Source: Argonema antarcticum A004/B2 (lineage in GTDB: Bacteria > Cyanobacteriota > Cyanobacteriia > Cyanobacteriales > Aerosakkonemataceae). From it: a stretch of DNA of 64,000 nt. The notes under the pieces were generated by a model. That model made no database searches. It was not told where the DNA came from and saw only the letters and a list, made by a program, of their open reading frames with translations. The translations under genes and the position numbers were made by a program. The stretch's first letter is position 1, and every line of letters starts with the position of its first letter. Positions 1-64,000 of the stretch are shown piece by piece. The stretch covers positions 1 to 64,000 of the forward strand of contig NZ_JAIQZN010000034.1 in the NCBI RefSeq assembly GCF_023333585.1, read 5' to 3'.

Positions 1-131
1 TGTCCCCCTTGTCCCCCTTGTCCTCCTTGTCCTCCTTGTCCCCCTTGTCCTCCTTGTCCTCCTTGTCCTCCTTGTCCCCCTTGTCCCCCTTGTCCTCCTT
101 GTCCCCCTTGTCTCCCTTGTCCTCCTTGTCC
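1..131. repeat. 9-bp minisatellite (TTGTCCYCC)
   Basis: About 14 head-to-tail copies of a 9-bp unit, TTGTCCCCC or TTGTCCTCC, run from the window edge to about 131, so the array may extend further left. All six-frame ORFs through it are low-complexity Ser/Leu/Pro strings and are not genes. Confidence 0.9.
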
Positions 132-165
132 AATAGCGTCAATCCAGAGACAGCTGGCTATGAGA

Positions 166-659
166 GGAATTGCTATGCTTTTGTTGACTTAAGAACATTT
201 TTATTTTTTTTCTCCTCTGCGCCTCTGCACAATAGCTCAAATAGCATAGTAAGTACAGAAAAGCCATTTGTTCGAGATTTTCGTAGTTGTCTGTTAAAAA
301 CAATTTAAGAAGTTCATCCATATTGGCTTACGAATAAAGTTCAAAAGAATCTGTTGATTAACTTGTCTCAATACTTCTTGCACTTTAGTCGAGTTAGATT
401 TTGCAATACTTGTAGCCTCGTCTTCCATCACATCTCTTTATTATAAACGACAGATCGTGTAGTGTTTTTGAGCATTTAAGTATGGGATTTATTAACCTCA
501 GTAAAAACACTTAAATTCTGGCTCTTCCGTACTTACTATGCTATTTGAGTAGAGGGGGAGAGTGGGAGAGTGGGAGAGGCGGAGAGTGGGAGAGGGGGAG
601 AGGGGGAGAGGAGAAAAGAAATAAAAATGTTCTTAAGTCAACAAAAGCATAGCAACTCC
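166..659. repeat. Long interrupted inverted repeat (MITE-like)
   Basis: The outer arms 166-206 and 619-659 are reverse complements over about 40 bp with one clear mismatch. The inner arms 236-256 and 529-549 are perfect 21-bp complements (CTCAAATAGCATAGTAAGTA and its partner). Between inner and outer arms, the left side has a short pyrimidine stretch (207-235) and the right side a purine-rich tandem repeat (550-613), as if one arm had expanded. The central 270 bp has no credible gene. The structure resembles a non-autonomous mobile element or a long hairpin-forming repeat. Confidence 0.75.
550..613. repeat. Purine-rich minisatellite (GGGAGAGNG)
   Basis: A G/A-rich strand with 8-9 bp units such as GGGAGAGTG and GGGGGAGAG lies inside the right arm of the long inverted repeat. 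The opposite arm carries only one or two related units. Confidence 0.8.
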
Positions 660-706
660 GAAAGAGCCGTATTAAACGCTCAAAACAAGGCGAGAACTGT
701 GTTTGT

Positions 707-765
707 ACTCAGCACTCAGCACTCAGCACTCAGCACTCAGCACTCAGCACTCAGCACTCAGCACT
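707..765. repeat. Heptanucleotide tandem repeat (ACTCAGC)
   Basis: About eight perfect copies of the 7-bp unit ACTCAGC. The array overlaps the 3' end of the adjacent minus-strand kinase gene, whose last codons and stop at 744 fall inside it, so the repeat appears to have altered that protein's C-terminus. Confidence 0.9.
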
Positions 766-1865
766 TTGCTATATGTGATACTTGTACGCATAGCTGACAA
801 AGTGATTTCAAAAATGGCTCCTTTCGGTTGATTGTTTCTGACACAAATCTCGCCACCATGTGCCTCAACGACCATTTTGCAGAAGGCTAAACCCAACCCT
901 ATTTGAGAGATATCCGGCATCAGAGTTCCAATCTCATATTTCTCAAAAATCTTGTGCTGCAATGTATCAGGAACACCCTTTCCAGAGTCGATCACCTGGA
1001 TTTTGGCATCGCCAGATGTGAGGAATTCTAGATTCACTATGATTTGACTATTGGGTGGGGAAAACTTAATTGCATTCGAGATGAGGTTATCCAGCGTTCG
1101 ATGTATCATGGTGGCATCAACAGAGACTTTCCGACAGGGTGCTTCTGGTAATTGACTGACCAGGGACAGATTGTTTTGCTCGGCGATGACTTCAAAGTTT
1201 GATATGGCAGACTCTATGAGATCGCAGAGATCGACCTCTGTACAATTGAGACGAATTTTACCGGATTCGAGTAAGGCAATTTGCAATAAATCATCAATTA
1301 ATACCTGTAGTTGTTGTGCTGAGGAGTAAACTTGAGCCAGTTTGTTTTTTTGTTTTTCTCTGGGATAGTCTAAGCTTCTAAGGAGTTCTAAGCCAAACAA
1401 GACACCAGCCAGGGGATTGCGTAAATCGTGGATTACCATTTTAACCATATCTTCCCGCAATTTGAGTAAGGTTTGCAGGTCGTCATACTGATGCTTAATT
1501 CGCAGCATAGAGTTAACTCTAGCTCGCAGTTCAGTAGCATTGACAGGTTTACTGATGAAGTCGTCGGCTCCGGCAGTTAGACAGTTAGCAAGGTCTGATT
1601 TTGTACTTAATGCTGTCACCATAACGATCGGAACGGCTTGCCATTTCGACATGGCTTTGATTTGGCGACAAACTGCGATGCCGTCTGTTCCCGGCATCAT
1701 CACATCCAGCAGAATTAGATCGGGATTGAAGGTGTCTAGCGTAGCGATCGCGTCTTCACCGCTGGCAGCATAATGCAACTGATAGTCTCGATCGCTCAAA
1801 AACGTTTCAATCACATCAAAATTATTGGGGTCGTCGTCAACGACCAAAATAGATGGTACATTCAT
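744..1865 (-). CDS. Response regulator-histidine kinase hybrid (REC-HisKA-HATPase)
   Basis: A 373-aa cytoplasmic two-component protein with its receiver domain first. Residues 5-120 are a REC domain (DDD near residue 10, phospho-acceptor Asp54 in LLDVMMPG, Lys106 in SKP). A HisKA domain follows with phospho-acceptor His146 in HDLRNPL, then an HATPase with Asn264 in the N box, DSGKG at 293-297 and GLGL at 323-326. There is no membrane segment. Its ATG overlaps the stop of the upstream 2238-aa kinase gene by 4 nt (ATGA), indicating translational coupling, so the two probably act in one phosphorelay. The last residues run into a heptanucleotide repeat, suggesting that the original C-terminus was lost. 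The input signal is unknown. Confidence 0.9.
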   Translation of the reverse strand: MNVPSILVVDDDPNNFDVIETFLSDRDYQLHYAASGEDAIATLDTFNPDLILLDVMMPGTDGIAVCRQIKAMSKWQAVPIVMVTALSTKSDLANCLTAGADDFISKPVNATELRARVNSMLRIKHQYDDLQTLLKLREDMVKMVIHDLRNPLAGVLFGLELLRSLDYPREKQKNKLAQVYSSAQQLQVLIDDLLQIALLESGKIRLNCTEVDLCDLIESAISNFEVIAEQNNLSLVSQLPEAPCRKVSVDATMIHRTLDNLISNAIKFSPPNSQIIVNLEFLTSGDAKIQVIDSGKGVPDTLQHKIFEKYEIGTLMPDISQIGLGLAFCKMVVEAHGGEICVRNNQPKGAIFEITLSAMRTSITYSKVLSAEC

Positions 1866-4800
1866 GGGTTATGTTTCTGTAAACTTAACAGTTGTTGAAT
1901 AGTTGTTGCCAATTGCTTTAGCTTGAGGGGTTTACTAATGTAATCATTTGCCCCAGCTTCTAAGCAACGATCTCGATCACTCGTCATGGCTAAGGCAGTT
2001 AGGGCAACGATCGGCACATCAACTAAGTTTGGATCGCGGCGGATCTGCTGCATGGCTTCTAGACCATCTATCCCAGGCATTTGAATGTCCATCAGAATCA
2101 GATCGGGATTTTCAGACTTAGCTAGGGCGATCGCCTCCTCTCCATTTTTAGCCAAAATAATCCGATAGCCTTTAGCTCTCAGGTAGCTCGAAACCGTACT
2201 GATATTGGCTTCGTTGTCTTCTGCCAGCAAGATTAAGGGAGAGCCTTCCTGTTCGGGCTGGCTGAGTTCGATGTGGGGTGCGGTCTGGGATTCCAGGTTA
2301 GGAGAGGATGGCGCAGCAACAGAACAGGGAAGGTCGATCGTGAAGCAACTTCCTACCCCCACCTCGCTAGTTAGCCCCACCTGCCCGCCGTGGAGTTCGA
2401 CAATGCGTTTCACCAACGCAAGCCCCAAACCTGTCCCCTGATATTGGCGATTCAGAGCGCTATCGATTTGGATAAAGGGCTGAAACAGTTTGTTGATATT
2501 TTCTGGGGCAATGCCGATGCCTGTATCGATAACGGCAATTTGCAGGTAGTCCCTCACCTCCAACCCCTCTTCCTGGGGGCTTAGACCTTGGATCGAAGTA
2601 GCGGGGGAGATGGGGAGATGGAAAACGGAAATCTCCCCTGTGCCCCTCTTCTCCCCTGCTCCTGTGTCCCTGTGCCCCTCTGCCCGCCTTTGACGGCTGA
2701 CTTCTAGGGTGATGCGTCCTCCTTCTGGGGTGAATTTGACAGCATTGTTGAGTAGGTTGATCAAGACTTGGCGGATGCGCCGTTCATCAATCAATAAATC
2801 GGGCAGATTGAGTGGCAGTTTAATCTCTAGCTGGAGGCGTTTTTGCAGGGCTTGTTGTTTGATGAATGCCTGACTGGATTGACACAGACGATTAATTGAA
2901 ACTGCCGTAAAATCCAACTCCATCTGACCCGATTCAATTTTGGCGACATCCAAAATGTCGTTGATTAACTCTAGTAAGTGAGAGCCACTGCGCTCAATGG
3001 TTTGTAAAGCCTTAATTTGTGCTTCATTAACTATGCCAAAGACTGCCTCTTGTAGCCCCTCAGTCATGCCCAGAATGGCGTTAAGGGGGGTGCGGAGTTC
3101 GTGACTCATGTTCGCGAGAAATTCGTCTTTAAGGCGGGTAGCACGCGCAAGTTCTTCGTTAGAAACTGCCAATTGTTGGTTGCGCTCAGTGACTTGCTGC
3201 TGCGCTTGTTGTCGTTCGGTAAGTTCTTGCTGCAACTGCTCAAATAGGCTAGCTTGCTGAATGGCGATCGCTAACTGGTTAGCAATTTGTTGCAAGAGTT
3301 GCGCCTCAGACTCTTGCCATACTCGTTTTTCTCGACAAGCATGGATAATTAAAACCCCCCAGAGCTTATTGCTTTGGTCTGGGGCCACCCATCTGTGGGG
3401 TTCACTGCCTCGCACTTCTTGCAGAATAGGTGCAACGATTTTGGACTGAATTTGACCTTGAATGCAATATTCTACTAGGCAATCACTCGAGATATCAGTC
3501 ATCACATCAGGGACAATGCGCGGCTTACCCTGCCAGTAGCAGTTGAGGATTTCTTGAGACCAAACTTCATTATCCCAGTGGCGATCCTTGAGAGCGGGGA
3601 ACTGACTAGATACAGATTCCTTAACAATTTGACTTCTGCCATTGCCAAATAGCCGGAACACGATGACGCGATCGCCTCCCAAGATTTCTTTGACTTGCTG
3701 CGTCACAGTCACCAAAATTTGGTTAATATCCAAGGATTCGCGAATTTGCTGGACGATCACTCCCAAAGCTCGCTGCCGTTCTAATTGTAAAGCGATCGCT
3801 TCTTCTGTTTGCTTGCGGATCACCAGTTCCGATTGCACCTGTTCGTAGAGATTAGCTTGCTGAATCGCGATCGCTAATTGGTTAGCAGTTTGTTTGAGTA
3901 AATTGATTTCCCAGTCTTCCCACTGGCGCGGAAGATCGCATTGATGGATAATCAGCAATCCCCAGAGAGTGTGATTCTGAACAATTGGAACTACGAGTTT
4001 CGCTCTGACATGAATTTCTGCTAGGAATTGAATCAGACAAGGTAAAACTGGCTGGTTTTCATCTTCGCGATCGCTGAGGGCATACACTCTTCCTTGGATA
4101 TAGCGCTCATAATTCTGTTCTGGGAAAACCTCTTGAGGAAAGACGATATCGAGAATTTTGGGCCATTTTGGCAAGACAGATTCAGCAATGGCAGCCCCCG
4201 TTCCTCCCGGAAACACCCGATAAACCAGCGCTCGGTCTGATTGTAAGACCTGACGGATTTCCTCAACAGTGGTATTGAGAACTTCGTCTAGATTCAGAGA
4301 CGATCGCATCCGTTGAGTAATCGCTCCCAGCAAACGTTCCTGTTTTGCCTGTTGTTGCAATCTCAATTCGGTTTGTTTGCGATCGCTAATATCGCGACAT
4401 ACACAAATCAACAATCCATCTGTAAGAGTAAGAGATAGACCTTCAGTAAAAGTCGAGCCATCTTTACGGGTAGCGATCGCTTCTCCCTCCCAAGCGCGAT
4501 CGCGCCCCAGCACTGGAAAAACTTCCTGCTCAAACCGTTCTAACTCCTCTAGGGAATACAAACCTCTCCAGTTTTTACCGACCAATTCTTCGGGATATTC
4601 GTAACCAAATAGTTCTAAATGAGCTTGATTTAAGTAGAGGTAGGTGTCTCCTTGCATAATTGCAATGCCATCGATCGCCGCCTCAATTGCCGCTGCCTGC
4701 TGCGTCATCGCCTGCTCGTTTTTTTTGCGATCGGTAATGTCTTGAATCAAGACCAGTAAGTGTGTCAGTCCGTCATTGCTTGATAGGACAGAAGTAGAAA

Positions 4801-7800
4801 TGGCGACAGTTCGTTTGTGCCCATCTTGATGCTGGATTTCCCTTTCTTGAGCGATCAGATTTTCCCCTTGCCGTATCTTTCCCAAACGGGCGATCGCTTG
4901 TTCTCGATCCAAGGGATCGGGGTATAAACTTTGATACCACCCCAGACGGTTAATATCTTCTAAGGTGTAGCCTGTAATCGCTTGCATTTTCTGATTCCAG
5001 ACTGTGAAGCGGATAAAAGGAAACTCCTCAACTTCATGGAAAACACACAGACCTTCTGCCATGTTTTCTACAATTTGTTGACGGAAAGTATTTTCCTGCT
5101 GGAGAGTTGCTTGAGCCAATTTGCGGGCGGTAATGTCGAAGCGAATTGCTAGATACTGGAAAGGCCGCCTTTGTTCGTCCAGAAAGGGGACGATGGTGCT
5201 GGCAAGCCAGTACAGGCTACCGTTCTTGGTGCGATTGCAAATTTCACCGCGCCAAATCTGACCACTGGTAATGATGCGCCATAGGTCTTGGAAAAAAGCG
5301 GGGGGATGGTAGCCAGAGTTGACAATGCGATGGGTTTGACCGAGCAGTCGATCGCGGGAATAGCCAGATATCTCGCAAAAGCGATCGTTAGCGTAGGTAA
5401 TAACTCCTTGAGCATTGGTGATGGCGACAATCGCGGAATGATCGAGGGCGAGTTTGAAAGCGGAAAGTTCTTGAATTAACTGCTGGCGTTCGAGTTCAGC
5501 TTGTTTGCGATCGCTAATATCAAAATTGATCCCAATCATGCTCTGGGGATTGCCTTGGGCATCTCGCGCTACCACTCCATAGGCTTTGATAAAGTGGATG
5601 CTGCCATCGGGATGCAACACCCGAAACTCGGTATCGAATTCTGCCTGTGCTAAAACGGCTTGCTGGAGCAATGTTTCGGTGGAGATGCGATCGTCGGGAT
5701 GTATTCCGTTTGCCCAAATTTCGTAGACCAAACGAGACTCAGATGATTGGGTGACTCCATACAGCTCGTACATCCGCTCATCCCAAAGCAGAGTGTTCTT
5801 GACAATATCCCATTCCCAACAGCCGATCTCTCCAGATTTGAGGGACAAGGCGAGGCGCTTGGATAATTTCTGTAGTTCCGCTTCGGCAAGTTTGCGATCG
5901 CTAATATCAAAGTTGAGCCCAATCATGCTCTGGGGATTGCCCTGGGCATCTCGCACCACCACTCCATTGGCTTTAAGAAAGTGGATACTACCATCGGGAT
6001 GCACGAACCGATACTCGGTATTGTATTCTGCCTGTCCTAAGACGGCTTGGTGGAGCAATGTTTCGGTGGAGATGCGATCGTCAGGATGTAGCCCGTTTGT
6101 CCAACTGTCGTAGGTTATAGGGGAATCAGATTGTTTCGTGAAGCTAAACAGTTCGTATATCCGCTCATCCCCAACGATGGTGTTTTGTTTAATGTCCCAT
6201 TCCCAAGCACCGATCGCCCCAGATTTGAGGGACAAAGCGATGCGATCTGATAGTTTTTGTAGTTCGGCTTCAGCTCGTTTGCGATCGGTAATATCTTTGG
6301 CGATGCCTAAAAAGCCGATAATTTGCTGATTGACATCCTTGAGGGGGGTGATGGATAGCGACACAGGAAAGCGAGAGCCATCTTTGCGGATATAGCTCCA
6401 CTCTTCTTCGCTGACAATACCTTGGCGGGCTTTGGCCACAAGAACCTCAAAGCCGGGAGGCACATCTTGCCCCAATTCGGCACAGAGGGAGGCGGCTCGG
6501 TCAATTACCTCCCTGGCATCATGGATGAGTGCAGGTGTGGCAATGCCGACCATTTCTGTGGCACTATAACCCAGCATCCCTTCGGCTGCGGCATTAAAGG
6601 TTTCGATGATGCCAGTTAGGTCAGTGGAGATAATAGAGTAATCAGCACCATTGAGGATAGCGTGTTGTAGGCTGTTGACTTGTGATAGCTCTTGGGTGCG
6701 CTCTGCGACTTTGGCTTCTAGTTGTTGATTGAGTTGGTGTAGTTGTCGAGCAGCCTGTTTGCGATCGCTAACGTCTCGAATCATAAAGAGAGCTTCATCT
6801 TCGCCGCTCTTGACAACTCTGACTTCTTCATCTTGCAAGCGATCGTCAATCTGCACCTGTTGTTCATAAACTTGCAGTTCTCCTGTGCGTAAGGCTTGTT
6901 CTAGGTAGTGTAGATGTCGAGTTGCAATCTCTGGTGGTATAACATCTACCATCGCCAAACCAGCAGTGTCGAAATCTGCTGGGAGAAAGTCGATCTCACG
7001 ATTGGCTGTCACGCCCCCCCGATAAATACCATTGGCATCTATGCGAAACATGAAGTCGGGAATGGCGGCTAATATGGCTCGGCTTTGGGCTTCGCTTTGG
7101 ATCAGGGCAGCTTCAGCAAGTTTGCGATCGCTAATATCTGTCACCGTACCTACATAGCCGACCACTTGCCCCTCTGCATCAAGTTCCGCAACAGATTGCC
7201 CATATACCCACGTCACTGCCCCGTCAGGACGTTGAAAGCGATATTCAAGCTGGAAGGGGCGATTTTCTTGAGCAGATTGATACCATTCAGCGGCGATCGC
7301 ATCGCGATCTTCCGGGTGGAGTCCTTGTCGCCATCCCTCTCCAGCTGCGGTTTTTGGGGTGAGTCCGCCGATTTGACACCAGCGATCGTTGACATAGACG
7401 CAATTGCCCGCAGCATCGGTGCGAAAAATCCCTACAGGAGCCACAGCGGCAAGGGTCGCATAGCGTTGTTCGCTCTCAAGCAGGGTGGCTTCGATCCGCT
7501 TTCGCATTGCCAGTTCATTCTGCAACTGTTGGTGGGTGGTGGCTTGCTGAAGGGCTTTAATCTTCAGGTCGGATGTCCGAGCTTCTATCTTTTGCTCTAG
7601 CTCAAGGTTACGATTTTCTAGCAGTGCCACCTTTTCGCGTTCTAGTGTCACCACTTTCTCTTCCAACTTCTCCGCCAGCTTGTAGAGTTCCAGCGGGTTG
7701 AGGGCTTGCAGCAAACTGGTCTGGGTGACGATGCCCAATAACTCCCCTTGCTCGTTCGTCACCACTAACCGCCGGATCGATCGCTGCTCCATCATCTGCT

Positions 7801-8578
7801 GCACAGTCCAGAGCGAATCGTCGGGTCTAACGGCAAAAATCGGCGTACTCATTACCACCTGTGCATTACAGTTTGCGAGATTTAAGCCCAATGCCTGAAA
7901 TTGCACTAGATCCCGCTCGGTAACAATCCCTACTGGAATTTGCATTTGCACGGGTTCAGTGAGGCGACTACCTGATTCCACAATCATCACGGAACTGACG
8001 TGGTGCTTTGCCATCAGTTGGGCGATCGCGAGCATAGAACTATCCGGTGCAGCACAAATTACCTCACTTGTCATCACCTCAGATACCAGTCGCAACCGCA
8101 ACAGGTCAATCGGTCGGGAGGTTTGCCGTAGACTTTCGTGGGTGACAAGCCCCACCAGGCGGTTCTGCTCATCTACGATGGGTAAATGGCGAATGTGGTG
8201 GTGCTGGAGTAGGTTAATGGCAAAAAACAAATCTGTGAAGGCAGACTGGCGTAGGGTGATGATGGGGTGTGCCATCACCTGTCGCATCACCAAGCTGTCT
8301 AGGGTTTGCTGCTGGACGCTCAAGCGCACTACGTCTCGCTCAGTCACAATACCTAGCAACTGGTCGTTTTCCACTACTAACACGCAGCTAGATCGTGCCT
8401 CTAGGTGGAGGTTGTCCAGTTGACTATCTGCCGTTTTAGTAGTTGGGCAGATAGTCCTCACGCCGCTCATTTGGGCGATCGCTTCCATCACCGTTGTATC
8501 GGGCGAAACCACCAAGGGTTCTCGGACGATCGCTGCCCTAAGTTCTACTGGGGTGAGAGCCGTAGTACGAATGAACAT
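1862..8578 (-). CDS. Giant hybrid sensor histidine kinase (CBSx4, PASx8, GAFx2, HisKA, HATPase, REC)
   Basis: A 2238-aa soluble hybrid kinase. Domains in order: four CBS motifs (about 15-295), a coiled coil (295-370), PAS (370-490), a weaker PAS (495-605), a coiled linker, PAS (640-770), PAS (771-899), PAS (900-1028), PAS (1035-1155), PAS (1165-1290), PAS (1295-1405), GAF (1415-1580), GAF (1600-1785), HisKA with His1826 in SHELRTPL, HATPase (N box near 1945, DTGIG near 2018, GTGLGLAL near 2050) and a REC domain with Asp2164 in LMDIQMPG. No transmembrane segment is visible, so it should sense cytosolic signals. CBS pairs commonly bind adenosine nucleotides and PAS/GAF domains bind small ligands or redox cofactors. 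PAS domains 4 and 5 are a recent tandem duplication. The HATPase carries a low-complexity insertion of about 50 aa. It is followed, with a 4-nt overlap, by the REC-kinase gene. Confidence 0.93.
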   Translation of the reverse strand: MFIRTTALTPVELRAAIVREPLVVSPDTTVMEAIAQMSGVRTICPTTKTADSQLDNLHLEARSSCVLVVENDQLLGIVTERDVVRLSVQQQTLDSLVMRQVMAHPIITLRQSAFTDLFFAINLLQHHHIRHLPIVDEQNRLVGLVTHESLRQTSRPIDLLRLRLVSEVMTSEVICAAPDSSMLAIAQLMAKHHVSSVMIVESGSRLTEPVQMQIPVGIVTERDLVQFQALGLNLANCNAQVVMSTPIFAVRPDDSLWTVQQMMEQRSIRRLVVTNEQGELLGIVTQTSLLQALNPLELYKLAEKLEEKVVTLEREKVALLENRNLELEQKIEARTSDLKIKALQQATTHQQLQNELAMRKRIEATLLESEQRYATLAAVAPVGIFRTDAAGNCVYVNDRWCQIGGLTPKTAAGEGWRQGLHPEDRDAIAAEWYQSAQENRPFQLEYRFQRPDGAVTWVYGQSVAELDAEGQVVGYVGTVTDISDRKLAEAALIQSEAQSRAILAAIPDFMFRIDANGIYRGGVTANREIDFLPADFDTAGLAMVDVIPPEIATRHLHYLEQALRTGELQVYEQQVQIDDRLQDEEVRVVKSGEDEALFMIRDVSDRKQAARQLHQLNQQLEAKVAERTQELSQVNSLQHAILNGADYSIISTDLTGIIETFNAAAEGMLGYSATEMVGIATPALIHDAREVIDRAASLCAELGQDVPPGFEVLVAKARQGIVSEEEWSYIRKDGSRFPVSLSITPLKDVNQQIIGFLGIAKDITDRKRAEAELQKLSDRIALSLKSGAIGAWEWDIKQNTIVGDERIYELFSFTKQSDSPITYDSWTNGLHPDDRISTETLLHQAVLGQAEYNTEYRFVHPDGSIHFLKANGVVVRDAQGNPQSMIGLNFDISDRKLAEAELQKLSKRLALSLKSGEIGCWEWDIVKNTLLWDERMYELYGVTQSSESRLVYEIWANGIHPDDRISTETLLQQAVLAQAEFDTEFRVLHPDGSIHFIKAYGVVARDAQGNPQSMIGINFDISDRKQAELERQQLIQELSAFKLALDHSAIVAITNAQGVITYANDRFCEISGYSRDRLLGQTHRIVNSGYHPPAFFQDLWRIITSGQIWRGEICNRTKNGSLYWLASTIVPFLDEQRRPFQYLAIRFDITARKLAQATLQQENTFRQQIVENMAEGLCVFHEVEEFPFIRFTVWNQKMQAITGYTLEDINRLGWYQSLYPDPLDREQAIARLGKIRQGENLIAQEREIQHQDGHKRTVAISTSVLSSNDGLTHLLVLIQDITDRKKNEQAMTQQAAAIEAAIDGIAIMQGDTYLYLNQAHLELFGYEYPEELVGKNWRGLYSLEELERFEQEVFPVLGRDRAWEGEAIATRKDGSTFTEGLSLTLTDGLLICVCRDISDRKQTELRLQQQAKQERLLGAITQRMRSSLNLDEVLNTTVEEIRQVLQSDRALVYRVFPGGTGAAIAESVLPKWPKILDIVFPQEVFPEQNYERYIQGRVYALSDREDENQPVLPCLIQFLAEIHVRAKLVVPIVQNHTLWGLLIIHQCDLPRQWEDWEINLLKQTANQLAIAIQQANLYEQVQSELVIRKQTEEAIALQLERQRALGVIVQQIRESLDINQILVTVTQQVKEILGGDRVIVFRLFGNGRSQIVKESVSSQFPALKDRHWDNEVWSQEILNCYWQGKPRIVPDVMTDISSDCLVEYCIQGQIQSKIVAPILQEVRGSEPHRWVAPDQSNKLWGVLIIHACREKRVWQESEAQLLQQIANQLAIAIQQASLFEQLQQELTERQQAQQQVTERNQQLAVSNEELARATRLKDEFLANMSHELRTPLNAILGMTEGLQEAVFGIVNEAQIKALQTIERSGSHLLELINDILDVAKIESGQMELDFTAVSINRLCQSSQAFIKQQALQKRLQLEIKLPLNLPDLLIDERRIRQVLINLLNNAVKFTPEGGRITLEVSRQRRAEGHRDTGAGEKRGTGEISVFHLPISPATSIQGLSPQEEGLEVRDYLQIAVIDTGIGIAPENINKLFQPFIQIDSALNRQYQGTGLGLALVKRIVELHGGQVGLTSEVGVGSCFTIDLPCSVAAPSSPNLESQTAPHIELSQPEQEGSPLILLAEDNEANISTVSSYLRAKGYRIILAKNGEEAIALAKSENPDLILMDIQMPGIDGLEAMQQIRRDPNLVDVPIVALTALAMTSDRDRCLEAGANDYISKPLKLKQLATTIQQLLSLQKHNP
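5495..6268 (-). repeat. 387-bp tandem duplication inside the kinase gene (two PAS domains)
   Basis: Two adjacent 129-codon units encode residues about 771-899 and 900-1028 of the giant kinase. They begin AELQKLSDRIALSLKSG and AELQKLSKRLALSLKSG. Nucleotide identity is high across the whole unit, for example around 5515-5700 against 5902-6090, so the duplication is recent or homogenised by gene conversion. Confidence 0.9.
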
Positions 8579-8608
8579 GAGTTTTATCGGGTTTTATTGC
8601 TTATCTAC

Positions 8609-8666
8609 CCCGCCTTTCATCCCAACACCATAGCAGCTTCTGCTTGGTGTTGGGATGAAAGGCGGG
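8609..8666. repeat. Near-perfect 27-bp-stem hairpin
   Basis: A 22-bp arm at 8609-8630 (CCCGCCTTTCATCCCAACAC and CA) is perfectly complementary to 8645-8666. Inside the loop, AGCAG and CTGCT pair again around a CTT loop with a single bulged T. It sits directly before the TnpB remnant and resembles the subterminal hairpin of an IS200/IS605 end. Confidence 0.85.
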
Positions 8667-8861
8667 TTAAAATATATTCAAGATCGAGATTGGAACGCAG
8701 CAATTAATATTCTAAATATTGCGCTATCCATCTTAGGTAAAATGTTAGAAAATACCGTCGGGCAGACGGAAATTAACGCCTCTGGAGAGAATGGCCTCTG
8801 CTTGGTTGGGTCAACTCAATTAAGTAAGCCGACTCGTGGAAAGAGGAAGCCCAAAGAGTAA
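8655..8861 (+). pseudogene. TnpB C-terminal fragment
   Basis: The roughly 65-codon ORF contains DRDWNAAINILNIAL, the last RuvC motif and following helix of TnpB, and the typical tail VGQTEINASGENGLC. The N-terminal RuvC motifs and the zinc finger are absent, so no nuclease can be made. It runs into an IS605-like right end. An intact but different tnpB lies at 17925-19145. Confidence 0.8.
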
Positions 8862-8918
8862 TCTTTGGAATCCCGCGCTATATTTGGTACTCCGAATTAG
8901 CGCCGGGAGGATGTCAAG

Positions 8919-9026
8919 CTATAGCAATCGCCAGGGCGGTTAAGACATTCTTAATTCCTGAAAACCTTGATTCTAAACCTTTCTTCCCCTAGCCCCTAGC
9001 AAGAAAGCCCCTAGTCCCTAGCTATA
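8919..9026 (+). repeat. Dispersed TATAGCAA...CTAGCTATA repeat, copy A
   Basis: A unit of about 108 bp. It begins CTATAGCAATCGCCAGGGCG, continues GGTTAAGACATTCTTAATTCC, and ends in several CCCTAGCCCCTAG-type units and CTAGCTATA. Related full copies lie at 9784-9894, 36432-36547 and 43652-43736. The rest of the interval 8862-9262 holds nothing coding; a promoter for the following gene is presumably within it. Confidence 0.85.
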
Positions 9027-9262
9027 AAGCTCTACTCCGTCCTCTCAAATCAAGTGCCACAAACCCACTTATTGAAGAAAATGTCTGGAATTCCTGACAT
9101 GAAGTTGCGGTTGTAGAGAAATTATGTAACAATAAATACAGAAACAAACGTTCATCCCATTTCTTTGGAACTACTTAGCATTAAGTTTGAGGAAAGGGAC
9201 GGAAGTAGGGAATTCCCGAAGGAACGCGCTTCATTTTTTGGAAATGCGATGGAGCGTCTGTC

Positions 9263-9688
9263 ATGAATATGCAGTGGCAAACTTATAAGAACTTAGAACT
9301 GATTCCCGATCCAGTAACGGAACCTCAAGCGAGTAACTCAGCATTTATAACTCGGTTAGGCAAAGGTTGGCGATCGCTTGTTGATACAGTTGTCGAAAAG
9401 TTTCCTGAACAACGACAAATTCAGCATTTAGAAAAGTGCTGGTCTTTCAATTGGACTGAAAGCAGCAGTACGAATCGGGCGATGATTTGGTCTACCCTTT
9501 GGCTGATCCTGAACCAACCCATTTTCACTAAAGGCTTGACAACCTCCCCCGAACCTGAGATCCGCCAGTTGAGCGATCGCAAAGGGCACGTTTTTTGGAG
9601 TGCCTACGACCCACTGACAAGGCAGGAGATTTTTCTAGAGTCTGAGGAAGAGGTGCAAATTTGGCTTGAAGAACGCCTCTATCGCTAA
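9263..9688 (+). CDS. Conserved hypothetical protein (141 aa)
   Basis: A soluble 141-aa protein with no signal peptide, membrane segment or motif that I recognise. The sequence is of normal complexity, Trp-rich in the middle (KCWSFNWTES, WSTLWLIL) and acidic near its C-terminus (ESEEEVQIWLEERL). It contains a GCGATCGC site and has cyanobacterial codon use, so it is probably real. The ATG at 9263 is preceded by a weak purine stretch. It stands alone, followed by a 33-nt palindrome that could terminate transcription, and the downstream genes are on the other strand. No function is proposed. Confidence 0.7.
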   Translation: MNMQWQTYKNLELIPDPVTEPQASNSAFITRLGKGWRSLVDTVVEKFPEQRQIQHLEKCWSFNWTESSSTNRAMIWSTLWLILNQPIFTKGLTTSPEPEIRQLSDRKGHVFWSAYDPLTRQEIFLESEEEVQIWLEERLYR

Positions 9689-9720
9689 CTTACAGCGCTT
9701 TTCAGGTAAGTTAGGTACAT

Positions 9721-9753
9721 AGAAACCCGGTTTCTTGAAGAAACCGGGTTTCT
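9721..9753. repeat. 33-nt palindrome (AGAAACCCGGTTTCTT / complement)
   Basis: AGAAACCCGGTTTCTT, a single G, then its exact reverse complement. A shorter relative of the same hairpin (AGAAACCCGGT...ACCGGGTTTCT) lies at 46293-46326 after arsC. It may act as a terminator for the upstream gene or be a dispersed palindromic repeat. Confidence 0.85.
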
Positions 9754-9783
9754 AGTTCCAAAGTGCCTAAGTCCTGTTGCAGT

Positions 9784-9894
9784 TATAGCAACCGATGAAA
9801 GTCAGTTAGGACGTTCTTAATTCCACCAAACCCTTGATTCGTCGCCCTTCTGACCCTAGCCCCTAGCAAGAAAGTCCCTAGCCCCTAGCTATAG
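9784..9894 (+). repeat. Dispersed TATAGCAA...CTAGCTATA repeat, copy B
   Basis: The same family as copy A: TTATAGCAACCG, GTTAGGACGTTCTTAATTCC, CCCTAGCCCCTAGCAAGAAAG and CTAGCTATAG. It ends 3 bp before the stop codon of the ABC permease gene on the minus strand. Confidence 0.85.
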
Positions 9895-9896
9895 TT

Positions 9897-10727
9897 CTAT
9901 CCTTGCTTTGATTTACTCTGACGGTTGGAAAGGTATTGAATGACAAACAAAGCTACCCCAATTAGTAAAAACGAAAAAATCGTGGTGATCGTACCCAAAG
10001 CATATAGAGTAGGAGAAGTCACATTAGTAGTCATACCAAAGATTTCCAAAGGCAGAGTGTTTGTTTCTCCAGAAATCAATGACGTGCGAGTGAATTCGTC
10101 ATAGGAAAGGGTAAAACCGAGCAACCCAACTCCCACCACACTCGACGCAATCATAGGAAAGACAATCTGCCAGAAAGTCGTCATCTCACTGGCACCCAGA
10201 TCGCGTGCTGCTTCTTCATAAGCAGGATTAAAACGACCGAAAATACCGAGCATAATCAGAAATGCAAAGGGTAATGTCCAGGTCAAATGTCCTGCTAGTG
10301 CAGACGAATACCACTGATTGTCAATCCCCACCAAACCAAACACAATTCCTATTCCCAGAGAAACTAGAATGCTAGGCACGATCAAACTAGAAATGGTCAG
10401 ATAAAAAATTAGATTTGACCCGGCGAAACGACGGCGGAATGCCAATCCTGCCATAACGCTGAAGACAACGGTAACCACCATGACGATTAATCCTAAAGTA
10501 AGCGATCGCCAAAACGCTTCCACAAAGTTTCCGACTCGCTGTTGGCCAAAAACCGCACCGATCCAGTAAAAACTGAATCCCCGCATTGGAAAGGTAAGCT
10601 GCCCTTCTGGGCCTTGCAGAGACAGCAAAAAGACGGCAAACATCGGCCCATACAAAAACAGCACAAACAGTCCAAAAAAGCCTGCCAACAGATAATAAGA
10701 AAGCGGTTTCTTTTTCTTCTCAGCCAT
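9897..10727 (-). CDS. ABC transporter permease, PotC type
   Basis: A 276-aa inner-membrane permease of the binding-protein-dependent type (MetI-like, PotC/YdcV side). Six hydrophobic segments are visible, and the EAA loop reads EEAARDLGASEMTTFWQIVFP at about residues 170-190, where it contacts the ATPase. Its start is 3 nt from the stop of the PotB-type gene, so the two are cotranscribed. It is the last gene of a minus-strand transporter set: ATPase, binding protein, porin, permease, permease. The Pot family imports polyamines, but relatives carry many other small organic solutes. Here the divergent neighbours suggest a ureide or hydantoin-like substrate. This is inferred from context only. 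Confidence 0.88.
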   Translation of the reverse strand: MAEKKKKPLSYYLLAGFFGLFVLFLYGPMFAVFLLSLQGPEGQLTFPMRGFSFYWIGAVFGQQRVGNFVEAFWRSLTLGLIVMVVTVVFSVMAGLAFRRRFAGSNLIFYLTISSLIVPSILVSLGIGIVFGLVGIDNQWYSSALAGHLTWTLPFAFLIMLGIFGRFNPAYEEAARDLGASEMTTFWQIVFPMIASSVVGVGLLGFTLSYDEFTRTSLISGETNTLPLEIFGMTTNVTSPTLYALGTITTIFSFLLIGVALFVIQYLSNRQSKSKQG

Positions 10728-10730
10728 GAC

Positions 10731-11642
10731 TTATAGCTCCTTGCGAATATCAACGGCACGTAGAATTGCAAACACAATCGTCAGCGTGATGATTAAGAGA
10801 ACTATCGCGTTAGCTGCCGCCAAAGGGTACTGCAAACTATCCAACTGATTTTTAATTAAATAGCCCACAGAAGAAGATTTGCCACCACTCATAATTCGCA
10901 TCGTGGCAAATTCACCCATTACCAAAGTGACAACAAAAATGGAACCGATCGCAATTCCGGGTGCAGCTAACGGCACAATGATTTCCTTTTGGATTTGAAA
11001 TGGTGATGCTCCAGCATCTTCAGCGGCTGAAACCAGATTGCGATCGATCCGAATCATGCTATTAAAAATTGGTGCCACCATGAATAAGGCATAGAGATGC
11101 ACCATCGCCAGCACTACAGAAAAGTCCGAGAACAGAAAAATTTCAATTGGCTGTTTAGTCAGACCTAATCCCATCAAGGCTTGATTAATTAGCCCTTCCC
11201 GTCCCAGAAACGGAATCCAAGAAATCATCCGAATAATGTTGGAAGTGAGAAAGGGAACCGTACAAATCAGAAACCAAATGGTTTGCAATTTGGGATTTTT
11301 GATGTGGAATGACAAGAAATAAGCAACCGGATAGCTGATCGACAAACAAACTAACCAGACTAAAAACGCAAACTTGAACGTATTTAGATAAGTTGCCAAA
11401 TAGACTTTGGATGTAAAAATTCCCAGATAATTGTTTAAGGTGAATCCGGGAAACATGGCAAAGCCATTGAAATTCCAAAAACTAACTACAACGATCGCTG
11501 CAATTGGAATCACCAAAAACAGCAGAAACACGAGAGTTTGCGGTGCTGAAAGCAAGTAGGGCTGGAGTGCTTTCCAGTTAACTCCTTTGGCACGACGAGA
11601 CCGAGTTGGTTCGCCCGAAGTTGGTAATTGAGTAACCGCCAT
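10731..11642 (-). CDS. ABC transporter permease, PotB type
   Basis: A 303-aa inner-membrane permease (MetI-like, PotB side). The cytoplasmic basic N-terminus (about 1-25) is followed by six membrane segments, and the EAA loop reads SAAEDAGASPFQIQKEIIVP near residues 205-225. It probably forms a heterodimer with the PotC-type protein encoded 3 nt downstream. The porin gene lies 24 nt upstream, so porin, potB-like and potC-like genes form a tight transcription unit. Substrate assignment rests on neighbours, as explained for the other permease. Confidence 0.88.
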   Translation of the reverse strand: MAVTQLPTSGEPTRSRRAKGVNWKALQPYLLSAPQTLVFLLFLVIPIAAIVVVSFWNFNGFAMFPGFTLNNYLGIFTSKVYLATYLNTFKFAFLVWLVCLSISYPVAYFLSFHIKNPKLQTIWFLICTVPFLTSNIIRMISWIPFLGREGLINQALMGLGLTKQPIEIFLFSDFSVVLAMVHLYALFMVAPIFNSMIRIDRNLVSAAEDAGASPFQIQKEIIVPLAAPGIAIGSIFVVTLVMGEFATMRIMSGGKSSSVGYLIKNQLDSLQYPLAAANAIVLLIITLTIVFAILRAVDIRKEL

Positions 11643-11666
11643 AATAAATATCCCGATTGAGGAACA

Positions 11667-13409
11667 TCAGAAATTAAAGTTGGTACGAATCATCCCAACA
11701 AAGATTGTGTCGTTCGAGCTATTGTGTTCTGGGTTGGTAATCACCACAATGCCCGGTGTAATGCCAATGTTGTCGGTGACTTGAAACTTGTAAAAAGCAT
11801 CAACCATGATGGAAGTGTCTCGATCTTCAAAACCTCTCACATCGTTTTCTGTAACTTTTGAGGGCATTCCCACTACAATGCCGCCCAAATTTCCTTCTTT
11901 AAACAAATCTGGAAAAGCTAGAGCGCCTGCCCAAGCTTGAATTGTGGCATCTGCTCCCTTACCAAATCCGGCTTCTGCCTTCGCCTTGGCAAAATAGTAC
12001 CAGCCACTCACAATAAATCTAGGGCTAAATGAATACTGTGCTTCAATGCCGTATCCATTAGTTGAACTGGGGAAAGGCCCAAAGGGAAATGTAGAGTTTT
12101 GACTGCCAAAAAAACCACCTGGGGGAGCATTACCACTGCCGTCGTCGTAGGCGTGCAAGTAGGTTAAAGCAACCGCAAATTTATTCAAGGGCTTGACAGT
12201 AATTTGTGCTAATGCACCGTAAGGGCCATTAAACAATCCGCTAGTTGGATCGTTTGCTGTTGGATTACCAGCTAGATAACCACCACCAATGTTAATCGCT
12301 TTGGTGATGTTGTAGTTGAATCCCGCACCTGTGACACCGCTGGGAAAGTAAATCGGACTGCGGAGAGCAAATCCAGTCAGAACGGTGTCGTAGTCACCAT
12401 CAAGAGGATGTAGAGTTGGCACGAATAAATCTAAAAACCCGAAGGCTTCGACAAAAAATGTGCCGCGATCGCCTAACGGAAAGCGATACTCTAACTGGTT
12501 GATGGAAACTCTGTTATCGCTGGGAGATGAAAAAGCCAACCTAGACATTGCTGTTCCGGTAGCCTCATCCAGCGAGGGAGTATTCCCTGCTTGCAAGCGC
12601 ATAATGAGCTTATCTTTTCCGGTGAAGCTACTGGTGAGGATCAGGCGTATCCGATCTGTGAAGATTAAATTGTCATCAACATCTTCGCGATCGGACCCAG
12701 AAGGTCTAGGACTATTCGGCACACCAAAATCTCCTGGTGTTGCTGGTAAAATCCCAGCACCAGAACCAACCGCTTTTTGGTCTCCAAAGACATTCACTAG
12801 CGCAAAGACAACGTATCCGCTGAGCTTAGTGGTAGTGGAAAACTGTTGACTTTCTAACCTTGCAGTTCGGGCTTCTAACCCATCCACTCGACCGCGTAAC
12901 GTTGCCAGTTCTGCGGCAAAATCTTCTTGCAGCCGCCGCAAAGCTTCCAGGTCTTCTTTGCGGACAGAATCGGGAGTTGCACTAGCGATGAGTTCCTGAA
13001 TCCTATTTAAGCAAGCATTTAGTCCCGCTGCAAATTCGTATCTTGTAATAGCACGATTGCCGCGATAGGTTCGATCGGGATACCCTTCAATGCACCCATA
13101 GCGTTCGACCAAGGATTGCAATGCGCCAAAAGCCCAATCTGTTGGCTGTACGTCTGTTAACTGAGAAACAGAGGTTACTTGCCCCTCCAATGTACCGCTT
13201 TGATTTGATTCCAGTTCGGAAACCGGAGTTACGCGATCGGGTAACGCACCTTGCTGCTCAGTATTTTCCAATGTAATAACTGATGAATCGATCGCTGACT
13301 CGCGATCGGTCCCTTTAATTTCAGTAGCACATACAGATGAAACAGCCATTAGTAGCAAAAAAGGTACGACAAAGCCCTTCCCCAGGCCATGCCTGAGCAA
13401 TTTCAACAT
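11667..13409 (-). CDS. SLH-domain outer-membrane porin (OprB / iron-uptake-porin family)
   Basis: A 580-aa precursor. The signal peptide lies at about 1-28 (hydrophobic core VVPFLLLMAVSSVCA). An SLH domain follows at about 84-145 (VQPTDWAFGALQSLVERYGC, ITRYEFAAGLNACL), then a short coiled coil (about 145-190), then a beta-barrel region ending in an aromatic residue (MIRTNFNF). Cyanobacterial members of this family are outer-membrane channels whose SLH part binds the cell wall. The placement is unusual: it lies between the binding-protein gene and the permease genes of an ABC importer, with 24 nt to the permease. It is therefore probably a dedicated outer-membrane entry route for the same solute. 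Family assignment is firm; substrate specificity is inferred. Confidence 0.9.
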   Translation of the reverse strand: MLKLLRHGLGKGFVVPFLLLMAVSSVCATEIKGTDRESAIDSSVITLENTEQQGALPDRVTPVSELESNQSGTLEGQVTSVSQLTDVQPTDWAFGALQSLVERYGCIEGYPDRTYRGNRAITRYEFAAGLNACLNRIQELIASATPDSVRKEDLEALRRLQEDFAAELATLRGRVDGLEARTARLESQQFSTTTKLSGYVVFALVNVFGDQKAVGSGAGILPATPGDFGVPNSPRPSGSDREDVDDNLIFTDRIRLILTSSFTGKDKLIMRLQAGNTPSLDEATGTAMSRLAFSSPSDNRVSINQLEYRFPLGDRGTFFVEAFGFLDLFVPTLHPLDGDYDTVLTGFALRSPIYFPSGVTGAGFNYNITKAINIGGGYLAGNPTANDPTSGLFNGPYGALAQITVKPLNKFAVALTYLHAYDDGSGNAPPGGFFGSQNSTFPFGPFPSSTNGYGIEAQYSFSPRFIVSGWYYFAKAKAEAGFGKGADATIQAWAGALAFPDLFKEGNLGGIVVGMPSKVTENDVRGFEDRDTSIMVDAFYKFQVTDNIGITPGIVVITNPEHNSSNDTIFVGMIRTNFNF

Positions 13410-13508
13410 GATTCAACTCCTCACACCACAAAAATTGGAAATTTATCGTCCGATCGGTTGGGTTTCGCTTGGTTTAAGCTAACCTACGAATACATTAGCT
13501 TTTGACTT

Positions 13509-14792
13509 TTATGCCACAATAAACTCCGTCCATTTGTAGACAAGATAAACTTGTTCGGGCATGAAGGAGTTCCAACAAGCGACATCACCCATGCGATCGC
13601 TAAATGAACCGCCGTCCCGCACAGCACCTTGGGATTCAATCTTTTTCCCAAACGGATCGATTATATCGATCGCAGCTGGTTTCCCTTCATACCAGAAATC
13701 CCACTCCGGAGGCTTCATATATTTTCTGGCATTTTCTGGTGCCGCGCTGTAGTAGCCTTGACGGGAGAGAAATCCACCCACCCAACCTTCTAATACCCAG
13801 TTGAGATATTCATAAGCGGCATCTAATTCAATCCCAGAAAGATTTTTGGATAATCCCAAACCCCCACCCCAGCCGCGATACCCTTCTTTCAAACGAGCAT
13901 ACACGCACTTTAATCCTCTCGCTTTCACTGCCGTTACAGCAGGCGACCACATAGATTGCAGCACCACTTCTCCAGACGACATGAAGTTGACAGACTCATC
14001 AAATGTTTTCCAAAATGCGCGGAATTGACCCGCTTTTTTCTGCTCGATTAAGATATTTGTTACCTGATCGAGTTCTTCGCGGGTCATGTTGCCCTTATCG
14101 CTAAATTTCATCAATCCTTGCGCTTCCATCACCATTGCCGCATCCATAATGCCAATGGAAGGAATATCGAGAATCGATGTTTTGCCTCGGAATTCTGGGT
14201 TGAACAATTCTGCCCACGATTCAATTTTTCTGTTTACTAAATCGGGACGGTAGCCCAGTGTATCGGCATTGAACTGGAATGGAATCATTGTTGCCCAGTC
14301 TGTTGGGCTGGTGGCAAACTCTGTAGAATTTTGCCCCTTGACAAACATCACTTTCCGGGGTGCTGTTCCCTGAGATGTGTTGACTCGTGCGCCGGGGTAA
14401 AGTTCTCCAGTTCTAAAAATGGGGGTGATTTTGTCGAAGTTTTTGACTTTACGAGTGTCGATCGCTTGAAGATTACCTGATGGAACTACCAATGGTAAAC
14501 TAAAAAATTCCCCATCGTAAATGTCGTATTGTTTGGGTTGGGTAATCGCAATTTGGATGTTCTCAGCTGTACTGAGCGCCCGCATTTTGATTTTGAAACC
14601 CAGTTCTTTTTCTGCTCTCTCGCGAATGTCGTTAATCTGAGCAGCCCCCGTTCCCATTAGGCGAAGGGTAACATCTTTGATTTTGTTGGTAATGATGGTG
14701 GGGCCTCGGTTAGGATTGCAACTGGCAGCTGCGATCGCTGCTCCAGTTGCCAACCCACCTGTGACGAAGTTGCGCCGACTGATTTTAAACAT
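13509..14792 (-). CDS. Periplasmic solute-binding protein, PotD-like, with Tat signal
   Basis: A 427-aa extracellular solute-binding protein (SBP_bac family, PotD/YdcS relatives). The N-terminus SRRNFVTGGLATGAAIAAASC has a twin-arginine motif and a Cys at about residue 24 that could be a lipobox cysteine, so the protein may be a Tat-exported lipoprotein. Later sequence fits the family (WAELFNPEFRGKTSILDIPS, SGEVVLQSMWSPAV). It is the capture component of the importer encoded around it. The gene is separated from the downstream porin by about 100 bp and from the ATPase gene upstream by a repeat-filled gap of about 380 bp. The ligand is unknown: the family takes polyamines, but the flanking racemase and amidohydrolase genes point to a carbamoyl or ureide compound. 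Confidence 0.88.
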   Translation of the reverse strand: MFKISRRNFVTGGLATGAAIAAASCNPNRGPTIITNKIKDVTLRLMGTGAAQINDIRERAEKELGFKIKMRALSTAENIQIAITQPKQYDIYDGEFFSLPLVVPSGNLQAIDTRKVKNFDKITPIFRTGELYPGARVNTSQGTAPRKVMFVKGQNSTEFATSPTDWATMIPFQFNADTLGYRPDLVNRKIESWAELFNPEFRGKTSILDIPSIGIMDAAMVMEAQGLMKFSDKGNMTREELDQVTNILIEQKKAGQFRAFWKTFDESVNFMSSGEVVLQSMWSPAVTAVKARGLKCVYARLKEGYRGWGGGLGLSKNLSGIELDAAYEYLNWVLEGWVGGFLSRQGYYSAAPENARKYMKPPEWDFWYEGKPAAIDIIDPFGKKIESQGAVRDGGSFSDRMGDVACWNSFMPEQVYLVYKWTEFIVA

Positions 14793-14850
14793 GGCTTTTG
14801 TTCTATTCAGTTATCAATTTTGAGATTTTTGGCAAAAGTTTGAAATCTGG

Positions 14851-15080
14851 TTTTTTTTACCACAGATGAATGCGGAGCGGTTGTTGGTTGGTGTCTGAGA
14901 TTTGGCTTTTTTACCGCAGATGAATGCAGATGGGTTGTTGGTTGGTGTCTGAGATTTGGCTTTTTTACCGCAGATGAATGCAGATAAACGCAGATGAACG
15001 CAGATGGGTTGTTGGTTGGTGTCTGAGATTTGGCTTTTTTACCGCAGATGAATGCAGATAAACGCAGATGAACGCAGATG
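14851..15080. repeat. Tandem repeat of TTTTTTACCGCAGATGAATG units
   Basis: Four direct units start at about 14851, 14907, 14961 and 15035. Each has TTTTTTACCGCAGATGAATG followed in the first three by GGTTGTTGGTTGGTGTCTGA and GATTTGGC; two units have inserts of GATAAACGCAGATGAACGCA. It fills the gap between the binding-protein and ATPase genes, and nothing else is visible there. The CAGATGAA/ATTCATCTG core recurs at 53400-53425 and 55012-55170. Confidence 0.9.
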
Positions 15081-15176
15081 TGGGTGTAGCTTTCCCATAA
15101 GGTAGACAGATGATTTTTCTTTATTTGTGTCCTTGGCGGTTATCAAAAAAGGATTTTACCTCCGTTCAAATCTGCT

Positions 15177-16376
15177 TTAATACGGTAAAAACACACAATC
15201 ATCTTTTGACCAACTCAGGACAATTAACTGTCCTTCATGGAAGGAATTGCTATTCCAATCAGTTGTTCGAGCTTTATAAAGCAGTTCTTGTCCGGTGGCT
15301 TCGCTCATGAGGGAAACTCGCGTGACATATCCGGTCATTTCAACTGCTGTAATGCGGGCAACTACCTGATTGGCAGCCAGGGAAGATTTGACAGGAACAT
15401 CGGGAGAGTGAGCGGTGACCTGCATGAGGTCGGGACGTACAGAGCAAGCTGCTTCGGAACCAATAGAAGTTCCATAGCCTCGGCTATATATATTGCCAAT
15501 TCCTTCAACTTCTAGATGAATTAGGTCGAGGATATCGTCTTTGACAACGTTTAACACCTTACCTGTAAAGATGTTGTTGTCGCCCATAAATTTGGCAACG
15601 AATTGAGAGCCTGGGCGATCGAAGAGTTGTTCTGGTGTAGCAATTTGATCGACTTTTCCATGCGTCATTACTACCACTTGATCGGATAGGGAAAATGCTT
15701 CCTCAACGTGGTGGGTGACTTGAATAAAGGTTAGGCCAAACTGCTTCTGGATTTTGCGGAGTTCGGTTCGCATCCGCACCCGCAGGTTTTCATCTAAGGC
15801 GCTGAGCGGTTCATCTAGCATCAATACTTGCGGACGGGTTACTAATGCTCTGCAAAGTGCAATTCGCTGTTGCTGTCCGCCGCTGAGTTGAGTGGGGTTG
15901 CGATCGGCTGTATGGCTCAGCCCCACCATTTCTAAGATCTCGCCGACGCGAGTATGCCGTTCTGCTGGCGGTACGTTCCGCATCTTCAATCCGAATTCTA
16001 CGTTTTCCCAGATGGTTTTATGGGGGAACAAGGCATAACTCTGGAACATCATCGAGGTATTGCGTTTGGCGGCTGGTAGGTCATTTACCCGCCGATCGGC
16101 AATCAGAATATCTCCACCGCTAATTTCTTCGTGTCCGGCAATCATTCTCAACAAGGTTGTTTTACCACAACCTGAAGGCCCCAACAGGCAGCAGTACTTT
16201 CCCGCCGGAATATCGAAGGTGATATGCTCAACCGCTGTCACAGCACCGTATTTCTTCGTTACCGATCGCAGCGATACACCCGCAGCGGCTTCTGCCAGGG
16301 CATTTTGAATATCGGTTGTAGGCTTTTGTGCAGTTCCAATTGCCCCATTGGTTAGTTTTCCCGTTCCGATTGTCAT
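15177..16376 (-). CDS. ABC transporter ATP-binding protein, PotA type
   Basis: A 399-aa ATPase that energises the importer. It has a Walker A motif GPSGCGKTT near residue 70, Q-loop MMFQSYALFPH, signature LSGGQQQRIALCRAL, Walker B VLMLDEPLSALD and H-loop THHVEEA, then a C-terminal TOBE-type regulatory region (about 270-399) as in PotA/UgpC proteins. The first 30 residues are a variable extension. It is the promoter-proximal gene of the minus-strand transporter set and is divergent from the GntR regulator gene. The 539-bp gap between them holds a pair of TTGTATACA-type sites that could control both directions. Confidence 0.92.
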   Translation of the reverse strand: MTIGTGKLTNGAIGTAQKPTTDIQNALAEAAAGVSLRSVTKKYGAVTAVEHITFDIPAGKYCCLLGPSGCGKTTLLRMIAGHEEISGGDILIADRRVNDLPAAKRNTSMMFQSYALFPHKTIWENVEFGLKMRNVPPAERHTRVGEILEMVGLSHTADRNPTQLSGGQQQRIALCRALVTRPQVLMLDEPLSALDENLRVRMRTELRKIQKQFGLTFIQVTHHVEEAFSLSDQVVVMTHGKVDQIATPEQLFDRPGSQFVAKFMGDNNIFTGKVLNVVKDDILDLIHLEVEGIGNIYSRGYGTSIGSEAACSVRPDLMQVTAHSPDVPVKSSLAANQVVARITAVEMTGYVTRVSLMSEATGQELLYKARTTDWNSNSFHEGQLIVLSWSKDDCVFLPY

Positions 16377-16641
16377 GATTTCTCCTTACAGATAAGGTAT
16401 AGATGGTATCAGTAGAGTTTGTCTCGACTAACCTGGAATTAAATCTCTGAGTGTTGCGCTCTTAGAACTCCACCAAGCAAGGCACTTAAACCAAAATTTT
16501 TAGCCCTATGAGAGAAAGTAAAGGTGGTCTATCCTAAAAGCCGCGATTCTGACAATGTGTATTGAATTATTACTAGATGCTGTGAAGAACCTCTGCTGAT
16601 ATTTGTGATACAAATTTTGCGTGCTAAAATTAGAGCAAAGA

Positions 16642-16664
16642 TTGTATACAGCTTTTGTACACAA
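16642..16664. promoter_or_regulatory. Putative GntR-family operator (dyad, 13-bp phased)
   Basis: TTGTATACA at 16642 and TGTACACAA ending at 16664 form a dyad, with half-sites starting 13 bp apart. A second dyad with the same layout, identical at 19 of 23 positions, lies at 19320-19342 before the racemase gene. Short TTGT..ACAA dyads are typical targets of FCD-type GntR regulators. It sits in the 539-bp gap between the divergent ATPase and gntR genes; elsewhere in that gap I see only A/T-rich promoter-like sequence. Confidence 0.6.
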
Positions 16665-16882
16665 GCCTGATCGGAAAAAATGTATCCTTTGTTACATTTA
16701 ATCGATTTAAGTGCAAATTTTAGGCAGGAAATTTCAGCAATGGAAAAGTTGCACAATAAATTATGGGTCTGCCACGATCGACATTGGTAAATTATGGGAG
16801 GCGATCTTTTTGTGACTACTGCCAGATACTATTGGAATAGAAGCGTGGAGTCATAAGCTCCAATTGCCAAAACCATCCCTCA

Positions 16883-16892
16883 TTTGTACAAA
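16883..16892. promoter_or_regulatory. Possible autoregulatory half-operator (TTTGTACAAA)
   Basis: A perfect 10-bp palindrome 24 bp before the ATG of the GntR-family gene. It resembles the TTGTATACAA half of the two larger dyads and would fit autorepression. Short palindromes arise by chance, so support is modest. Confidence 0.4.
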
Positions 16893-16915
16893 TCTGTAGA
16901 AAGGCTTGCTCAACT

Positions 16916-17638
16916 ATGCAAACAGCTCGGCGACCCATCGAATCGCAGGTGAAATCCAAACCAACAGAGGATTTTATCTACACCGAGCTTTATAACGCAA
17001 TTCTGGAACGTCGCTTACCTCCAGAAACTAAATTAGGTGAAAATTTACTGGCAGAGCATTATGGAGTCAGCCGCACCATTATTCGACAGGTGCTGATGCG
17101 GTTATCTCACGATCGCTTGGTTAAACTGGAACCAAACCGAGGGGCTTTTGTCGCGACGCTTTCACTAGCAGAAGCCAAACAGATCTATGAGGCGTGGCGG
17201 TTGACGGAAGCGGCGATCGTGCGTGACGTAACCAAAACCATTACGAAAAAACAGATCGCTGTATTACAGGCGCTGGTTGCAGAAGAACGACTTGCCTGCG
17301 AACAGCAAGATTTACCTTGGCTGACGCGGTTGTCTGCACAATTTCATCTGCAACTGGCAGATTTATGCACAAACAAGTATTTAGGCAGGTTTCTCAAAGA
17401 GCTAGTTCCCCAAACCTCATTGGCGTTCTTCTACGAAGTGCGAAATATGCCGATTTGTACCAAAGACGAACATAGTGAAATTTTAGATTACATTGCATCT
17501 GGGGACGTGGAAGCTGCCGTTGCAGCCGCAATGCGTCATTTGGATGGTATCGAAGCCGGACTCAATGCGCGTGCAGCGCTAAATCAAACGGCAAGTCTGG
17601 TAGATATTTTAAAAGCTAAAACGCCTTCATTATTTTGA
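16916..17638 (+). CDS. GntR-family transcriptional regulator, FCD (FadR) subfamily
   Basis: A 240-aa DNA-binding regulator. The winged helix-turn-helix is at about 15-85 (LAEHYGVSRTIIRQVLMRLS, then LVKLEPNRGAFVA). The all-helical FCD effector domain is at about 90-225, with candidate metal-binding histidines in QFHLQL, DEHSEI and MRHLDG. FCD regulators usually respond to carboxylic or amino-acid-like metabolites and repress adjacent catabolic genes. It is transcribed away from the ABC importer genes and towards the racemase and carbamoylase genes. TTGTATAC-type dyads lie before both arms. Its 3' end overlaps an IS1-type remnant by 9 bp, so the final residues may have been changed by that insertion. 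Confidence 0.9.
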   Translation: MQTARRPIESQVKSKPTEDFIYTELYNAILERRLPPETKLGENLLAEHYGVSRTIIRQVLMRLSHDRLVKLEPNRGAFVATLSLAEAKQIYEAWRLTEAAIVRDVTKTITKKQIAVLQALVAEERLACEQQDLPWLTRLSAQFHLQLADLCTNKYLGRFLKELVPQTSLAFFYEVRNMPICTKDEHSEILDYIASGDVEAAVAAAMRHLDGIEAGLNARAALNQTASLVDILKAKTPSLF

Positions 17639-17908
17639 ATTTGTATCTTCTTGCTCTGAGGACAAGACATTCGCCTGTTCGATCCACTTGTGAACCGTGC
17701 TGTGACTAATCCCTGTCAGCCGCTCAATTTCACGCAGATCTAACCCAAGTCCATACATTTTCAAACAAATCTGTTTTGCGTCGTTGGAGTAACCTCGTTG
17801 GGAATAAGATGCCAAAAATTGCCGATCGCACTCCTGACAACGATAATTCTGTTTGCCACCCCGATGACCATTCTTCCGCACATTCTCCGATTCACATCGG
17901 GGACATAT
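17630..17908 (-). pseudogene. IS1-type transposase orfA remnant (InsA-like)
   Basis: The open frame reads ICPRCESENVRKNGHRGGKQ at its start, then NYRCQECDRQF, the zinc-binding pattern of IS1 InsA, followed by a helix-turn-helix (GLDLREIERLTGISHSTVHKWI). The initiation codon is missing because the tnpB element at 17910 inserted immediately in front of the reading frame. No orfB/DDE part follows, as the frame stops inside the end of the gntR gene. It is a dead fragment. Confidence 0.8.
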
Positions 17909-17909
17909 C

Positions 17910-18060
17910 TTGACACTCCCCAGCCTAAAGGCGTGGGGATTCTTGCATCATAGAAGAACCTTGCTTAAGCGCTGTTTCCAGGTTTAAGTAGAGGGTCATT
18001 TCTCCACAAGCGTGAATTTCCGTGTGTCCCACGGTATTTGAAATATAGCCCATCAATTTT
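17910..18060 (-). ncRNA. Putative omegaRNA at the tnpB 3' end
   Basis: In IS200/IS605 elements the 3' part of the tnpB transcript and the right-end hairpin form the guide RNA of TnpB, with the guide taken from sequence just outside the element. Here the guide would be read from 17909 leftwards on the minus strand and begins GATATGTCCCCGATG, which is IS1-orfA sequence. The 5' boundary is a guess. Confidence 0.45.
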
Positions 18061-19145
18061 AATGCTTTCATCAGAATATTGATGGCGGCATTCTCATCCC
18101 TATCTAGTAGAGTTCCACATTTACAAATGTGCGTTCTTACTGATAGGGATTTTTTCACTTTGTTTCCACAACTAGAACATTCCTGTGAGGTGTAATGGGG
18201 TGCTACGGGAACGGCAACCTTACCAAACTTAATAGCAAAATACTTTAACCATTCCCGAAACAAATACCATCCGGCATCATTAATTGATTTAGCTAGGCGA
18301 TGATTCTTTACCATGTTCTGCACCTTTAGATCCTCAAACGCCACGAAATCATGAGATTTCATTACGCACCTTGCTAATTTCACAGCAAAGTCTTTACGTT
18401 GGCGAGAGACTTTCAGGTGTTTTCTTCCCAGTCGGTTAATAGCTTTGATTCTATTTTTAGAACCTTTAACTTTTCTGGAAACTCGACGCTGCAAGCGTTT
18501 TAATGATTTTTCTGACTTTCTGAGGTATCTGGGATTATCTACTTTCTCACCATTGCTATCGGTGTAGAAGTGATTTAATCCCATATCAATGCCGACACAT
18601 TTACCAGTTGGCTTAACTTCTTCTTTGGCTAAGTCACTGGAAATGCAGAATTGACAATAAAAACCATCGGCACGCTTAATTAACCTGACTCGTTGAATTT
18701 GTTCTGATTGATAGAAGTGCAAATCACGAGTGCCAATTAATTTAAGCGTGCCGATTTTGTTTTTGTCGGTAAAAGTTATTTTGTTCCTGTCCGCAGAAAG
18801 CGCCCAACCGGATTTCTTGTATTCTACCGAGCGTTGATTCTTTTTGAATCGTGGAAAGCCTTTTTTACCGGATACTTTCTTTTTACAATTATCAAAGAAT
18901 CTGGCAATTGCACTCCAGCAACGTTCGGCAGATGCTTGTCTAGCTGTCGAGTTGAGTTTATTTGCGTATGAGAATTCCTTGGCTAGTTTGGCAGTGTATT
19001 TGTTAAGATCGTAGCCATTGATACCTTTGCTATCCATCCAGTATCTCAGACATTTATTTCTAATGAATTGAGATGTGCGGATGGCTTCTTCAATCGCCGT
19101 GTACTGCTTTGGCTTGACTACGCATTTGAACTCGAATACGAACAT
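17925..19145 (-). CDS. tnpB: TnpB RNA-guided nuclease (transposon-associated)
   Basis: About 406 aa from the ATG at 19145 (MFVFEFKCVVKP). That start matches the usual TnpB N-terminus better than the in-frame ATG at 19166. It has an N-terminal helix-turn-helix/orfB region (1-60: FIRNKCLRYWMD). RuvC motifs are all present: Asp in VGIDMGL, Glu in VAFEDLKVQN and Asp in LDRDENAAINI. The zinc-finger cysteines CSSCG...CKCG lie between the last two. TnpB is an RNA-guided DNA endonuclease related to the Cas12 ancestor and promotes retention of IS605-type elements. All catalytic residues are present, so it may be active. It overlaps its own right-end RNA. Confidence 0.93.
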   Translation of the reverse strand: MFVFEFKCVVKPKQYTAIEEAIRTSQFIRNKCLRYWMDSKGINGYDLNKYTAKLAKEFSYANKLNSTARQASAERCWSAIARFFDNCKKKVSGKKGFPRFKKNQRSVEYKKSGWALSADRNKITFTDKNKIGTLKLIGTRDLHFYQSEQIQRVRLIKRADGFYCQFCISSDLAKEEVKPTGKCVGIDMGLNHFYTDSNGEKVDNPRYLRKSEKSLKRLQRRVSRKVKGSKNRIKAINRLGRKHLKVSRQRKDFAVKLARCVMKSHDFVAFEDLKVQNMVKNHRLAKSINDAGWYLFREWLKYFAIKFGKVAVPVAPHYTSQECSSCGNKVKKSLSVRTHICKCGTLLDRDENAAINILMKALKLMGYISNTVGHTEIHACGEMTLYLNLETALKQGSSMMQESPRL

Positions 19146-19319
19146 GGTTATCGACCTCATTACCATGTATTTATGGTAAACTTGATGCTACAAATATGCA
19201 CGAGATTGTAGCAATATTTAGCATTTTGTTGCGTAGAGAAAGCCGTCCTAAAGGACGGGGTTTTAAACCCAGTTCTCTGATAATTAATTTGCCGTAGGTG
19301 GAAATATCGATCGCTTCAT

Positions 19320-19342
19320 TTGTATACAATTTTAGTATACAA
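19320..19342. promoter_or_regulatory. Putative GntR-family operator before the racemase gene
   Basis: TTGTATACAA at 19320-19329 and AGTATACAA ending at 19342 form a dyad with half-sites starting 13 bp apart. It is nearly the same sequence as the dyad at 16642-16664. It lies just outside the left end of the tnpB element, so the racemase/carbamoylase operon still has its own control region. The rest of the 19281-19463 leader shows no other feature. Confidence 0.6.
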
Positions 19343-19463
19343 TATTTAGATAGTTTCCAGAATAAATCCAAAACTGCTAGACTTCCAGCGAAGCTAACGG
19401 CTCAGGAGTGCGACTGTAAACTACCCGCTGCTAATGTACATCTATGGCCAAGGGGCAGAAGGG

Positions 19464-20183
19464 ATGAAAATCAAAGTAATTAACCCAAATACCACGGTCA
19501 GCATGACTCAAATAATTGGGTCAGCGGCACGATCGATCGCCAGTTCCACCACTGAGATTATTGCGTGCAACCCGGCAATGGGGCCTGTTTCCATTGAGGG
19601 TCATTATGATGAAGCGTTGAGTGCGATCGGCATTCTCGATGAAATTCGCAAAGGGGAAGCAGAAAAAATGGATGGATATGTGATTGCTTGCTTTGGCGAT
19701 CCGGGGTTAATGGCAGCGCGGGAATTAGCAAGAGGCCCAGTCATTGGCATTGCAGAAGCAGCAATGCACGCCGCCAGCTTTATCGCGACTGGATTCTCGA
19801 TCGTGACAACCTTGGGACGCACAAGGGTAATTGCACAACATCTTGTAGAACGTTATGGCATGACCCGGTTTTGTCGTCAGATTCGATCGATCGATTTGTC
19901 GGTGTTGAATTTAGAGGAAGCTTATGCTAAGACAGCTGTGTTGGCCGAATGTCGCATGGCGCTTAAGGAAGATGATTGCGGTGCGATCATCCTGGGATGT
20001 GCAGGTATGGCCGACTTGTCAATTTGGTTGAGTAATGAGTTAGGGATTCCTGTGATTGATGGCGTAAGTGTAGCCGTCAAATTTGTGGAAGCATTGGTTG
20101 GTGCAGGATTAGGCACCAGTAAAACTGGAGATTTAGCATATCCTATCTCTAAGCCTTACACCGGAATAGCCCCTAGCCCCTAG
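19464..20183 (+). CDS. Hydantoin/allantoin racemase-like protein (Asp/Glu racemase superfamily)
   Basis: 239 aa from the ATG at 19464, chosen over the upstream in-frame start at 19434 because AGGGGCAGAAGGG precedes it and MKIKVINPNT is the family's standard N-terminus. The two catalytic cysteines of the superfamily are present: Cys76 in IACFGDPGL and Cys179 in LGCAGM. Family motifs SIEGHYDEA and GPVIGIAEAAMHAA match HyuE/HpxA-type enzymes, which racemise 5-substituted hydantoins or allantoin. It should be cytosolic. It is followed 6 nt later by the carbamoylase/allantoate hydrolase gene, forming a classic two-step module. The C-terminal residues IAPSP are encoded by a fragment of the dispersed CCCCTAGC repeat. 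The precise substrate is unknown. Confidence 0.85.
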   Translation: MKIKVINPNTTVSMTQIIGSAARSIASSTTEIIACNPAMGPVSIEGHYDEALSAIGILDEIRKGEAEKMDGYVIACFGDPGLMAARELARGPVIGIAEAAMHAASFIATGFSIVTTLGRTRVIAQHLVERYGMTRFCRQIRSIDLSVLNLEEAYAKTAVLAECRMALKEDDCGAIILGCAGMADLSIWLSNELGIPVIDGVSVAVKFVEALVGAGLGTSKTGDLAYPISKPYTGIAPSP

Positions 20184-20189
20184 CTATAT

Positions 20190-21446
20190 ATGACTGTTAC
20201 CTCAACACTGAAGATTAATGGCGATCGCTTAAATGAAAGTATCGATCGTCTGGCAAAAATTGGTAGACAGCCCTCTGGCTGTATTCGTCGTTTGGCTTTC
20301 ACTCCAGAAGATTTGCAAGCCCGCTACTTAGTTCAGCAATGGATGATTGAAGCTGGCATGACTGTTCGTACCGATGCTGCCGGAAACTCGATCGGCACCT
20401 ACCCTGGACTTGACGAAACAATCCCTGCCCTAGCAACTGGTTCCCATATTGATACAGTTCCTTCGGGAGGATGCTTTGATGGAGTTTTGGGCGTTTTGGC
20501 AGGGATTGAAGTCGTGCGAACATTGCGGGAAAACAATCTGCGGTTGAATCATGCGATCGAAGTTATCGTCTTCACTGATGAAGAAAGCACCATGATCGGT
20601 AGTCAGGCAATAGCGGGAACGGTTCTCTTAGATGCACCAGAACGCTATCAACCCAAGCCGGGAGATTCGATTCAAAAGTGTTTAGAAGCCCTTGGTGGAG
20701 ACTGGGATGCTTTAGCAACTGCAAAACGAGACCGTTCCGAGTTAGCCGCCTTCGTTGAACTTCATGTCGAACAGGGTGCAGTGCTAGAGAAAAATGGAAG
20801 TAATATCGGAGTAGTGCAAGGAGTTGTTGGGATTCGACGTCAAGTAATTACCATTATCGGACAGGCAAACCACGCCGGAACCACCCCAATGGATATGCGG
20901 CAAGATGCAATGGTTGCTGCTGCTCAAGTTGTATTAGCAGTAAGAGAGATTGCCCGTAAAATGCCTAGTAAGCCAGTGGCAACAGTGGGGTACATGACCG
21001 TTTCGCCTAATTCGGTTAATAGTGTGGCAGGACGGGTAGAACTGACTGTCGATATGCGCGACTTATCGAAAGATTGCCTGGATGAAATGCTGGTGCAACT
21101 AAACCAGGCGTTAGATGCGATCGCAGCAGATACCGATACAAAAATCGAAATCGCACCGCTATTATGCGTTGAACCAACACCAGCAGCCGATCGCATTCAA
21201 ACAACTATTGCAACTGTCTGCCAACATCTAGAACTCAGCTATTGCCATCTTCCCAGCCGTGCAGGACACGATGCTCTAGAAATTGGACGCATCACAGACA
21301 TGGGTATGATTTTTGTTCCCAGTCAGTCTGGTGTTAGCCATTCAGAAGCTGAGTACACTGCGCCGGAGCAATGCACACAGGGAGCAAACGTGCTATTGCA
21401 TACCTTTTTAGAGCTAGACAAGGTTTATAACAGTTGCAGGGCGTGA
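20190..21446 (+). CDS. M20-family N-carbamoyl-L-amino acid hydrolase / allantoate amidohydrolase
   Basis: A 418-aa Zn/Mn-dependent amidohydrolase of the HyuC/AllC/UAAH group. Metal-site residues are visible: His86 in GSHIDTV, Asp97 in FDGVLG, Glu131/Glu132 in FTDEES, His191 in LHVEQG and the terminal His in SHSEAEYT. The substrate-binding patch AGTTPMDMRQDA is conserved. These enzymes hydrolyse N-carbamoyl amino acids, allantoate or ureidoglycolate, releasing ammonia and CO2 or urea. The gene starts 6 nt after the racemase gene, so they are cotranscribed. No ring-opening hydantoinase or allantoinase is intact in the window. Which ureide it acts on cannot be decided by reading. Confidence 0.88.
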   Translation: MTVTSTLKINGDRLNESIDRLAKIGRQPSGCIRRLAFTPEDLQARYLVQQWMIEAGMTVRTDAAGNSIGTYPGLDETIPALATGSHIDTVPSGGCFDGVLGVLAGIEVVRTLRENNLRLNHAIEVIVFTDEESTMIGSQAIAGTVLLDAPERYQPKPGDSIQKCLEALGGDWDALATAKRDRSELAAFVELHVEQGAVLEKNGSNIGVVQGVVGIRRQVITIIGQANHAGTTPMDMRQDAMVAAAQVVLAVREIARKMPSKPVATVGYMTVSPNSVNSVAGRVELTVDMRDLSKDCLDEMLVQLNQALDAIAADTDTKIEIAPLLCVEPTPAADRIQTTIATVCQHLELSYCHLPSRAGHDALEIGRITDMGMIFVPSQSGVSHSEAEYTAPEQCTQGANVLLHTFLELDKVYNSCRA

Positions 21447-21455
21447 GTCGTATAG

Positions 21456-21559
21456 CTAAGCTGCTACGCATCTAATTTGATAGTCAGTTTTTCTGAACTT
21501 CTTGTGGGATGGGCAGGAAAGCCCGTCTTTGTATTTGATTTAGATGCGTAATAGCTTAG
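21456..21559. repeat. 104-bp MITE-like element with 20-bp inverted ends
   Basis: CTAAGCTGCTACGCATCTAA (21456-21475) and TTAGATGCGTAATAGCTTAG (21540-21559) are inverted ends matching at 18 of 20 positions. They flank about 64 bp of non-coding sequence that includes a small GGGCAGGAAAGCCC hairpin. It directly follows the carbamoylase gene. Confidence 0.7.
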
Positions 21560-21623
21560 TGCCGCTACGCCGAAGTCAAAAGTCACGCATTCAAAAGTCA
21601 AAAATCCTTTGAGTCTCAGGCAT

Positions 21624-21896
21624 TTAACTACTTTCCAAGCTAGATCCTAAAAATCGCTGGCTTAATCGTTCGCGCAGCGTTATTTTGGGAAATTGTCCCC
21701 GCATTGTAAAGTCAATTTGTGTCCCTAACTCATTTCTGTTTAAAGATAGTTCCATTTTGATATCTAAATGATGAATGGTTTTCAAATGTTGAGCATCAAT
21801 CCCATTCATCATACAGATGTGATGATGGCAAATTCTTTCAAAAGCGGTATCAGCTTGGCTGACAATCTCTTTTCCCTTCAGTTCGTCTGGTAAAGA
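21624..21896 (-). pseudogene. Fragment resembling a Rieske-type ring-hydroxylating oxygenase C-terminus
   Basis: An open frame of about 90 codons without a proper start; a TAA lies immediately upstream at 21897-21899. It reads DELKGKEIVSQADTAFERI, ICMMNGIDAQHLKTIHHLDI, then LRERLSQRFLGSS. The NGIDAQH..TIH part looks like the mononuclear-iron region of Rieske oxygenase alpha subunits as seen in cyanobacteria. Only the C-terminal quarter is left. The identification is tentative; that it is a remnant rather than a gene is more secure. Confidence 0.45.
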
Positions 21897-21912
21897 TTAG
21901 GATTGATTTGAT

Positions 21913-22218
21913 TCATAAACTGTTTGAGTAAAAACACGGAGATAAAACGGTTCCTAGACGTTCTCGACCTAAGATATCTCCAATTTGACCCCGACAAACA
22001 ACTTGAATTCCACTAATATAAACCGCTTCTACAATTTCTTCCGAACTGCGTTTAACCATGCGAGGTTCACCATCTAGGATGGGATCTGAAATTTCTACTG
22101 GGGAACTAATCGGCTGGTTGAGTGCTTGAGGATTAAGTAAAACCAGATCGGCTTGTGCGCCAATTTTGAGAACGATTGAGGCACATTCCAAATTGCCAGC
22201 ACTAGCATAAGTAGGAGC
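21913..22218 (-). pseudogene. C-terminal fragment of an amidohydrolase / D-aminoacylase-like gene
   Basis: An open frame of 101 codons, bounded upstream by a TAG and lacking a start. It reads KIGAQADLVLLNPQAL, EAVYISGIQVVCRGQ and GRERLGTVL, matching the small beta-domain that closes amidohydrolase-superfamily enzymes (ADLVL.DP, V..V...G). The catalytic barrel is gone. It ends the M20D amidohydrolase region. It could be what remains of a ring-opening or deacylating enzyme once used with the hydantoin-like pathway; that link is inferred from position only. Confidence 0.6.
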
Positions 22219-22223
22219 CTAGC

Positions 22224-23435
22224 CTAACGACAAAACTTTTCCACACACCGAACAAATATTTCTACTCCCATCTCCAATGCAGTTTCATCAAAATCAAATC
22301 GGGGATGATGGTGTGGATATGCCAAATTCATACTAAGATTGGCAGAACCTAAAAAGAAATAACAACCCGGTACTGCTTGCAGAAAAAACGACATATCTTC
22401 TGCACCCATTGTTTGACATTCTGGGACTATTCCCAAGGGAGTTTCTACTACTTCCAAGGCGATCGATCGCACCAACTCCGCTATCCCAGCATCATTAATT
22501 ACCGCCGGATATTGCCGCCAATAATTCAGATCGTACTCTGCGCCATGACTTTGACAAACCCCTGCAATAATTTGTTCGATTCGCTTCGGTAAAAGCTCTC
22601 CCAAAGTTGGGTTAAAATATCTTACTGTTCCACCTATTTTTGCCGTATCGGCAATCACGTTAATCGCAGTACCGGCGTGGAATTCACCCACCGTTACTAC
22701 TGCCGACTGGATCGGATCGACATTCCGCGATACGATCGTCTGCAAAGCATTCACAATCTGAGCAGCAACGACGATCGAATCGATCGTTTGATGCGGTATC
22801 GCACCGTGTCCGCCTTTACCCATAATCGTACAGCGGAAACCCTCGGTCGCCGCCATCAACGCGCCACTGCGAACGCCTACCGTACCAAGAGGCAGCTGGT
22901 TCCACAAGTGAAGGCCAATTATAGCATCAACATTGGGATTTGTCAATACTCCCGCTTCGATCATCGGTTTTGCACCACCTGGCCCTTCTTCAGCAGGTTG
23001 AAAGATAATTTTGACTGTTCCGGCGAAGTCTTGACGGTGTTGACAAAGGTAGTAAGCTGTTCCTAGTGCTATACTCGTGTGTCCGTCGTGACCGCAGGCG
23101 TGCATAACCCCATCGTGCTGGGATTTGTAAGAGACATCGTTCTGTTCCTGAATTGGCAAGGCATCCATATCTGCGCGAATTGCCAGCACTGGCCCCGGTT
23201 GACGGCCTGGAATAGTAGCCACAATACCCGTTTTTGCAATTCCGGTTTGATGCTCAATCCCCCATTCTGCGAGTTTTTTGGCAATAAACTCAGAGGTCAG
23301 TTTCTCCCGGAAGCCAAGTTCGGGGCGTTTATGTAAACCTCTGCGCCATTCTACAAGGCGGGGTTGCAGCGATCGAATCTCTAAGCGAATGCGGGATAAA
23401 TCATCGTCAGGAGAATTGAAGAATGTGGAAATCAT
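22224..23435 (-). CDS. M20D-family amidohydrolase (aminoacylase / IAA-amino acid hydrolase-like)
   Basis: A 403-aa dinuclear metal hydrolase of peptidase family M20D, which includes N-acyl amino acid hydrolases, hippurate hydrolase and plant IAA-amino acid hydrolases. Metal-binding residues include Cys114 and His116 in HACGHDGH, Glu149/Glu150 in QPAEEGPGG and a His in GLHLWN. The lid domain carries GKGGHGAIPH. The length is normal for the family. It is probably cytosolic and releases free amino acids from acylated ones. It stands at the edge of the racemase/carbamoylase region on the opposite strand, with no TTGTATAC site in front, so it may not belong to that regulon. Confidence 0.9.
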   Translation of the reverse strand: MISTFFNSPDDDLSRIRLEIRSLQPRLVEWRRGLHKRPELGFREKLTSEFIAKKLAEWGIEHQTGIAKTGIVATIPGRQPGPVLAIRADMDALPIQEQNDVSYKSQHDGVMHACGHDGHTSIALGTAYYLCQHRQDFAGTVKIIFQPAEEGPGGAKPMIEAGVLTNPNVDAIIGLHLWNQLPLGTVGVRSGALMAATEGFRCTIMGKGGHGAIPHQTIDSIVVAAQIVNALQTIVSRNVDPIQSAVVTVGEFHAGTAINVIADTAKIGGTVRYFNPTLGELLPKRIEQIIAGVCQSHGAEYDLNYWRQYPAVINDAGIAELVRSIALEVVETPLGIVPECQTMGAEDMSFFLQAVPGCYFFLGSANLSMNLAYPHHHPRFDFDETALEMGVEIFVRCVEKFCR

Positions 23436-23465
23436 AATTCTAGCAACCTAAAAATTAACTGCAAT

Positions 23466-23600
23466 TCAAACACGCCTTTCGGCTGAAATATAAGTATCAT
23501 CATGAATACCAATCGCTAATATTTCTACTGTATCTCGACGCTCACTAATCCTCACAACTAAATGCCACACCCCTGTTCCAATTCGGAAAGCCAACTCAAA
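23466..23600 (-). pseudogene. Possible RelE/ParE-type toxin remnant
   Basis: In a frame different from the overlapping 103-aa gene, about 45 codons read FELAFRIGTGVWHLVVRIS then ERRDTVEILAIGIHDDTYIS. The rhythm V..LVVR(I).......VEIL.IG.HD..Y resembles the C-terminal half of RelE/ParE toxins. The N-terminal half is missing and there is no proper start codon. It follows, and overlaps, a small protein gene in the usual antitoxin-toxin order. Support is weak. Confidence 0.35.
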
Positions 23601-23869
23601 AATTCTTCTCCTGAAATATTTCTGCTGCTGTCTTCCAGAATTCTCTCGTAGGCTTTTTGTTCAACGGCACCCCAATCTTGATTAGCTTCTTCGTTTTCCT
23701 GTTTAATATTTTCTATGCTTAAAAATACATCAGATCTAACGGCAATGACCGAATCTGCTGATTGTTGCTGATAATGTGTTGATTTTGGTTGATTAACAGT
23801 TGATTCTTTAGAGAATCCTCGATCGCGAGGATTAGACCCAGTTGTCGTTGATTTTGCCTGTTTGCTCAT
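23558..23869 (-). CDS. Small hypothetical protein, possible antitoxin (103 aa)
   Basis: A 103-aa hydrophilic protein. The first 40 residues are low-complexity (Ser/Thr/Gln-rich), then a helical acidic part follows (VFLSIENIKQENEEANQDWG, then ISGEEFLSWLSELEQ). There is no signal peptide or membrane segment. Its 3' end overlaps a frame that looks like the C-terminal part of a RelE/ParE toxin, so an antitoxin role is possible, but no known antitoxin fold is recognised. The ATG at 23869 is the first in frame. Confidence 0.5.
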   Translation of the reverse strand: MSKQAKSTTTGSNPRDRGFSKESTVNQPKSTHYQQQSADSVIAVRSDVFLSIENIKQENEEANQDWGAVEQKAYERILEDSSRNISGEEFLSWLSELEQGCGI

Positions 23870-23937
23870 TGCCGATCGCCACCTACTTAAGCGACATTGA
23901 TGCTTTCTGCTTTTTCCAACTTAACACCCTATCCAAC

Positions 23938-24618
23938 TCAAAATGGCATGATATGTTCTAGATCCAGATTGGAAGCAACTTGAGCCAATTTGGCGATATC
24001 AGTCGGATTATCTAGATGCGGTATTATACCTAAAACTAACGTATTTGTCAAAGATTGGATCGAATCAATTGGTGCCAGATCGGCAATATCATCATCCGAA
24101 CAAGCTGTAACGCAATTGAGAACAATACCCTTGAGGTTAACTTTTGACTGACGGGCGAGAGCAACATTGGCGACAACTTGCCCTAAACAGCCCAATCTTA
24201 CTGGCACCACCAAAACTGTCGGTAACGCCCAATCTCTAGCCAAATCTGCAACTGTAAGTTCTTGAGTTAGCGGCGTTCCCAGTCCACCCACAGCTTCCAC
24301 CAAAACCCAATCTCTCTGCTTTCCCAAGTTTATCATAGTCTGCCAAGCTCGTTTCAAATCAACCCATCTGCCTTCTCTTTCTGCTGCCACGGGCGGCGCT
24401 AGGGGTGCTTGGAAGTGAAGCGGTGTAATTTCATCTAAAGATTGATTGAGGGCAAATAGCTGGCTATACAGTTCGCGATCGCCTACTCCCGTCTGAATTG
24501 GCTTTAAAATGCCCACACTTTCAGAAGAACGGTAAGTTTGCAAATATGCCGCTAGCGCCGCTGTCAAAACAGTTTTACCGGCGTTTGTATCAGTTGCAGA
24601 AATTAGGAGTGCTTTCAT
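23938..24618 (-). CDS. bioD: Dethiobiotin synthase BioD
   Basis: A 226-aa ATP-dependent ligase of biotin synthesis that carboxylates 7,8-diaminopelargonate to close the ureido ring of dethiobiotin. The P-loop is ISATDTNAGKTVL (residues 6-18), followed by ILKPIQTG and the EAVGGLGTPLT magnesium/substrate loop (about 108-118); the C-terminal half fits the BioD/CobQ nucleotide-binding fold (VVPVRLGCLGQ, KGIVLNCV). The length is typical. It is a monocistronic minus-strand gene, and its start codon immediately abuts a heptanucleotide repeat array that occupies its promoter region. No other biotin gene is in the window. Confidence 0.95.
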   Translation of the reverse strand: MKALLISATDTNAGKTVLTAALAAYLQTYRSSESVGILKPIQTGVGDRELYSQLFALNQSLDEITPLHFQAPLAPPVAAEREGRWVDLKRAWQTMINLGKQRDWVLVEAVGGLGTPLTQELTVADLARDWALPTVLVVPVRLGCLGQVVANVALARQSKVNLKGIVLNCVTACSDDDIADLAPIDSIQSLTNTLVLGIIPHLDNPTDIAKLAQVASNLDLEHIMPF

Positions 24619-24620
24619 TA

Positions 24621-24770
24621 GTCAGTTGTCAGTTGTCAGTTGTCAGTTGTCAGTGGTCAGTTGTCAGTTGTCAGTTGTCAGTGGTCAGTTGTCAGTTGTC
24701 AGTTGTCAGTTGTCAGTTGTCAGTGGTCAGTTGTCAGTTGTCAGTTGTCAGTTGTCAGTTGTCAGTTGTC
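24621..24770. repeat. Heptanucleotide tandem repeat (TCAGTTG/TCAGTGG)
   Basis: About 21 copies of TCAGTTG with scattered TCAGTGG variants. They lie directly upstream of the bioD start codon and before the 3' end of the Ser/Thr kinase gene. The same unit occurs in reverse complement at 48704-48834. The ORF that can be read through it (SVVSCQL repeated) is not a gene. Confidence 0.95.
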
Positions 24771-24843
24771 ATTGGGTTACTAATTTCAGATTTAAGATTT
24801 AAATCGGCAATCTCAAATCTTCCCTTTCCCAATGACCTTTTTG

Positions 24844-26829
24844 CTAATTGCGAACACTAATATCGACAGAAAACTTTGCCTTCTTAGTTGCCCTTACATC
24901 GATTTGATATTCACCTGCATCATCTACTTTTGCCTCCCATTCTCCTAGCCCAGTGGCATTTTCCACCAGTTCACCATTGGGAGAGCGAATATCCAATGTT
25001 GCCTCTCCATTTTGAACTCTTACGCTTAATACCTGACCCGACTGGACATTTACCAGATAGCGCTTAATCTTCTGGGGATTTGTCTCACCTGAAAAAATCT
25101 GCATACCCGTAGCACCATCAGGAAAATCGATCGGTTCGGCATCAATTGACGCATTCGGAGATGGACTTTCACTAGATGTCGGCGTATCTGTCGGCGTTGG
25201 TGTGGGTGTATCTGTCGGCGTATCTGTCGGTGTATCTGTCGGTGTGGGAGTTGGGGTTGGTTCTGGGTTAGTTAGACGCAGATCTAACTTATATTCACTT
25301 TCTTTAACTCCTTTAATTGTAACTAGCTGAATAACATAATTTCCATCAAAAGGAAGAGTATCTTGCCAGCGTCTCACTCGCTGTGACTGGTTGTCAACTG
25401 GTTCTTCATTTGGCCCAAGAACCGTCATCAAAACACCTTTTTCTTGCAGAGATGCACTTAACTTTTGTCCTTGTTCCCCAGTCAGAATATAGTTAACAGT
25501 GGCGTTAGCTTTCAGCTTATCTGAAATAGAAAAATTGTCACCTTCTACTAGGTCGAGGCGCTTGGTGTAGGTGACGGGTTCCGGACTGGGTGTAGGAGTG
25601 GGAGTTTCTGGGGTTGGTGAGGGTTTGTCGCTATTAGAAAATACCTGTGTTGGTGAGGGCGGCGGCGTAGAAGTTTGTACCTGCACCTGACGGTTGAGGA
25701 CGTAGCTTACCAATGCCCAAGATCCGACTCCGGCTAATATTGCTAGGCTCATACCTACAATGACGATCGCCCAAGGGTTATCCCAAATTGAGTTATTAGT
25801 CGGTATAGTGACAGGATCGGGCTTATGGGAGTGGGTTTGGTTTTCTGGGGGTGGGGTTTGCCCACTCTGTACGGCAGGGGGAACTCCCGATCTAGCTTCA
25901 GGACGACCTCCGACTGCGACAGTCTGCATCTGGGAAATATTGCGGTTTGGAGGGGTATTTGCCTGTGGTGGCTTTTCTTGGGGCTGGGCATTTAAGGCGT
26001 CGGTAAGCGCCCGACCTGCTTCACGGGCATCTTGGTAGCGATCGCTCGCTCTATAACTTAACATCCGATTCAAAACTTCTGTCAGGCCGGGGTTAATCGG
26101 CGGTATCCATCGATACCAATTCCAGCTCAACGTCGCTTCATCAAATAATACCTGCGGAGATTGGCTGGTGAGCAAAACTACAGCCGTGACACCTAGAGCG
26201 TAAAGGTCGCTGCTAGGGTAAGCCCTGCCGGTTTGCATTTGTTCCAAGGGCGCATAGCCCATTTTTCCCACCATTGTTGCCGGTGGTGTAGAACTATACT
26301 GAAATCGGGTTACCAGTTCCTTGACGACCCCGAAGTCAATTAGCACGGGTAGGCGATCGCTAGAGCGCAGTATGATATTGTCCGGCGAGATATCTCGGTG
26401 AATAATTCCCTTGCCGTGAATATGGTGTAACACCGGCAGCAGTTGTTGCAATAGTTGCACAATCTCAACTTCCGAAAATCTTTTCCCCTCCAACCTGCGT
26501 TCCTGTAGCAGAGTGCGATAAGTTTTCCCTTCCACATACTCCTGCACTAGAAACAACCGCCCATCTTGCTCAAAAGTGGCTCGGAACTGAGGAATTTGCG
26601 GATGCTGAACTTGATAAAGTATGGTAGCCTCTCTTTGGAAAAGCTCCTTGCACTTCTCCAGGGAGTGGGCACTCGTCTGAGGCGGAATTAATTCCTTAAG
26701 AGCGCAAGGTTCGTTAAAGCGCCCCCGATCTTCTGCCAGATAAGTCCGTCCAAACCCCCCCTGACCCAAAATTTTAGCCAAGTGGTAGCGGTTTTGCAGA
26801 AGAGTCCCAATGGTAAGCGGTGGTTGCAT
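24844..26829 (-). CDS. Membrane-anchored serine/threonine protein kinase with C-terminal PPC-like domains
   Basis: A 661-aa Hanks-type kinase. The catalytic domain is at about 12-285, with the glycine loop LGQGGFGRTY, Lys45 in CALKEL, HRDISPDN with Asp146, and DFG with Asp165. A Pro/Gln-rich linker is followed by one transmembrane helix at about 355-377 (IVIVGMSLAILAGVGSWALV). A Pro/Thr-rich stalk and two extracytoplasmic modules come next, at about 430-525 and 555-660, resembling pre-peptidase C-terminal (PPC) domains. The proline/threonine stalk between them, rich in DTPT units, is encoded by a short DNA repeat near 25190-25255. Such kinases signal from the envelope to cytosolic targets. 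No partner gene is adjacent. Confidence 0.92.
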   Translation of the reverse strand: MQPPLTIGTLLQNRYHLAKILGQGGFGRTYLAEDRGRFNEPCALKELIPPQTSAHSLEKCKELFQREATILYQVQHPQIPQFRATFEQDGRLFLVQEYVEGKTYRTLLQERRLEGKRFSEVEIVQLLQQLLPVLHHIHGKGIIHRDISPDNIILRSSDRLPVLIDFGVVKELVTRFQYSSTPPATMVGKMGYAPLEQMQTGRAYPSSDLYALGVTAVVLLTSQSPQVLFDEATLSWNWYRWIPPINPGLTEVLNRMLSYRASDRYQDAREAGRALTDALNAQPQEKPPQANTPPNRNISQMQTVAVGGRPEARSGVPPAVQSGQTPPPENQTHSHKPDPVTIPTNNSIWDNPWAIVIVGMSLAILAGVGSWALVSYVLNRQVQVQTSTPPPSPTQVFSNSDKPSPTPETPTPTPSPEPVTYTKRLDLVEGDNFSISDKLKANATVNYILTGEQGQKLSASLQEKGVLMTVLGPNEEPVDNQSQRVRRWQDTLPFDGNYVIQLVTIKGVKESEYKLDLRLTNPEPTPTPTPTDTPTDTPTDTPTPTPTDTPTSSESPSPNASIDAEPIDFPDGATGMQIFSGETNPQKIKRYLVNVQSGQVLSVRVQNGEATLDIRSPNGELVENATGLGEWEAKVDDAGEYQIDVRATKKAKFSVDISVRN

Positions 26830-27299
26830 CGCGGTTTAATCGGTGGACAGGGGGTTAAGAGGAAATTCTTGACTGGAAGCATTTTAGCTCAACCGTCATA
26901 GAGCTAGAGCGTAGGGTGCGCGTTAACGACTATCCTATGTATCGCCGTAGGGCTGCTCAATCTCCTAGATTACCTTTTTCAAGGATTTTCGCAGATAAAC
27001 CTGACGATTTGTGCAAACATATTTAAATTATTTTGGCCTGGTCAATCCAAAATCCTAGAATCCAAAATCTAAAATCGATTGACCTTAAGGGAAGTAGAGG
27101 GGGGTTTTAGGCTAAATCTAAGTGGTTTAACGGAGATCGATCGAACCCGTATTCAACAATAGTGTCTTTTCCTGAAAAGCTATCCGTAAAACCCGTGCCT
27201 AATACCCCAATTAGAGGTAATCAACCAGAAACTATCTAACAGCCCTATCTTAAACAAAAATTAGGGAGAATATGGGCAAAATAGAATGATAAGATTTTA
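26830..27299. other. Intergenic region upstream of prs
   Basis: A 470-bp gap between the divergent kinase and prs genes. It shows short direct repeats of the AATCCAAAATCTAAAATC type near 27046-27075 and an A/T-rich stretch just before prs. I see no gene, tRNA or clear riboswitch. Promoters for both genes must lie here but cannot be placed with confidence. Confidence 0.5.
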
Positions 27300-28316
27300 A
27301 TGAACACGCTTCGAGGGTCTGCTGTGATCCGTTCTGCCACTTTGACGCTTCAGCCGACGCCACCGGTACTCTGTGCTAACAATCGCCTCAGATTGTTTTC
27401 TGGCTCAGCTAATGTGCCACTTGCTCAGGAAATTGCTCGTTACCTGGGTATGGATCTTGGGCCGATGATCCATAAGCATTTTGCCGATGGAGAAATTTAC
27501 ATTCAAATTCAGGAATCAATTCGCGGTTGCGATGTTTACCTGATTCAGCCAAGTTGTCGCCCTGTCAACGATCACCTGATGGAATTGCTAATTATGATTG
27601 ATGCCTGTCGTCGGGCTTCGGCAAGGCAAATAACCGCAGTGATTCCTTACTATGGGTATGCCAGGGCCGATCGCAAAACAGCAGGGCGAGAGTCAATTAC
27701 AGCCAAGCTGGTTGCCAACCTGATTACCGAGGCTGGGGCCGATCGCGTGCTGGCAATGGATTTGCACTCAGCCCAGATTCAAGGCTATTTCGATATTCCC
27801 TTCGATCACGTCTACAGTTCGCCCGTAATCCTCGATTACTTAGAGAGCAAACAACTAACCGATATTGTTGTTGTCTCCCCAGATGTGGGCGGTGTAGCTA
27901 GAGCCAGGGCCTTTGCCAAAAAGCTCAACGACGCTCCCCTAGCAATTATCGACAAGCGCCGTCAGGCTCATAACGTGGCCGAAGTTTTGAATGTAATTGG
28001 CGATGTCGCTGGTAAAACAGCGGTATTAGTCGATGACATGATCGACACGGGTGGCACCATTACAGAAGGAGCCCGCTTGCTCCGAGAGGAAGGAGCCCGT
28101 CAGGTTTATGCCTGTGCTACTCATGCAGTGTTTTCGCCCCCTGCAACTCAACGGCTATCGAGCGGTTTGTTTGAAGAAGTGATTGTGACGAATACCATTC
28201 CGGTTTCGGAAGCAAATCGCTTTGAACAACTGAAGGTGCTTTCAGTTGCCAATGTATTGGGCGAGACTATCTGGCGAATTCACGAAGATAGTTCTGTTAG
28301 CAGTATGTTTCACTGA
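27300..28316 (+). CDS. prs: Ribose-phosphate pyrophosphokinase (PRPP synthetase)
   Basis: A 338-aa enzyme converting ribose 5-phosphate and ATP to PRPP for purine, pyrimidine, His and Trp synthesis. Family motifs: RLFSGSANVPLAQEIA at the start of the catalytic part, FADGEIYIQI, PYYGYARADRK, ATP/metal residues in MDLHSAQIQGYFD, and the PRPP loop VLVDDMIDTGGTI. The length matches cyanobacterial Prs, with a variable N-terminal extension of about 30 residues; the ATG at 27300 is the longest option and a later start near the conserved LRLFSGS part is possible. It is single-gene and ends in a TCATTGG repeat that can fold as a hairpin. Confidence 0.95.
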   Translation: MNTLRGSAVIRSATLTLQPTPPVLCANNRLRLFSGSANVPLAQEIARYLGMDLGPMIHKHFADGEIYIQIQESIRGCDVYLIQPSCRPVNDHLMELLIMIDACRRASARQITAVIPYYGYARADRKTAGRESITAKLVANLITEAGADRVLAMDLHSAQIQGYFDIPFDHVYSSPVILDYLESKQLTDIVVVSPDVGGVARARAFAKKLNDAPLAIIDKRRQAHNVAEVLNVIGDVAGKTAVLVDDMIDTGGTITEGARLLREEGARQVYACATHAVFSPPATQRLSSGLFEEVIVTNTIPVSEANRFEQLKVLSVANVLGETIWRIHEDSSVSSMFH

Positions 28317-28318
28317 TC

Positions 28319-28376
28319 GGTCATTGGTCATTGGTCATTGGTCATTAACTAATAACCAATGACTAATAACTAATTA
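28319..28376. repeat. TCATTGG tandem units with inverted partner
   Basis: Four TCATTGG-type units (GGTCATTGGTCATTGGTCAT) are followed by AACTAATAACCAATGACTAA, whose ACCAATGA pairs with TCATTGGT. The 58 bp between the convergent prs and permease genes is entirely this sequence. It could act as a bidirectional terminator. Confidence 0.65.
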
Positions 28377-29492
28377 CTAACGTTGCTGGCTGCGCGGATC
28401 GAGAGCATCTCGCAAACCATCGCCCAGTAAGTTAAAAGCCAACACTGTCAGGACAATCAGCAATGCTGGCGGCCAAATTAGCCAAGGTTGTAGCACCAAA
28501 ATAGAAGCGTTGGTCGCCAGAGATAGCATATTTCCCCAAGAAGGGTCAGGCTGCTGGATTCCCAGTCCGATTAAGCTGAGAACCGATTCAGCGCCGATAA
28601 AACTTGGAACTGCTAAGGTGGCGGAGATAATAACGTAAGTAGCCGTCTGGGGCAAGACGTGGCGGATGATGATGTAAATAGGGTTGCCGCCCATAGCTCG
28701 TGACGCTTGTACAAATTCCCGTTCTTTAATTGACAGCACCTGTCCCCGGATCACTCGTGCCAACCCTGCCCAGCTAATAAAAGCGGTGATGAAAACAATG
28801 AGGAGAAACCGATTGGCGCTGCTTAGTCCCGGCGGTAACACTGCTGCGAGGGCGACCAGAAGATAGATGCTGGGAATGCTCATCAGCACTTCCACAGCAC
28901 GCATCAAGATGCTGTCAATCCAGCCACCGAAATAGCCGGAAATCCCACCGAAGAGTATACCCAAGGGAAAGGAAATGGCAACTCCCACCCAACCAATGCT
29001 GAGGCTAATCCGTCCTCCATGTACTAGACGAGTAAACTGGTCGCGTCCCTGTTCGTCAGTACCCAAAAGGTTAAACTTGGCCGATCCGGTTGTGCCGAAT
29101 AGGTGCCAATTGCAGGGAATACCTCCAAAAATTTCTACTTCTTCAAATTTGGGTGGTATCGGCAGGCTCAGCCGAAACAAATAGTAAGTCGGCCCCTGAA
29201 CAAATAGGCGCAGGGGTGAGGGTTTTTGGAAATCTACAATTAGTTTGCGATCGCCTGTCTCCAAATCTACCGGCCCTTGAGTAGTCGGATAGATATGAGG
29301 GCCGATCGACTGTCCCTCTGGCGTTTTCAAATAAATCTGGGTCGGTGGCAATAGCGAGCCATTGGGTTGAGACGCATAAGCATCGTAAGGTGCGACAAAA
29401 TCAGCAGCAATTACTGCCAAATAGAAAACTAACAGTAACAAAGCTCCCAAACCAGCTAGAGGATTCTTTTTTAATTTCTGCCACCAGTTCAT
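28377..29492 (-). CDS. ABC transporter permease, OppC/DppC type
   Basis: A 371-aa inner-membrane permease of peptide/nickel-type importers. An N-terminal membrane helix (LAGLGALLLLVFYLAVIAADFV) is followed by a periplasmic insert of about 90 residues, then the typical five-helix core with the conserved GRISLSIGWVGVAISFPLG and the EAA-like loop REFVQASRAMGGNPIYIIIRHVLP. The length is greater than the usual 280-300 aa because of the insert, a form seen in cyanobacteria. No binding protein, second permease or ATPase gene is adjacent, so the rest of the transporter must be encoded elsewhere. The HD-domain gene lies 9 bp upstream and may be cotranscribed. Confidence 0.88.
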   Translation of the reverse strand: MNWWQKLKKNPLAGLGALLLLVFYLAVIAADFVAPYDAYASQPNGSLLPPTQIYLKTPEGQSIGPHIYPTTQGPVDLETGDRKLIVDFQKPSPLRLFVQGPTYYLFRLSLPIPPKFEEVEIFGGIPCNWHLFGTTGSAKFNLLGTDEQGRDQFTRLVHGGRISLSIGWVGVAISFPLGILFGGISGYFGGWIDSILMRAVEVLMSIPSIYLLVALAAVLPPGLSSANRFLLIVFITAFISWAGLARVIRGQVLSIKEREFVQASRAMGGNPIYIIIRHVLPQTATYVIISATLAVPSFIGAESVLSLIGLGIQQPDPSWGNMLSLATNASILVLQPWLIWPPALLIVLTVLAFNLLGDGLRDALDPRSQQR

Positions 29493-29501
29493 AAATCCCT
29501 A

Positions 29502-30371
29502 TTATATTTGTTCAACCAGTCGCCTTTGTTCTTCCTCAGCCTTTTCGTGTTCTACCACAAACACATTCGAGTACAAGTTAGCAATGATTTGCTTGCCTTG
29601 CTGCGTCAACTGTAGGTAACGAAGTGCATCTTTAATATACGGATGAACTCCATGCCAGTAAAACTTAGAATAGTTCCTGCGTAGATCTCCAGGATGACTG
29701 TATCCCAAGGCTTTATTTACCCCAGTCTCTTCAAACTCGTAGAACAAAGAAGTAATTTTTTTGAGGTAGCGCGGATCGCTTAGTTGGCCAATTAAATCGG
29801 CGGCGCGAACCAACTCCGCATAGTTTACCGTATTCTGACGATCTTCTGCGGCGGGAACTGGGAAGCGAGTCAGTTCAATATTACGCTTAATTGTGTGAGC
29901 ATCAATTAGCTTGTGACCGCCAAAGCGTTCGTCGATAAAGAGTTTCGCCCGGTCTACGTGATAAGGGGTAAGGCTGGCATCCGAAGCCCCAAAACGCAGA
30001 GAAATCATCCCGCCGTCTTTTCCTGTGGCATACAATCCGTCTGGTTCTCGATCTTGACGGCAAACTCCTTTGACGTATCCAATGTCATGACATACTAGCG
30101 AGATAATGCAGTGTAACCAGTCTTCACAGGAAACCCCACCCTCGCGGATATGTTTTCCGCGCAAGATCTCCTGTCCGACTAAAGTGACAAGGATCGTGTG
30201 TTCAACGTCGTGATAGAGGGCGTCGCTGTTGGCGATATTTTCCAGCGCCATGCTTCCAGCCCAGCCAATAATGTCTCCGTAGTCGGGCTTGAATCCTCCA
30301 TAGGTGCGGCGGTAACCGTCTCGAAGCTTTTCTACGAATGTGTCAATCAGAATTTCTGTGGCATTAAACAT
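29502..30371 (-). CDS. HD-domain metal-dependent phosphohydrolase family protein
   Basis: A 289-aa soluble protein. The HD metal site is seen as YHDVEHT (His about 54, His about 57) and CHDIGYVKG (His-Asp about 94-95), the arrangement of HD superfamily hydrolases. The rest is helical. A C-terminal segment (YLQLTQQGKQIIANLYSNVF) may be a dimerisation helix. The natural substrate, possibly a nucleotide or cyclic nucleotide, is not known. The gene is 9 bp before the OppC-type permease gene on the same strand, but no functional link is evident. Confidence 0.85.
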   Translation of the reverse strand: MFNATEILIDTFVEKLRDGYRRTYGGFKPDYGDIIGWAGSMALENIANSDALYHDVEHTILVTLVGQEILRGKHIREGGVSCEDWLHCIISLVCHDIGYVKGVCRQDREPDGLYATGKDGGMISLRFGASDASLTPYHVDRAKLFIDERFGGHKLIDAHTIKRNIELTRFPVPAAEDRQNTVNYAELVRAADLIGQLSDPRYLKKITSLFYEFEETGVNKALGYSHPGDLRRNYSKFYWHGVHPYIKDALRYLQLTQQGKQIIANLYSNVFVVEHEKAEEEQRRLVEQI

Positions 30372-30583
30372 ACTGGTTACTCGTTTGTGCTGGGTGCTGT
30401 CTGAGACAATGGCGAGATATTAATGTTTATTATTTTTACTATTCTTATTCAATTTAGCGAAAAAAACACTTGTTAGCGATCGCACTCTATGCTAACGCAT
30501 AAAGTGCTAGCAGCCGATCGGCATTCGCGTATAGCTAGGATTATCCACGGTTGTATCAAAATGTGCTACTCTTAAATGTAAAT

Positions 30584-30655
30584 GCGGGTGTAGTTCAGTG
30601 GTAGAGCATCTGCTTCCCAAGCAGAACGTCGTGGGTTCGAGCCCCATCACCCGCT
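30584..30655 (+). tRNA. tRNA-Gly (anticodon CCC)
   Basis: 72 nt with a complete cloverleaf: acceptor GCGGGTG/CACCCGC, D arm with AGTGGTAGAGC, anticodon stem TCTGC/GCAGA around loop TTCCCAA giving CCC, and T arm GTGGGTTCGAGCCCCAT. The discriminator is T and CCA is not encoded. Confidence 0.95.
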
Positions 30656-30731
30656 TTCTAGATGTTCACTGTCCCGCACTGTAGGGTTTGATGTTCGTCA
30701 CCGGACATTATATGACTTCGCACTCACTCCG

Positions 30732-30797
30732 CCTGCGATTCAAATCGCAGGACTTTCGCTATTAGCTGGGGACTTGAGTCCCCAGCGGGTGAGCAGC
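30732..30797. repeat. Cluster of three short palindromes after tRNA-Gly
   Basis: CCTGCGATT/AATCGCAGG (30732-30751), GCTGGGGACT/AGTCCCCAGC (30765-30786) and GGTGAGC..GCTCACC (about 30788-30802) follow one another closely. All have very short loops. They may be termination or processing structures for the tRNA transcript, or dispersed palindromic repeats. No gene lies between 30656 and 30893. Confidence 0.7.
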
Positions 30798-30893
30798 TCA
30801 CCACAGATTGCACTTTTCTGCAATTAAGCTAACCGAATTGCGTAATGTAATTCTCCGAGTTCGGTAGTAAATAGAAAAAGATATCTCTGGCAG

Positions 30894-31163
30894 GTGGCAC
30901 TTTTGTGCGATCGCAATCACCCTTCAACAGCTATATTTTCCAGAGCCGAAATTCCGGTGGTAGAAATGCCGCCAGCTTTAAGAAGTGAGCTATCTAAAGT
31001 TAAGGAATCGTCACAAATCGTCGAACTCTATGCGCGATCGGGCCTTTGGTACGATGCGCTACGTGAAGTGAGACTGCTTACAAATAAAACACCTAGAAAA
31101 CAGCGAATAGTAAGTTTACGATGTCGGCTTTGCACGCTCCCTCCACTGGTATTTAGAGTTTAG
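30894..31163 (+). pseudogene. Fragment related to the C-terminal part of DUF928 proteins
   Basis: An 89-codon ORF whose middle reads SQIVELYARSGLWYDALREV. This is clearly similar to RLALYAKNGIWYEAVTTILE near the C-terminus of the DUF928 protein encoded at 31253-32062. The rest of the domain is missing and the tail (SLRCRLCTLPPLVFRV) looks like out-of-frame sequence. It is probably a relic of a second DUF928 gene in opposite orientation. An internal ATG at 30966 is the other possible start. Confidence 0.45.
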
Positions 31164-31252
31164 TGGTGTTAGGTTTCGCTTTGCTCTACTCAACCTACGA
31201 ATGATTAGCTAAATTGTAAGTACGGGAGAGCCCAATGATGGATAAAGTCGAG

Positions 31253-32062
31253 CTAAGGCGATGCACTTGTGGTTGCTGCACTACAGCAATTAATGAGAGG
31301 CTCTTTGGCTACTTTCTCCAGTCCGACTGACTTTAACAGTTCTTGCCATGAAGCTGCAAGGGCGGGATAATTAGGATCGCTGAGTGGCAGTTCGAGTATA
31401 GTTGTCACTGCTTCGTACCATATTCCATTTTTTGCATATAGGGCTAGGCGATCGCGCTCTTGTTGAGTCTGCTTTAGCTGTTCGGCTAGAGTTGAACTCG
31501 GTTCAATTCGTTGCACCCATCCTTCCACAAAAGGATCGTTAATTGGATCGGCAGTATTGCATCTGAGTGCCAATTGCCACTTATAATTTTTATCTTTTTC
31601 TAAAGGCTGTATATTCAATTCTGCAAAGGGATTGAAGCTGACAATACCGGGTGTGCCGGTAATGGGGAAGGTTTGTCGGTAAATATCTAGATCCTTGTCG
31701 TCTTTGAGCACAAATTCTACTGTACGTGCGGAAGTGGGAGGAATATAAAAGAAGAATTTCGGATTGCTTCTCACCGTTAACCCGAACTTATTTGCTGGTA
31801 TCAATGCAGTTAAAGACAGTGTGGCGTCCGGGTCATTTGTACATTGGCTACCACGCGATGCCCCACCGGCGGTGCTACTAGGTGCCCCTCGGTTTGGAGG
31901 CTGAAATGCCTGTGCAACTTCCCAACTACCAGGTATGTTTTGGGCTAGCTGTATCTGCTTTTGCTGTCCCTGTACCAACGCTTGGAAGCGAGGGATAAGA
32001 AGGAATCCCAGAGATAGGGTGAAGGAAAGAGTTGCCAGTAGGAGGTTTTTTTTCCAAACCAT
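31253..32062 (-). CDS. DUF928 family exported protein
   Basis: A 269-aa precursor with a signal peptide at about 1-33 (LLLATLSFTLSLGFLLIPRF). It then has a Gly/Ser-rich linker (NRGAPSSTAGGASRGSQC) and the DUF928 body: LTALIPANKFGLTVRSNPKF, PTSARTVEFVLKDDKDLDIY, YKWQLALRCN, and the C-terminal helical part ERDRLALYAKNGIWYEAVTT. The family is common in filamentous cyanobacteria, usually near CHAT or TPR genes, and its function is unknown. Here it stands alone. It should be periplasmic or secreted. Confidence 0.88.
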   Translation of the reverse strand: MVWKKNLLLATLSFTLSLGFLLIPRFQALVQGQQKQIQLAQNIPGSWEVAQAFQPPNRGAPSSTAGGASRGSQCTNDPDATLSLTALIPANKFGLTVRSNPKFFFYIPPTSARTVEFVLKDDKDLDIYRQTFPITGTPGIVSFNPFAELNIQPLEKDKNYKWQLALRCNTADPINDPFVEGWVQRIEPSSTLAEQLKQTQQERDRLALYAKNGIWYEAVTTILELPLSDPNYPALAASWQELLKSVGLEKVAKEPLINCCSAATTSASP

Positions 32063-32406
32063 AAAGATATCTGCTTGTGAAACAAGGATGAATAGTTAAA
32101 TAGGCTTAGTTGTCAAATAAACAAAAGGGGAGATTATTTTGCTTTAGGTCGATGACAAATGTCTTTCAATTGAGCGTCCAGGGCTATCCGTTTTTCACGA
32201 TAACTCAAGGGTCAATATGTTCTTTTAGACTCTCAGATTCTAACACAGTTCCTAATTTTCTTAGGAGGTTAAAACCGCTTCAGTCGTTTTTCCTCTCAAG
32301 TCTGAAGACGCGCTCGTTTCCAAACTCCCATTTTTTTATTAGTCTAGTATTATACCTAAGACTTATGCACTCAGCGGATGTTCCTGCCTTCTGACCTACC
32401 GCCAAA
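32063..32406. other. Intergenic region, no feature recognised
   Basis: A 344-bp gap upstream of the DUF928 gene. A 94-codon plus-strand ORF can be read but has no family resemblance, a biased Phe/Ser/Leu composition and no ribosome-binding site, and I do not accept it. A TTAGGAGGTTAAAACC stretch near 32263 resembles a ribosome-binding site but no suitable ORF follows. Confidence 0.5.
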
Positions 32407-33099
32407 CTACTCCTCTGCTGGGACGGGAAATATTTCAGAAAGGTGCTGCTGAAGCAACTGGGGAAATTGGGCGTAGTATTGTTGGTTGAGTGGGGAGGGG
32501 TGAGGAAGTGGCATCAGCGTCACCAGACGTTGATGCAGATTACCTAGATCGTCTTTGGCTTGCAGGGTGACTGGAAGGCTGGCGCTATAGCGATCGGGCC
32601 GTTCAAAAAACTCCGCTGCAACTCCTTTGCCAGCATAAGGGTAAAACCATTTGAAAGCTTCATTACCTAGCGTAATAATGCGATCGCCTTGCCAATTCAT
32701 TACCAGCAAACGCTCCAGAAAGGGACGAAACCTTTTCTTCACCGGCTCCGAGTAAGCTTTGTTACCGGGTGGTTTGTAAGGAACCGTGTTGGTGAGGAGA
32801 ACGCGATCGAGAACGGTTTGCAAATCTTCACTGTGACTCGGCTCTTTGCCATAGATGGCCCGATACAGACCCCGACGTACCAGCGTCCCAGCAGCGCCGT
32901 AGAGCGGTTGACCCGCAGATACTTCATCTTTGCCCAAATCCCGCGCAAAAAAGCACAGTTGGCTTTCTAGATTGCCTGCATAGAGAATTGGCATAGTCGG
33001 CTTTAGACCCGCAGCAAGATAGACTGGTTCATCGATGGGAAAGGCCGCACTTTCCGCTTCTTGCTGTATTTCTGCTATTAATCGATCGATACTTGACAT
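32407..33099 (-). CDS. Uracil-DNA glycosylase superfamily protein
   Basis: A 230-aa soluble protein. Superfamily features: LYAGNLESQLCFFARDLGKD then AGQPLYGAAGTLVRRGLY, which occupies the place of the catalytic water/uracil-binding loop; LLTNTVPYKPPGNKAY; GDRIITLGNEAF; and LPHPSPLN near residues 197-204, the DNA-intercalation loop (HPSP type). Such proteins remove uracil or other deaminated bases in base-excision repair, although several branches of the superfamily have other or unknown roles. It stands alone, between DUF928 and the restriction-modification genes. Confidence 0.8.
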   Translation of the reverse strand: MSSIDRLIAEIQQEAESAAFPIDEPVYLAAGLKPTMPILYAGNLESQLCFFARDLGKDEVSAGQPLYGAAGTLVRRGLYRAIYGKEPSHSEDLQTVLDRVLLTNTVPYKPPGNKAYSEPVKKRFRPFLERLLVMNWQGDRIITLGNEAFKWFYPYAGKGVAAEFFERPDRYSASLPVTLQAKDDLGNLHQRLVTLMPLPHPSPLNQQYYAQFPQLLQQHLSEIFPVPAEE

Positions 33100-33188
33100 A
33101 GAAACTCACCTTGTGAATCCGTTTTAAAAGTGTATAATTCAGTATCCAACTTCAACCGCGATCGATAAATCCCACTTCTTACCTTATA

Positions 33189-34475
33189 TTACTTAACAGC
33201 CTGTGTAGCAGCCCACGCCCCAAGTTTAATAGGAGATTGTAGTGATGGGTTGAAATACGGCGAAGGAAGGATTTTTCCACTTCGCTCAATGGCTTCTTTG
33301 ATGTTATTGAGAATTTCTCCACTTGCGATATTAGAGGCATTTTGCAATGCCAAAACTCCGACCTGCCGACCAAACTCGCTAGGTGGTTCTAATATTTTAC
33401 CATCCGGTTTCAAAGTTAGGATATCTTCATAAATAGTGATACCAAAACGGTTTGTAAATTTACGTTCCTGCCATCGTTCAATATTAAAGCCAGCGCCTCC
33501 AACAGCACAAAGAGCCAGTAAATGACTGTTATTGAAAGCTATTCCTCGAACTCTGGACTCTCGACCCATGACAAAAATCGCTGTTCCATCTGGATGCAGA
33601 ATCCGCCGAAGCTCGGCTAATACTAGCATCAAGTCTATACAGAATTGTACCGGAGTCATAAAACGATTTCCACGGTGCTTTCGATTCGATCCCATTTCTG
33701 ACGGGGCAATGTCAAGTAAATGCCACCCCAACATCTCCATTGCTTTACGGTAGTTCTGATGATAGTTAAAAACATTTATGTAGGGTGGCGAACTTATTAC
33801 TAAGTCTACACTTTTTTCAGGTAAAGGTAATCCCCGCGCATCACTCATAAAAACATGGCAAGGGCGAGAAGTAAATGAAAGATTGCTTACAATGGCGCGG
33901 TTGCGTTCGTAGCTTGATTCAAAATTTTCCCCTGTAAGAACGTCGCCATTTCCCATAGCCAGCGTAACGGTCGTTAATAGCAAAGAGTGTAACATCTCAT
34001 CACTGGCTGCTTCGTTCAGTAATCGCAGAGATGCTTTTTTGATTGAGTCATTTGGCGGTTGGTTTTTCGGTATTCTAAAGAGACTTGGGGGGAGATAGTC
34101 GCCAATATGCTTTTCAATTAGTTCTTCGGCAACAGTAAATATACGCCTGCGTAACAGAATGTTTATATTAGCAAATTTTGCCTGTCTTGCGAACAAAATA
34201 GCAGCAGGATTAATATCGCTTCCATAACACTTAAGACCCCGGCGGCTTGCTTCAAAAATGGTTGTTCCGCTACCGACAAATGGATCGATAACTACAGTAT
34301 CGTCTTGAGCGTAGGCATCCAGAATAAGGTCAACTAAACCAGGGGAAAACTGGCCTCTCCAAGGATAGAAACTTGTTCGCTCCCTATCCAGAAGATCGAG
34401 TTTGTTTTGAGGCATAAAATGCCTATCGATTGGAAATGATGCAATTTTTTCAGCTAGGTGGTTCAAATAAAACAT
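33189..34475 (-). CDS. DNA methyltransferase of a type II restriction-modification pair
   Basis: 428 aa from the ATG at 34475 (MFYLNHLAEKIASF), 4 nt after the endonuclease stop. A longer frame from 34529 overlaps the endonuclease gene by 50 bp and is less likely. SAM-binding motif I is DPFVGSGTT at residues 64-72, and catalytic motif IV is SSPPY at 228-232, so it is an amino-methyltransferase (N6-adenine or N4-cytosine type) with motif I before motif IV. It protects the sites cut by the co-encoded endonuclease. The recognition sequence cannot be read from the protein, and a target-recognition region probably lies in the long 75-225 spacer. Confidence 0.88.
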   Translation of the reverse strand: MFYLNHLAEKIASFPIDRHFMPQNKLDLLDRERTSFYPWRGQFSPGLVDLILDAYAQDDTVVIDPFVGSGTTIFEASRRGLKCYGSDINPAAILFARQAKFANINILLRRRIFTVAEELIEKHIGDYLPPSLFRIPKNQPPNDSIKKASLRLLNEAASDEMLHSLLLTTVTLAMGNGDVLTGENFESSYERNRAIVSNLSFTSRPCHVFMSDARGLPLPEKSVDLVISSPPYINVFNYHQNYRKAMEMLGWHLLDIAPSEMGSNRKHRGNRFMTPVQFCIDLMLVLAELRRILHPDGTAIFVMGRESRVRGIAFNNSHLLALCAVGGAGFNIERWQERKFTNRFGITIYEDILTLKPDGKILEPPSEFGRQVGVLALQNASNIASGEILNNIKEAIERSGKILPSPYFNPSLQSPIKLGAWAATQAVK

Positions 34476-34479
34476 AATT

Positions 34480-35466
34480 TTAGAAGTAGCCTCTAGCCAA
34501 GACTTCATCCTCTTGTAAGACGGTTGCACCGAACAGATTCCTCATATGATTGACGAAGCGCAAAACCCTGTCTTCACGTATTGGATTACTAAGAAGAAAC
34601 TCTCGATGCGAGTTTCGTTGCTTTTTTCGATCGCTGGATTTTGCGAACTTGTTGCGAACATCCGATGCCAACCTTTTGCCCCGGAGAATAATCACCTCAT
34701 CAATGTTGGTATCGGCGGTGCTTATTGGTGGCATATCTAACCACTCGCAAAGAATATAGTAGCGCGAACCCGGAAACGCCATCTTTAGGTCGCGGGCAGT
34801 GCCTAGCAACCCTGGAAACATTGTACTATCTAGGTTAGTTTTGCACTCCGCAGCAAGAAACGCAAAATATATTTTAAGGGTCACGGTGTCATTTGCCGGA
34901 AATTTTTCGTCAAAAGAAGACTTTAGGTAGGCCGTGCGACCTACTGTAAAATCCTGATTCTTCTTGCGAATCTGAAGACCAGCACCCTTTTGTGGCGCAG
35001 TGAGAGTGGTTGTAAAGTAAGCGCCTGCAAAAGTTGTGCGCGGGCCGGTTATGTAAATCTGCCCTTTCAAGGCAGGGATTATGGCAGGGTCAACTAATCG
35101 AGGTAAGAACTCTTCAAGAATCGAGTTGTCCAGCTTTAGTTGTCCTCGCTGACGGTAGAGGAAATCTGCCTCGCTGTCCCAAATAAGTTCAACCTCAACA
35201 AACGTTTTGTAGTCGTTAAGGGTATTCACCAAAGCCTTAACCTTTTCGTCACCCTCAGAAGTGATTCCATCCATAGATTTAATCCATTCTCGGTACTTCG
35301 CAATCGTGTTTTGAACGCTCTCCTTATCTGCCTGTGGAAGCTTCTGATTACTTAAAAGCTTTTGAAGTTTGTCATAATGAGGTGTGCGACTATCTGGTTG
35401 GACAGGCAAAAGGTCTTTTTCTTCACTCTTTAGGTCTTCTTCGGTGATAGAATTAAGTTCTTCCAT
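34480..35466 (-). CDS. Bpu10I-like type II restriction endonuclease
   Basis: A 328-aa protein resembling the Bpu10I family of restriction endonucleases. A PD-(D/E)xK-type active site is likely at AAECKTNLD (Glu207-Cys-Lys209). Family-like segments include FAGAYFTTTLTAPQKGAGLQ, TARDLKMAFPGSRYYILCEW and IDEVIILRGKRLASDVRNKF. The N-terminal part is helical (about 1-100). Bpu10I itself cuts an asymmetric 7-bp site with two different subunits; only one subunit gene is seen here, so the partner is elsewhere, absent, or this homologue acts alone. It is cotranscribed with, and upstream of, the methyltransferase gene with a 4-nt gap. Confidence 0.78.
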   Translation of the reverse strand: MEELNSITEEDLKSEEKDLLPVQPDSRTPHYDKLQKLLSNQKLPQADKESVQNTIAKYREWIKSMDGITSEGDEKVKALVNTLNDYKTFVEVELIWDSEADFLYRQRGQLKLDNSILEEFLPRLVDPAIIPALKGQIYITGPRTTFAGAYFTTTLTAPQKGAGLQIRKKNQDFTVGRTAYLKSSFDEKFPANDTVTLKIYFAFLAAECKTNLDSTMFPGLLGTARDLKMAFPGSRYYILCEWLDMPPISTADTNIDEVIILRGKRLASDVRNKFAKSSDRKKQRNSHREFLLSNPIREDRVLRFVNHMRNLFGATVLQEDEVLARGYF

Positions 35467-35547
35467 GTAATTCGTTTTTCATAAGATAAAATGAATTTGC
35501 AGAGGTAGTGTTCCTAATAAACTTTAGCACTAAAACATACTTTGCTT

Positions 35548-36330
35548 ATGGCCGATCCATTAATCGAACTGAAGGGAATTAGCAAGTCCTTTGGTGACAC
35601 TGTAGTACTAGATGAAGTCGATCTGAAGATTTACCAAGGCGAAGCACTGGGTATTATTGGCCCTTCCGGTACGGGAAAATCGACGATTCTGCGGATAATT
35701 TCTGGATTGTTGGCTGCCGATGCAGGCGAAATTTATATTCAGGGACAAAAGCGGCTGGGGTTAGTCGAGGATGCAGTAGATCCGATCGGGATCGGGATGG
35801 TGTTCCAGCAGGCGGCTTTGTTCGACTCGCTGACAGTGGAGGAAAACGTCGGCTTTGTGCTTTTTCAACATTCTAAACTGCCGCGCCACATAATTCGAGA
35901 ACTTGTCAACCAAAAGCTGGAGATGGTAGGGTTACCAAGGATTGGCGATCGCTATCCGTCTCAGTTGTCTGGCGGGATGCGTAAGCGGGTGAGTTTTGCG
36001 CGTGCGATTATGTCAAATCCAGAAAATTCTCAAGATACCCCAGAAGTTTTGCTGTACGATGAGCCTACAGCCGGATTAGACCCAATTGCTTCAACGGTGA
36101 TTGAGGATTTAATCCGCCAGTTGCAGTGTCAGGACGGCGGTTGTGGCACTTATGCGATCGTCACCCACCAAGATAGCACCATCCGTCGCACTGCCGATCG
36201 AATTGTCTGCCTCTACCGGGGTAAAGTGCAGTGGGAGGGTAGCATCCGGGAGATCGATACGACCGAAAATCCTTTAATACGGCAATTTTTTAGCGGTAGC
36301 GTAGAGGGACCGATTCAAGTAATCGGTTAA
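35548..36330 (+). CDS. ABC transporter ATPase, MlaF-type (lipid/organic solvent transport)
   Basis: 260 aa from the ATG at 35548; an upstream in-frame TTG at 35542 is less likely. It has Walker A GPSGTGKST, Q-loop MVFQQAALFDSLTVEENVGF (characteristic of the MlaF/TrgD3 group), signature LSGGMRKRVSFARAI, Walker B VLLYDEPTAGLDP and H-loop VTHQDS. MlaF proteins power transport of phospholipids or hydrophobic compounds between the membranes together with the MlaE permease and an MCE protein. The MCE gene follows about 260 bp downstream on the same strand; no MlaE-type permease gene is present. In cyanobacteria and chloroplasts the equivalent set is TGD1-2-3. Confidence 0.9.
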   Translation: MADPLIELKGISKSFGDTVVLDEVDLKIYQGEALGIIGPSGTGKSTILRIISGLLAADAGEIYIQGQKRLGLVEDAVDPIGIGMVFQQAALFDSLTVEENVGFVLFQHSKLPRHIIRELVNQKLEMVGLPRIGDRYPSQLSGGMRKRVSFARAIMSNPENSQDTPEVLLYDEPTAGLDPIASTVIEDLIRQLQCQDGGCGTYAIVTHQDSTIRRTADRIVCLYRGKVQWEGSIREIDTTENPLIRQFFSGSVEGPIQVIG

Positions 36331-36352
36331 GATAACTCTGGACAAGTCAATT

Positions 36353-36380
36353 TGGGATTTGGGATTTGGGATTTGGGATT
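36353..36380. repeat. GGGATTT heptanucleotide repeat
   Basis: Four units of the TTTGGGA type just after the MlaF-type gene. A related AAATCTA heptad array lies at 36548-36575 just before the MCE gene. Confidence 0.75.
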
Positions 36381-36431
36381 AAAGAATATTCGCCAACTGC
36401 GACAGTCTTTGGTTCTTACAAGCCTTCAAAT

Positions 36432-36547
36432 CTATAGCTAGGGACTAGGGACTAGGGGCTAGGGGCTAGGGGCTAGGGAAGAAGAGTTTAGAATCCGCCA
36501 ACGTTTCAGCAATTCAGAATGTCCTAACCGCCTTGGCGGTTGCTATA
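36432..36547 (-). repeat. Dispersed TATAGCAA...CTAGCTATA repeat, copy C
   Basis: On the minus strand it reads TATAGCAACCGCCAAGGCGG, TTAGGACATTCTGAATTGCT, and a run of six CCCTAG units ending CTAGCTATAG. It occupies most of the gap between the MlaF-type and MCE genes. Confidence 0.85.
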
Positions 36548-36589
36548 AAATCTAAAATCTAAAATCTAAAATCGGCTGGGGAGGAGGAA

Positions 36590-38200
36590 ATGCGATCGCG
36601 AACAGTTCGAGAAGGATCTGTTGGTCTGTTGTTCTTACTGGGAATTGGCGTATTTGGTGCATTGTTTTTGTGGTTGCGAGGGACATATTTTGGCGATCGG
36701 ACTTACAAAGCTATAGTTGAATTCGCGAATGCAGCGGGTATGCAAATAGGGACGCCAGTGCGGTATCGTGGCGTCGCCGTTGGCAAAGTTACAAACATCA
36801 AAGCAGGTGCAAATGGAGTTGAAGTTGAGATTGAAATTACTCAACCAGATTTGGCAATCCCTCGCGATGTTGCAGTAGAAGCCAACCAGTCAGGTTTAAT
36901 TAGCGAAAACACGATCGACATCATACCGACAAACTCCGTACCGCTAAATCTCCAAGGCGCTAACCCATTAGACCCCAACTGCAAAGACAGCAACCTGATT
37001 ATTTGTAATAACGCACGTTTGCAAGGTCAAGTTGGCATCAGCCTCGACGAATTTATTCGCGTCGCCGTTCGCTTTGCTAAAGTGTACAGCGATACCAAGT
37101 TTTTTGATAACATCAACTCAGCAGTTGAAAACACATCAGTTGCGGCGCAGGGAATCACCCAAGTAACACGGGAACTCTCCGCTTTGCTCGGATCGGTAAA
37201 GCAAGATTTAAGAAACGTATCGGCAGCTGCAAATGCCGTTAATCAGACTGCCAACAAATTCGGAGGAACAGCCGACAAACTTAATCAAACTATTGTCGGA
37301 TTCGGAGAAACTCCTGACCGACTTAATCAAACTATTGCCAAATTTGGAGGAACCGCCGATCGACTTAATCAAACTATTGACAAATTCGGAGGAACTGCTG
37401 GTAAACTTAATCAAACTGCTGATAAATTTGCGATAACTGCCAATCAAATTAATGGCACTGTTAATCAAACTGCCAATCGATTTAATGTAACTGCCGACAA
37501 ATTTGGTCGCGTTGCCGATCGAGTTTCTGTAACTGTCGATCGACTTGATTCAACCGCTACTAGAACTGCCAATAAATTCGGTACAACAGCCGATGAATTG
37601 CGTTTAACAGCTACTCAAGCCAGCGGTTTAGTAACCAACCTCAATAATCTAATTACAGCCAATCAAGCTACCCTCGTTAACACGCTAAATAATCTCAGCC
37701 AAACGAGCGAGCAACTTCGCGTTACAGTTGCCAATTTAGCGCCTGCGATCGATCGCGTCACCCAAGGAGAATTGATCCATAACTTAGAAACTCTATCTGC
37801 CAATGCTGCACAAGCTTCAGCCAACTTACGTGACGTTTCTAATTCTCTCAATAGTCCGACAAATTTGCTAGTGCTGCAACAAACTTTAGATTCGGCTCGC
37901 GTCACGTTTCAAAATGCACAAAAAATCACATCTGACCTAGATGAGTTGACAGGCGATCCAGCTTTCCGCAATAATCTACGCAATTTGGTTAATGGATTGA
38001 GTGGTTTGGTATCTTCGACAGAGCAACTACAGCAGCAAGTTGAAGTAGCGCAGTTCTTGACTCCTATGGCGGAAGCAACGAAGATGCAGATTCCTGAAAT
38101 AACTGGTCATATAAATTCCGCTTCTGCTAACCATTCACCTATACCGATCCCAACCCCGATTGCTGAAAATAAGCTAAATAAATTAGGCAATAGGCGCTAG
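36590..38200 (+). CDS. MCE-domain protein (MlaD/TGD2-like) with repeated coiled region
   Basis: A 536-aa inner-membrane-anchored periplasmic protein. One N-terminal transmembrane helix (about 10-30: GLLFLLGIGVFGALFLWLRG) is followed by an MCE domain at about 35-130 (GMQIGTPVRYRGVAVGKVTN, NQSGLISENTIDIIP), then a long helical region. MCE proteins form ring-shaped lipid shuttles between inner and outer membrane (MlaD, TGD2). Residues about 223-300 contain at least four tandem 14-residue units of the KFGGTADRLNQTID type, probably extending a coiled tube. The start is supported by GGAGGAGGAA 5 bp upstream. It is the partner of the ATPase encoded upstream. Confidence 0.9.
   Translation: MRSRTVREGSVGLLFLLGIGVFGALFLWLRGTYFGDRTYKAIVEFANAAGMQIGTPVRYRGVAVGKVTNIKAGANGVEVEIEITQPDLAIPRDVAVEANQSGLISENTIDIIPTNSVPLNLQGANPLDPNCKDSNLIICNNARLQGQVGISLDEFIRVAVRFAKVYSDTKFFDNINSAVENTSVAAQGITQVTRELSALLGSVKQDLRNVSAAANAVNQTANKFGGTADKLNQTIVGFGETPDRLNQTIAKFGGTADRLNQTIDKFGGTAGKLNQTADKFAITANQINGTVNQTANRFNVTADKFGRVADRVSVTVDRLDSTATRTANKFGTTADELRLTATQASGLVTNLNNLITANQATLVNTLNNLSQTSEQLRVTVANLAPAIDRVTQGELIHNLETLSANAAQASANLRDVSNSLNSPTNLLVLQQTLDSARVTFQNAQKITSDLDELTGDPAFRNNLRNLVNGLSGLVSSTEQLQQQVEVAQFLTPMAEATKMQIPEITGHINSASANHSPIPIPTPIAENKLNKLGNRR
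37256..37435 (+). repeat. 42-bp tandem repeat within the MCE gene
   Basis: Units of 42 bp beginning AAATTCGGAGGAAC start at 37256, 37298, 37340 and 37382, with a decayed fifth copy. They code for the 14-residue repeats of the MCE protein. Multiples of three keep the frame, so unit number can vary without inactivating the gene. Confidence 0.85.
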
Positions 38201-38263
38201 CTTGTCTGAAAATAAAACGTTTTTAAAGTACTATAAATTTAGGCGTAATTGGAAGTGCGATCA

Positions 38264-40507
38264 ATGGAAAAGCAACAATTTAGCCCCGTAATCCAGCCTT
38301 TAAATCACCGTCAAGTTCGTCAGCAAATTGCCGAACAATGGCTCAGCATACCACCAGAGCAACTTGCAACTGCATACTCCGGCGATACGGGTAAGGCGCA
38401 CCAAGCGCTACTGAATAGCGGCATCAAAGATGAACCTCTAAACGATACGGAGCAGATTTTTGTCGAGCGGTTAGCGGCACAGATTGCCAGAGGCTTTGAT
38501 GACCCCAAAGCCATCAACTATTTACTAGCCGCCATGCTATACCGCCGTGCCGACCAATTGCCGTTGCAGTATGAATCTGCCTATATTATCCCCAGTTGGT
38601 TTTTTAATGACTATCTAAAGTTTATGCTCTCATCTCCGAGCTATTTCCACGACATTGGAGAGGTAGAAGATTACTATAAACATATGCAGCAATTCTTAGA
38701 TTTTGTGCATACAAATATATTCAGCAATCGTAATTCAAAATACTGGCAAAATATAGCTTTAGTTTTAGTTCAAAATGCCAACTTTATCCACCTTTATTTT
38801 AGCATTATAAATTTGAAGGACATTTACACTAAACGAGCAGATATCATCGAATTTACTTTAAAAAATTTGGGTCATCAGATTGATTACATTTTTCCTGATA
38901 GACCCTCACATAGAAACAAAATTTGCTTGGGAATTTTAAATTTTAATTTCACTCCCCACACAGAGACTTTCGCGACGCTTCCTATTTTTGAGTATCTAAA
39001 CAGAGAGAAATTTGAAATTATTCTCTATGCCATTAATGTAAACAATCATCCACTAGATTTGTATTGTCAGAATTGTGCTGATCAATTGGTTAAACTACCT
39101 AAAAATCTGCCAGATTGTGTACGGAGAATACGCGCTGATGACTTGGATATTCTACTGATTGGAACCAATGTGACTGCTGTTACTAACAATATTACTCTAT
39201 TAGCAATACATCGATTGGCACGGGTACAGGTTACATCTGTGTCTTCTCCTGTAACCACAGGAATGCGAAATATTGACTATTACATTTCTGGGGATTTAAC
39301 AGAATATGTACAGGATGCACAACAGCAATATCGGGAGCAAATACTAACCATTGATGGAACAGCCCATTGTTTCAGTTATACTATGGAAAATGAAGCTTAT
39401 CCAAGTAGATGCAACAGAGAAACTATAGGTATTCCAGAACAATCTCTGGTGTTTATTTCCTCTGCTAGTTTTTATAAAATTATTCCAGAGTTGAGGCAAA
39501 CTTGGGCTAAAATTCTAGCAGCAGTCCCTAATTCTGTGTTGTGCTTATTTCCGTTTAATCCTAGTTGGAATAACTCTTATCCTAAAACACAGTTTATAGA
39601 TTGGATGCGTTCTGTATTTGCAAAGTATGGCGTTGAAAAAGACCGTTTGATCTTTGTCGATGCGCTGCCAAATCGTGCGGAACTTAAAAAATTCTTAAAA
39701 GTTGGAGATATCTATTTAGATTCATACCCATACACTGGCTCTACTTCACTCGTCGATCCCTTAGAGATAGGTTTACCCACTATTGTCATGGATGGTAGCT
39801 CTTTCGGTAACTCGTTACGCTCCAGACAAGCGGCAGCACTACTGCGAGAGTTGCAAATACCAGATTTAATTGCAGATAGCGAAGAAGCTTATATCAAGTT
39901 AGCCATTAACCTCGCCACTAATCCAGAATTGCGAGAGGTTTATCGAGAGCAAATTACGCAAAAAATGCAGAGAAAACCCAGATTTTTGGATAGTCGTTCC
40001 TACTCCAATAGAATCGGAACCGCATTTGAAAAGTTGTTCCAAGAGTGGCAAAGGTTAGATACAGAAAAACAAGCATCTCTAACGAATCAAAGCGCTGCTA
40101 ATGAATTGCAGGAAAAACCGATCGATTCACCCCAGTTTCTGAATTTGCTAAGTGGCTGTGTGAACCTCTACGAAATCGATCCATCCGATGAATCGGTATT
40201 AGCTGAATTACGCTTGATTAGGAAACGGATAGCTGATTTTTGGTTGAATGCAGCAGTTGAAGAACTGGAAAGTCTCTACTTGGGAAATGTGGGTAAAGCT
40301 CATCAAATTTTGCTCAATAGTGGGTTTAAAGAGGAACAACTAACTGAAGCAGAACAGACTTTTGTAGATGAATTAGCAGCAAACCGGGCAAAAAGATTTG
40401 ACGCTCCGAAAGATATCAATTACAGACTGGCGGCTATGCTGTATTGCCGTGGTAATCAATTGCTCTTGGAAGCGAATGGCACTTGCTTCTCTGAGTGGTT
40501 AGAATGA
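38264..40507 (+). CDS. GT41-like (O-GlcNAc transferase C-terminal domain) protein with duplicated end modules
   Basis: 747 aa from the ATG at 38264. The central part (about 220-600) resembles the SPY/OGT C-terminal glycosyltransferase domain: ILNFNFTPHTETFATLPIFE, ADDLDILLIGTN, LARVQVTSVSSPVTTGMRNI, LEQ-like RLIFVDALPNRAE, and the donor-binding segment DSYPYTGSTSLVDPLEIGLP. It should transfer a sugar from a UDP-sugar to a protein or glycan. An N-terminal module (about 15-105: LATAYSGDTGKAHQALLNSG, then INYLLAAMLYRR) is repeated at the C-terminus (about 640-745: LESLYLGNVGKAHQILLNSG, then INYRLAAMLYCR). The second copy stops early, which suggests that a longer tandem gene was truncated or that the gene arose by duplication. 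Confidence 0.75.
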   Translation: MEKQQFSPVIQPLNHRQVRQQIAEQWLSIPPEQLATAYSGDTGKAHQALLNSGIKDEPLNDTEQIFVERLAAQIARGFDDPKAINYLLAAMLYRRADQLPLQYESAYIIPSWFFNDYLKFMLSSPSYFHDIGEVEDYYKHMQQFLDFVHTNIFSNRNSKYWQNIALVLVQNANFIHLYFSIINLKDIYTKRADIIEFTLKNLGHQIDYIFPDRPSHRNKICLGILNFNFTPHTETFATLPIFEYLNREKFEIILYAINVNNHPLDLYCQNCADQLVKLPKNLPDCVRRIRADDLDILLIGTNVTAVTNNITLLAIHRLARVQVTSVSSPVTTGMRNIDYYISGDLTEYVQDAQQQYREQILTIDGTAHCFSYTMENEAYPSRCNRETIGIPEQSLVFISSASFYKIIPELRQTWAKILAAVPNSVLCLFPFNPSWNNSYPKTQFIDWMRSVFAKYGVEKDRLIFVDALPNRAELKKFLKVGDIYLDSYPYTGSTSLVDPLEIGLPTIVMDGSSFGNSLRSRQAAALLRELQIPDLIADSEEAYIKLAINLATNPELREVYREQITQKMQRKPRFLDSRSYSNRIGTAFEKLFQEWQRLDTEKQASLTNQSAANELQEKPIDSPQFLNLLSGCVNLYEIDPSDESVLAELRLIRKRIADFWLNAAVEELESLYLGNVGKAHQILLNSGFKEEQLTEAEQTFVDELAANRAKRFDAPKDINYRLAAMLYCRGNQLLLEANGTCFSEWLE

Positions 40508-40860
40508 TACCAGAATTTGATGGAGGATTATGCCCAATCCTCGGTGTCGCTATTTCGAGTTTTATAACCCACATTCCGCAGATCTGACTCATCTTACTAA
40601 TATTTTTGAAAAATCCAAGCCAGAAAAACTTTTCTAGCCTAAGTTTTTCGCCTTTGGCTTCTACTATTCGGTCAATAAGTAGATAATATCTAAAGTTAAC
40701 ACCACTTTTTTTAAACTTAGACGCACTCTCTCAATTAATTAGACAATTTATTCAAACAAATCGATATAATCCTAGCCAATCCAACAATTCGATTGACCTA
40801 GAATTCCTTTTATTAATAAAAAGTATCATCTAAATAAGTCGAATACTCATCATTAAATAA

Positions 40861-41622
40861 TTAGATAATACTCACCACAACCTTTCCTAAATAATAGAGA
40901 ATTTTCTGATGCTCCTCAGTTAAATTACTCACCTGCTTCTCTCCATTGACTATTATCAAATGTACCGCCTGAAACACCTGAAATACCCAGCGCATTGTCG
41001 GTCTATTTGTTAATTTATTTACCTGATTTTTAATCCCACTTCCAGATGATTCTAATTCTGGCCTTAGCTTTCTTTGTGCTAAAGTATAGACCAATAAACA
41101 AAGTCCCATTATCATCGCAATTGCTTCCACTAATTCTCCGGATTGATTAGCTGGGTTTACTTCTTTTTCTCCTCCGGTATTTTCGTCCTCTCCATGTACA
41201 TACATTGAACTCCCATCTAAATGAATACTATTCATTTTTACTTGAAATTTCTGGGCGGCTTTCAGGGCGATTGCTGTAAATAATTTTGTGGTTCCGGCTT
41301 GATAATATTTATCTAGTGTTCTGGCTAGTCGGTCATCGTTTAAGTGTGATGGTAAAACTCCTTCTCCTATTAGATGTTCTGTTGCTTTTCCTCCGAAAAA
41401 TTTTTCAAATAGGTATAATGGGGCGCTCAAAAATCCTAATCCATTCAAAATCATCGCTTTCATTACTTGTCCAGGAGTTAAGGTTTCTTTTGTTTTTATT
41501 CCCACTTTTTTATTAACTTCTTCTACCAGTTCCATTTCATCTATTATTCCGGCTATTATGACTAAATGGTCGATATTTAGGACTTTTATGGCTAAGGCGG
41601 ACTCTTTCATAGTTTTTCTCAA
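40861..41622 (-). pseudogene. IS1634-type transposase, in-frame internal deletion (253 codons)
   Basis: The N-terminal part is typical of IS1634/DUF4277 transposases (LNIDHLVIIAGIIDEMELVE, LTPGQVMKAMILNGLGFLSA, then IHLDGSSMYVHGE with the first catalytic Asp). After about residue 160 (NPANQSG) the sequence jumps to the C-terminal part (LVEAIAMIMGLCLLVYTLAQ, RWVFQVFQAVHLI). The middle, some 300 residues carrying the second catalytic Asp, is missing, yet the frame is maintained. Family length is about 550-600 aa. It cannot be an active transposase. Confidence 0.8.
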
Positions 41623-41658
41623 AAGTGTTGCTGACTCTATTATTTTAGCTTAAAAAAC

Positions 41659-41689
41659 CCTGAAATGATTGCTAGGCAATCATTTCAGG
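41659..41689. repeat. Perfect 14-bp-stem hairpin near the IS end
   Basis: CCTGAAATGATTGC, loop TAG, GCAATCATTTCAGG. It lies just upstream of the transposase start inside the element and may block read-through into the transposase gene. Confidence 0.85.
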
Positions 41690-41788
41690 CTATGGTTCGG
41701 CGAAATTCTAAATAATTAAATTGGCCTTAATATCTGCGGAATGTGGGGTTAAAAGTGTATGATCTGCAAATAATAGCCATATTCAGAT

Positions 41789-43261
41789 ATGTTAATTTTT
41801 CCAGTAAACCAAAAACGCGCCTACGCCTTAGATGCCCTGCGTGGATTCGCCGTTTTAGCAATGATCTTATCGGGTACGATCGCATATCGCATCTTACCGG
41901 CTTGGATGTATCACGCCCAAGTCCCGCCACCAAACCATAACTACAATCCTAATCTGCCCGGTTTAACCTGGGTCGATCTTGTATTTCCATTGTTTTTATT
42001 TTCAATGGGTGCAGCCATACCCCTGGCGCTGTCTCGTCGCCTTGCCAAAAAAGTTTCTCACCCAGAACTTATTTTACACATCCTTAAAAGAGGATTTTTC
42101 TTAGCAACATTCGCCATCGTTCTTCAACATCTGCGACCAAGCATGATCAGCCAAGACTCTACTCTAGAAAAATGGGGGATTGCTTTATGGGGATTTTTAA
42201 TATTATTTTTTATGTTTGTACGTTTGCCAGATTCATTGCCAAAATGGCATCGCAGAGCAATTCCAGTTATAGCCTGGATATCTGCGATCGTACTTTTGTC
42301 TCAACTCCAATATCAGGATGGCGGCGGATTTGAACTCGCTCGTAGCGATATTATCCTCATCGTTCTAGCAAATACTGCTGTCTTTAGCTCGCTAATTTGG
42401 CTGTTTACTAAGTCTAATTTGCGGCTGCGGCTGGGATTTTTGGGCTTATTACTAGCTTTGCGTTTGTCAGCTACCGTTAGTGGCAGTTGGATTGCTCAAA
42501 TTTGGTCAGCTTCTCCCGCACCTTGGATTTTCCAATTTGCGTATTTGTCCTATTTGTTTGTGGTCATTCCCGGAACAATTGCTGGCGATTTAATTTTATC
42601 GTGGGTAAATACTACAACACCTGCGGAAGTAGGCGGAAGCGATCGAATTATTGAGCAGCAAGAATTATCGATTAATCCACCTCTGCAATGGCAAATAAAT
42701 CGTTTTTATACCATTATTTTGTTGATATTGGCTAACTGTTTGGTGCTGCTGATTGGATTGCAAGGTAGATGGGTATGGCAAACAACGTTAGTCAGCGGTG
42801 TACTTTGTTGGGCTGGTTGGTTTTTATTTACCAAACCAACTAATGAAACAGAATACTTAATCAAAATGTTGTATAATTGGGGCGTTTACTGGCTGGGCGT
42901 TGGCTTACTCTTTGAACCTTTCCAAGGCGGGATTAAAAAAGACCCATCAACTTTAAGTTACTATTTTGTAACCACAGGCATGGCCTTTTTTATCTTGATT
43001 TTATTTACAATAATCATAGATGTTCTTAACCAAGGAAAATGGCTACAATTATTAATTGATAATGGTCAGAATCCCATGATTGCCTATGTGGGATTTGCCA
43101 ATCTAGTTTGGCCTATTCTGATCTTAACTAGAGTTGATGCGTTGGTTATACAAAATACCAAAACTCAGTTACTTGGATTCTTTAAAGGGATTGTTTATAC
43201 TCTGCTCGTAGCGTATATTGTGAGTTTGTTTACCAGACTGAAACTATTCTGGAGGACTTAG
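41789..43261 (+). CDS. DUF5009 / HGSNAT-like multi-pass membrane acyltransferase-type protein
   Basis: A 490-aa integral membrane protein with about 11-12 hydrophobic segments. The N-terminus QKRAYALDALRGFAVLAMIL and WVDLVFPLFLFSMGAAIPL are hallmarks of the DUF5009 / heparan-alpha-glucosaminide N-acetyltransferase-like group (R..alDalRG..., D...P.FlF..G). Family members are thought to move acyl groups across the membrane to sugars, but bacterial roles are mostly unproven. The gene is solitary, between the IS derivative and the ars genes. Its ATG at 41789 starts the conserved region almost at once, which supports the start. Confidence 0.82.
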   Translation: MLIFPVNQKRAYALDALRGFAVLAMILSGTIAYRILPAWMYHAQVPPPNHNYNPNLPGLTWVDLVFPLFLFSMGAAIPLALSRRLAKKVSHPELILHILKRGFFLATFAIVLQHLRPSMISQDSTLEKWGIALWGFLILFFMFVRLPDSLPKWHRRAIPVIAWISAIVLLSQLQYQDGGGFELARSDIILIVLANTAVFSSLIWLFTKSNLRLRLGFLGLLLALRLSATVSGSWIAQIWSASPAPWIFQFAYLSYLFVVIPGTIAGDLILSWVNTTTPAEVGGSDRIIEQQELSINPPLQWQINRFYTIILLILANCLVLLIGLQGRWVWQTTLVSGVLCWAGWFLFTKPTNETEYLIKMLYNWGVYWLGVGLLFEPFQGGIKKDPSTLSYYFVTTGMAFFILILFTIIIDVLNQGKWLQLLIDNGQNPMIAYVGFANLVWPILILTRVDALVIQNTKTQLLGFFKGIVYTLLVAYIVSLFTRLKLFWRT

Positions 43262-43325
43262 CGAATTTGTCAGATCGATTGTGCTTTGGATAGGATAGCT
43301 GAAGAGACGTTTCAAAAAAAACTTG

Positions 43326-43661
43326 ATGGTAAACCTACCTGCCCTAGCACCAACTGACATCGCTTCTGGCTTTCATGCCTTATCTGACCCCCTGCGGCTT
43401 CAGGTCTTGGATCTGCTACGCTCTCAAGAGCTATGCGTGTGCGAACTCTGCGAACAATTGGGGGTCACTCAGTCTAAACTGTCGTTTCACCTCAAAACCC
43501 TCAAAGAGGCAGGCTTAGTTCGATCGCGCCAAGAAGGACGCTGGATTTACTACACCCTCAATCTGTCTGTGTTTATCGTCTTGGAGCAGTACCTGGCAGA
43601 ATACCGTCGCTTCAGTACTATCTTACCCGCTCGCTCCTGCCGGGACGCCAGTTATAGCTAG
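43326..43661 (+). CDS. arsR: ArsR-family metalloregulator
   Basis: 111 aa from the ATG at 43326. A winged helix-turn-helix of the ArsR/SmtB type: ALSDPLRLQVLDLLRSQELC, then CELCEQLGVTQSKLSFHLKT. The metal-sensing cysteines are Cys37, Cys39 and Cys42 in ELCVCELCE of the recognition region, the classical As(III)/Sb(III) site. It should repress the arsenic genes downstream until arsenite binds. The C-terminal residues RSCRDASYS read into a copy of the dispersed repeat, so the tail is probably not original. It heads the arsenic island; likely operators lie before arsH and acr3. Confidence 0.92.
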   Translation: MVNLPALAPTDIASGFHALSDPLRLQVLDLLRSQELCVCELCEQLGVTQSKLSFHLKTLKEAGLVRSRQEGRWIYYTLNLSVFIVLEQYLAEYRRFSTILPARSCRDASYS

Positions 43662-43736
43662 GGGCTAGGGGCTAGGGGCGTGTTTCAAGGGTTTCAGGAA
43701 TTAAGAACGTCCTAACTGACGAAAGCCGTTGCTATA
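43652..43736 (-). repeat. Dispersed TATAGCAA...CTAGCTATA repeat, copy D
   Basis: On the minus strand it reads TATAGCAACGGCTTTCGTCA, GTTAGGACGTTCTTAATTCC, and three CCCCTAG units ending CTAGCTATAA. It overlaps the last codons of arsR. Confidence 0.85.
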
Positions 43737-43780
43737 ATCCATCAACTTTTTTTATATTATTTTCCCCTTAAGCTTCATCC

Positions 43781-43826
43781 TTGGTACTTGACAAATCAAT
43801 TTTTTTTGAAATGATGGTATTATAGT
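43781..43826 (+). promoter_or_regulatory. arsH promoter with putative ArsR operator
   Basis: TTGGTACTTGACAAATCAA followed by a T-run, TTGAAATGAT and TATTATAG. TTGACA at 43788-43793 can serve as the -35 element and AATGAT at 43810 as a weak -10 with a 16-bp spacer. The dyad ATCAA...TTGAAATGAT lies in the spacer, where an ArsR-type repressor would block polymerase. A near-identical block precedes acr3 at 44641-44684. Confidence 0.6.
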
Positions 43827-43839
43827 CTTTAAGTAATTT

Positions 43840-44493
43840 ATGCCGACTTTTGAACATCCACCCAGGATTTTGTTTTTGTATGGTTCTTTACGCGATCGCT
43901 CCTACAGCAGACTACTAGCTGAAGAAGCAGCCCGGATTATTGAAGGATATGGTGCAGAAATCCGATTCTTCGACCCCCGTGAGTTACCCATTTATGGCAG
44001 CGTACCAGATACACATCCAAAGGTTCAGGAGTTAAGGGAATTAAGCGTGTGGTCTGAGGGACAAGTGTGGTCGAGTCCAGAGATGCACGGGCAAATTACC
44101 GGCATCATGAAAAACCAGATTGATTGGATTCCATTAACTTTAGGCGCAGTTAGACCCACTCAAGGCAGAACTTTGGCCGTAATGCAGGTAAGTGGTGGTT
44201 CTCAATCCTTTAATGCCGTCAATACTTTGCGACTTCTGGGGCGCTGGATGCGGATGTTTACCATCCCCAATCAATCTTCTGTTGCTAAAGCCTACCAGGA
44301 GTTTAACGAAGATGGGACGATGAAAGATTCTCCCTACCGCGATCGCGTTATTGATGTGATGGAAGAACTCTATAAGTTTACCATCTTGCTGCGAGAGCAA
44401 GTTGATCACCTGACCGATCGCTACAGTGAACGCAAAGAAAAAGCTGCCAAACAAGTTATTGAAGTGGCAAACAAAGCTCTAGAGGTTTCATAA
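43840..44493 (+). CDS. arsH: ArsH NADPH-dependent FMN oxidoreductase
   Basis: A 217-aa cytosolic flavoprotein. The FMN phosphate loop is [18 protein letters not shown] (about 14-31); also [35 protein letters not shown] and the flavin-contacting [20 protein letters not shown]. The length and motifs are those of ArsH rather than of general flavodoxin-like reductases. ArsH oxidises trivalent organoarsenicals such as methylarsenite to less toxic pentavalent forms using NADPH. It has its own promoter with a putative ArsR site, which it shares in sequence with acr3. Confidence 0.95.
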
Positions 44494-44640
44494 ACTCAAT
44501 TTGCCCTAATTTGTCGTTTTAGAGCAATCTTTGGCATAATACCGTCGCTTCAGTAATATCTTACCTCTGGTTCATAATCCCTTATGTCGTAACCTTTTAC
44601 CTCTTACCTCAACGCTCGCCCCTAGCTATAACCTCATTTT

Positions 44641-44684
44641 TGGTACTTGACAAATCAACTTTTTTTGAAATGATTTAGTTATAG
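44641..44684 (+). promoter_or_regulatory. acr3 promoter with putative ArsR operator
   Basis: TGGTACTTGACAAATCAACT, a T-run, then TTGAAATGATTTAGTTATAG. TTGACA is at 44647-44652 and an AATGAT -10-like box follows after 16 bp. About 35 consecutive positions match the arsH promoter with very few differences, so both genes should respond to the same repressor. A tail fragment of the dispersed repeat (CGCCCCTAGCTATAA) lies just upstream at about 44617. Confidence 0.6.
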
Positions 44685-44768
44685 ACCAAGTGCAAAAAGG
44701 TGGTGCCTTATCCCATTTGGGTATACAAGTTGAAAGTTCAGAAAATGTTCGGCAGCTATCCATAAATC

Positions 44769-45836
44769 ATGACGAAAAAACCTCTAACAAAACAACTTTC
44801 TTTTCTCGATCGCTTCCTAACATTGTGGATATTTTTAGCAATGTTTGTAGGCGTCTGGCTGGGATATTTCATTCCTGGAATAGAAGAATTTATCAACCAA
44901 TTCCAAGTAGGAACAACTAACATCCCCATTGCCATTGGCTTAATTCTGATGATGTATCCGCCACTTACCAAAGTGCGATACGAAGAATTAGGAGATGTAT
45001 TTCGTAATACTAAGATTCTCAGTTTATCTTTAGTGCAGAACTGGGTTGTTGGCCCGATTTTAATGTTTGTACTTGCCATTGTCTTTTTGCGGGATTATCC
45101 CGAATATATGGCAGGCTTAATTATGATAGGATTAGCCCGCTGTATTGCAATGGTAATCGTGTGGAGCGAATTAGCCAAAGGAGATACGGAATACACCGCT
45201 GGATTAGTCGCATTCAACAGTATTTTCCAAGTTTTGTTTTACAGCGTTTATGCTTGGTTTTTCATTACAGTTCTGCCACCTTTATTTGGCTTAAAAGGAA
45301 GCATCGTCTCAATTGGGATTGGAGAAATTGCCCAGAGTGTTTTCATTTATTTAGGAATTCCCTTCATTGCCGGATTCCTGACTCGCGTTGCTTTAGTAAA
45401 AGCCAAAGGTAAGCAGTGGTATCACCATAAATTTATTCCCAAAATCAGCCCTATCACTCTAATTGCCCTACTATTTACAATTGTGGTAATGTTTAGCTTA
45501 AAGGGCAATTTAATCGTGCAAATTCCAATGGATGTTGTGCGAATAGCAATTCCACTACTCATCTATTTTGTAGTAATGTTCTTAGTTAGTTTCTATATGG
45601 CATGGAAAATCAAAGCTGACTACGCAAAATCTGTGAGTTTAGCTTTTACTGCCGCTAGCAATAATTTCGAGTTAGCTATTGCTGTTGCCGTTGCAGTATT
45701 TGGAATTAACTCTGGTGCTGCCTTTGCTGCCGTCATTGGGCCATTGGTAGAAGTGCCGGTGCTAATTAGTTTGGTGAATGTAGCATTCTGGATTCGGAAA
45801 CAATATTTTAAAGTTTCCGAAGCAAAAGCTCTCTAG
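44769..45836 (+). CDS. acr3: Arsenite efflux transporter Acr3 (BASS superfamily)
   Basis: A 355-aa inner-membrane carrier with about ten transmembrane segments. Acr3 hallmarks: [59 protein letters not shown], and the conserved Cys region [19 protein letters not shown], in which the Cys is needed for arsenite transport; also [20 protein letters not shown]. It extrudes As(OH)3 driven by the proton gradient. It is followed after 18 nt by arsC, so both are in one operon: the arsenite made by ArsC is exported by Acr3. Confidence 0.95.
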
Positions 45837-45854
45837 TAAAATAAAGGATTAGCA

Positions 45855-46250
45855 ATGAAACGAGTGATGTTTGTTTGCAAGAAAAATTCTTGCCGTTCCC
45901 AAATGGCTGAGGGATTTGCTCGCACTCTCGGAGAAGGTAAAGTATCTGTTACCAGTTCGGGATTAGAGGCAAGTCAGGTTCATCCCATAGCTGTTCAAGT
46001 AATGGATGAAATTGGTATTGATATCACAGAGCAAAAATCTAAGCCTTTGAGCGATTTTAAGTCAGAAGATTACGATATAGTGATTTCTTTATGCGGGTGT
46101 GGAGTTAACTTGCCAGAAGATTGGGTATTGCGAGAAGTTTTTCAAGATTGGCAGTTGGACGATCCAGATGGGCAAGCAATAGAAGTTTTTCACAGGGTGC
46201 GAGATGAAGTTAAAGAACGGGTAGCAAAACTGGTTGAATCTGTTAGTTAG
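45855..46250 (+). CDS. arsC: Arsenate reductase, low-molecular-weight phosphatase fold (glutaredoxin-dependent cyanobacterial type)
   Basis: 131 aa. The P-loop is CKKNSCR at residues 8-14 (CX5R), with nucleophile Cys8, and the redox pair is Cys80 and Cys82 in SLCGCG. This is the cysteine set described for Synechocystis ArsC, which has the fold of the thioredoxin-type enzyme but uses glutathione/glutaredoxin. It reduces arsenate to arsenite in the cytosol. The start is supported by AAAGGATT a few bases upstream. It is cotranscribed with acr3 and followed by a hairpin at 46293-46326 that may end the transcript. Confidence 0.93.
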   Translation: MKRVMFVCKKNSCRSQMAEGFARTLGEGKVSVTSSGLEASQVHPIAVQVMDEIGIDITEQKSKPLSDFKSEDYDIVISLCGCGVNLPEDWVLREVFQDWQLDDPDGQAIEVFHRVRDEVKERVAKLVESVS

Positions 46251-46292
46251 TAAGTAAACGGGCATAATTAAACATAAAACTGCTGCGCCCTT

Positions 46293-46326
46293 AGAAACCC
46301 GGTAACTCCTGCGAAACCGGGTTTCT
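46293..46326. terminator. Hairpin after arsC (AGAAACCCGGT/ACCGGGTTTCT)
   Basis: An 11-bp perfect stem with a 12-nt loop, followed by ATTCTTTG rather than a strong T-run. It may terminate the acr3-arsC transcript. It is a relative of the palindrome at 9721-9753, so it may instead be a dispersed repeat. Confidence 0.45.
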
Positions 46327-46479
46327 ATTCTTTGCCGGGACAAATTCCAATAGGAACTAAACTAGAAGTTGTTGCTAGTCAGCAGTCAGTAGTGACCCCA
46401 GACTGACGCTTGGGGTCAGTTATAATTGAGAGCAAACTACCGATCGGCAACTACCAACTACTACTAGCGATCGCTAACT

Positions 46480-47517
46480 ATGACAAAACCAGAAAATTCC
46501 CAAAACTCGAACGAAATGCCGCCCTCCCAGGCGATGTTGCAAATGATCGTTGGGCCTTGGGTATCGCAGGCAATCTATGTTGCGGCTAAACTCGGTATTG
46601 CTGACTTGCTGAAAGATGGGCCGAAAACTAGCGATGAACTTGCCAACGCAACTGGCACTCATGCGCGATCGCTCCACCGTGTACTGCGTGCCCTCGCCAG
46701 TGTGGGTGTCTTCACCTTAGCAGAAGACTTTCGCTACTTCCTGACGCCTCTAGCAGAATGCCTTTTAAGAGATGTTCCAGGTTCGCTGTATTCCACCGCC
46801 GTTATGTTTGGCGAGGAGTGGCACTGGCGACCTTTGGGCGAGATGCTTCATACCGTCAAGACGGGCGAACCGGCGTTCGATCGCGTCTTCGGCATGGAGT
46901 TGTTCCCGTACATGGGCAAAAACGCAGAAGCTGCCAAAATATTCGACGAGGCGATGACCAGTCTTTCTGCCAGAAATAATGCGGCTATTCCAGCTGCATA
47001 TAACTTTTCGCCCTACAGCAAGTTAGTGGAAGTTTCGGGTGGACAGGGAACTCTGACGATCTCCATCCTCAAAGCAAACCCAGGACTCAAGGGTATTCTC
47101 TTCGATCAACCGTCAGTTATTGAAGGTGCAAAGTCTGCGATCGAGGCACAAGGACTTGGCGATCGCTTGCAGCTTGCGAGTGGCAACTTTTTTGAGTCGG
47201 TGCCTAGTGGCGGTGACATCTATATGCTTAAGAACATTATTCACGACTGGGACGACGAGCGATCGATTGCGATCCTCAAGAATTGCCACAGCGCAATGGT
47301 GGAAAATGGAAAACTTCTGGTCATCGAGATGGCGTTACCGTCGGGTAATGAGCCCTCGTTTGGTAAGCTTGCTGACTTGGAAATGCTCGTCAGTCAACCA
47401 GGTTGGGAACGCACCGAAGCTGAGTATCGAGATTTGTTTAAAGCCGCAGGTTTCCATCTGACGAAAATTGTTCCAACCGCATCTCCCTTAAGTGCGATCG
47501 AGGGTGTGCCCGTTTAG
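46480..47517 (+). CDS. SAM-dependent O-methyltransferase (plant-type Methyltransf_2 family)
   Basis: A 345-aa protein. The N-terminal helical dimerisation/winged-helix part is at about 15-105 (QAIYVAAKLGIADLLKDGPK, HARSLHRVLRALASVGVF). The Rossmann part has motif I VEVSGGQGTLTISIL, slightly different from the usual V.V.GG.G; then FDQPSVIEGA, the acidic/catalytic-region motif LKNIIHDWDDERSIAILKNC, and ERTEAEYRDLFKAAGF. The substrate of this family is usually a hydroxyl of a small aromatic or polyketide molecule. It lies inside the arsenic island between arsC and arsS but lacks the cysteines of ArsM arsenite methyltransferases. Whether it acts on an arsenical, an arsenosugar intermediate or something unrelated is unknown. 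Confidence 0.85.
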   Translation: MTKPENSQNSNEMPPSQAMLQMIVGPWVSQAIYVAAKLGIADLLKDGPKTSDELANATGTHARSLHRVLRALASVGVFTLAEDFRYFLTPLAECLLRDVPGSLYSTAVMFGEEWHWRPLGEMLHTVKTGEPAFDRVFGMELFPYMGKNAEAAKIFDEAMTSLSARNNAAIPAAYNFSPYSKLVEVSGGQGTLTISILKANPGLKGILFDQPSVIEGAKSAIEAQGLGDRLQLASGNFFESVPSGGDIYMLKNIIHDWDDERSIAILKNCHSAMVENGKLLVIEMALPSGNEPSFGKLADLEMLVSQPGWERTEAEYRDLFKAAGFHLTKIVPTASPLSAIEGVPV

Positions 47518-47567
47518 GATCGAGAGTAGAAAAGCGAAATTAACTGGTACTACCAACAGAGAGAGAA

Positions 47568-48581
47568 ATGACTCAGACTAGAGTAATGGATGGGATTTCA
47601 GATTCGTCTGTGACACCCTTTAAAAAAAAGCTGGGCTCGCAATTAGCTAAAAACAAAATATCTGTTTTACAAATCAATCTGGGCAAACGCTGCAATCTCG
47701 CCTGCACTCATTGCCATGTGGAAGCTGGGCCAAAACGCACTGAAGAACTGTCCCCAGAAATTTGCCACCAACTAATTGAACTAATCTATAAATTTCCCCA
47801 AATAAAGATTGTTGACCTCACTGGCGGGGCACCGGAAATGCTCTATGGCTTTAAGCCAATAGTGGAAGCAGCGCGTCATGCCGATAAACAAGTAATTGTG
47901 AGGTCTAACCTTACCATTTATTTTGAAGAAGGGTTTCAGGATATTCCCGAATATTGTGCCAAACATCAACTGAAAATCGTTGCTTCCCTACCCTGCTACC
48001 TACAAGATAATGTCGATAAAATGCGCGGGACAGGTGTTTACGAGCGATCGATTCTCGCTCTCCAGTGGCTGAACAAGCTGGGCTACGGTCAAAAACCGAA
48101 TTTAATCCTTGACTTAGTATACAATCCACCAATTCCCAAAACAGCACAATTCTCTTTAACTGCCAATCAAATTAAACTTGAGCAGGATTACAAGAAGTTC
48201 TTAAAGGAGCATTTTAATATTGATTTTAATAACTTATTTACTATTACTAATTTACCGATCGGGCGGACAAAGCTGCATTTAGATCGTCAAAACCTTTATG
48301 CTCCTTATCTAAAATTTTTGGAATCGAATTTTAATGGCAGTACTACTGAATATTTAATGTGCCGGAATGAACTGTCTATTGATTATCTGGGAAATGTCTA
48401 TGATTGCGACTTTAACCAGATGGAAAATCTGCCCGCCAAACTCAAGGGTGGTGAAACGCTGACAGTTACAAAGTTATTGGCAGCGGTAAATTTAGATTCG
48501 ATCGATGAGGTGCAAACAGCGCCATACTGCTATGGTTGTACAGCGGGATCGGGTTCTAGCTGTGGTGGCGCTTTATTATAG
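47568..48581 (+). CDS. arsS: Arsenosugar-type radical SAM protein ArsS
   Basis: A 337-aa radical SAM enzyme. The [4Fe-4S] site is Cys42, Cys46 and Cys49 in RCNLACTHCHVEAGP; also VDLTGGAPEM, VRSNLTIYFEEGFQDIPEYC, MRGTGVYERSILALQWLN and YLMCRNELSIDYLGNVYDCD. The C-terminal cysteine-rich tail CYGCTAGSGSSCGG is typical of ArsS and the DUF3641 region. ArsS transfers the 5'-deoxyadenosyl group to dimethylated arsenic, a step to arsenosugars. Its usual upstream partner ArsM is not in the window; an O-methyltransferase gene lies 50 nt upstream instead. The start is supported by GAGAGAGAAATG. Confidence 0.92.
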   Translation: MTQTRVMDGISDSSVTPFKKKLGSQLAKNKISVLQINLGKRCNLACTHCHVEAGPKRTEELSPEICHQLIELIYKFPQIKIVDLTGGAPEMLYGFKPIVEAARHADKQVIVRSNLTIYFEEGFQDIPEYCAKHQLKIVASLPCYLQDNVDKMRGTGVYERSILALQWLNKLGYGQKPNLILDLVYNPPIPKTAQFSLTANQIKLEQDYKKFLKEHFNIDFNNLFTITNLPIGRTKLHLDRQNLYAPYLKFLESNFNGSTTEYLMCRNELSIDYLGNVYDCDFNQMENLPAKLKGGETLTVTKLLAAVNLDSIDEVQTAPYCYGCTAGSGSSCGGALL

Positions 48582-48703
48582 AGGCTAGGGGCAAGAAAAG
48601 TCAAAAGTTAGTAGGGGCGGGTTTTGTAAAATATTCTGTTGGTAATGAGATGTGTGGGCTAAACCCGCCCGTACAAAAGGGATTGGGGATTGGGGATTGG
48701 GAT

Positions 48704-48834
48704 TGACAACTGACAACTGACGACTGACAACTGACGACTGACAACTGACAACTGACGACTGACAACTGACAACTGACAACTGACAACTGACAACTGACGA
48801 CTGACAACTGACAACTGACAACTGACAACTGACT
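48704..48834. repeat. Heptanucleotide tandem repeat (CAACTGA/CGACTGA)
   Basis: About 18 copies of GACAACT with GACGACT variants, the reverse complement of the array at 24621-24770. It separates arsS from the VTT-domain gene. ORFs on the minus strand through it (SVVSCQL repeated) are artefacts. Confidence 0.95.
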
Positions 48835-48849
48835 AATGACTAATAACCA

Positions 48850-49530
48850 ATGACTAATAACCAAAAAAAGCATTCATGGATAAGACTGGTGATTGGAATA
48901 GCAGTCTTTATTGCGGCTGACATAATCATCCTTAAATTTACACCAGTCGGCGCTTGGCTAAGGCCAGAAAATCTGCAAGAAGTGAAACAACAGGCGGGAA
49001 TTTTTGCACCGTTGGGGTACATCGTCATTTATTTCGTGGCGGCGTTATTGGCAGTTCCGGGTACGATTTTAACGCTGTCAGCAGGAGCGCTGTTTGGGGC
49101 GTTCTGGGGTGCATTATGGACGATAATTGGGGCGACGTTGGGGGCTACGGGTGCTTTTTTGGTAGCCCGATTTATCGCGGGTGATTGGGCCAGACAGCAG
49201 TTTGAAGGGGCCGATCGCTTGCGCCAACTCAGTCAGGGTATTGAAGAAGATGGGTTTTGGTTTGCTTTGTCGATTCGTTTAGCGCCAGTTTTTCCATTTA
49301 ATGCCGTTAACTACTTGTTGGGTTTGACCCCGATTACCCTACCTAGTTACGTGCTGGCAACAGGGGTAGGAATTATACCAGGAACCTTTGCTTATGCTTG
49401 GTTGGGGCAAGGTGGACTAGAAGCCGCGACAGGTCGTCCGCCTTGGCAGCTCTTCGGTGCCTTGGCAATGCTGGCTGTGCTATCTACTTTGCCGATCGTT
49501 TTGAAGCGTTGGAAATCTAACAAAACATAG
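48850..49530 (+). CDS. TVP38/TMEM64 (VTT/DedA-like) family membrane protein
   Basis: A 226-aa multi-pass membrane protein with five to six hydrophobic segments. The VTT-domain signature is present: VPGTILTLSAGALFGAFWGA, TLGATGAFLVARFIAGDWAR, then FALSIRLAPVFPFNAVNYLL and GIIPGTFAYAWLGQGGLEA. VTT proteins include lipid scramblases and DedA-type transporters; the cyanobacterial members have no settled function. Members of this family are often found near arsS genes, so it may belong to the arsenic island (transport or membrane placement of an arsenic product), though a heptad repeat separates them here. That role is inference. Confidence 0.88.
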   Translation: MTNNQKKHSWIRLVIGIAVFIAADIIILKFTPVGAWLRPENLQEVKQQAGIFAPLGYIVIYFVAALLAVPGTILTLSAGALFGAFWGALWTIIGATLGATGAFLVARFIAGDWARQQFEGADRLRQLSQGIEEDGFWFALSIRLAPVFPFNAVNYLLGLTPITLPSYVLATGVGIIPGTFAYAWLGQGGLEAATGRPPWQLFGALAMLAVLSTLPIVLKRWKSNKT

Positions 49531-49604
49531 CTATTCACCTAGAAGAAACACTGAAACTTTACACTAACTTTACAAAATCTTTAAATACTCAAATATGTAT
49601 AGGA

Positions 49605-49674
49605 CTTACGCAATGGCCCCCCTAGCCCCCCAAATCTGGGGGGCTAGGGGGGCAAAACCTTGGTTTTGCGTAAG
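49605..49674. repeat. Nested palindromic element (CTTACGCAA ... TTGCGTAAG)
   Basis: The outer 9-bp inverted ends CTTACGCAA (49605-49613) and TTGCGTAAG (49666-49674) enclose a perfect 15-bp stem CCCCCCTAGCCCCCC / GGGGGGCTAGGGGGG (49617-49652) with loop AAATCT. It is typical of cyanobacterial dispersed palindromes. The remaining parts of 49531-49934 are A/T-rich with no gene. Confidence 0.9.
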
Positions 49675-49934
49675 GACTGTATGTATTTTTGATAAAGCTA
49701 ATATAAATTTTCAGTGAAGTACGTAAAATTACTAGCAAATTGAAGAAAGTTATGCCAATACTATTTTAAAGCTCCTGAGTATTACTTAGTTTTGGTTTGC
49801 ATAATCTGTAATTTTACGTACATTATGGATGCTATTTACAAGTCCAACACAGATATTCAAGGCTTTCAGGTTATAGCAAGAGCGCTTTACTAAGTAATTT
49901 CCAGGAATACTAGCATCTACCAGATAGCAAAAAA

Positions 49935-51206
49935 ATGAAATACCTTAAATTGTTCGGCATCACACTTATCTGTTCTATGCTGCCAGGAATTTCTCATGCC
50001 AATGCAGCTATTTTAAGTTCGACAAGCCTTGATAGCGGGAGTATTAGCCAAATCGCCGATTCGCGCTTTGATGAGCTAACACGCGGCATTAATCTAACCC
50101 ACTGGTTCTCGCAAGCCTCTAACTTTGACGCGAACTACATTACCGAACAAGACATCGAAGGCATCAAGAATTTAGGATTTGAACACATCCGCTTGCCCAT
50201 CGACGCTGCTTTTCTATTCGATCAAAATAACCCAGGAATACTTAATAGCCAAAATCTGCAATACCTGGACGACGCCCTTAATAAGATTGAGGCTCACGAC
50301 TTGTCCGTAATTATCGACCTTAGCCCAAAAGATAATTTTAAAGAGCGTCTGGCTAACGATGATGCTTTCGTCACCTCTACGGCACAATTCTGGAAGGCTT
50401 TAGCTGCACACCTCAGTATTCGCGATCCAGAACAAGTTTTTCTAGAAACGCTCAACGAACCCGCCTTCGGTTACTTTCTTAAAGATACCGAAATTGACCC
50501 AATACAACACTGGAATGAGGTTCAGGGAAAGCTGTTGGCTGCTATGCGGGAAGGGGCACCAAATCATACTCTGATTGCGAAGGGATACGATTGGGACAGC
50601 ATTGATGGTCTCAAGACGCTGACTCCTGTGGAAGATCCAAATGTGGTTTATAATTTCCACTTTTATGAGCCAATGGTTTTCACGCATCAGGGCGCAGACT
50701 GGATGGATGAGGAGTTTTCCTATATCCACGATTTGCCCTATCCTTACAATCAAGAAAGCTGTGCGGCGGTTATACCAACGATAATTAATGACAGTGCGAA
50801 GGAATGGGCGCAGTCTTATTGCGACCAACAGTGGGATGCAGCCAAACTGGAAAAACGGATTGCTAAAGCAGCCGCTTGGGCGGCAGAAAACAATGTGCGG
50901 CTTACTGCTAATGAGTTTGGCGTCTACCGTCCTTTTCTTGGGGAGGACGATCGCGTTGCTTGGATTGGCGATGTACGATCGATCTTGGAAAAATATGATA
51001 TTGGTTGGGCGATGTGGTCTTACTCAGATGGTTTTGGTTTGGTGAAGGAGAACGAGGAGGGAGAACGCATCCCTAATGAGAGTGTTGTCAAAGCGCTTGG
51101 TTTATCTGATGACGAACATCGCAAAATTCCAGAACCAAGTGCGATCGCTGGATTTGTCCTGGTATCGTTGATGCTAATACGACACAAGCGCTTTGCAGGC
51201 CGTTAA
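49935..51206 (+). CDS. Glycoside hydrolase family 5-type endoglucanase with PEP-CTERM tail
   Basis: A 423-aa exported protein with a signal peptide at about 1-25 (LFGITLICSMLPGISHANA). GH5 features: TRGINLTHWF, GFEHIRLPID, acid/base Glu175 in FLETLNEPAFG, FHFYEPMVFTHQG, and nucleophile Glu327 in LTANEFGVYRP, then WAMWSYSDGFGL. It should hydrolyse beta-glucan or cellulose-like polymer outside the inner membrane. The C-terminus PEPSAIAGFVLVSLMLIRHK (about 397-416) is a PEP-CTERM sorting signal (PEP motif, hydrophobic helix, basic end), implying processing by an exosortase encoded elsewhere. It is monocistronic. Confidence 0.9.
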   Translation: MKYLKLFGITLICSMLPGISHANAAILSSTSLDSGSISQIADSRFDELTRGINLTHWFSQASNFDANYITEQDIEGIKNLGFEHIRLPIDAAFLFDQNNPGILNSQNLQYLDDALNKIEAHDLSVIIDLSPKDNFKERLANDDAFVTSTAQFWKALAAHLSIRDPEQVFLETLNEPAFGYFLKDTEIDPIQHWNEVQGKLLAAMREGAPNHTLIAKGYDWDSIDGLKTLTPVEDPNVVYNFHFYEPMVFTHQGADWMDEEFSYIHDLPYPYNQESCAAVIPTIINDSAKEWAQSYCDQQWDAAKLEKRIAKAAAWAAENNVRLTANEFGVYRPFLGEDDRVAWIGDVRSILEKYDIGWAMWSYSDGFGLVKENEEGERIPNESVVKALGLSDDEHRKIPEPSAIAGFVLVSLMLIRHKRFAGR

Positions 51207-51340
51207 CTCTTGGACACCAAGCCACAGACAGGCCAAAGGCCCAGTCCTGCTCAATGCCCAAAAGTTATTAATGTAAAGTTTTGTAACTACAGTTTGACAA
51301 CTTACAAAAAGATCTACATAATGGAGATTGTGTGGAAAAA

Positions 51341-51414
51341 GGGACTGTAGTTCAATTGGTTAGAGCACCGCCCTGTCACGGCGGAAGTTGCGGGTTCGAG
51401 CCCCGTCAGTCCCG
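51341..51414 (+). tRNA. tRNA-Asp (anticodon GTC)
   Basis: 74 nt: acceptor GGGACTG/CAGTCCC, D arm AGTTCAATTGGTTAGAGCAC, anticodon stem CCGCC/GGCGG around loop CTGTCAC giving GTC, T arm GCGGGTTCGAGCCCCGT, discriminator G. CCA is not encoded. It lies 30 bp before gltX and may share its transcript. Confidence 0.96.
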
Positions 51415-51444
51415 TAAAATCAAGGATACAAAGATAAATAAAAG

Positions 51445-53028
51445 ATGAACGATGAAAATCGTTCCGCGAACGAGAAGAGAGAATCTGCTGTGACTGTTAG
51501 AGTTCGGATTGCACCCAGTCCTACTGGAAACTTACATATCGGTACGGCCAGAACGGCTGTATTTAACTGGCTGTTTGCCCGTAATCAAGGTGGGCAGTTT
51601 ATCTTGCGAATTGAGGACACGGATTTAGAGCGATCGCGCCCGGAATACACCGAGAACATCCTCGATGGTCTGACTTGGCTGGGGTTCAATTGGGATGAAG
51701 GGCCATTTTTCCAAACTAAGCGTTTTGACCTCTACCGACAAGCAATTCAAACGCTGCTGGATAAAGGTTTGGCCTATCGTTGCTATAGTAGCGAGGTCGA
51801 TCTGGAAGAAATGCGATCGGCTCAAAAAGCCAGAAAAGAGGCTCCCCGCTACGATAACCGCCACCGCAACCTGACGCCAGAGCAAGAGGCAGCTTTTTCT
51901 TCAGAAGGGCGACGCCCGGTAATTCGCTTCAAAATCGATGATGACCGGGAGATTTCCTGGAACGATATGGTACGAGGAAAAGTTACCTGGAAAGGAAGCG
52001 ACCTGGGTGGGGATATGGTGATTGCCCGTGCTTCGGAAACAGAAGCCTTTGCTCAACCTTTATACAACCTGGCGGTGGTGATAGATGACATTGATATGAA
52101 AATCACTCATGTCATTCGGGGAGAAGACCATATCGCCAACACAGCTAAACAAATTCTGCTTTACGAAGCTTTGGGTGCAGGAATACCAGAATTTGCCCAT
52201 ACACCCTTGATTTTGGACAAGGAAGGGCGCAAACTCTCCAAACGGCGTGGTGTGACCTCCATCTTTGACTTTAAGAAGTTGGGCTATATGGCGGAAGCTT
52301 TAGTCAATTACATGACCCTATTGGGGTGGTCGCCGCCAGATTCCACCAAGGAAATTTTTAGTTTGCAGCAAGCAGCTGAACAGTTCAGTTTCGATCGTGT
52401 CAATAAAGCAGGGGCGAAGTTTGATTGGGATAAGCTGAATTGGCTCAATAGTCAGTATCTGCACAATATGCCAGTATCCCAGTTGTGCGACCTGCTGATT
52501 CCCTACTGGCAAGAGGCGGGACATGAATTCGATCCCGTGAACGATCGGGCCTGGTTGGAGCAGATAACCGCTTTGATTGGCCCCAGCTTAGTTCGTTTGC
52601 CAGTGAGCGATCGCTACTTAAGCGATACTGAGTGGGTAGAACAAATCGAAGCTCTCAAGAACGCCGATCCCACTGGCCCCAGCGCCGTTCCCAGCCCAGA
52701 TGCGATCGTTATGAGCCGGTATCTCTTCACCTCCAGTGTAGAATTCACCGAAGAAGGAAAAGCGCAGTTGCAACAACCAGCAGCCAAAACAGTTCTAGAA
52801 GCCATTCTAAAAGCTGTCGATAGCCATCAACCGCTGACAGAAGCAGGGACACAAGAGATAATTAAACAAGTGACAAAAGAACAAAATCTCAAAAAAGGTT
52901 TAGTAATGCGAAGTCTCCGCGCTGCTCTCACCGGCGATGTGCATGGCCCTGACCTGATTCAATCTTGGCTGCTCCTGCATCACCGAGGATTAGATCGGGT
53001 TCGCTTACAGCAGGCGATCGAAAATTAA
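51445..53028 (+). CDS. gltX: Glutamyl-tRNA synthetase
   Basis: A 527-aa class I aminoacyl-tRNA synthetase that charges tRNA-Glu; in cyanobacteria this feeds both translation and tetrapyrrole synthesis. Motifs: [17 protein letters not shown] (HIGH region), [42 protein letters not shown] and KLSKRRG (KMSKS equivalent), then the helical anticodon-binding part. It is somewhat longer than the usual 480 aa. The N-terminal 16 residues before VRVRIAPSP are not conserved, so a later start is possible, but the ATG at 51445 is the only ATG in that part of the frame. It is preceded by tRNA-Asp and followed by a strong hairpin. Confidence 0.95.
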
Positions 53029-53060
53029 AGTGAATAATTTTTCAATTCTTCATTTTTAAA

Positions 53061-53110
53061 TAATTTAGCTTTTGATATGCTATATTTTTAGCATATCAAA
53101 AGTTAAATTA
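53061..53110. terminator. Strong hairpin downstream of gltX
   Basis: TTTTGATATGCTA (53070-53082), loop TATTTT, TAGCATATCAAAA (53089-53101), extended by TAATTTAGC/GTTAAATTA to about 22 bp with one G-T pair. It starts 33 bp after the gltX stop and is the likely transcript end, although it is A/T-rich and may be a palindromic repeat. Confidence 0.65.
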
Positions 53111-53180
53111 TCTTAATTTTTATGGAACTCGGTTAGTAATCTTGTCGTCCTTTGCCTTAGACCTCTTGCAAAAGTCGAAA

Positions 53181-53225
53181 TATATTAACCGCCAGGGCGG
53201 TTAGGACTTACTAAAACGCTATAAT
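53181..53225 (+). repeat. Partial copy of the dispersed TATAGCAA repeat (head only)
   Basis: TATTAACCGCCAGGGCGGTTAGGACTT then CTATAATTC: the head of the family found at 8919, 9784, 36432 and 43652, without the CCCTAG tail. The rest of 53111-53475 shows an IS605-end-like stem at about 53296-53333 and a CATTCATCTGCGGTAAAAAA core, but no gene. Confidence 0.65.
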
Positions 53226-53475
53226 TCACAGAAAGCATATCAGTTTTGACTTTTGCTATATGTAATCAGATTCATCTCTTTTACCGAAAACCGAGCCAAA
53301 GCCCCCGGCTTTAGACGTGGGGATGTAAGCAATTCGCGGTTTTAACCGCAGTCAAATATTACATAATTCGCGATCGCGAATCGCTTCGCTAACGCCTACA
53401 TCCACATTCATCTGCGGTAAAAAATCAAGAATTAGTATTTTTGCAAGAAGTTTATTCAGGGTAATTATAAGTCTA

Positions 53476-54108
53476 ATGCTTTTCCTAAAGTCTGTGACAA
53501 TTGGAGTGCCAAATAGGGAGCCTAATCTAGGGGCAAAATTAAAGTCAAAAAGCAATTCTCCCCTGCTTCCCTACATTACTAAGGCTGAGCCGGAGAACGC
53601 CCAAAGAAGGCAAAAGGGAAAAGAGAGAAAAGAAACTTCTTTTCTCTCCTACTTTTTGGTTTTTAGTTTTTACTTTTTACTTTCCGAAAAGATTCTAGCT
53701 CAGCCAGCCCCGCCTATGCCTCTGTTCGACAATCTCACCATCGGGCCTGGGTTTAAGCCAGACCCCAGGACTATTCGAGGCATCAGCGGCGGTTTGGAAC
53801 GTGCCAGCGACATCGCCGGTCGTCAGGAAACAGCAAATGGCCCTTGTGTTGGTTTTGTGGGCAAAAATCCTAGCCACACGCTAGTTCTGAGTTCTCCTTT
53901 TAACTATCTGCGAGTTCAGGTTCAAAGTCCAGACGACACTACTTTAGTGATTCAAGGCCCAGGTGGAACTTGGTGTAATGATGATAGCGAAGGGAAAAAT
54001 GCTGGTATTGCTGGTGAGTGGCTACCTGGAACGTATAGCATTTGGATTGGATCTTATCAAAAAAACAAGTATACTCCATACATTATTCGGGTCACACAAG
54101 TTCAGTGA
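53476..54108 (+). CDS. Hypothetical exported protein (C-terminal beta-rich domain)
   Basis: A frame of 210 codons, but only the part from about residue 70 looks like protein. A hydrophobic stretch LSYFLVFSFYFLLSEKILAQ could be a signal peptide cut after LAQP. The mature part has GPGFKPDPRTIRGISGG, NGPCVGFVGKNPSHTLVLSS, then VQSPDDTTLVIQGPGGTWCN and LPGTYSIWIGSYQK. Two Cys may pair. The rhythm resembles a pre-peptidase C-terminal or similar beta-sandwich domain. The first 55 residues are basic, low-quality sequence and probably not translated; the true start may be a non-ATG codon near 53640. The function is unknown. Confidence 0.6.
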   Translation: MLFLKSVTIGVPNREPNLGAKLKSKSNSPLLPYITKAEPENAQRRQKGKERKETSFLSYFLVFSFYFLLSEKILAQPAPPMPLFDNLTIGPGFKPDPRTIRGISGGLERASDIAGRQETANGPCVGFVGKNPSHTLVLSSPFNYLRVQVQSPDDTTLVIQGPGGTWCNDDSEGKNAGIAGEWLPGTYSIWIGSYQKNKYTPYIIRVTQVQ

Positions 54109-54163
54109 ATTTATTAACACTCCCACCCCGTCATGTGGTGGTTTCAGATAGCACTTAAAAAAT

Positions 54164-54964
54164 ATGATGCACAGTTTTATTCCGCCGACACGCTTTTTTC
54201 CTTATTTAAGCTGGAAAGATATTCAAGCTATGCCGGATAAGCCAAATGTAGTGTTAATTTTACCTGTGGGTGCGATCGAACAACACGGTCCGCATCTACC
54301 CCTGATTGTGGATGCGGCGATCGGCGAAGGAGTACTGGGTAAAGCGCTGTCAAAGCTCGAAACCGATATCCCCGCTTACGCCCTACCGTCGCTGTATTAC
54401 GGCAAATCGAACGAACACTGGCATTTCCCCGGTACAATTACCCTCAGCGCTCAAACTCTGTTGTCAACAATCACCGAAATTGCCGAAAGTCTTTACCGGG
54501 CTGGTTTTCGGAAATTGGTCTTGATGAATTCCCACGGCGGTCAGCCCCAGGTGATGGAAATTGCGGCGCGGGATCTTCGTGTAAAGTATGAGGATTTGAT
54601 GGTTTTCCCGTTGTTTACGTGGCGGGTGCCGCATATTACTAAGGAATTACTGACGCCAAAGGAGTCACAGCTAGGTATTCATGCGGGTGATGCGGAAACC
54701 AGTTTGATGCTGTCGATTTTGCCAGACCAGGTGAAGATGGATGCAGCTGTGGCGGAGTATCCCGATTTGCCAAAGGATAATCTTCTGACTATGGAGGGTA
54801 GGTTGCAATTTGGCTGGGTGACGCGGGACTTGAGCCAAAGCGGTGTGGTGGGCGACGCGACTGTGGCGACGAAGGAAAAAGGCGATCGCATCCTGGAATC
54901 GCTTTCTGATAGTTGGGTACAGATGATTAAAGATGTCTACGCTTTTCCTCAACCCGGTTTATGA
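54164..54964 (+). CDS. Creatininase-family amidohydrolase
   Basis: A 266-aa protein. Metal-binding motifs of the creatininase family: Glu39 and His41 in GAIEQHGPHLPL, Asp50 in IVDAAIG, the substrate loop MNSHGGQPQ and a Glu in HAGDAETSLML. The family opens cyclic amides (creatinine) or hydrolyses formamides and related linkages; several members act in riboflavin/F420, mycofactocin or creatinine pathways, so the substrate is open. It should be cytosolic. Two ATGs occur in tandem at 54164 and 54167 and either may be used. It is monocistronic and not near the hydantoin-type genes, although a cyclic-amide activity would suit that pathway. Confidence 0.88.
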   Translation: MMHSFIPPTRFFPYLSWKDIQAMPDKPNVVLILPVGAIEQHGPHLPLIVDAAIGEGVLGKALSKLETDIPAYALPSLYYGKSNEHWHFPGTITLSAQTLLSTITEIAESLYRAGFRKLVLMNSHGGQPQVMEIAARDLRVKYEDLMVFPLFTWRVPHITKELLTPKESQLGIHAGDAETSLMLSILPDQVKMDAAVAEYPDLPKDNLLTMEGRLQFGWVTRDLSQSGVVGDATVATKEKGDRILESLSDSWVQMIKDVYAFPQPGL

Positions 54965-55011
54965 AGACATCTTGCAAAAATCAATATACTTCATATAAAC
55001 TTCATATAATT

Positions 55012-55235
55012 CATCTGCGTTCATCTGCATTCATCTGCGGTAAAAAATGATTCGTATTGCGACAATAAATCTCTTGTTTGAAAATCTAAAATCCAATAAT
55101 TCATCTGCGTTCAGCGGCGTACCCTGCGGTCAGGCTGAGCCTACATCTGTCTTCATCTATGGTAAAAAATGATTCGTATTGAGACAATAAATCTCTTGTT
55201 TGAAAATCCAAAATCCAAAATCCAAAATCTAAGGC
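55012..55235. repeat. Tandem duplication of an ATTCATCTGCGTT...AAAATCC unit
   Basis: Two direct units of about 110 bp. Each contains ATTCATCTGCGTTC (varied), GGTAAAAAATGATTCGTATT, GACAATAAATCTCTTGTTTG and AAAATC(C/T)AAAATCC runs. They share the CATTCATCTGCGGTAAAAAA core with the array at 14851-15080 (opposite orientation). They fill the gap between the creatininase gene and the next gene. Confidence 0.85.
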
Positions 55236-55252
55236 CCGATCGCTGTTACCCA

Positions 55253-56641
55253 TCATGTTTCATCTAAATTCATCGATTGTCTCATAGCAATAGCACTTTT
55301 AATTTGCTCCAAGATACTTGAGGTATCACTTATTAACTCCTGTTCCGTAAAGTGCAAAGTAACAAACCCTTTCATGGTTTGTTGGATCAACTTACATTTA
55401 AATTTAAGTTCATCAGAACTATCCCATTTCTCACCCCTCATATAATTTTCATCTCTACAATAAGCAATAATATTGTAAGGTTCAAACTGTAAGATTGAGC
55501 AACTTGCCAAGTTATTTTTAGGCGTATATTTTCCGATCTGTGGCAAAGGAAAATTTTGCCGTTCCATAGATTTTAAAAGGTTGATAACTATAGGAGAACA
55601 TTCTGATGGTAATGTAAAATTTTGCCATAATTCGCCATATTCTAAACTTGTTATTGGCTGGCTTATATTATCCATAGGCAAATTACTATCCGTTGTATCT
55701 AATCTTACAGACTCCGATAGATCGGGAGCTATAAATGTCTTATAGGGAATTGCATTACTATCCCTATTTATACCTTCCCTGCTTTCAAATTTGGGCACGA
55801 TAAAATTACTAATTGATTCTTCTATGGCGGTAAATCTTTCAAAAAAGACTTGACTTCTAGGAGTTATTTCTTGAAACATCTCCTTAATCTGCTTAAAATT
55901 TTCCTTAAGCTGTCCTAAAGCTCCTAAATGATTTTCGTAAGCAGATATTTTATCTTTTAATGTCTGGATTTCCTGTTCGTATCTTAACTGATTAGATTCA
56001 AATTTCTGCCGGATATTTTTAGCATCCTCTCTAGCAATTTCAGCTTCCGTACTAAGTCTTACTTTTTCATCATCCCCATAGGGAACCGGGTCAATACCAT
56101 AAACGCTTACTATTTGCAAATTTCGCCATCCAGAGCTAGCCAATTTTCCAACAGCAGTCATTCCTTTGGTTAAATAAAGGATAAATGTTGAAAAAGAAGC
56201 TCCAATCGTAAAAGAGGTAGCTAAATTCAACCACAGGTTAAAATCTCTTGACTGATTACTTTCCAAAAAAGCTAAAGAGGTCAGTAGGAGATCTGCTAGA
56301 AATACTATCCAGATGGGGGAAAAATTTTTACCTATGAAAGGTAAAAATAATTTCAACTTCTCGTTCAGAATATTTGACTCATCTATTAAAACAGTTATAG
56401 GTAGAGTTGCTGTGGCAATAAAACCGAGTAAATTGTTAGTAGGGATTCCAAATACTTTAGCTCTATCTGGTATATTGAATGTTGTTTTAAAGAAGTTATC
56501 CAGAATAGCAAACTGGGCGAAGCCGAAAAATATTAGCACCACAAATACTACACAAAGTAAGATTAGCCACAATCTAGTTTCATCGTGGTATTTCTTTTCA
56601 AGCCTTGGTATCCTAGAAATAGGTTGGCTCTCTTTACTCAT
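55253..56641 (-). CDS. Unrecognised four-TM, coiled-coil membrane protein
   Basis: 462 aa from the ATG at 56641 (MSKESQPISRIPRLEKKYHD); a longer frame to 56692 adds 17 unlikely residues. Four hydrophobic segments lie at about 25-48 (LILLCVVFVVLIFFGFAQFA), 70-90, 107-128 and 135-155. A predicted coiled coil follows at about 185-270 (RQKFESNQLRYEQEIQTLKD, then ISAYENHLGALGQLKENFKQ), and then a soluble C-terminal domain of about 190 residues with many aromatic residues and no known motif. No family is recognised. It is downstream of another unrecognised gene on the same strand with a 60-bp gap, so the two probably form an operon. Confidence 0.75.
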   Translation of the reverse strand: MSKESQPISRIPRLEKKYHDETRLWLILLCVVFVVLIFFGFAQFAILDNFFKTTFNIPDRAKVFGIPTNNLLGFIATATLPITVLIDESNILNEKLKLFLPFIGKNFSPIWIVFLADLLLTSLAFLESNQSRDFNLWLNLATSFTIGASFSTFILYLTKGMTAVGKLASSGWRNLQIVSVYGIDPVPYGDDEKVRLSTEAEIAREDAKNIRQKFESNQLRYEQEIQTLKDKISAYENHLGALGQLKENFKQIKEMFQEITPRSQVFFERFTAIEESISNFIVPKFESREGINRDSNAIPYKTFIAPDLSESVRLDTTDSNLPMDNISQPITSLEYGELWQNFTLPSECSPIVINLLKSMERQNFPLPQIGKYTPKNNLASCSILQFEPYNIIAYCRDENYMRGEKWDSSDELKFKCKLIQQTMKGFVTLHFTEQELISDTSSILEQIKSAIAMRQSMNLDET

Positions 56642-56701
56642 AAATAAAATATCAATGATTACAGCTTGACAGTTAAGTAGGAGTGAATTCAATACCCACC
56701 C

Positions 56702-57556
56702 TTACTTGTCAGGATCGGTATTACACTTATTGGGAGCGATCGGATCGGCTAGATCTTGAGGAACGGAGCAGTAACCCGATTGTGGGCTAGCTTGGTATCC
56801 TTGGGCGTCTAGCTGAACTATGTTCGGTTCAAGCTCTCTATTGTAGTGTACTCCTCCCATTTTGTCTATATCATTAAGCTCATTAGCAACGCTAGGAGAA
56901 ACTTCTTTACCAGGGTAAAAAATGTCACTTCCTTTAGGACTGTCGTCTTCAACTGACCTCAAGACTTCAACCAATTCTGGATAATTCGAGAAACTCCATT
57001 TATAAAATCCTCCAACCCGATTCCAGGTATAAGGTTTAACCAAGATTTTAGGATTTTTTTCGATTACTTCAAAGGGGATTGAAACTATAAAAATTATTTT
57101 TTCTATTTCTGGTGAATAAATATCTAAGTTCTTTTCTAGGCTTAAATTAAGTACTTGTTTTTCTTCTTGTTCAATGCTCCATTTCCAAGCCAAACAGGAA
57201 TCGTATTTCGTATAGAACCACTGCCCTGCGATTCGATCTATACGTCCGATAAAAAATCTATTACTTTTATTAGAAATAGTAATTATTGTGGTAATCTTTG
57301 GAGCTGACTGATTTCCTTTTAAGGTGATGGGTTCTCCAGTTTCTGATTTGAGATTATCGGGAACTGCTAAAACTATTTTTTGAGGCGAACAAGCTCGCTC
57401 GCTAAAAAATTTATTATAAATACGCTTCTTTGATTGCACGCTAATGGCTTCACCACTTGTTGCTTGTAGTTCGCAAGAATGACTGCGTAATTTAAATCCT
57501 AAAAAAATTAAGCTGAAAAATACTATAATTGCTAGGATTCGGGATAAACTTTTCAT
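56702..57556 (-). CDS. Unrecognised membrane-anchored protein
   Basis: 284 aa from the ATG at 57556 (MKSLSRILAIIVFFSLIFLG). An open frame extends 63 codons further up to 57745, but that part is built from palindromic repeat sequence and is not credible. One N-terminal hydrophobic segment (about 7-24) acts as signal anchor. The rest is soluble, with a Lys-rich beta-like middle (KITTIITISNKSNRFFIGRI, IIFIVSIPFEVIEK) and a C-terminal tail rich in Asp/Pro/Asn containing two cysteines (SGYCSVPQDL, NKCNTDPDK). No family is recognised. It is 60 bp upstream of the four-TM coiled-coil gene, so a joint envelope function is plausible but unknown. Confidence 0.7.
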   Translation of the reverse strand: MKSLSRILAIIVFFSLIFLGFKLRSHSCELQATSGEAISVQSKKRIYNKFFSERACSPQKIVLAVPDNLKSETGEPITLKGNQSAPKITTIITISNKSNRFFIGRIDRIAGQWFYTKYDSCLAWKWSIEQEEKQVLNLSLEKNLDIYSPEIEKIIFIVSIPFEVIEKNPKILVKPYTWNRVGGFYKWSFSNYPELVEVLRSVEDDSPKGSDIFYPGKEVSPSVANELNDIDKMGGVHYNRELEPNIVQLDAQGYQASPQSGYCSVPQDLADPIAPNKCNTDPDK

Positions 57557-57672
57557 GGTGACACTTAGCGATGCGATCGCTCTTTGCATTGCCTCTATGG
57601 TAGCGCGAACCTTGCGTAAAACTAAACACAACGGCGAAAGCCTATCCCAATGCGCCGTGGCTGGGCCTGACT

Positions 57673-57697
57673 CGTTTCCAGATTCAACCTGGAAACG
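57673..57697. repeat. Small palindrome (CGTTTCCAG/CTGGAAACG)
   Basis: A 9-bp perfect stem with a 7-nt loop, 21 bp before the larger palindrome at 57718. Both lie in the 326-bp gap 57557-57882, where no gene is credible. Confidence 0.8.
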
Positions 57698-57717
57698 CTC
57701 TACTTGGAGGCTCTGGA

Positions 57718-57751
57718 GGTAGGTTGTTGCGCTAAAGCGCAACAACCTACC
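57718..57751. repeat. Perfect 15-bp-stem palindrome (GGTAGGTTGTTGCGC)
   Basis: GGTAGGTTGTTGCGC, loop TAAA, then its exact complement. A typical cyanobacterial dispersed palindrome. Confidence 0.9.
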
Positions 57752-57882
57752 CTTTCAGGTCGAGATTTCGTTGCTTTAACCCGCATATTCCCGGTTTCTG
57801 GCATTATTTGGACTGGCGCTCTAGCCTCTTGCCTAGTAACGAGTAGAATAATCGCAGTATCAGAGAGTGGTGGTCTAAGCGC

Positions 57883-58119
57883 GTGGAACATCAATTGCAA
57901 GTGGAACAGGTAGTAAATACACTCAAAAAAGACCTACCGACGCTTTTTGAGAAAGACATATCCTACGACATTTATAGTCAGGATATCTACTTTCAAGACC
58001 CTGGCTACTCTACTTACAAACTGAACAAAGACTGTTTGATTTACGAGCATATTGACACTTGGGATCGCTCTAGTGGCGAGATTTTGAAGCAGTTCATCCG
58101 CAAGGGAGGCGAAAGCTAG
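57883..58119 (+). pseudogene. DUF2358-family gene with internal deletion
   Basis: A 78-codon ORF. The first 45 residues (VVNTLKKDLPTLFEKDISYD then IYSQDIYFQDPG) match the start of DUF2358 proteins, and the last 35 (LNKDCLIYEHIDTWDRSSGE then ILKQFIRKG) match their end. The middle of the domain (family length about 130-150 aa) is absent, and the join PG|YSTYKL is in frame. DUF2358 has a SnoaL/NTF2-like fold; losing the middle should destroy it. The gene is probably broken, though a short functional form cannot be excluded. Confidence 0.6.
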
Positions 58120-58152
58120 AACACCGATTCAGTAATACTTTGCGGTGCGTTT

Positions 58153-59022
58153 TTAGCTTGTAGGGGCGAGGAATTCTCGCATATACTGATTTACCAAATG
58201 TGGCCGTTCCTGCTGTACCCAATGACTGCAATTGGGGATGTACTCGATCCGAAAGTCTCGCACATACGCTTGGGTGCCGTAGGTGAGTTCCTTGCCAAGA
58301 GCTGTATCGTTTTCTCCCCAAATCATCAGTGTGGGAACTTCCAGAACGCTCCAATCTCGATTTAGTAGTTTTTGCTGGAAAATATTGCGGTAATAGTTCA
58401 GCGCTGCGGTAATAGCACCCGGTTTTGCGGCTGCTTGCTTGTAAGCTTCAATATCCGCCTGCGTAAAGGCGTTTTTGTCAACAGCCATCCGAGTAAAAAC
58501 AGTTCCAATTGCTCGGTAATGCGATCGCGCTAAGAACAATTCCGGTAGCATAGGTAGCTGAAAAAAGAATATATAATAACTGCGTCGCAACTGTTGTAGA
58601 GTGCGTAAACCATCGGCAAATTTGGCTGGGTGAGGTAGGTTCATCACAATCAATCGCTCTACCATTTCGGGATGGGCGTAGGCGAAATTCCAGGCGATCG
58701 CACCACCCCAGTCATGACCCACAAGAACGCATTTTTCGTAACCGAGTCCTTTAATTACCCCCTCAACATCTTTGATGAATTCATCCATCACATAAGCCGC
58801 CAGATTGATCGGCTTATCGCTGTCGTTGTAGCCACGCAAATCGAGGGCAACAACCTTAAAATCCTTGGCAAACTCCGGTATCTGGTGCCGCCACGAGTAC
58901 CAAAACTCAGGAAATCCGTGCAGCATTAGCATCAGGGGCCCCTCTCCCTGAGTTACGTAGTGCAGCTTTATCCCGTTGCTGATGATGCGATCGTGTTTCC
59001 AGGGAGCCTCTGTCACAAACAT
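58153..59022 (-). CDS. Alpha/beta hydrolase, epoxide hydrolase / dehalogenase-like
   Basis: A 289-aa cytosolic hydrolase. Oxyanion-hole motif HGFPEFWYSWRHQ (about 35-47), nucleophile Asp104 in GHDWGGAIAW, acid Asp near 245 in MIWGENDTALG, and the catalytic His near 270 in IPNCSHWVQQERP. An Asp nucleophile places it with epoxide hydrolases and haloalkane/haloacetate dehalogenases rather than serine esterases. A cap domain spans about 135-225 and includes a Tyr in LRRSYYIFFFQLP that could serve as the epoxide-activating residue. The natural substrate is unknown. It is monocistronic. Confidence 0.9.
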   Translation of the reverse strand: MFVTEAPWKHDRIISNGIKLHYVTQGEGPLMLMLHGFPEFWYSWRHQIPEFAKDFKVVALDLRGYNDSDKPINLAAYVMDEFIKDVEGVIKGLGYEKCVLVGHDWGGAIAWNFAYAHPEMVERLIVMNLPHPAKFADGLRTLQQLRRSYYIFFFQLPMLPELFLARSHYRAIGTVFTRMAVDKNAFTQADIEAYKQAAAKPGAITAALNYYRNIFQQKLLNRDWSVLEVPTLMIWGENDTALGKELTYGTQAYVRDFRIEYIPNCSHWVQQERPHLVNQYMREFLAPTS

Positions 59023-59164
59023 TTATCTTTCCTCAGTTGTTTTGGTTATGCTAACAACTTCGCTCATCCAAACATCCCCCACAAAAGGGGGATTTAGTAT
59101 GAATAAAAATTAACTATACCCTGAATAGATTTAATCAACAAATGACTAATCAGCAATTTTTAAT

Positions 59165-59578
59165 TTATCGCCAATATCGCTGACCTTGCCAAAAGATACC
59201 AAGAGGAAGACCCATCAACTGAGTGCCTTGCAAATTTACCAGAACAACTGGTAAAGGTAGAAGTAACTTCAAACTTAAAACTAAAGCTAAACACGGAACT
59301 AGAGCCCACAAGACATTACCGTTGATTCTCACTTGTGGATAGAACCGCTCAAGTAAGCAAACCGCCAGAATCCCTACGCTAGCTGCTACGAGAAAAATCA
59401 TCAATACACCTAAAGGGGGTGCATATAGACTAGATAGCGTGGCACGGATTAGAGAAGAGTATCTCAGTCCTAAATTGAGTAAGAATTCTAGGATAGCAAC
59501 AATAAGAGTCGTGAAGGCAGAAACTTGGAATAGGGATAACCAAGGTAGATATTTCAAGCTACGTAAAGGATCTGACAT
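59165..59578 (-). CDS. Small four-TM membrane protein, unknown function
   Basis: 137 aa, almost all hydrophobic, with four predicted membrane helices at about 17-37, 52-75, 85-108 (interrupted) and 92-118. The N-terminus is MSDPLRSLKYLPWL and the C-terminus is short and basic-aromatic (FWQGQRYWR). The composition and regular helix spacing support a real gene, but no family is recognised. It lies about 100 bp downstream of the membrane histidine kinase gene on the same strand, so cotranscription is possible. Confidence 0.65.
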   Translation of the reverse strand: MSDPLRSLKYLPWLSLFQVSAFTTLIVAILEFLLNLGLRYSSLIRATLSSLYAPPLGVLMIFLVAASVGILAVCLLERFYPQVRINGNVLWALVPCLALVLSLKLLLPLPVVLVNLQGTQLMGLPLGIFWQGQRYWR

Positions 59579-59679
59579 AGGGCAAACAACTCCTAGATTG
59601 CTTTAATTATATCCTGACTGACGACCTTACAGTAGCCGGAGCTTTCTGGGAAGATGCTTTCTTAAGGCAGGCTGACCAC

Positions 59680-61653
59680 CTAAGATCTGGGTACTTTAAT
59701 GTTGTCGCTGGTAATTTTGTTCGTGAAACTTGTGCATAACACAATTACAAACTCCGCACCCTTACCGGCTGCTGAAATACACTTCATCTGCCCGCCATGT
59801 TTTTCGACAACAATTTGATAGCTAATCGACAAACCCAAACCAGTACCCTTACCGATTGGCTTCGTAGTAAAGAAAGGATCGAATAATTTTTGGTGTACCT
59901 CTTCTGTGATGCCAGAGCCATTATCCGAAATTCTAATCGCTATGTGAGTGGAGTTGATTTTTTCAGTGTGAATCCTAATCTGAGGTTTAGGCGCTTCTTG
60001 GCACCCCATTTCCAAGGCATCAATCGCATTAGCTAGCAAATTCATAAATACTTGGTTTAACTGCCCAGCATAACACTCCACCAAGGGCAGATCGCCATAT
60101 TCTTTAATTACCTCAATGGCGGGACGATCGGGCTTGGCTTTGAGCCGGTGCTGCAAAATTAGTAAGGTACTATCAATTCCTTCGTGAATGTCCACTGACT
60201 TCATTTCTGCTTCATCCAAACGGGAAAAGTTCCGTAAACTAAGGACAATTTCCCGGATGCGTTCAGCGCCCAACTTCATGGAAGAAAGCAGTTTGGATAA
60301 ATCTTCCATCAGGAAATCCAATTCAATGGCTTCTGCTTTTTCATCAATCTCTGGAACAGGATTGGGATAGTTATGCTGGTAAAGACGTATAAGTTCCATC
60401 AATTCTTGAGTGTATTGATGAGCGTAATTGATATTGCCGTAAATGAAATTGATCGGGTTGTTAATTTCATGAGCGACACCTGCGACTAGCTGCCCTAAAC
60501 TGGATATTTTTTCAGTTTGAATTAGCTGTGCTTGGGTTTGTTGCAGCTTGTGCAAAGCAAGTTCGAGTTGTTCGGCTTTTTGTCTTTCCCTCTCTTCACT
60601 TTGCCGTAAAGCCTTTTCGGTAGAAATGCGATCGGCAATTTCATTTTCTAATTGCTCGTTGGTTTGCCTTAGCTGAATCGTGCGTTGTTCAACTCTATTT
60701 TCTAGCTCTTCATTTGCTTTTTTTAGTGCTTTTTCCGCTCTATGACGCTGACCGTCGATGATCCCAAGATCTTTAGCATTCCACCAAATCAAAACTGCAA
60801 AAACGACAATATTCAATATTCCTAACAAGGATATCGCCATTTCAGCAGTGTAGACGTTTGAGCGGTAACCTGATAACATTAACCAACCGATCATTGGCGG
60901 AATAACAATCGCAGCTGGGGACAAACTTCTAGCCATGATGCCGCCAGCGTCACCGCTAGTCACGGCTGCCATCAATCCTTTGTCCGGGTCGGCAAACAAT
61001 ATGCCGAAGCACAGCAGAATGAATGCTACAGCTGTATGCAATGCGATCGCTGTATAAGAAGGGCCAGCTTTATAAAAGTACGCATTACCATAGATGTATC
61101 CTAATAAACCCAGTAGAGCGATCGAAAATGCTACTAAAGTAAATGACTGAGCAGGGCGATAGTTGGGGCGCGGTATACTTAATAGCAATAGCGCAGAGCC
61201 CAGCAATAAAAAATTCAGGGCAGTATTGGGTGCCATCCGACCGGGATTTGCGGTGCTAACAGCGCTTATATCTTCCTTGAAAAAAAGTTGGTCGATGCCA
61301 AAGTTTAAGTGAAAACTATACTCAATTAATGTGAGCAGACTAATAAAAATTACGAGGCTAGCGCAGGCCAAAGCATTGCCACGCAAGTACTTGCGCCTAT
61401 TGCCACTGTCCTGTTTTTGATGCCACAGCCACAGAGATGCTCCACTTAAAATGAAGCAGATAGCTGTGTTTGCTTTCATACTTACCAGTCCCGGCAAGAT
61501 GCTTTTGAGGATTGTAATATCGAAAATCCAGCCTGTAATGACGACACAACCAATTAGGAAGACAGTAATACCAGCTTTTTTGGAAAAGGATTGCATAGAA
61601 GCGATTAGGGCGGGTGTTTTATAAACTTGTAGTGTCTGATAAGAAAGTTTCAT
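59680..61653 (-). CDS. Membrane-integral sensor histidine kinase
   Basis: 657 aa. The N-terminal sensor part has about eight transmembrane helices (about 28-295) with a short extracytoplasmic segment carrying DQLFFKEDISAVSTANPGRM. A coiled coil follows at about 305-380 (ALKKANEELENRVEQRTIQL), then a HisKA-like core with His395 in VAGVAHEINNPINF, the variant H-box of HEINNP kinases. The HATPase has N box VFMNLLANAIDALEMG, G1 ISDNGSGI and G2 GKGTGLGLSISYQIV. No receiver or response regulator is adjacent, so its partner is unknown. The integral N-terminus resembles MASE-like sensors of small molecules or membrane state. Confidence 0.9.
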   Translation of the reverse strand: MKLSYQTLQVYKTPALIASMQSFSKKAGITVFLIGCVVITGWIFDITILKSILPGLVSMKANTAICFILSGASLWLWHQKQDSGNRRKYLRGNALACASLVIFISLLTLIEYSFHLNFGIDQLFFKEDISAVSTANPGRMAPNTALNFLLLGSALLLLSIPRPNYRPAQSFTLVAFSIALLGLLGYIYGNAYFYKAGPSYTAIALHTAVAFILLCFGILFADPDKGLMAAVTSGDAGGIMARSLSPAAIVIPPMIGWLMLSGYRSNVYTAEMAISLLGILNIVVFAVLIWWNAKDLGIIDGQRHRAEKALKKANEELENRVEQRTIQLRQTNEQLENEIADRISTEKALRQSEERERQKAEQLELALHKLQQTQAQLIQTEKISSLGQLVAGVAHEINNPINFIYGNINYAHQYTQELMELIRLYQHNYPNPVPEIDEKAEAIELDFLMEDLSKLLSSMKLGAERIREIVLSLRNFSRLDEAEMKSVDIHEGIDSTLLILQHRLKAKPDRPAIEVIKEYGDLPLVECYAGQLNQVFMNLLANAIDALEMGCQEAPKPQIRIHTEKINSTHIAIRISDNGSGITEEVHQKLFDPFFTTKPIGKGTGLGLSISYQIVVEKHGGQMKCISAAGKGAEFVIVLCTSFTNKITSDNIKVPRS

Positions 61654-61708
61654 GTTCTCGCTCTCAAAGGTTGCTGTTTACTATTGAACAAGAAACAAAA
61701 TCAGATCT

Positions 61709-61888
61709 GTGTTCCAAATTATACAACCTATCAAAAAACTGAGCGTTGCTAAACTAGCTGAACTTGCAGGGATGGGGAAATCTACCGTTTCAACGATCGA
61801 AACTGGCTCTGATACCCATAACTCCTCAAACCTAAAAAAGTCTCAAGCAACCGCTGGGAATGACTTAGAGGCTATCTCAAAACTCTAG
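61709..61888 (+). pseudogene. Short helix-turn-helix (XRE-like) ORF or remnant, 59 aa
   Basis: From a GTG at 61709 the frame reads VFQIIQPIKKLSVAKLAELA, then GMGKSTVSTIETGSDTHNSS and ends ...ISKL. The segment SVAKLAELAGMGKSTVSTIE is a good XRE/Cro-type helix-turn-helix: conserved first helix, a turn Gly/Met and STVSTIE recognition helix. The remaining helices of the fold and any partner gene are missing. It is most likely the relic of a small regulator or antitoxin gene. Confidence 0.5.
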
Positions 61889-62048
61889 ATCCCATGTATT
61901 GCCAAGCGTCATAACGGGGATACAGCTTTTTTTAGGTGAGTTAGGTACAGAAATCCCCAACTTCTCCAAGAAGTCGAGGATCTCGCGGCTCTTTTGTTCA
62001 AAAAAATAACATTTTTATTCCTCTGCTTCTTTGCTCGAATAGGATAGT

Positions 62049-62163
62049 ATAGCAACTGCCAGGGCGGTTTGGTAATTGAGCGGAGTCCAAATGCCCACTT
62101 GGTCAGTGCATTTGGACTCCGCTCAATGACCAAAAATGCACTAAGTGCCAAGCCGACTGCTAT
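62049..62163. repeat. Palindromic dispersed element with a 20-bp perfect stem
   Basis: Outer ends TATAGCAACTGCCAGGGCGG and CGACTGCTATA are related to the head of the TATAGCAA repeat family. Inside, ATTGAGCGGAGTCCAAATGC (62075-62094) pairs perfectly with 62108-62127 around a 13-nt loop. The gap 61889-62189 holds nothing else recognisable. Confidence 0.85.
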
Positions 62164-62189
62164 AAATACAGAAAAGCCTCAAATGCTTT

Positions 62190-63515
62190 TTACATTCCCC
62201 ATTTAGTTTGAGAAAAAACTCGATAAGAATCCCCATCATTAATAGACTGATTAGTTAGATTAACATTTTCCATATTCACCAAGTTGTATCGGACATTTTC
62301 TGTGTAAATGGTTAATATAATTTTAGAAATCTCCAAAAAATTAATCACCCAATGACATTCCTTTTGCGAATAAGATTCGTAGTTCTCAATCAACTTAGCC
62401 ATACAAACTTCTAAATGAGTCCGACTGCGCGGACAAATTAGAATAATCTTGAGGAGAAGAATTGAAAGAGTTAGAGGATTTCCTTGAGAAGCTAAGGAAA
62501 CAAAAAGCGACGAAGGTTTCCCATCTTTTTCAGTGGTTAAGTATTCAATCACCCGATTACAAGTTTTTAGCAGCAGAGCATTACTCAACTCTTCTTCATT
62601 AGATGTTTGATAAAGAAATTCTAGCTTTTTAGTTAGCCCTGTCTTTAGAGCCTCTGCCAATCCTTGATTATCTAAAGAAAATATTAAATATTTTAGCAGG
62701 CTTTGCTTAAACGCACTGTAAGTAAGTCGTTGAGTTTGTTTAATAAAAATATTGCCTAAACTTACATAGTTGAACGCGCCGCGTTTTCCTACAACTTTCT
62801 TGATTAAACGCAAAGCTTCATCACCAAGGGCTGTAGGGTTCTCTGTTTTTCTATTTTTGGATGAAGCAGAGTGAGAATGAGCTGTGTACATTGCCAAATC
62901 GAATTTGAACTCCTCTTGCAACTGTTTTGCCAGTCCTCTAGCAGCTTCCCTCTGCTCGATTAAGTTTTTAGAATTGGTATACTGAGGAGCTAGTAAATAA
63001 GAAGTGTAGCGGCTCTTCCAGTGTTCTTTTTCACGATGATCGTATCTGGAAACAAATAACTTTAGTTCTTCGTAGTCTTCGCTATTAATAAAAATATTGA
63101 GCCACATCCTTAGATTTTTTACGCTCACAGATAGGGTAGACTGCCTGTTCGTCAAATTAGAAAGGAGTTCAATTAAATCTTGTGCTGGCTTGTATTTTCT
63201 GCTAAAAATCCAGTTATTGAGAAGGATATAAATAGAACGTTTTAATGTGTTTATGAAATCTGATTGATTATTAGAGTAAAGGATTTCTTTAAGAGCTTTT
63301 TGTGGTTCTGAATGAAGCAATCCCACTGGATTAATAAATAAACGTTCAAATTCAGATAAAACTAAGTCTGGTGACTGTTGTTTAACAATATTTAGGAAGA
63401 ACTGGCAAATTATTTCCTGATGAGTGGTAAGATTCTGCCCTGGATGGTTTGATTTAGTCACTGTTGTTGTCTGTTGAGCATTTGATAAGACATGGCTGAG
63501 TGTTGGAATTTTCAT
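62190..63515 (-). CDS. Unrecognised 441-aa soluble, helical protein
   Basis: 441 aa with no signal peptide and no clear membrane segment. Composition is helical and Leu/Asn/Lys-rich with several repeated-helix-like stretches (FFLNIVKQQSPDLVLSEFER, LKRSIYILLNNWIFSRKYKP, YVSLGNIFIKQTQRLTYSAF, LTLSILLLKIILICPRSRTH), suggestive of an alpha-solenoid. No catalytic motif is visible. The codon use is A/T-richer than the neighbouring enzymes. The start ATG at 63515 is the first in frame. I do not recognise the family and propose no function. Confidence 0.75.
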   Translation of the reverse strand: MKIPTLSHVLSNAQQTTTVTKSNHPGQNLTTHQEIICQFFLNIVKQQSPDLVLSEFERLFINPVGLLHSEPQKALKEILYSNNQSDFINTLKRSIYILLNNWIFSRKYKPAQDLIELLSNLTNRQSTLSVSVKNLRMWLNIFINSEDYEELKLFVSRYDHREKEHWKSRYTSYLLAPQYTNSKNLIEQREAARGLAKQLQEEFKFDLAMYTAHSHSASSKNRKTENPTALGDEALRLIKKVVGKRGAFNYVSLGNIFIKQTQRLTYSAFKQSLLKYLIFSLDNQGLAEALKTGLTKKLEFLYQTSNEEELSNALLLKTCNRVIEYLTTEKDGKPSSLFVSLASQGNPLTLSILLLKIILICPRSRTHLEVCMAKLIENYESYSQKECHWVINFLEISKIILTIYTENVRYNLVNMENVNLTNQSINDGDSYRVFSQTKWGM

Positions 63516-63606
63516 AACTTGTGAGTGCTAAGTTGTGACTTGAGGTTAAAAGCTCTGCTCTAGCATGGCTCTAGGTCTGACTCTTAATTTTAAATGTAAT
63601 GGTTTT

Positions 63607-63744
63607 CTATACCTTACCTGGTGATTGAGGACTTTGATAGAGTATGACAAGCACCTCACGGCTTGGTGAGGTCAGAGACCATATAAGCGTGACGCCAGTC
63701 ACAAGGGCGATCGCAATTTCAATAATGAACGCTGTTGAGTCCAT
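63607..63744 (-). CDS. Small membrane protein candidate (45 aa)
   Basis: A 45-codon ORF: MDSTAFIIEIAIALVTGVTL then IWSLTSPSREVLVILYQSPQ. It has one clear transmembrane helix (about 4-24) and a polar tail. The hydrophobic stretch and an acidic N-terminus are what one expects of a small single-pass protein. A competing plus-strand ORF (from 63642) has no such pattern. No family is known to me. It is upstream of the 441-aa gene on the same strand, 92 bp away. Confidence 0.4.
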   Translation of the reverse strand: MDSTAFIIEIAIALVTGVTLIWSLTSPSREVLVILYQSPQSPGKV

Positions 63745-63840
63745 GAGTGCGAAAATATACTGAAATTACTCTCAGTGTTTTTGCAATAACGACCTGATAA
63801 CTAGCGCTCATACCACCATTATGCGAGTAATATCAGTAAC

Positions 63841-64000
63841 ATGATCAAAAAAACAAGCAGTCCTCCGCCTACGCATTACATCTTCGTTCTCGCACTTATT
63901 GGTGTGAGCGGCTGCTGGCTATTAAGGCAAAAATCTGTACCATCTCCTGAAACTTTAGCCGTAGCGCAAGACACACCAACACCAAAGCCAACGCCCCAAA
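63841..64000 (+). CDS. N-terminus of an exported protein, cut by the window edge
   Basis: 53 codons are visible: MIKKTSSPPPTHYIFVLALI, GVSGCWLLRQK, then a Pro/Thr-rich linker (SPETLAVAQDTPTPKPTPQ). A basic start, a hydrophobic core and a possible lipobox-like GVSGC indicate an exported, perhaps lipid-anchored, protein with a flexible linker. A KK..SPPP start is common in cyanobacterial PstS-like substrate-binding proteins, but the diagnostic part is outside the window. Confidence 0.6.
   Translation, partial: MIKKTSSPPPTHYIFVLALIGVSGCWLLRQKSVPSPETLAVAQDTPTPKPTPQ

Follow-up and report, generated by a model that had tools for sequence, protein, structure and literature searches.

A Methyltransf_2 gene at the start of arsS in a cyanobacterial arsenic island from which arsM is missing

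The window analysed here (the whole stretch of 64,000 nucleotides from Argonema antarcticum A004/B2) contains an arsenic resistance island in which a Methyltransf_2 O-methyltransferase gene, hereafter OMT, lies at the start of arsS and the ancestral arsM is absent; the order ArsM–OMT–ArsS is found in two other lineages, and OMT carries the catalytic motif of its family. Our tentative reading, a close call that falls just short of probable, is that the arsS transcription unit has recruited OMT as an accessory enzyme, a SAM-dependent O-methyltransferase that would decorate the product of ArsS; its substrate and chemistry are what we infer.

Gene content of the island

The order and place of the seven genes (arsR–arsH–acr3–arsC–OMT–arsS–VTT, all on the + strand, window 43326–49530) are as the first-pass annotation had given them (Table 1). 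The five ars genes each fit an NCBIfam model, and OMT and VTT fit Pfam domains. ArsS scores 410.8 bits with TIGR04167 (curated NCBIfam cut-off 300) and 43.2 bits with PF04055, and its translation contains the CX3CX2C radical SAM cluster motif (GKRCNLACTHCHVEAG). The spacing between OMT and arsS is 50 bp. PMC12159101 attributes the step of arsenosugar synthesis in which arsenic is adenosylated to a radical SAM enzyme, with the ArsS paper cited.

Table 1. Features of the island and of its surroundings in the window
Feature	Position	Strand	Evidence
arsR-type repressor	43326..43661	+	NF033788 100.7 bits (cut-off 55); start ATG 43326 or TTG 43323
arsH	43840..44493	+	TIGR02690 384.6 bits, above curated cut-off
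acr3, arsenite efflux	44769..45836	+	TIGR00832 470.9 bits, above curated cut-off
arsC, glutaredoxin-type arsenate reductase	45855..46250	+	TIGR02689 238.7 bits, above curated cut-off
OMT, Methyltransf_2, inserted at arsS start	46480..47517	+	PF00891 and PF08100; HDWDD/His255 kept; model pLDDT 92
arsS, radical SAM adenosyl transferase of arsenosugar synthesis	47568..48581	+	TIGR04167
VTT-domain membrane protein	48850..49530	+	PF09335 91.4 bits (gathering cut-off 33.9)
Scar at missing arsM	43273..43281	.	Both flanks align to G032 around its arsM
Ancestral leader of arsS with its first codons, here ahead of OMT	46372..46496	+	89% match to G032 5965-6091, which runs up to and across the arsS start of G032 (6075)

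Comparison with a congener

The congener G032 has the same island with ArsM and without OMT at this site. Window positions 41749–43273 correspond to G032 780–2304 (93.2%) and 43281–43645 to G032 3487–3850 (91.2%); arsM of G032 lies at 2349–3314, between these two flanks; in the window, the interval from the DUF5009 gene to arsR cleanly lacks it. The start of OMT coincides with the arsS start of G032 (6075) and follows a matching arsS leader. The arsS genes themselves share 91% DNA identity, with a pairwise dN/dS of 0.15 for ArsS. Compared with the cyanobacterial arsenosugar genes arsM and arsS (NF038099, TIGR04167), the window differs both in the absence of arsM and in the Methyltransf_2 gene at the start of arsS. 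No earlier description of such a gene at arsS was found among the matches listed in the arsenosugar literature surveyed, which consisted mostly of titles and the openings of abstracts.

ArsM in the genome and in other genomes with ArsS

Based on sequence searches, the assembly (99.93% complete) appears to contain no ArsM of either cyanobacterial type. The first-pass annotation had proposed looking for arsM elsewhere in the genome; this search, which used NF008823, the arsenosugar ArsM from locus L024 and the second type of ArsM as queries, found nothing. The best match to NF008823 reached 79.6 bits (cut-off 263; all 40 candidates scored) and the best to L024 about 27 bits (all 25 scored), no type B ArsM was found at E<=1e-50 (7 of 10 scored), and a further search found none among the 9 of 36 candidates scored. 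PF13847, the initial query, was too general (49 methyltransferases returned) and was dropped. ArsM proteins of types A and B have a CC near the N-terminus plus a YGCG motif; the latter is found in none of the 45 ORFs in 11 fetched candidate loci of this genome (8 of the 22 NF008823 matches and three others). The best NF008823 match, L009, was rejected as an ArsM: it has two cysteines, neither CC nor YGCG, and scores of 84.8 bits with the ArsM-DUF2284 model (cut-off 575) and about 83 bits with UbiE models, all below cut-off.

It is fairly common for a genome to have ArsS but no ArsM that can be recognised; besides that of the window, 31 others show this. A third type of ArsM was considered as an explanation and rejected: on re-examination of 34 such genomes, with all candidates scored, ArsM sequence was present in just three: G012, where it lies in two frames, G218, where it sits at the end of a contig, and G189, where it is degraded. 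For 19 of the 31 genomes the neighbourhood of arsS was read, and none of these has an OMT beside arsS. One survey, which covered 20 of the 34 neighbourhoods (18 of the 31), likewise contained no OMT and gave a single crude motif match for a methyltransferase. Cyanobacteria that keep ArsS in this way suggest that the labour is divided between organisms, the methylation of arsenic falling to one and the making of the sugar to another.

Distribution of OMT beside arsS

OMT near arsS is rare: it is found in three of 151 arsS neighbourhoods, plus one remnant, and in two lineages besides the window. In G152, which has the order ArsM(type A)–OMT–ArsS, arsM and OMT are 12 bp apart; its congener G165, with about 90% DNA identity, has arsM–arsS without OMT. 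G087 has ArsM(type B)–OMT–Pit–ArsS–VTT–VTT, all on one strand, and G069 has the same core order, also with a type B ArsM. Whether OMT stands beside arsS in relatives was one of the two checks on which the first-pass annotation had let its reading depend; since OMT recurs just upstream of arsS in G152, G087 and G069, it is conserved there outside the window. In G020, OMT is reduced to a remnant of 96 codons and both ArsM and ArsS are retained, which indicates that OMT is dispensable in that genome.

Within the order (a sample of 243 genomes), the search returned 34 non-self matches to OMT at E<=1e-100. Such matches occur in 29 genomes and are adjacent to arsS in four of these, including that of the window. 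All three arsS-adjacent OMTs of other genomes fall within the five closest matches (60–62% identity), and our estimate of the adjacency expected by chance is about 0.015 (34 hits x 2.6 kb / 6 Mb). The stretches of three relatives at 61–62% identity (L077, L078 and L046) contain none of the ars genes searched for. At the level of the class (388 genomes), matches at E<=1e-95 occur in 35 genomes, and in the 23 loci newly fetched for this search no arsS lies within 1.5 kb of the match. The OMT tree was built from 75 of 79 rows; four near-identical rows were dropped beforehand, as was L090, which has one listed in-frame stop and yielded no open frame. The best tree does not group the arsS-adjacent OMTs together, but a single clade is not rejected (AU p = 0.098), so independent recruitment of OMT is not proven. 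OMTs that share about 60% identity have reached saturation in their synonymous changes, with dS near 2.5 and one pair incomputable.

The OMT protein

Judged by its sequence, OMT is an ordinary PF00891 enzyme with an intact catalytic motif. It scores 158.6 bits with the Methyltransf_2 domain PF00891 (gathering cut-off 22.3) and 61.7 bits with the dimerisation domain PF08100 (gathering cut-off 25.6), and its predicted structure has a pLDDT of 92. The catalytic motif HDWDD with His255 is invariant in 15 aligned rows and present in 60 of 75 homologues. Motif I had been described as altered: the reading VEVSGGQG holds, and no second copy occurs among the 75 homologues, but the deviation is mild, since G or A is widely tolerated at that position and the change from D to E is seen in other homologues (VDVGGGHG in 14 rows, VDVAGGHG in six, VEVGGGHG in two). 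The claimed lack of the ArsM cysteines was also borne out, as the protein has just Cys94 and Cys269, and none of its three NCBIfam matches (E<=0.001) is an ArsM model.

LaPhzM (6c5b) shows 47% identity to OMT in the Foldseek alignment. LaPhzM, AlpH, MmcR and DtpM have the fold, the dimerisation domain, the SAM motif and the catalytic His in common with OMT; OMT differs in having ArsS, and not a cluster for aromatic natural products, as its genomic partner. The fold relatives also include RosA, by title an amino dimethyltransferase, and S-methylating enzymes are known in the same fold. Solved relatives with named substrates presumably act on aromatic or sulphur natural products and not on sugars.

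Alternative explanations

OMT had been described as standing in place of ArsM. As a functional replacement, in which OMT would itself methylate arsenic and supply ArsS with dimethylated arsenic, this is very unlikely. Within a single island the window has no arsM at the ancestral place yet has gained OMT, and the searches made find no ArsM in the rest of the assembly, both of which would fit a swap; OMT, however, coexists with ArsM of type A in G152 and of type B in G087 and G069, its two cysteines and model matches are not those of an ArsM, and the ArsM-less ArsS genomes have no OMT beside arsS in the neighbourhoods read. OMT is therefore not simply an ArsM substitute. A similarly slight chance attaches to methylation of a heteroatom, with OMT acting on the sulphur of a thio-arsenosugar or of a thiol made under arsenic stress. 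The holomycin methyltransferase DtpM, which has the same fold, acts on a dithiol; it is one of the solved structures nearest to OMT (36% identity across 339 columns), but the O-methyltransferase MmcR is about equally near (35%) with a better E-value.

It is quite possible, though on balance improbable, that OMT is a common O-methyltransferase of natural-product synthesis or detoxification which came to lie behind an ars promoter; its substrate would then be an unrelated metabolite, aromatic or phenolic and not an arsenical, and the enzyme might still be of use under arsenic stress. The scatter of the subfamily over the order, with few members adjacent to arsS, and the decay of OMT in G020 are consistent with this, as are four further paralogues in the same genome (37–45% identity) and the nearest solved structures, which by title are phenazine, mitomycin, calicheamicin and anthracycline enzymes. 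Against it stand the recurrence of OMT in three lineages just upstream of arsS and on its strand, in two of them with ArsM on the other side, and the place of the three arsS-adjacent OMTs among the closest relatives. Modification of the arsenosugar by OMT, as first suggested, remains the best reading.

Proposed role in arsenosugar synthesis

In relatives that retain it, ArsM would form dimethylarsenite, the substrate of ArsS. No ArsM having been found in the window strain, its methylated arsenical would have to come from outside. ArsS would then transfer the 5'-deoxyadenosyl group onto dimethylarsenite, as is established for its family. OMT, probably transcribed from the same promoter as arsS, would use SAM to methylate a hydroxyl of the product, most likely on the ribose of arsenoadenosine or of an arsenoriboside. 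2-O-methyl ribose is otherwise known from RNA and algal arsenolipids, and to our knowledge arsenosugar synthesis beyond ArsS is poorly known.

The first-pass annotation had thought a compound not yet described possible. Two papers report a 2-O-methyl arsenoriboside from green algae, where it dominates the lipid arsenic in some cases (Chlamydomonas, Picocystis at low phosphate; PMC11009773, PMC7345539), so the product of OMT need not be new. A route proposed in the consulted part of PMC10456119 invokes a 2-O-methylase, with no gene named, that acts once arsenic has entered the nucleoside. OMT would correspond to this proposed ribose methylase of the AsSugPhytol546 pathway; the two cases differ in that the metabolite, as far as these partial texts go, belongs to green algae, plankton and sediments, with the gene unnamed, and in the literature surveyed, mostly in such partial form, no 2-O-methyl arsenosugar is reported from any cyanobacterium. 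We regard as unlikely, if worth stating, the more specific proposal that in OMT the ribose 2-O-methylase has a genetic candidate, perhaps its first, recruited 5' of arsS probably more than once, that some cyanobacteria thus make 2-O-methyl arsenoribosides, and that the window strain uses arsenic methylated by its neighbours. As a defined bacterial gene directly ahead of arsS, absent at that site in a close relative, in an island with arsM missing, OMT is a directly testable candidate for a sugar methylase.

Concerning the last gene of the island, if the product takes a lipid form, the VTT protein may be what flips it or places it in the membrane. The inclusion of VTT in the first reading is supported by the wider survey, in which 53 of the 151 neighbourhoods have a VTT gene no more than 1 kb from arsS.

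Gene content of the island

All seven genes of the arsenic island proposed in the first-pass annotation are present on the + strand and in the order claimed (assembly: 7.74 Mb, 249 contigs, completeness 99.93%).

Genes of the arsenic island in the window and the models that identify them
Gene	Position	Strand	Identification
arsR	43326-43661	+	passes metalloregulator subfamily NCBIfam cut-off
arsH	43840-44493	+	passes curated NCBIfam cut-off
acr3	44769-45836	+	passes curated NCBIfam cut-off
arsC	45855-46250	+	passes curated NCBIfam cut-off
Methyltransf_2 gene (OMT)	46480-47517	+	PF00891 and dimerisation domain
arsS	47568-48581	+	passes curated NCBIfam cut-off
VTT gene	48850-49530	+	

The OMT is an ordinary small-molecule methyltransferase, with a fold compatible with O, N or S acceptors alike. 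It keeps His255 (a His is found at that position in 60 of 75 homologues) and the HDWDD motif, and its motif I is a mild variant. The mean pLDDT of the predicted model is 92; the nearest solved structures are LaPhzM (6c5b, 47%) and AlpH (44%), and the mitomycin 7-O-methyltransferase MmcR and the holomycin methyltransferase DtpM are at 35% and 36%, respectively.

Absence of arsM and position of the OMT

A congener of the window strain, G032, has the same neighbourhood plus ArsM (identities: DUF5009 92%, arsR 93%, arsC 93%, arsS 90%, VTT 94%). Window 41749-43273 aligns at the DNA level with G032 780-2304 and the next match starts at window 43281, corresponding to G032 3487; given this break, the arsM-bearing stretch (arsM: G032 2349-3314) is absent from the window between matched flanks. 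The OMT sits at the arsS start, since the match of window 46372-46496 to G032 5965-6091, which covers the arsS leader and first codons (G032 arsS start: 6075), leads into the OMT; the arsS match picks up again at 47580, and arsS lies 50 bp downstream of the OMT. ArsM is also found in the islands of G091 (DUF5009-ArsM-arsR-arsH) and G139 (ArsM-arsR-acr3-arsC-arsS-VTT, no OMT). ArsM is therefore likely ancestral in the island, and its loss and the gain of the OMT are likely derived. The pairwise dN/dS of ArsS between the window and G032 is 0.15, a value not assignable to the time after arsM loss, and there are no internal stops, so ArsS looks maintained in the window strain.

Two ArsM types are found among the cyanobacteria sampled: type A, a 322-residue NF038099 protein (571 bits in L024, a locus of G152, UBA11371), and type B, of about 400 residues, which scores under the cut-offs of its nearest models, NF040538 and NF008823. 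In the window's genome, the best match to a type A query is about 27 bits and a type B query has no match at E<=1e-50. The best NF008823 match there is a protein (L009) of only 79.6 bits; it also stays under cut-off with the ArsM-DUF2284 model (84.8 bits; cut-off 575) and the UbiE models (about 83 bits), and has two cysteines and neither the CC nor the YGCG motif. YGCG is found in none of the 45 ORFs of the 11 candidate loci fetched from this genome.

ArsS without ArsM

ArsS is present in 231 of the 243 genomes of the order sample at E<=1e-60, and 35 of the 231, including the window's, lack ArsM by E-value thresholds. A second look at the other 34 recovers ArsM sequence in three: one copy spans two frames, another lies at a contig end and the third is degraded. 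This leaves 31 genomes and the window's (32/231) in which ArsS is kept without recognisable ArsM. The degraded ArsM of G189 and the two-frame ArsM of G012, both outside the 32, point to recurrent ArsM loss. Twenty neighbourhoods of the 34 were inspected (18 belong to the 31): VTT lies within 5 kb of arsS in 11 and the OMT in none, so ArsM loss with ArsS retention needs no OMT. The substrate of ArsS is dimethylarsenite. Where ArsM is missing, other organisms may supply the methylated arsenic, or an unrecognised kind of ArsM may be present.

The view that the OMT stands in place of ArsM thus holds for gene order, in one strain only, and is not supported for function, as the OMT coexists elsewhere with ArsM of both types. 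The OMT also lacks the ArsM cysteines and matches no ArsM model, and ArsS without ArsM is common.

Two genomes combine a type B ArsM with another ArsM match whose score and length are those usual for type A: G015 (C85:12359-12937, C23:43663-44829) and G043 (C37:43521-44093, C27:33790-34959). PMC5552862, by contrast, states that its two ArsM groups had not been seen together in any cyanobacterium; the two pairs would depart from this if types A and B equal its Groups I and II.

Recurrence of the OMT beside arsS

Among named relatives, those nearest to the OMT belong to cyanobacteria, which is why the host is taken to be one as well. One is found in G152, of the same family as the window strain, in the order ArsM (type A), OMT (60%), ArsS, arsR, PstS-like and aquaporin-like genes (both by eye), arsC, arsH, VTT; in its congener G165, whose arsM and arsS are about 90% identical to these in DNA, no OMT lies between the two genes. 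The order in G087, on one strand, is ArsM (type B), OMT (60%), Pit-like transporter (by eye), ArsS, VTT, VTT. This core order recurs in G069, whereas G020, a member of that genus, has the OMT only as a 96-codon remnant. The Pit-like phosphate transporter gene, named by eye in both genomes, lies between OMT and arsS in G087 (L123:9229-10353) and between the remnant and arsS in G020 (L127:8475-9587).

We surveyed 151 ArsS neighbourhoods from 151 genomes other than the window's, a non-random set with a listed ArsS place or fetched for other reasons, OMT genomes included; counts are lower bounds, as some stretches end at contig ends. With a profile of the OMT family, homologues appear in three loci (L118, L123, L124), and L127 yields the remnant. 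A VTT gene is found no more than 1 kb from arsS in 53/151, ArsM of type A within 4 kb in 50/151 and of type B in 47/151, and arsC is near arsS in 6/151.

The OMT search of the order sample (E<=1e-100) gives 34 non-self hits across 28 genomes. Three of the five homologues at 60-62% identity adjoin arsS, and none of the 29 at <=57% do (24 judged by 1.5-kb flanks, five by contig coordinates or absent ArsS). The class sample comprises 388 genomes, of which 35 have OMT hits at E<=1e-95; arsS is within 1.5 kb at none of the 23 additional loci read there. A further near relative, in Nostoc mirabile (L046, 62%), is located away from ars genes. The three arsS-adjacent cases represent two lineages, G087 and G069 belonging to one genus. 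Rough chance expectation is about 0.015 (34 hits x 2.6 kb / 6 Mb), and two lineages are therefore unlikely by chance alone. Gene order suggests independent recruitment, of which the tree is no proof: with weak support, the window's OMT groups with L077, L083 and L084, that of G152 with Nostoc mirabile, and those of G087 and G069 apart, and a single clade of all four arsS-adjacent OMTs is not rejected (AU p = 0.098).

Possible function of the OMT

A radical SAM enzyme adenosylates arsenic in arsenosugar synthesis (PMC12159101, accessible part, citing the ArsS paper). A methyltransferase produced with ArsS would most simply act on the ArsS product. Arsenosugar modification by the OMT, as raised in the first-pass annotation, is plausible and gains comparative support from the recurrence beside arsS; modification of the ArsS product in general we put at slightly below an even chance. 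The bolder reading, 2-O-methylation, we consider improbable. Phytyl 5-dimethylarsinoyl-2-O-methylribofuranoside is described from Dunaliella and Picocystis, and AsSugPhytol546 of Chlamydomonas is the same compound by name (PMC10456119, PMC7345539, PMC11009773, accessible parts); titles and abstract openings among the matches listed, mostly from non-subscription journals, name no gene for arsenoriboside 2-O-methylation. Against both readings, the OMT-arsS pairing is rare, the OMT has decayed in G020, its solved relatives have aromatic substrates, and the accessible literature yields no cyanobacterial report.

Other features of the island

The heptamer TGACAAC is repeated about 19 times (48704-48833) a short way 5' of the VTT gene, and part of this run is read in the ORF list as a spurious 90-aa frame. 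An ORF resembling a transposase fragment by eye (40861-41622, - strand) adjoins the DUF5009 gene, which is the border of the missing arsM. In the window, Acr3 (44769-45836) occupies the place that an aquaporin-like gene (by eye) has in three related islands (L109:4291-5013, L110:872-1594, L024:12137-12844), and the arsenite exit route may therefore have been swapped between the two; G139 carries an Acr3 of 36% identity.
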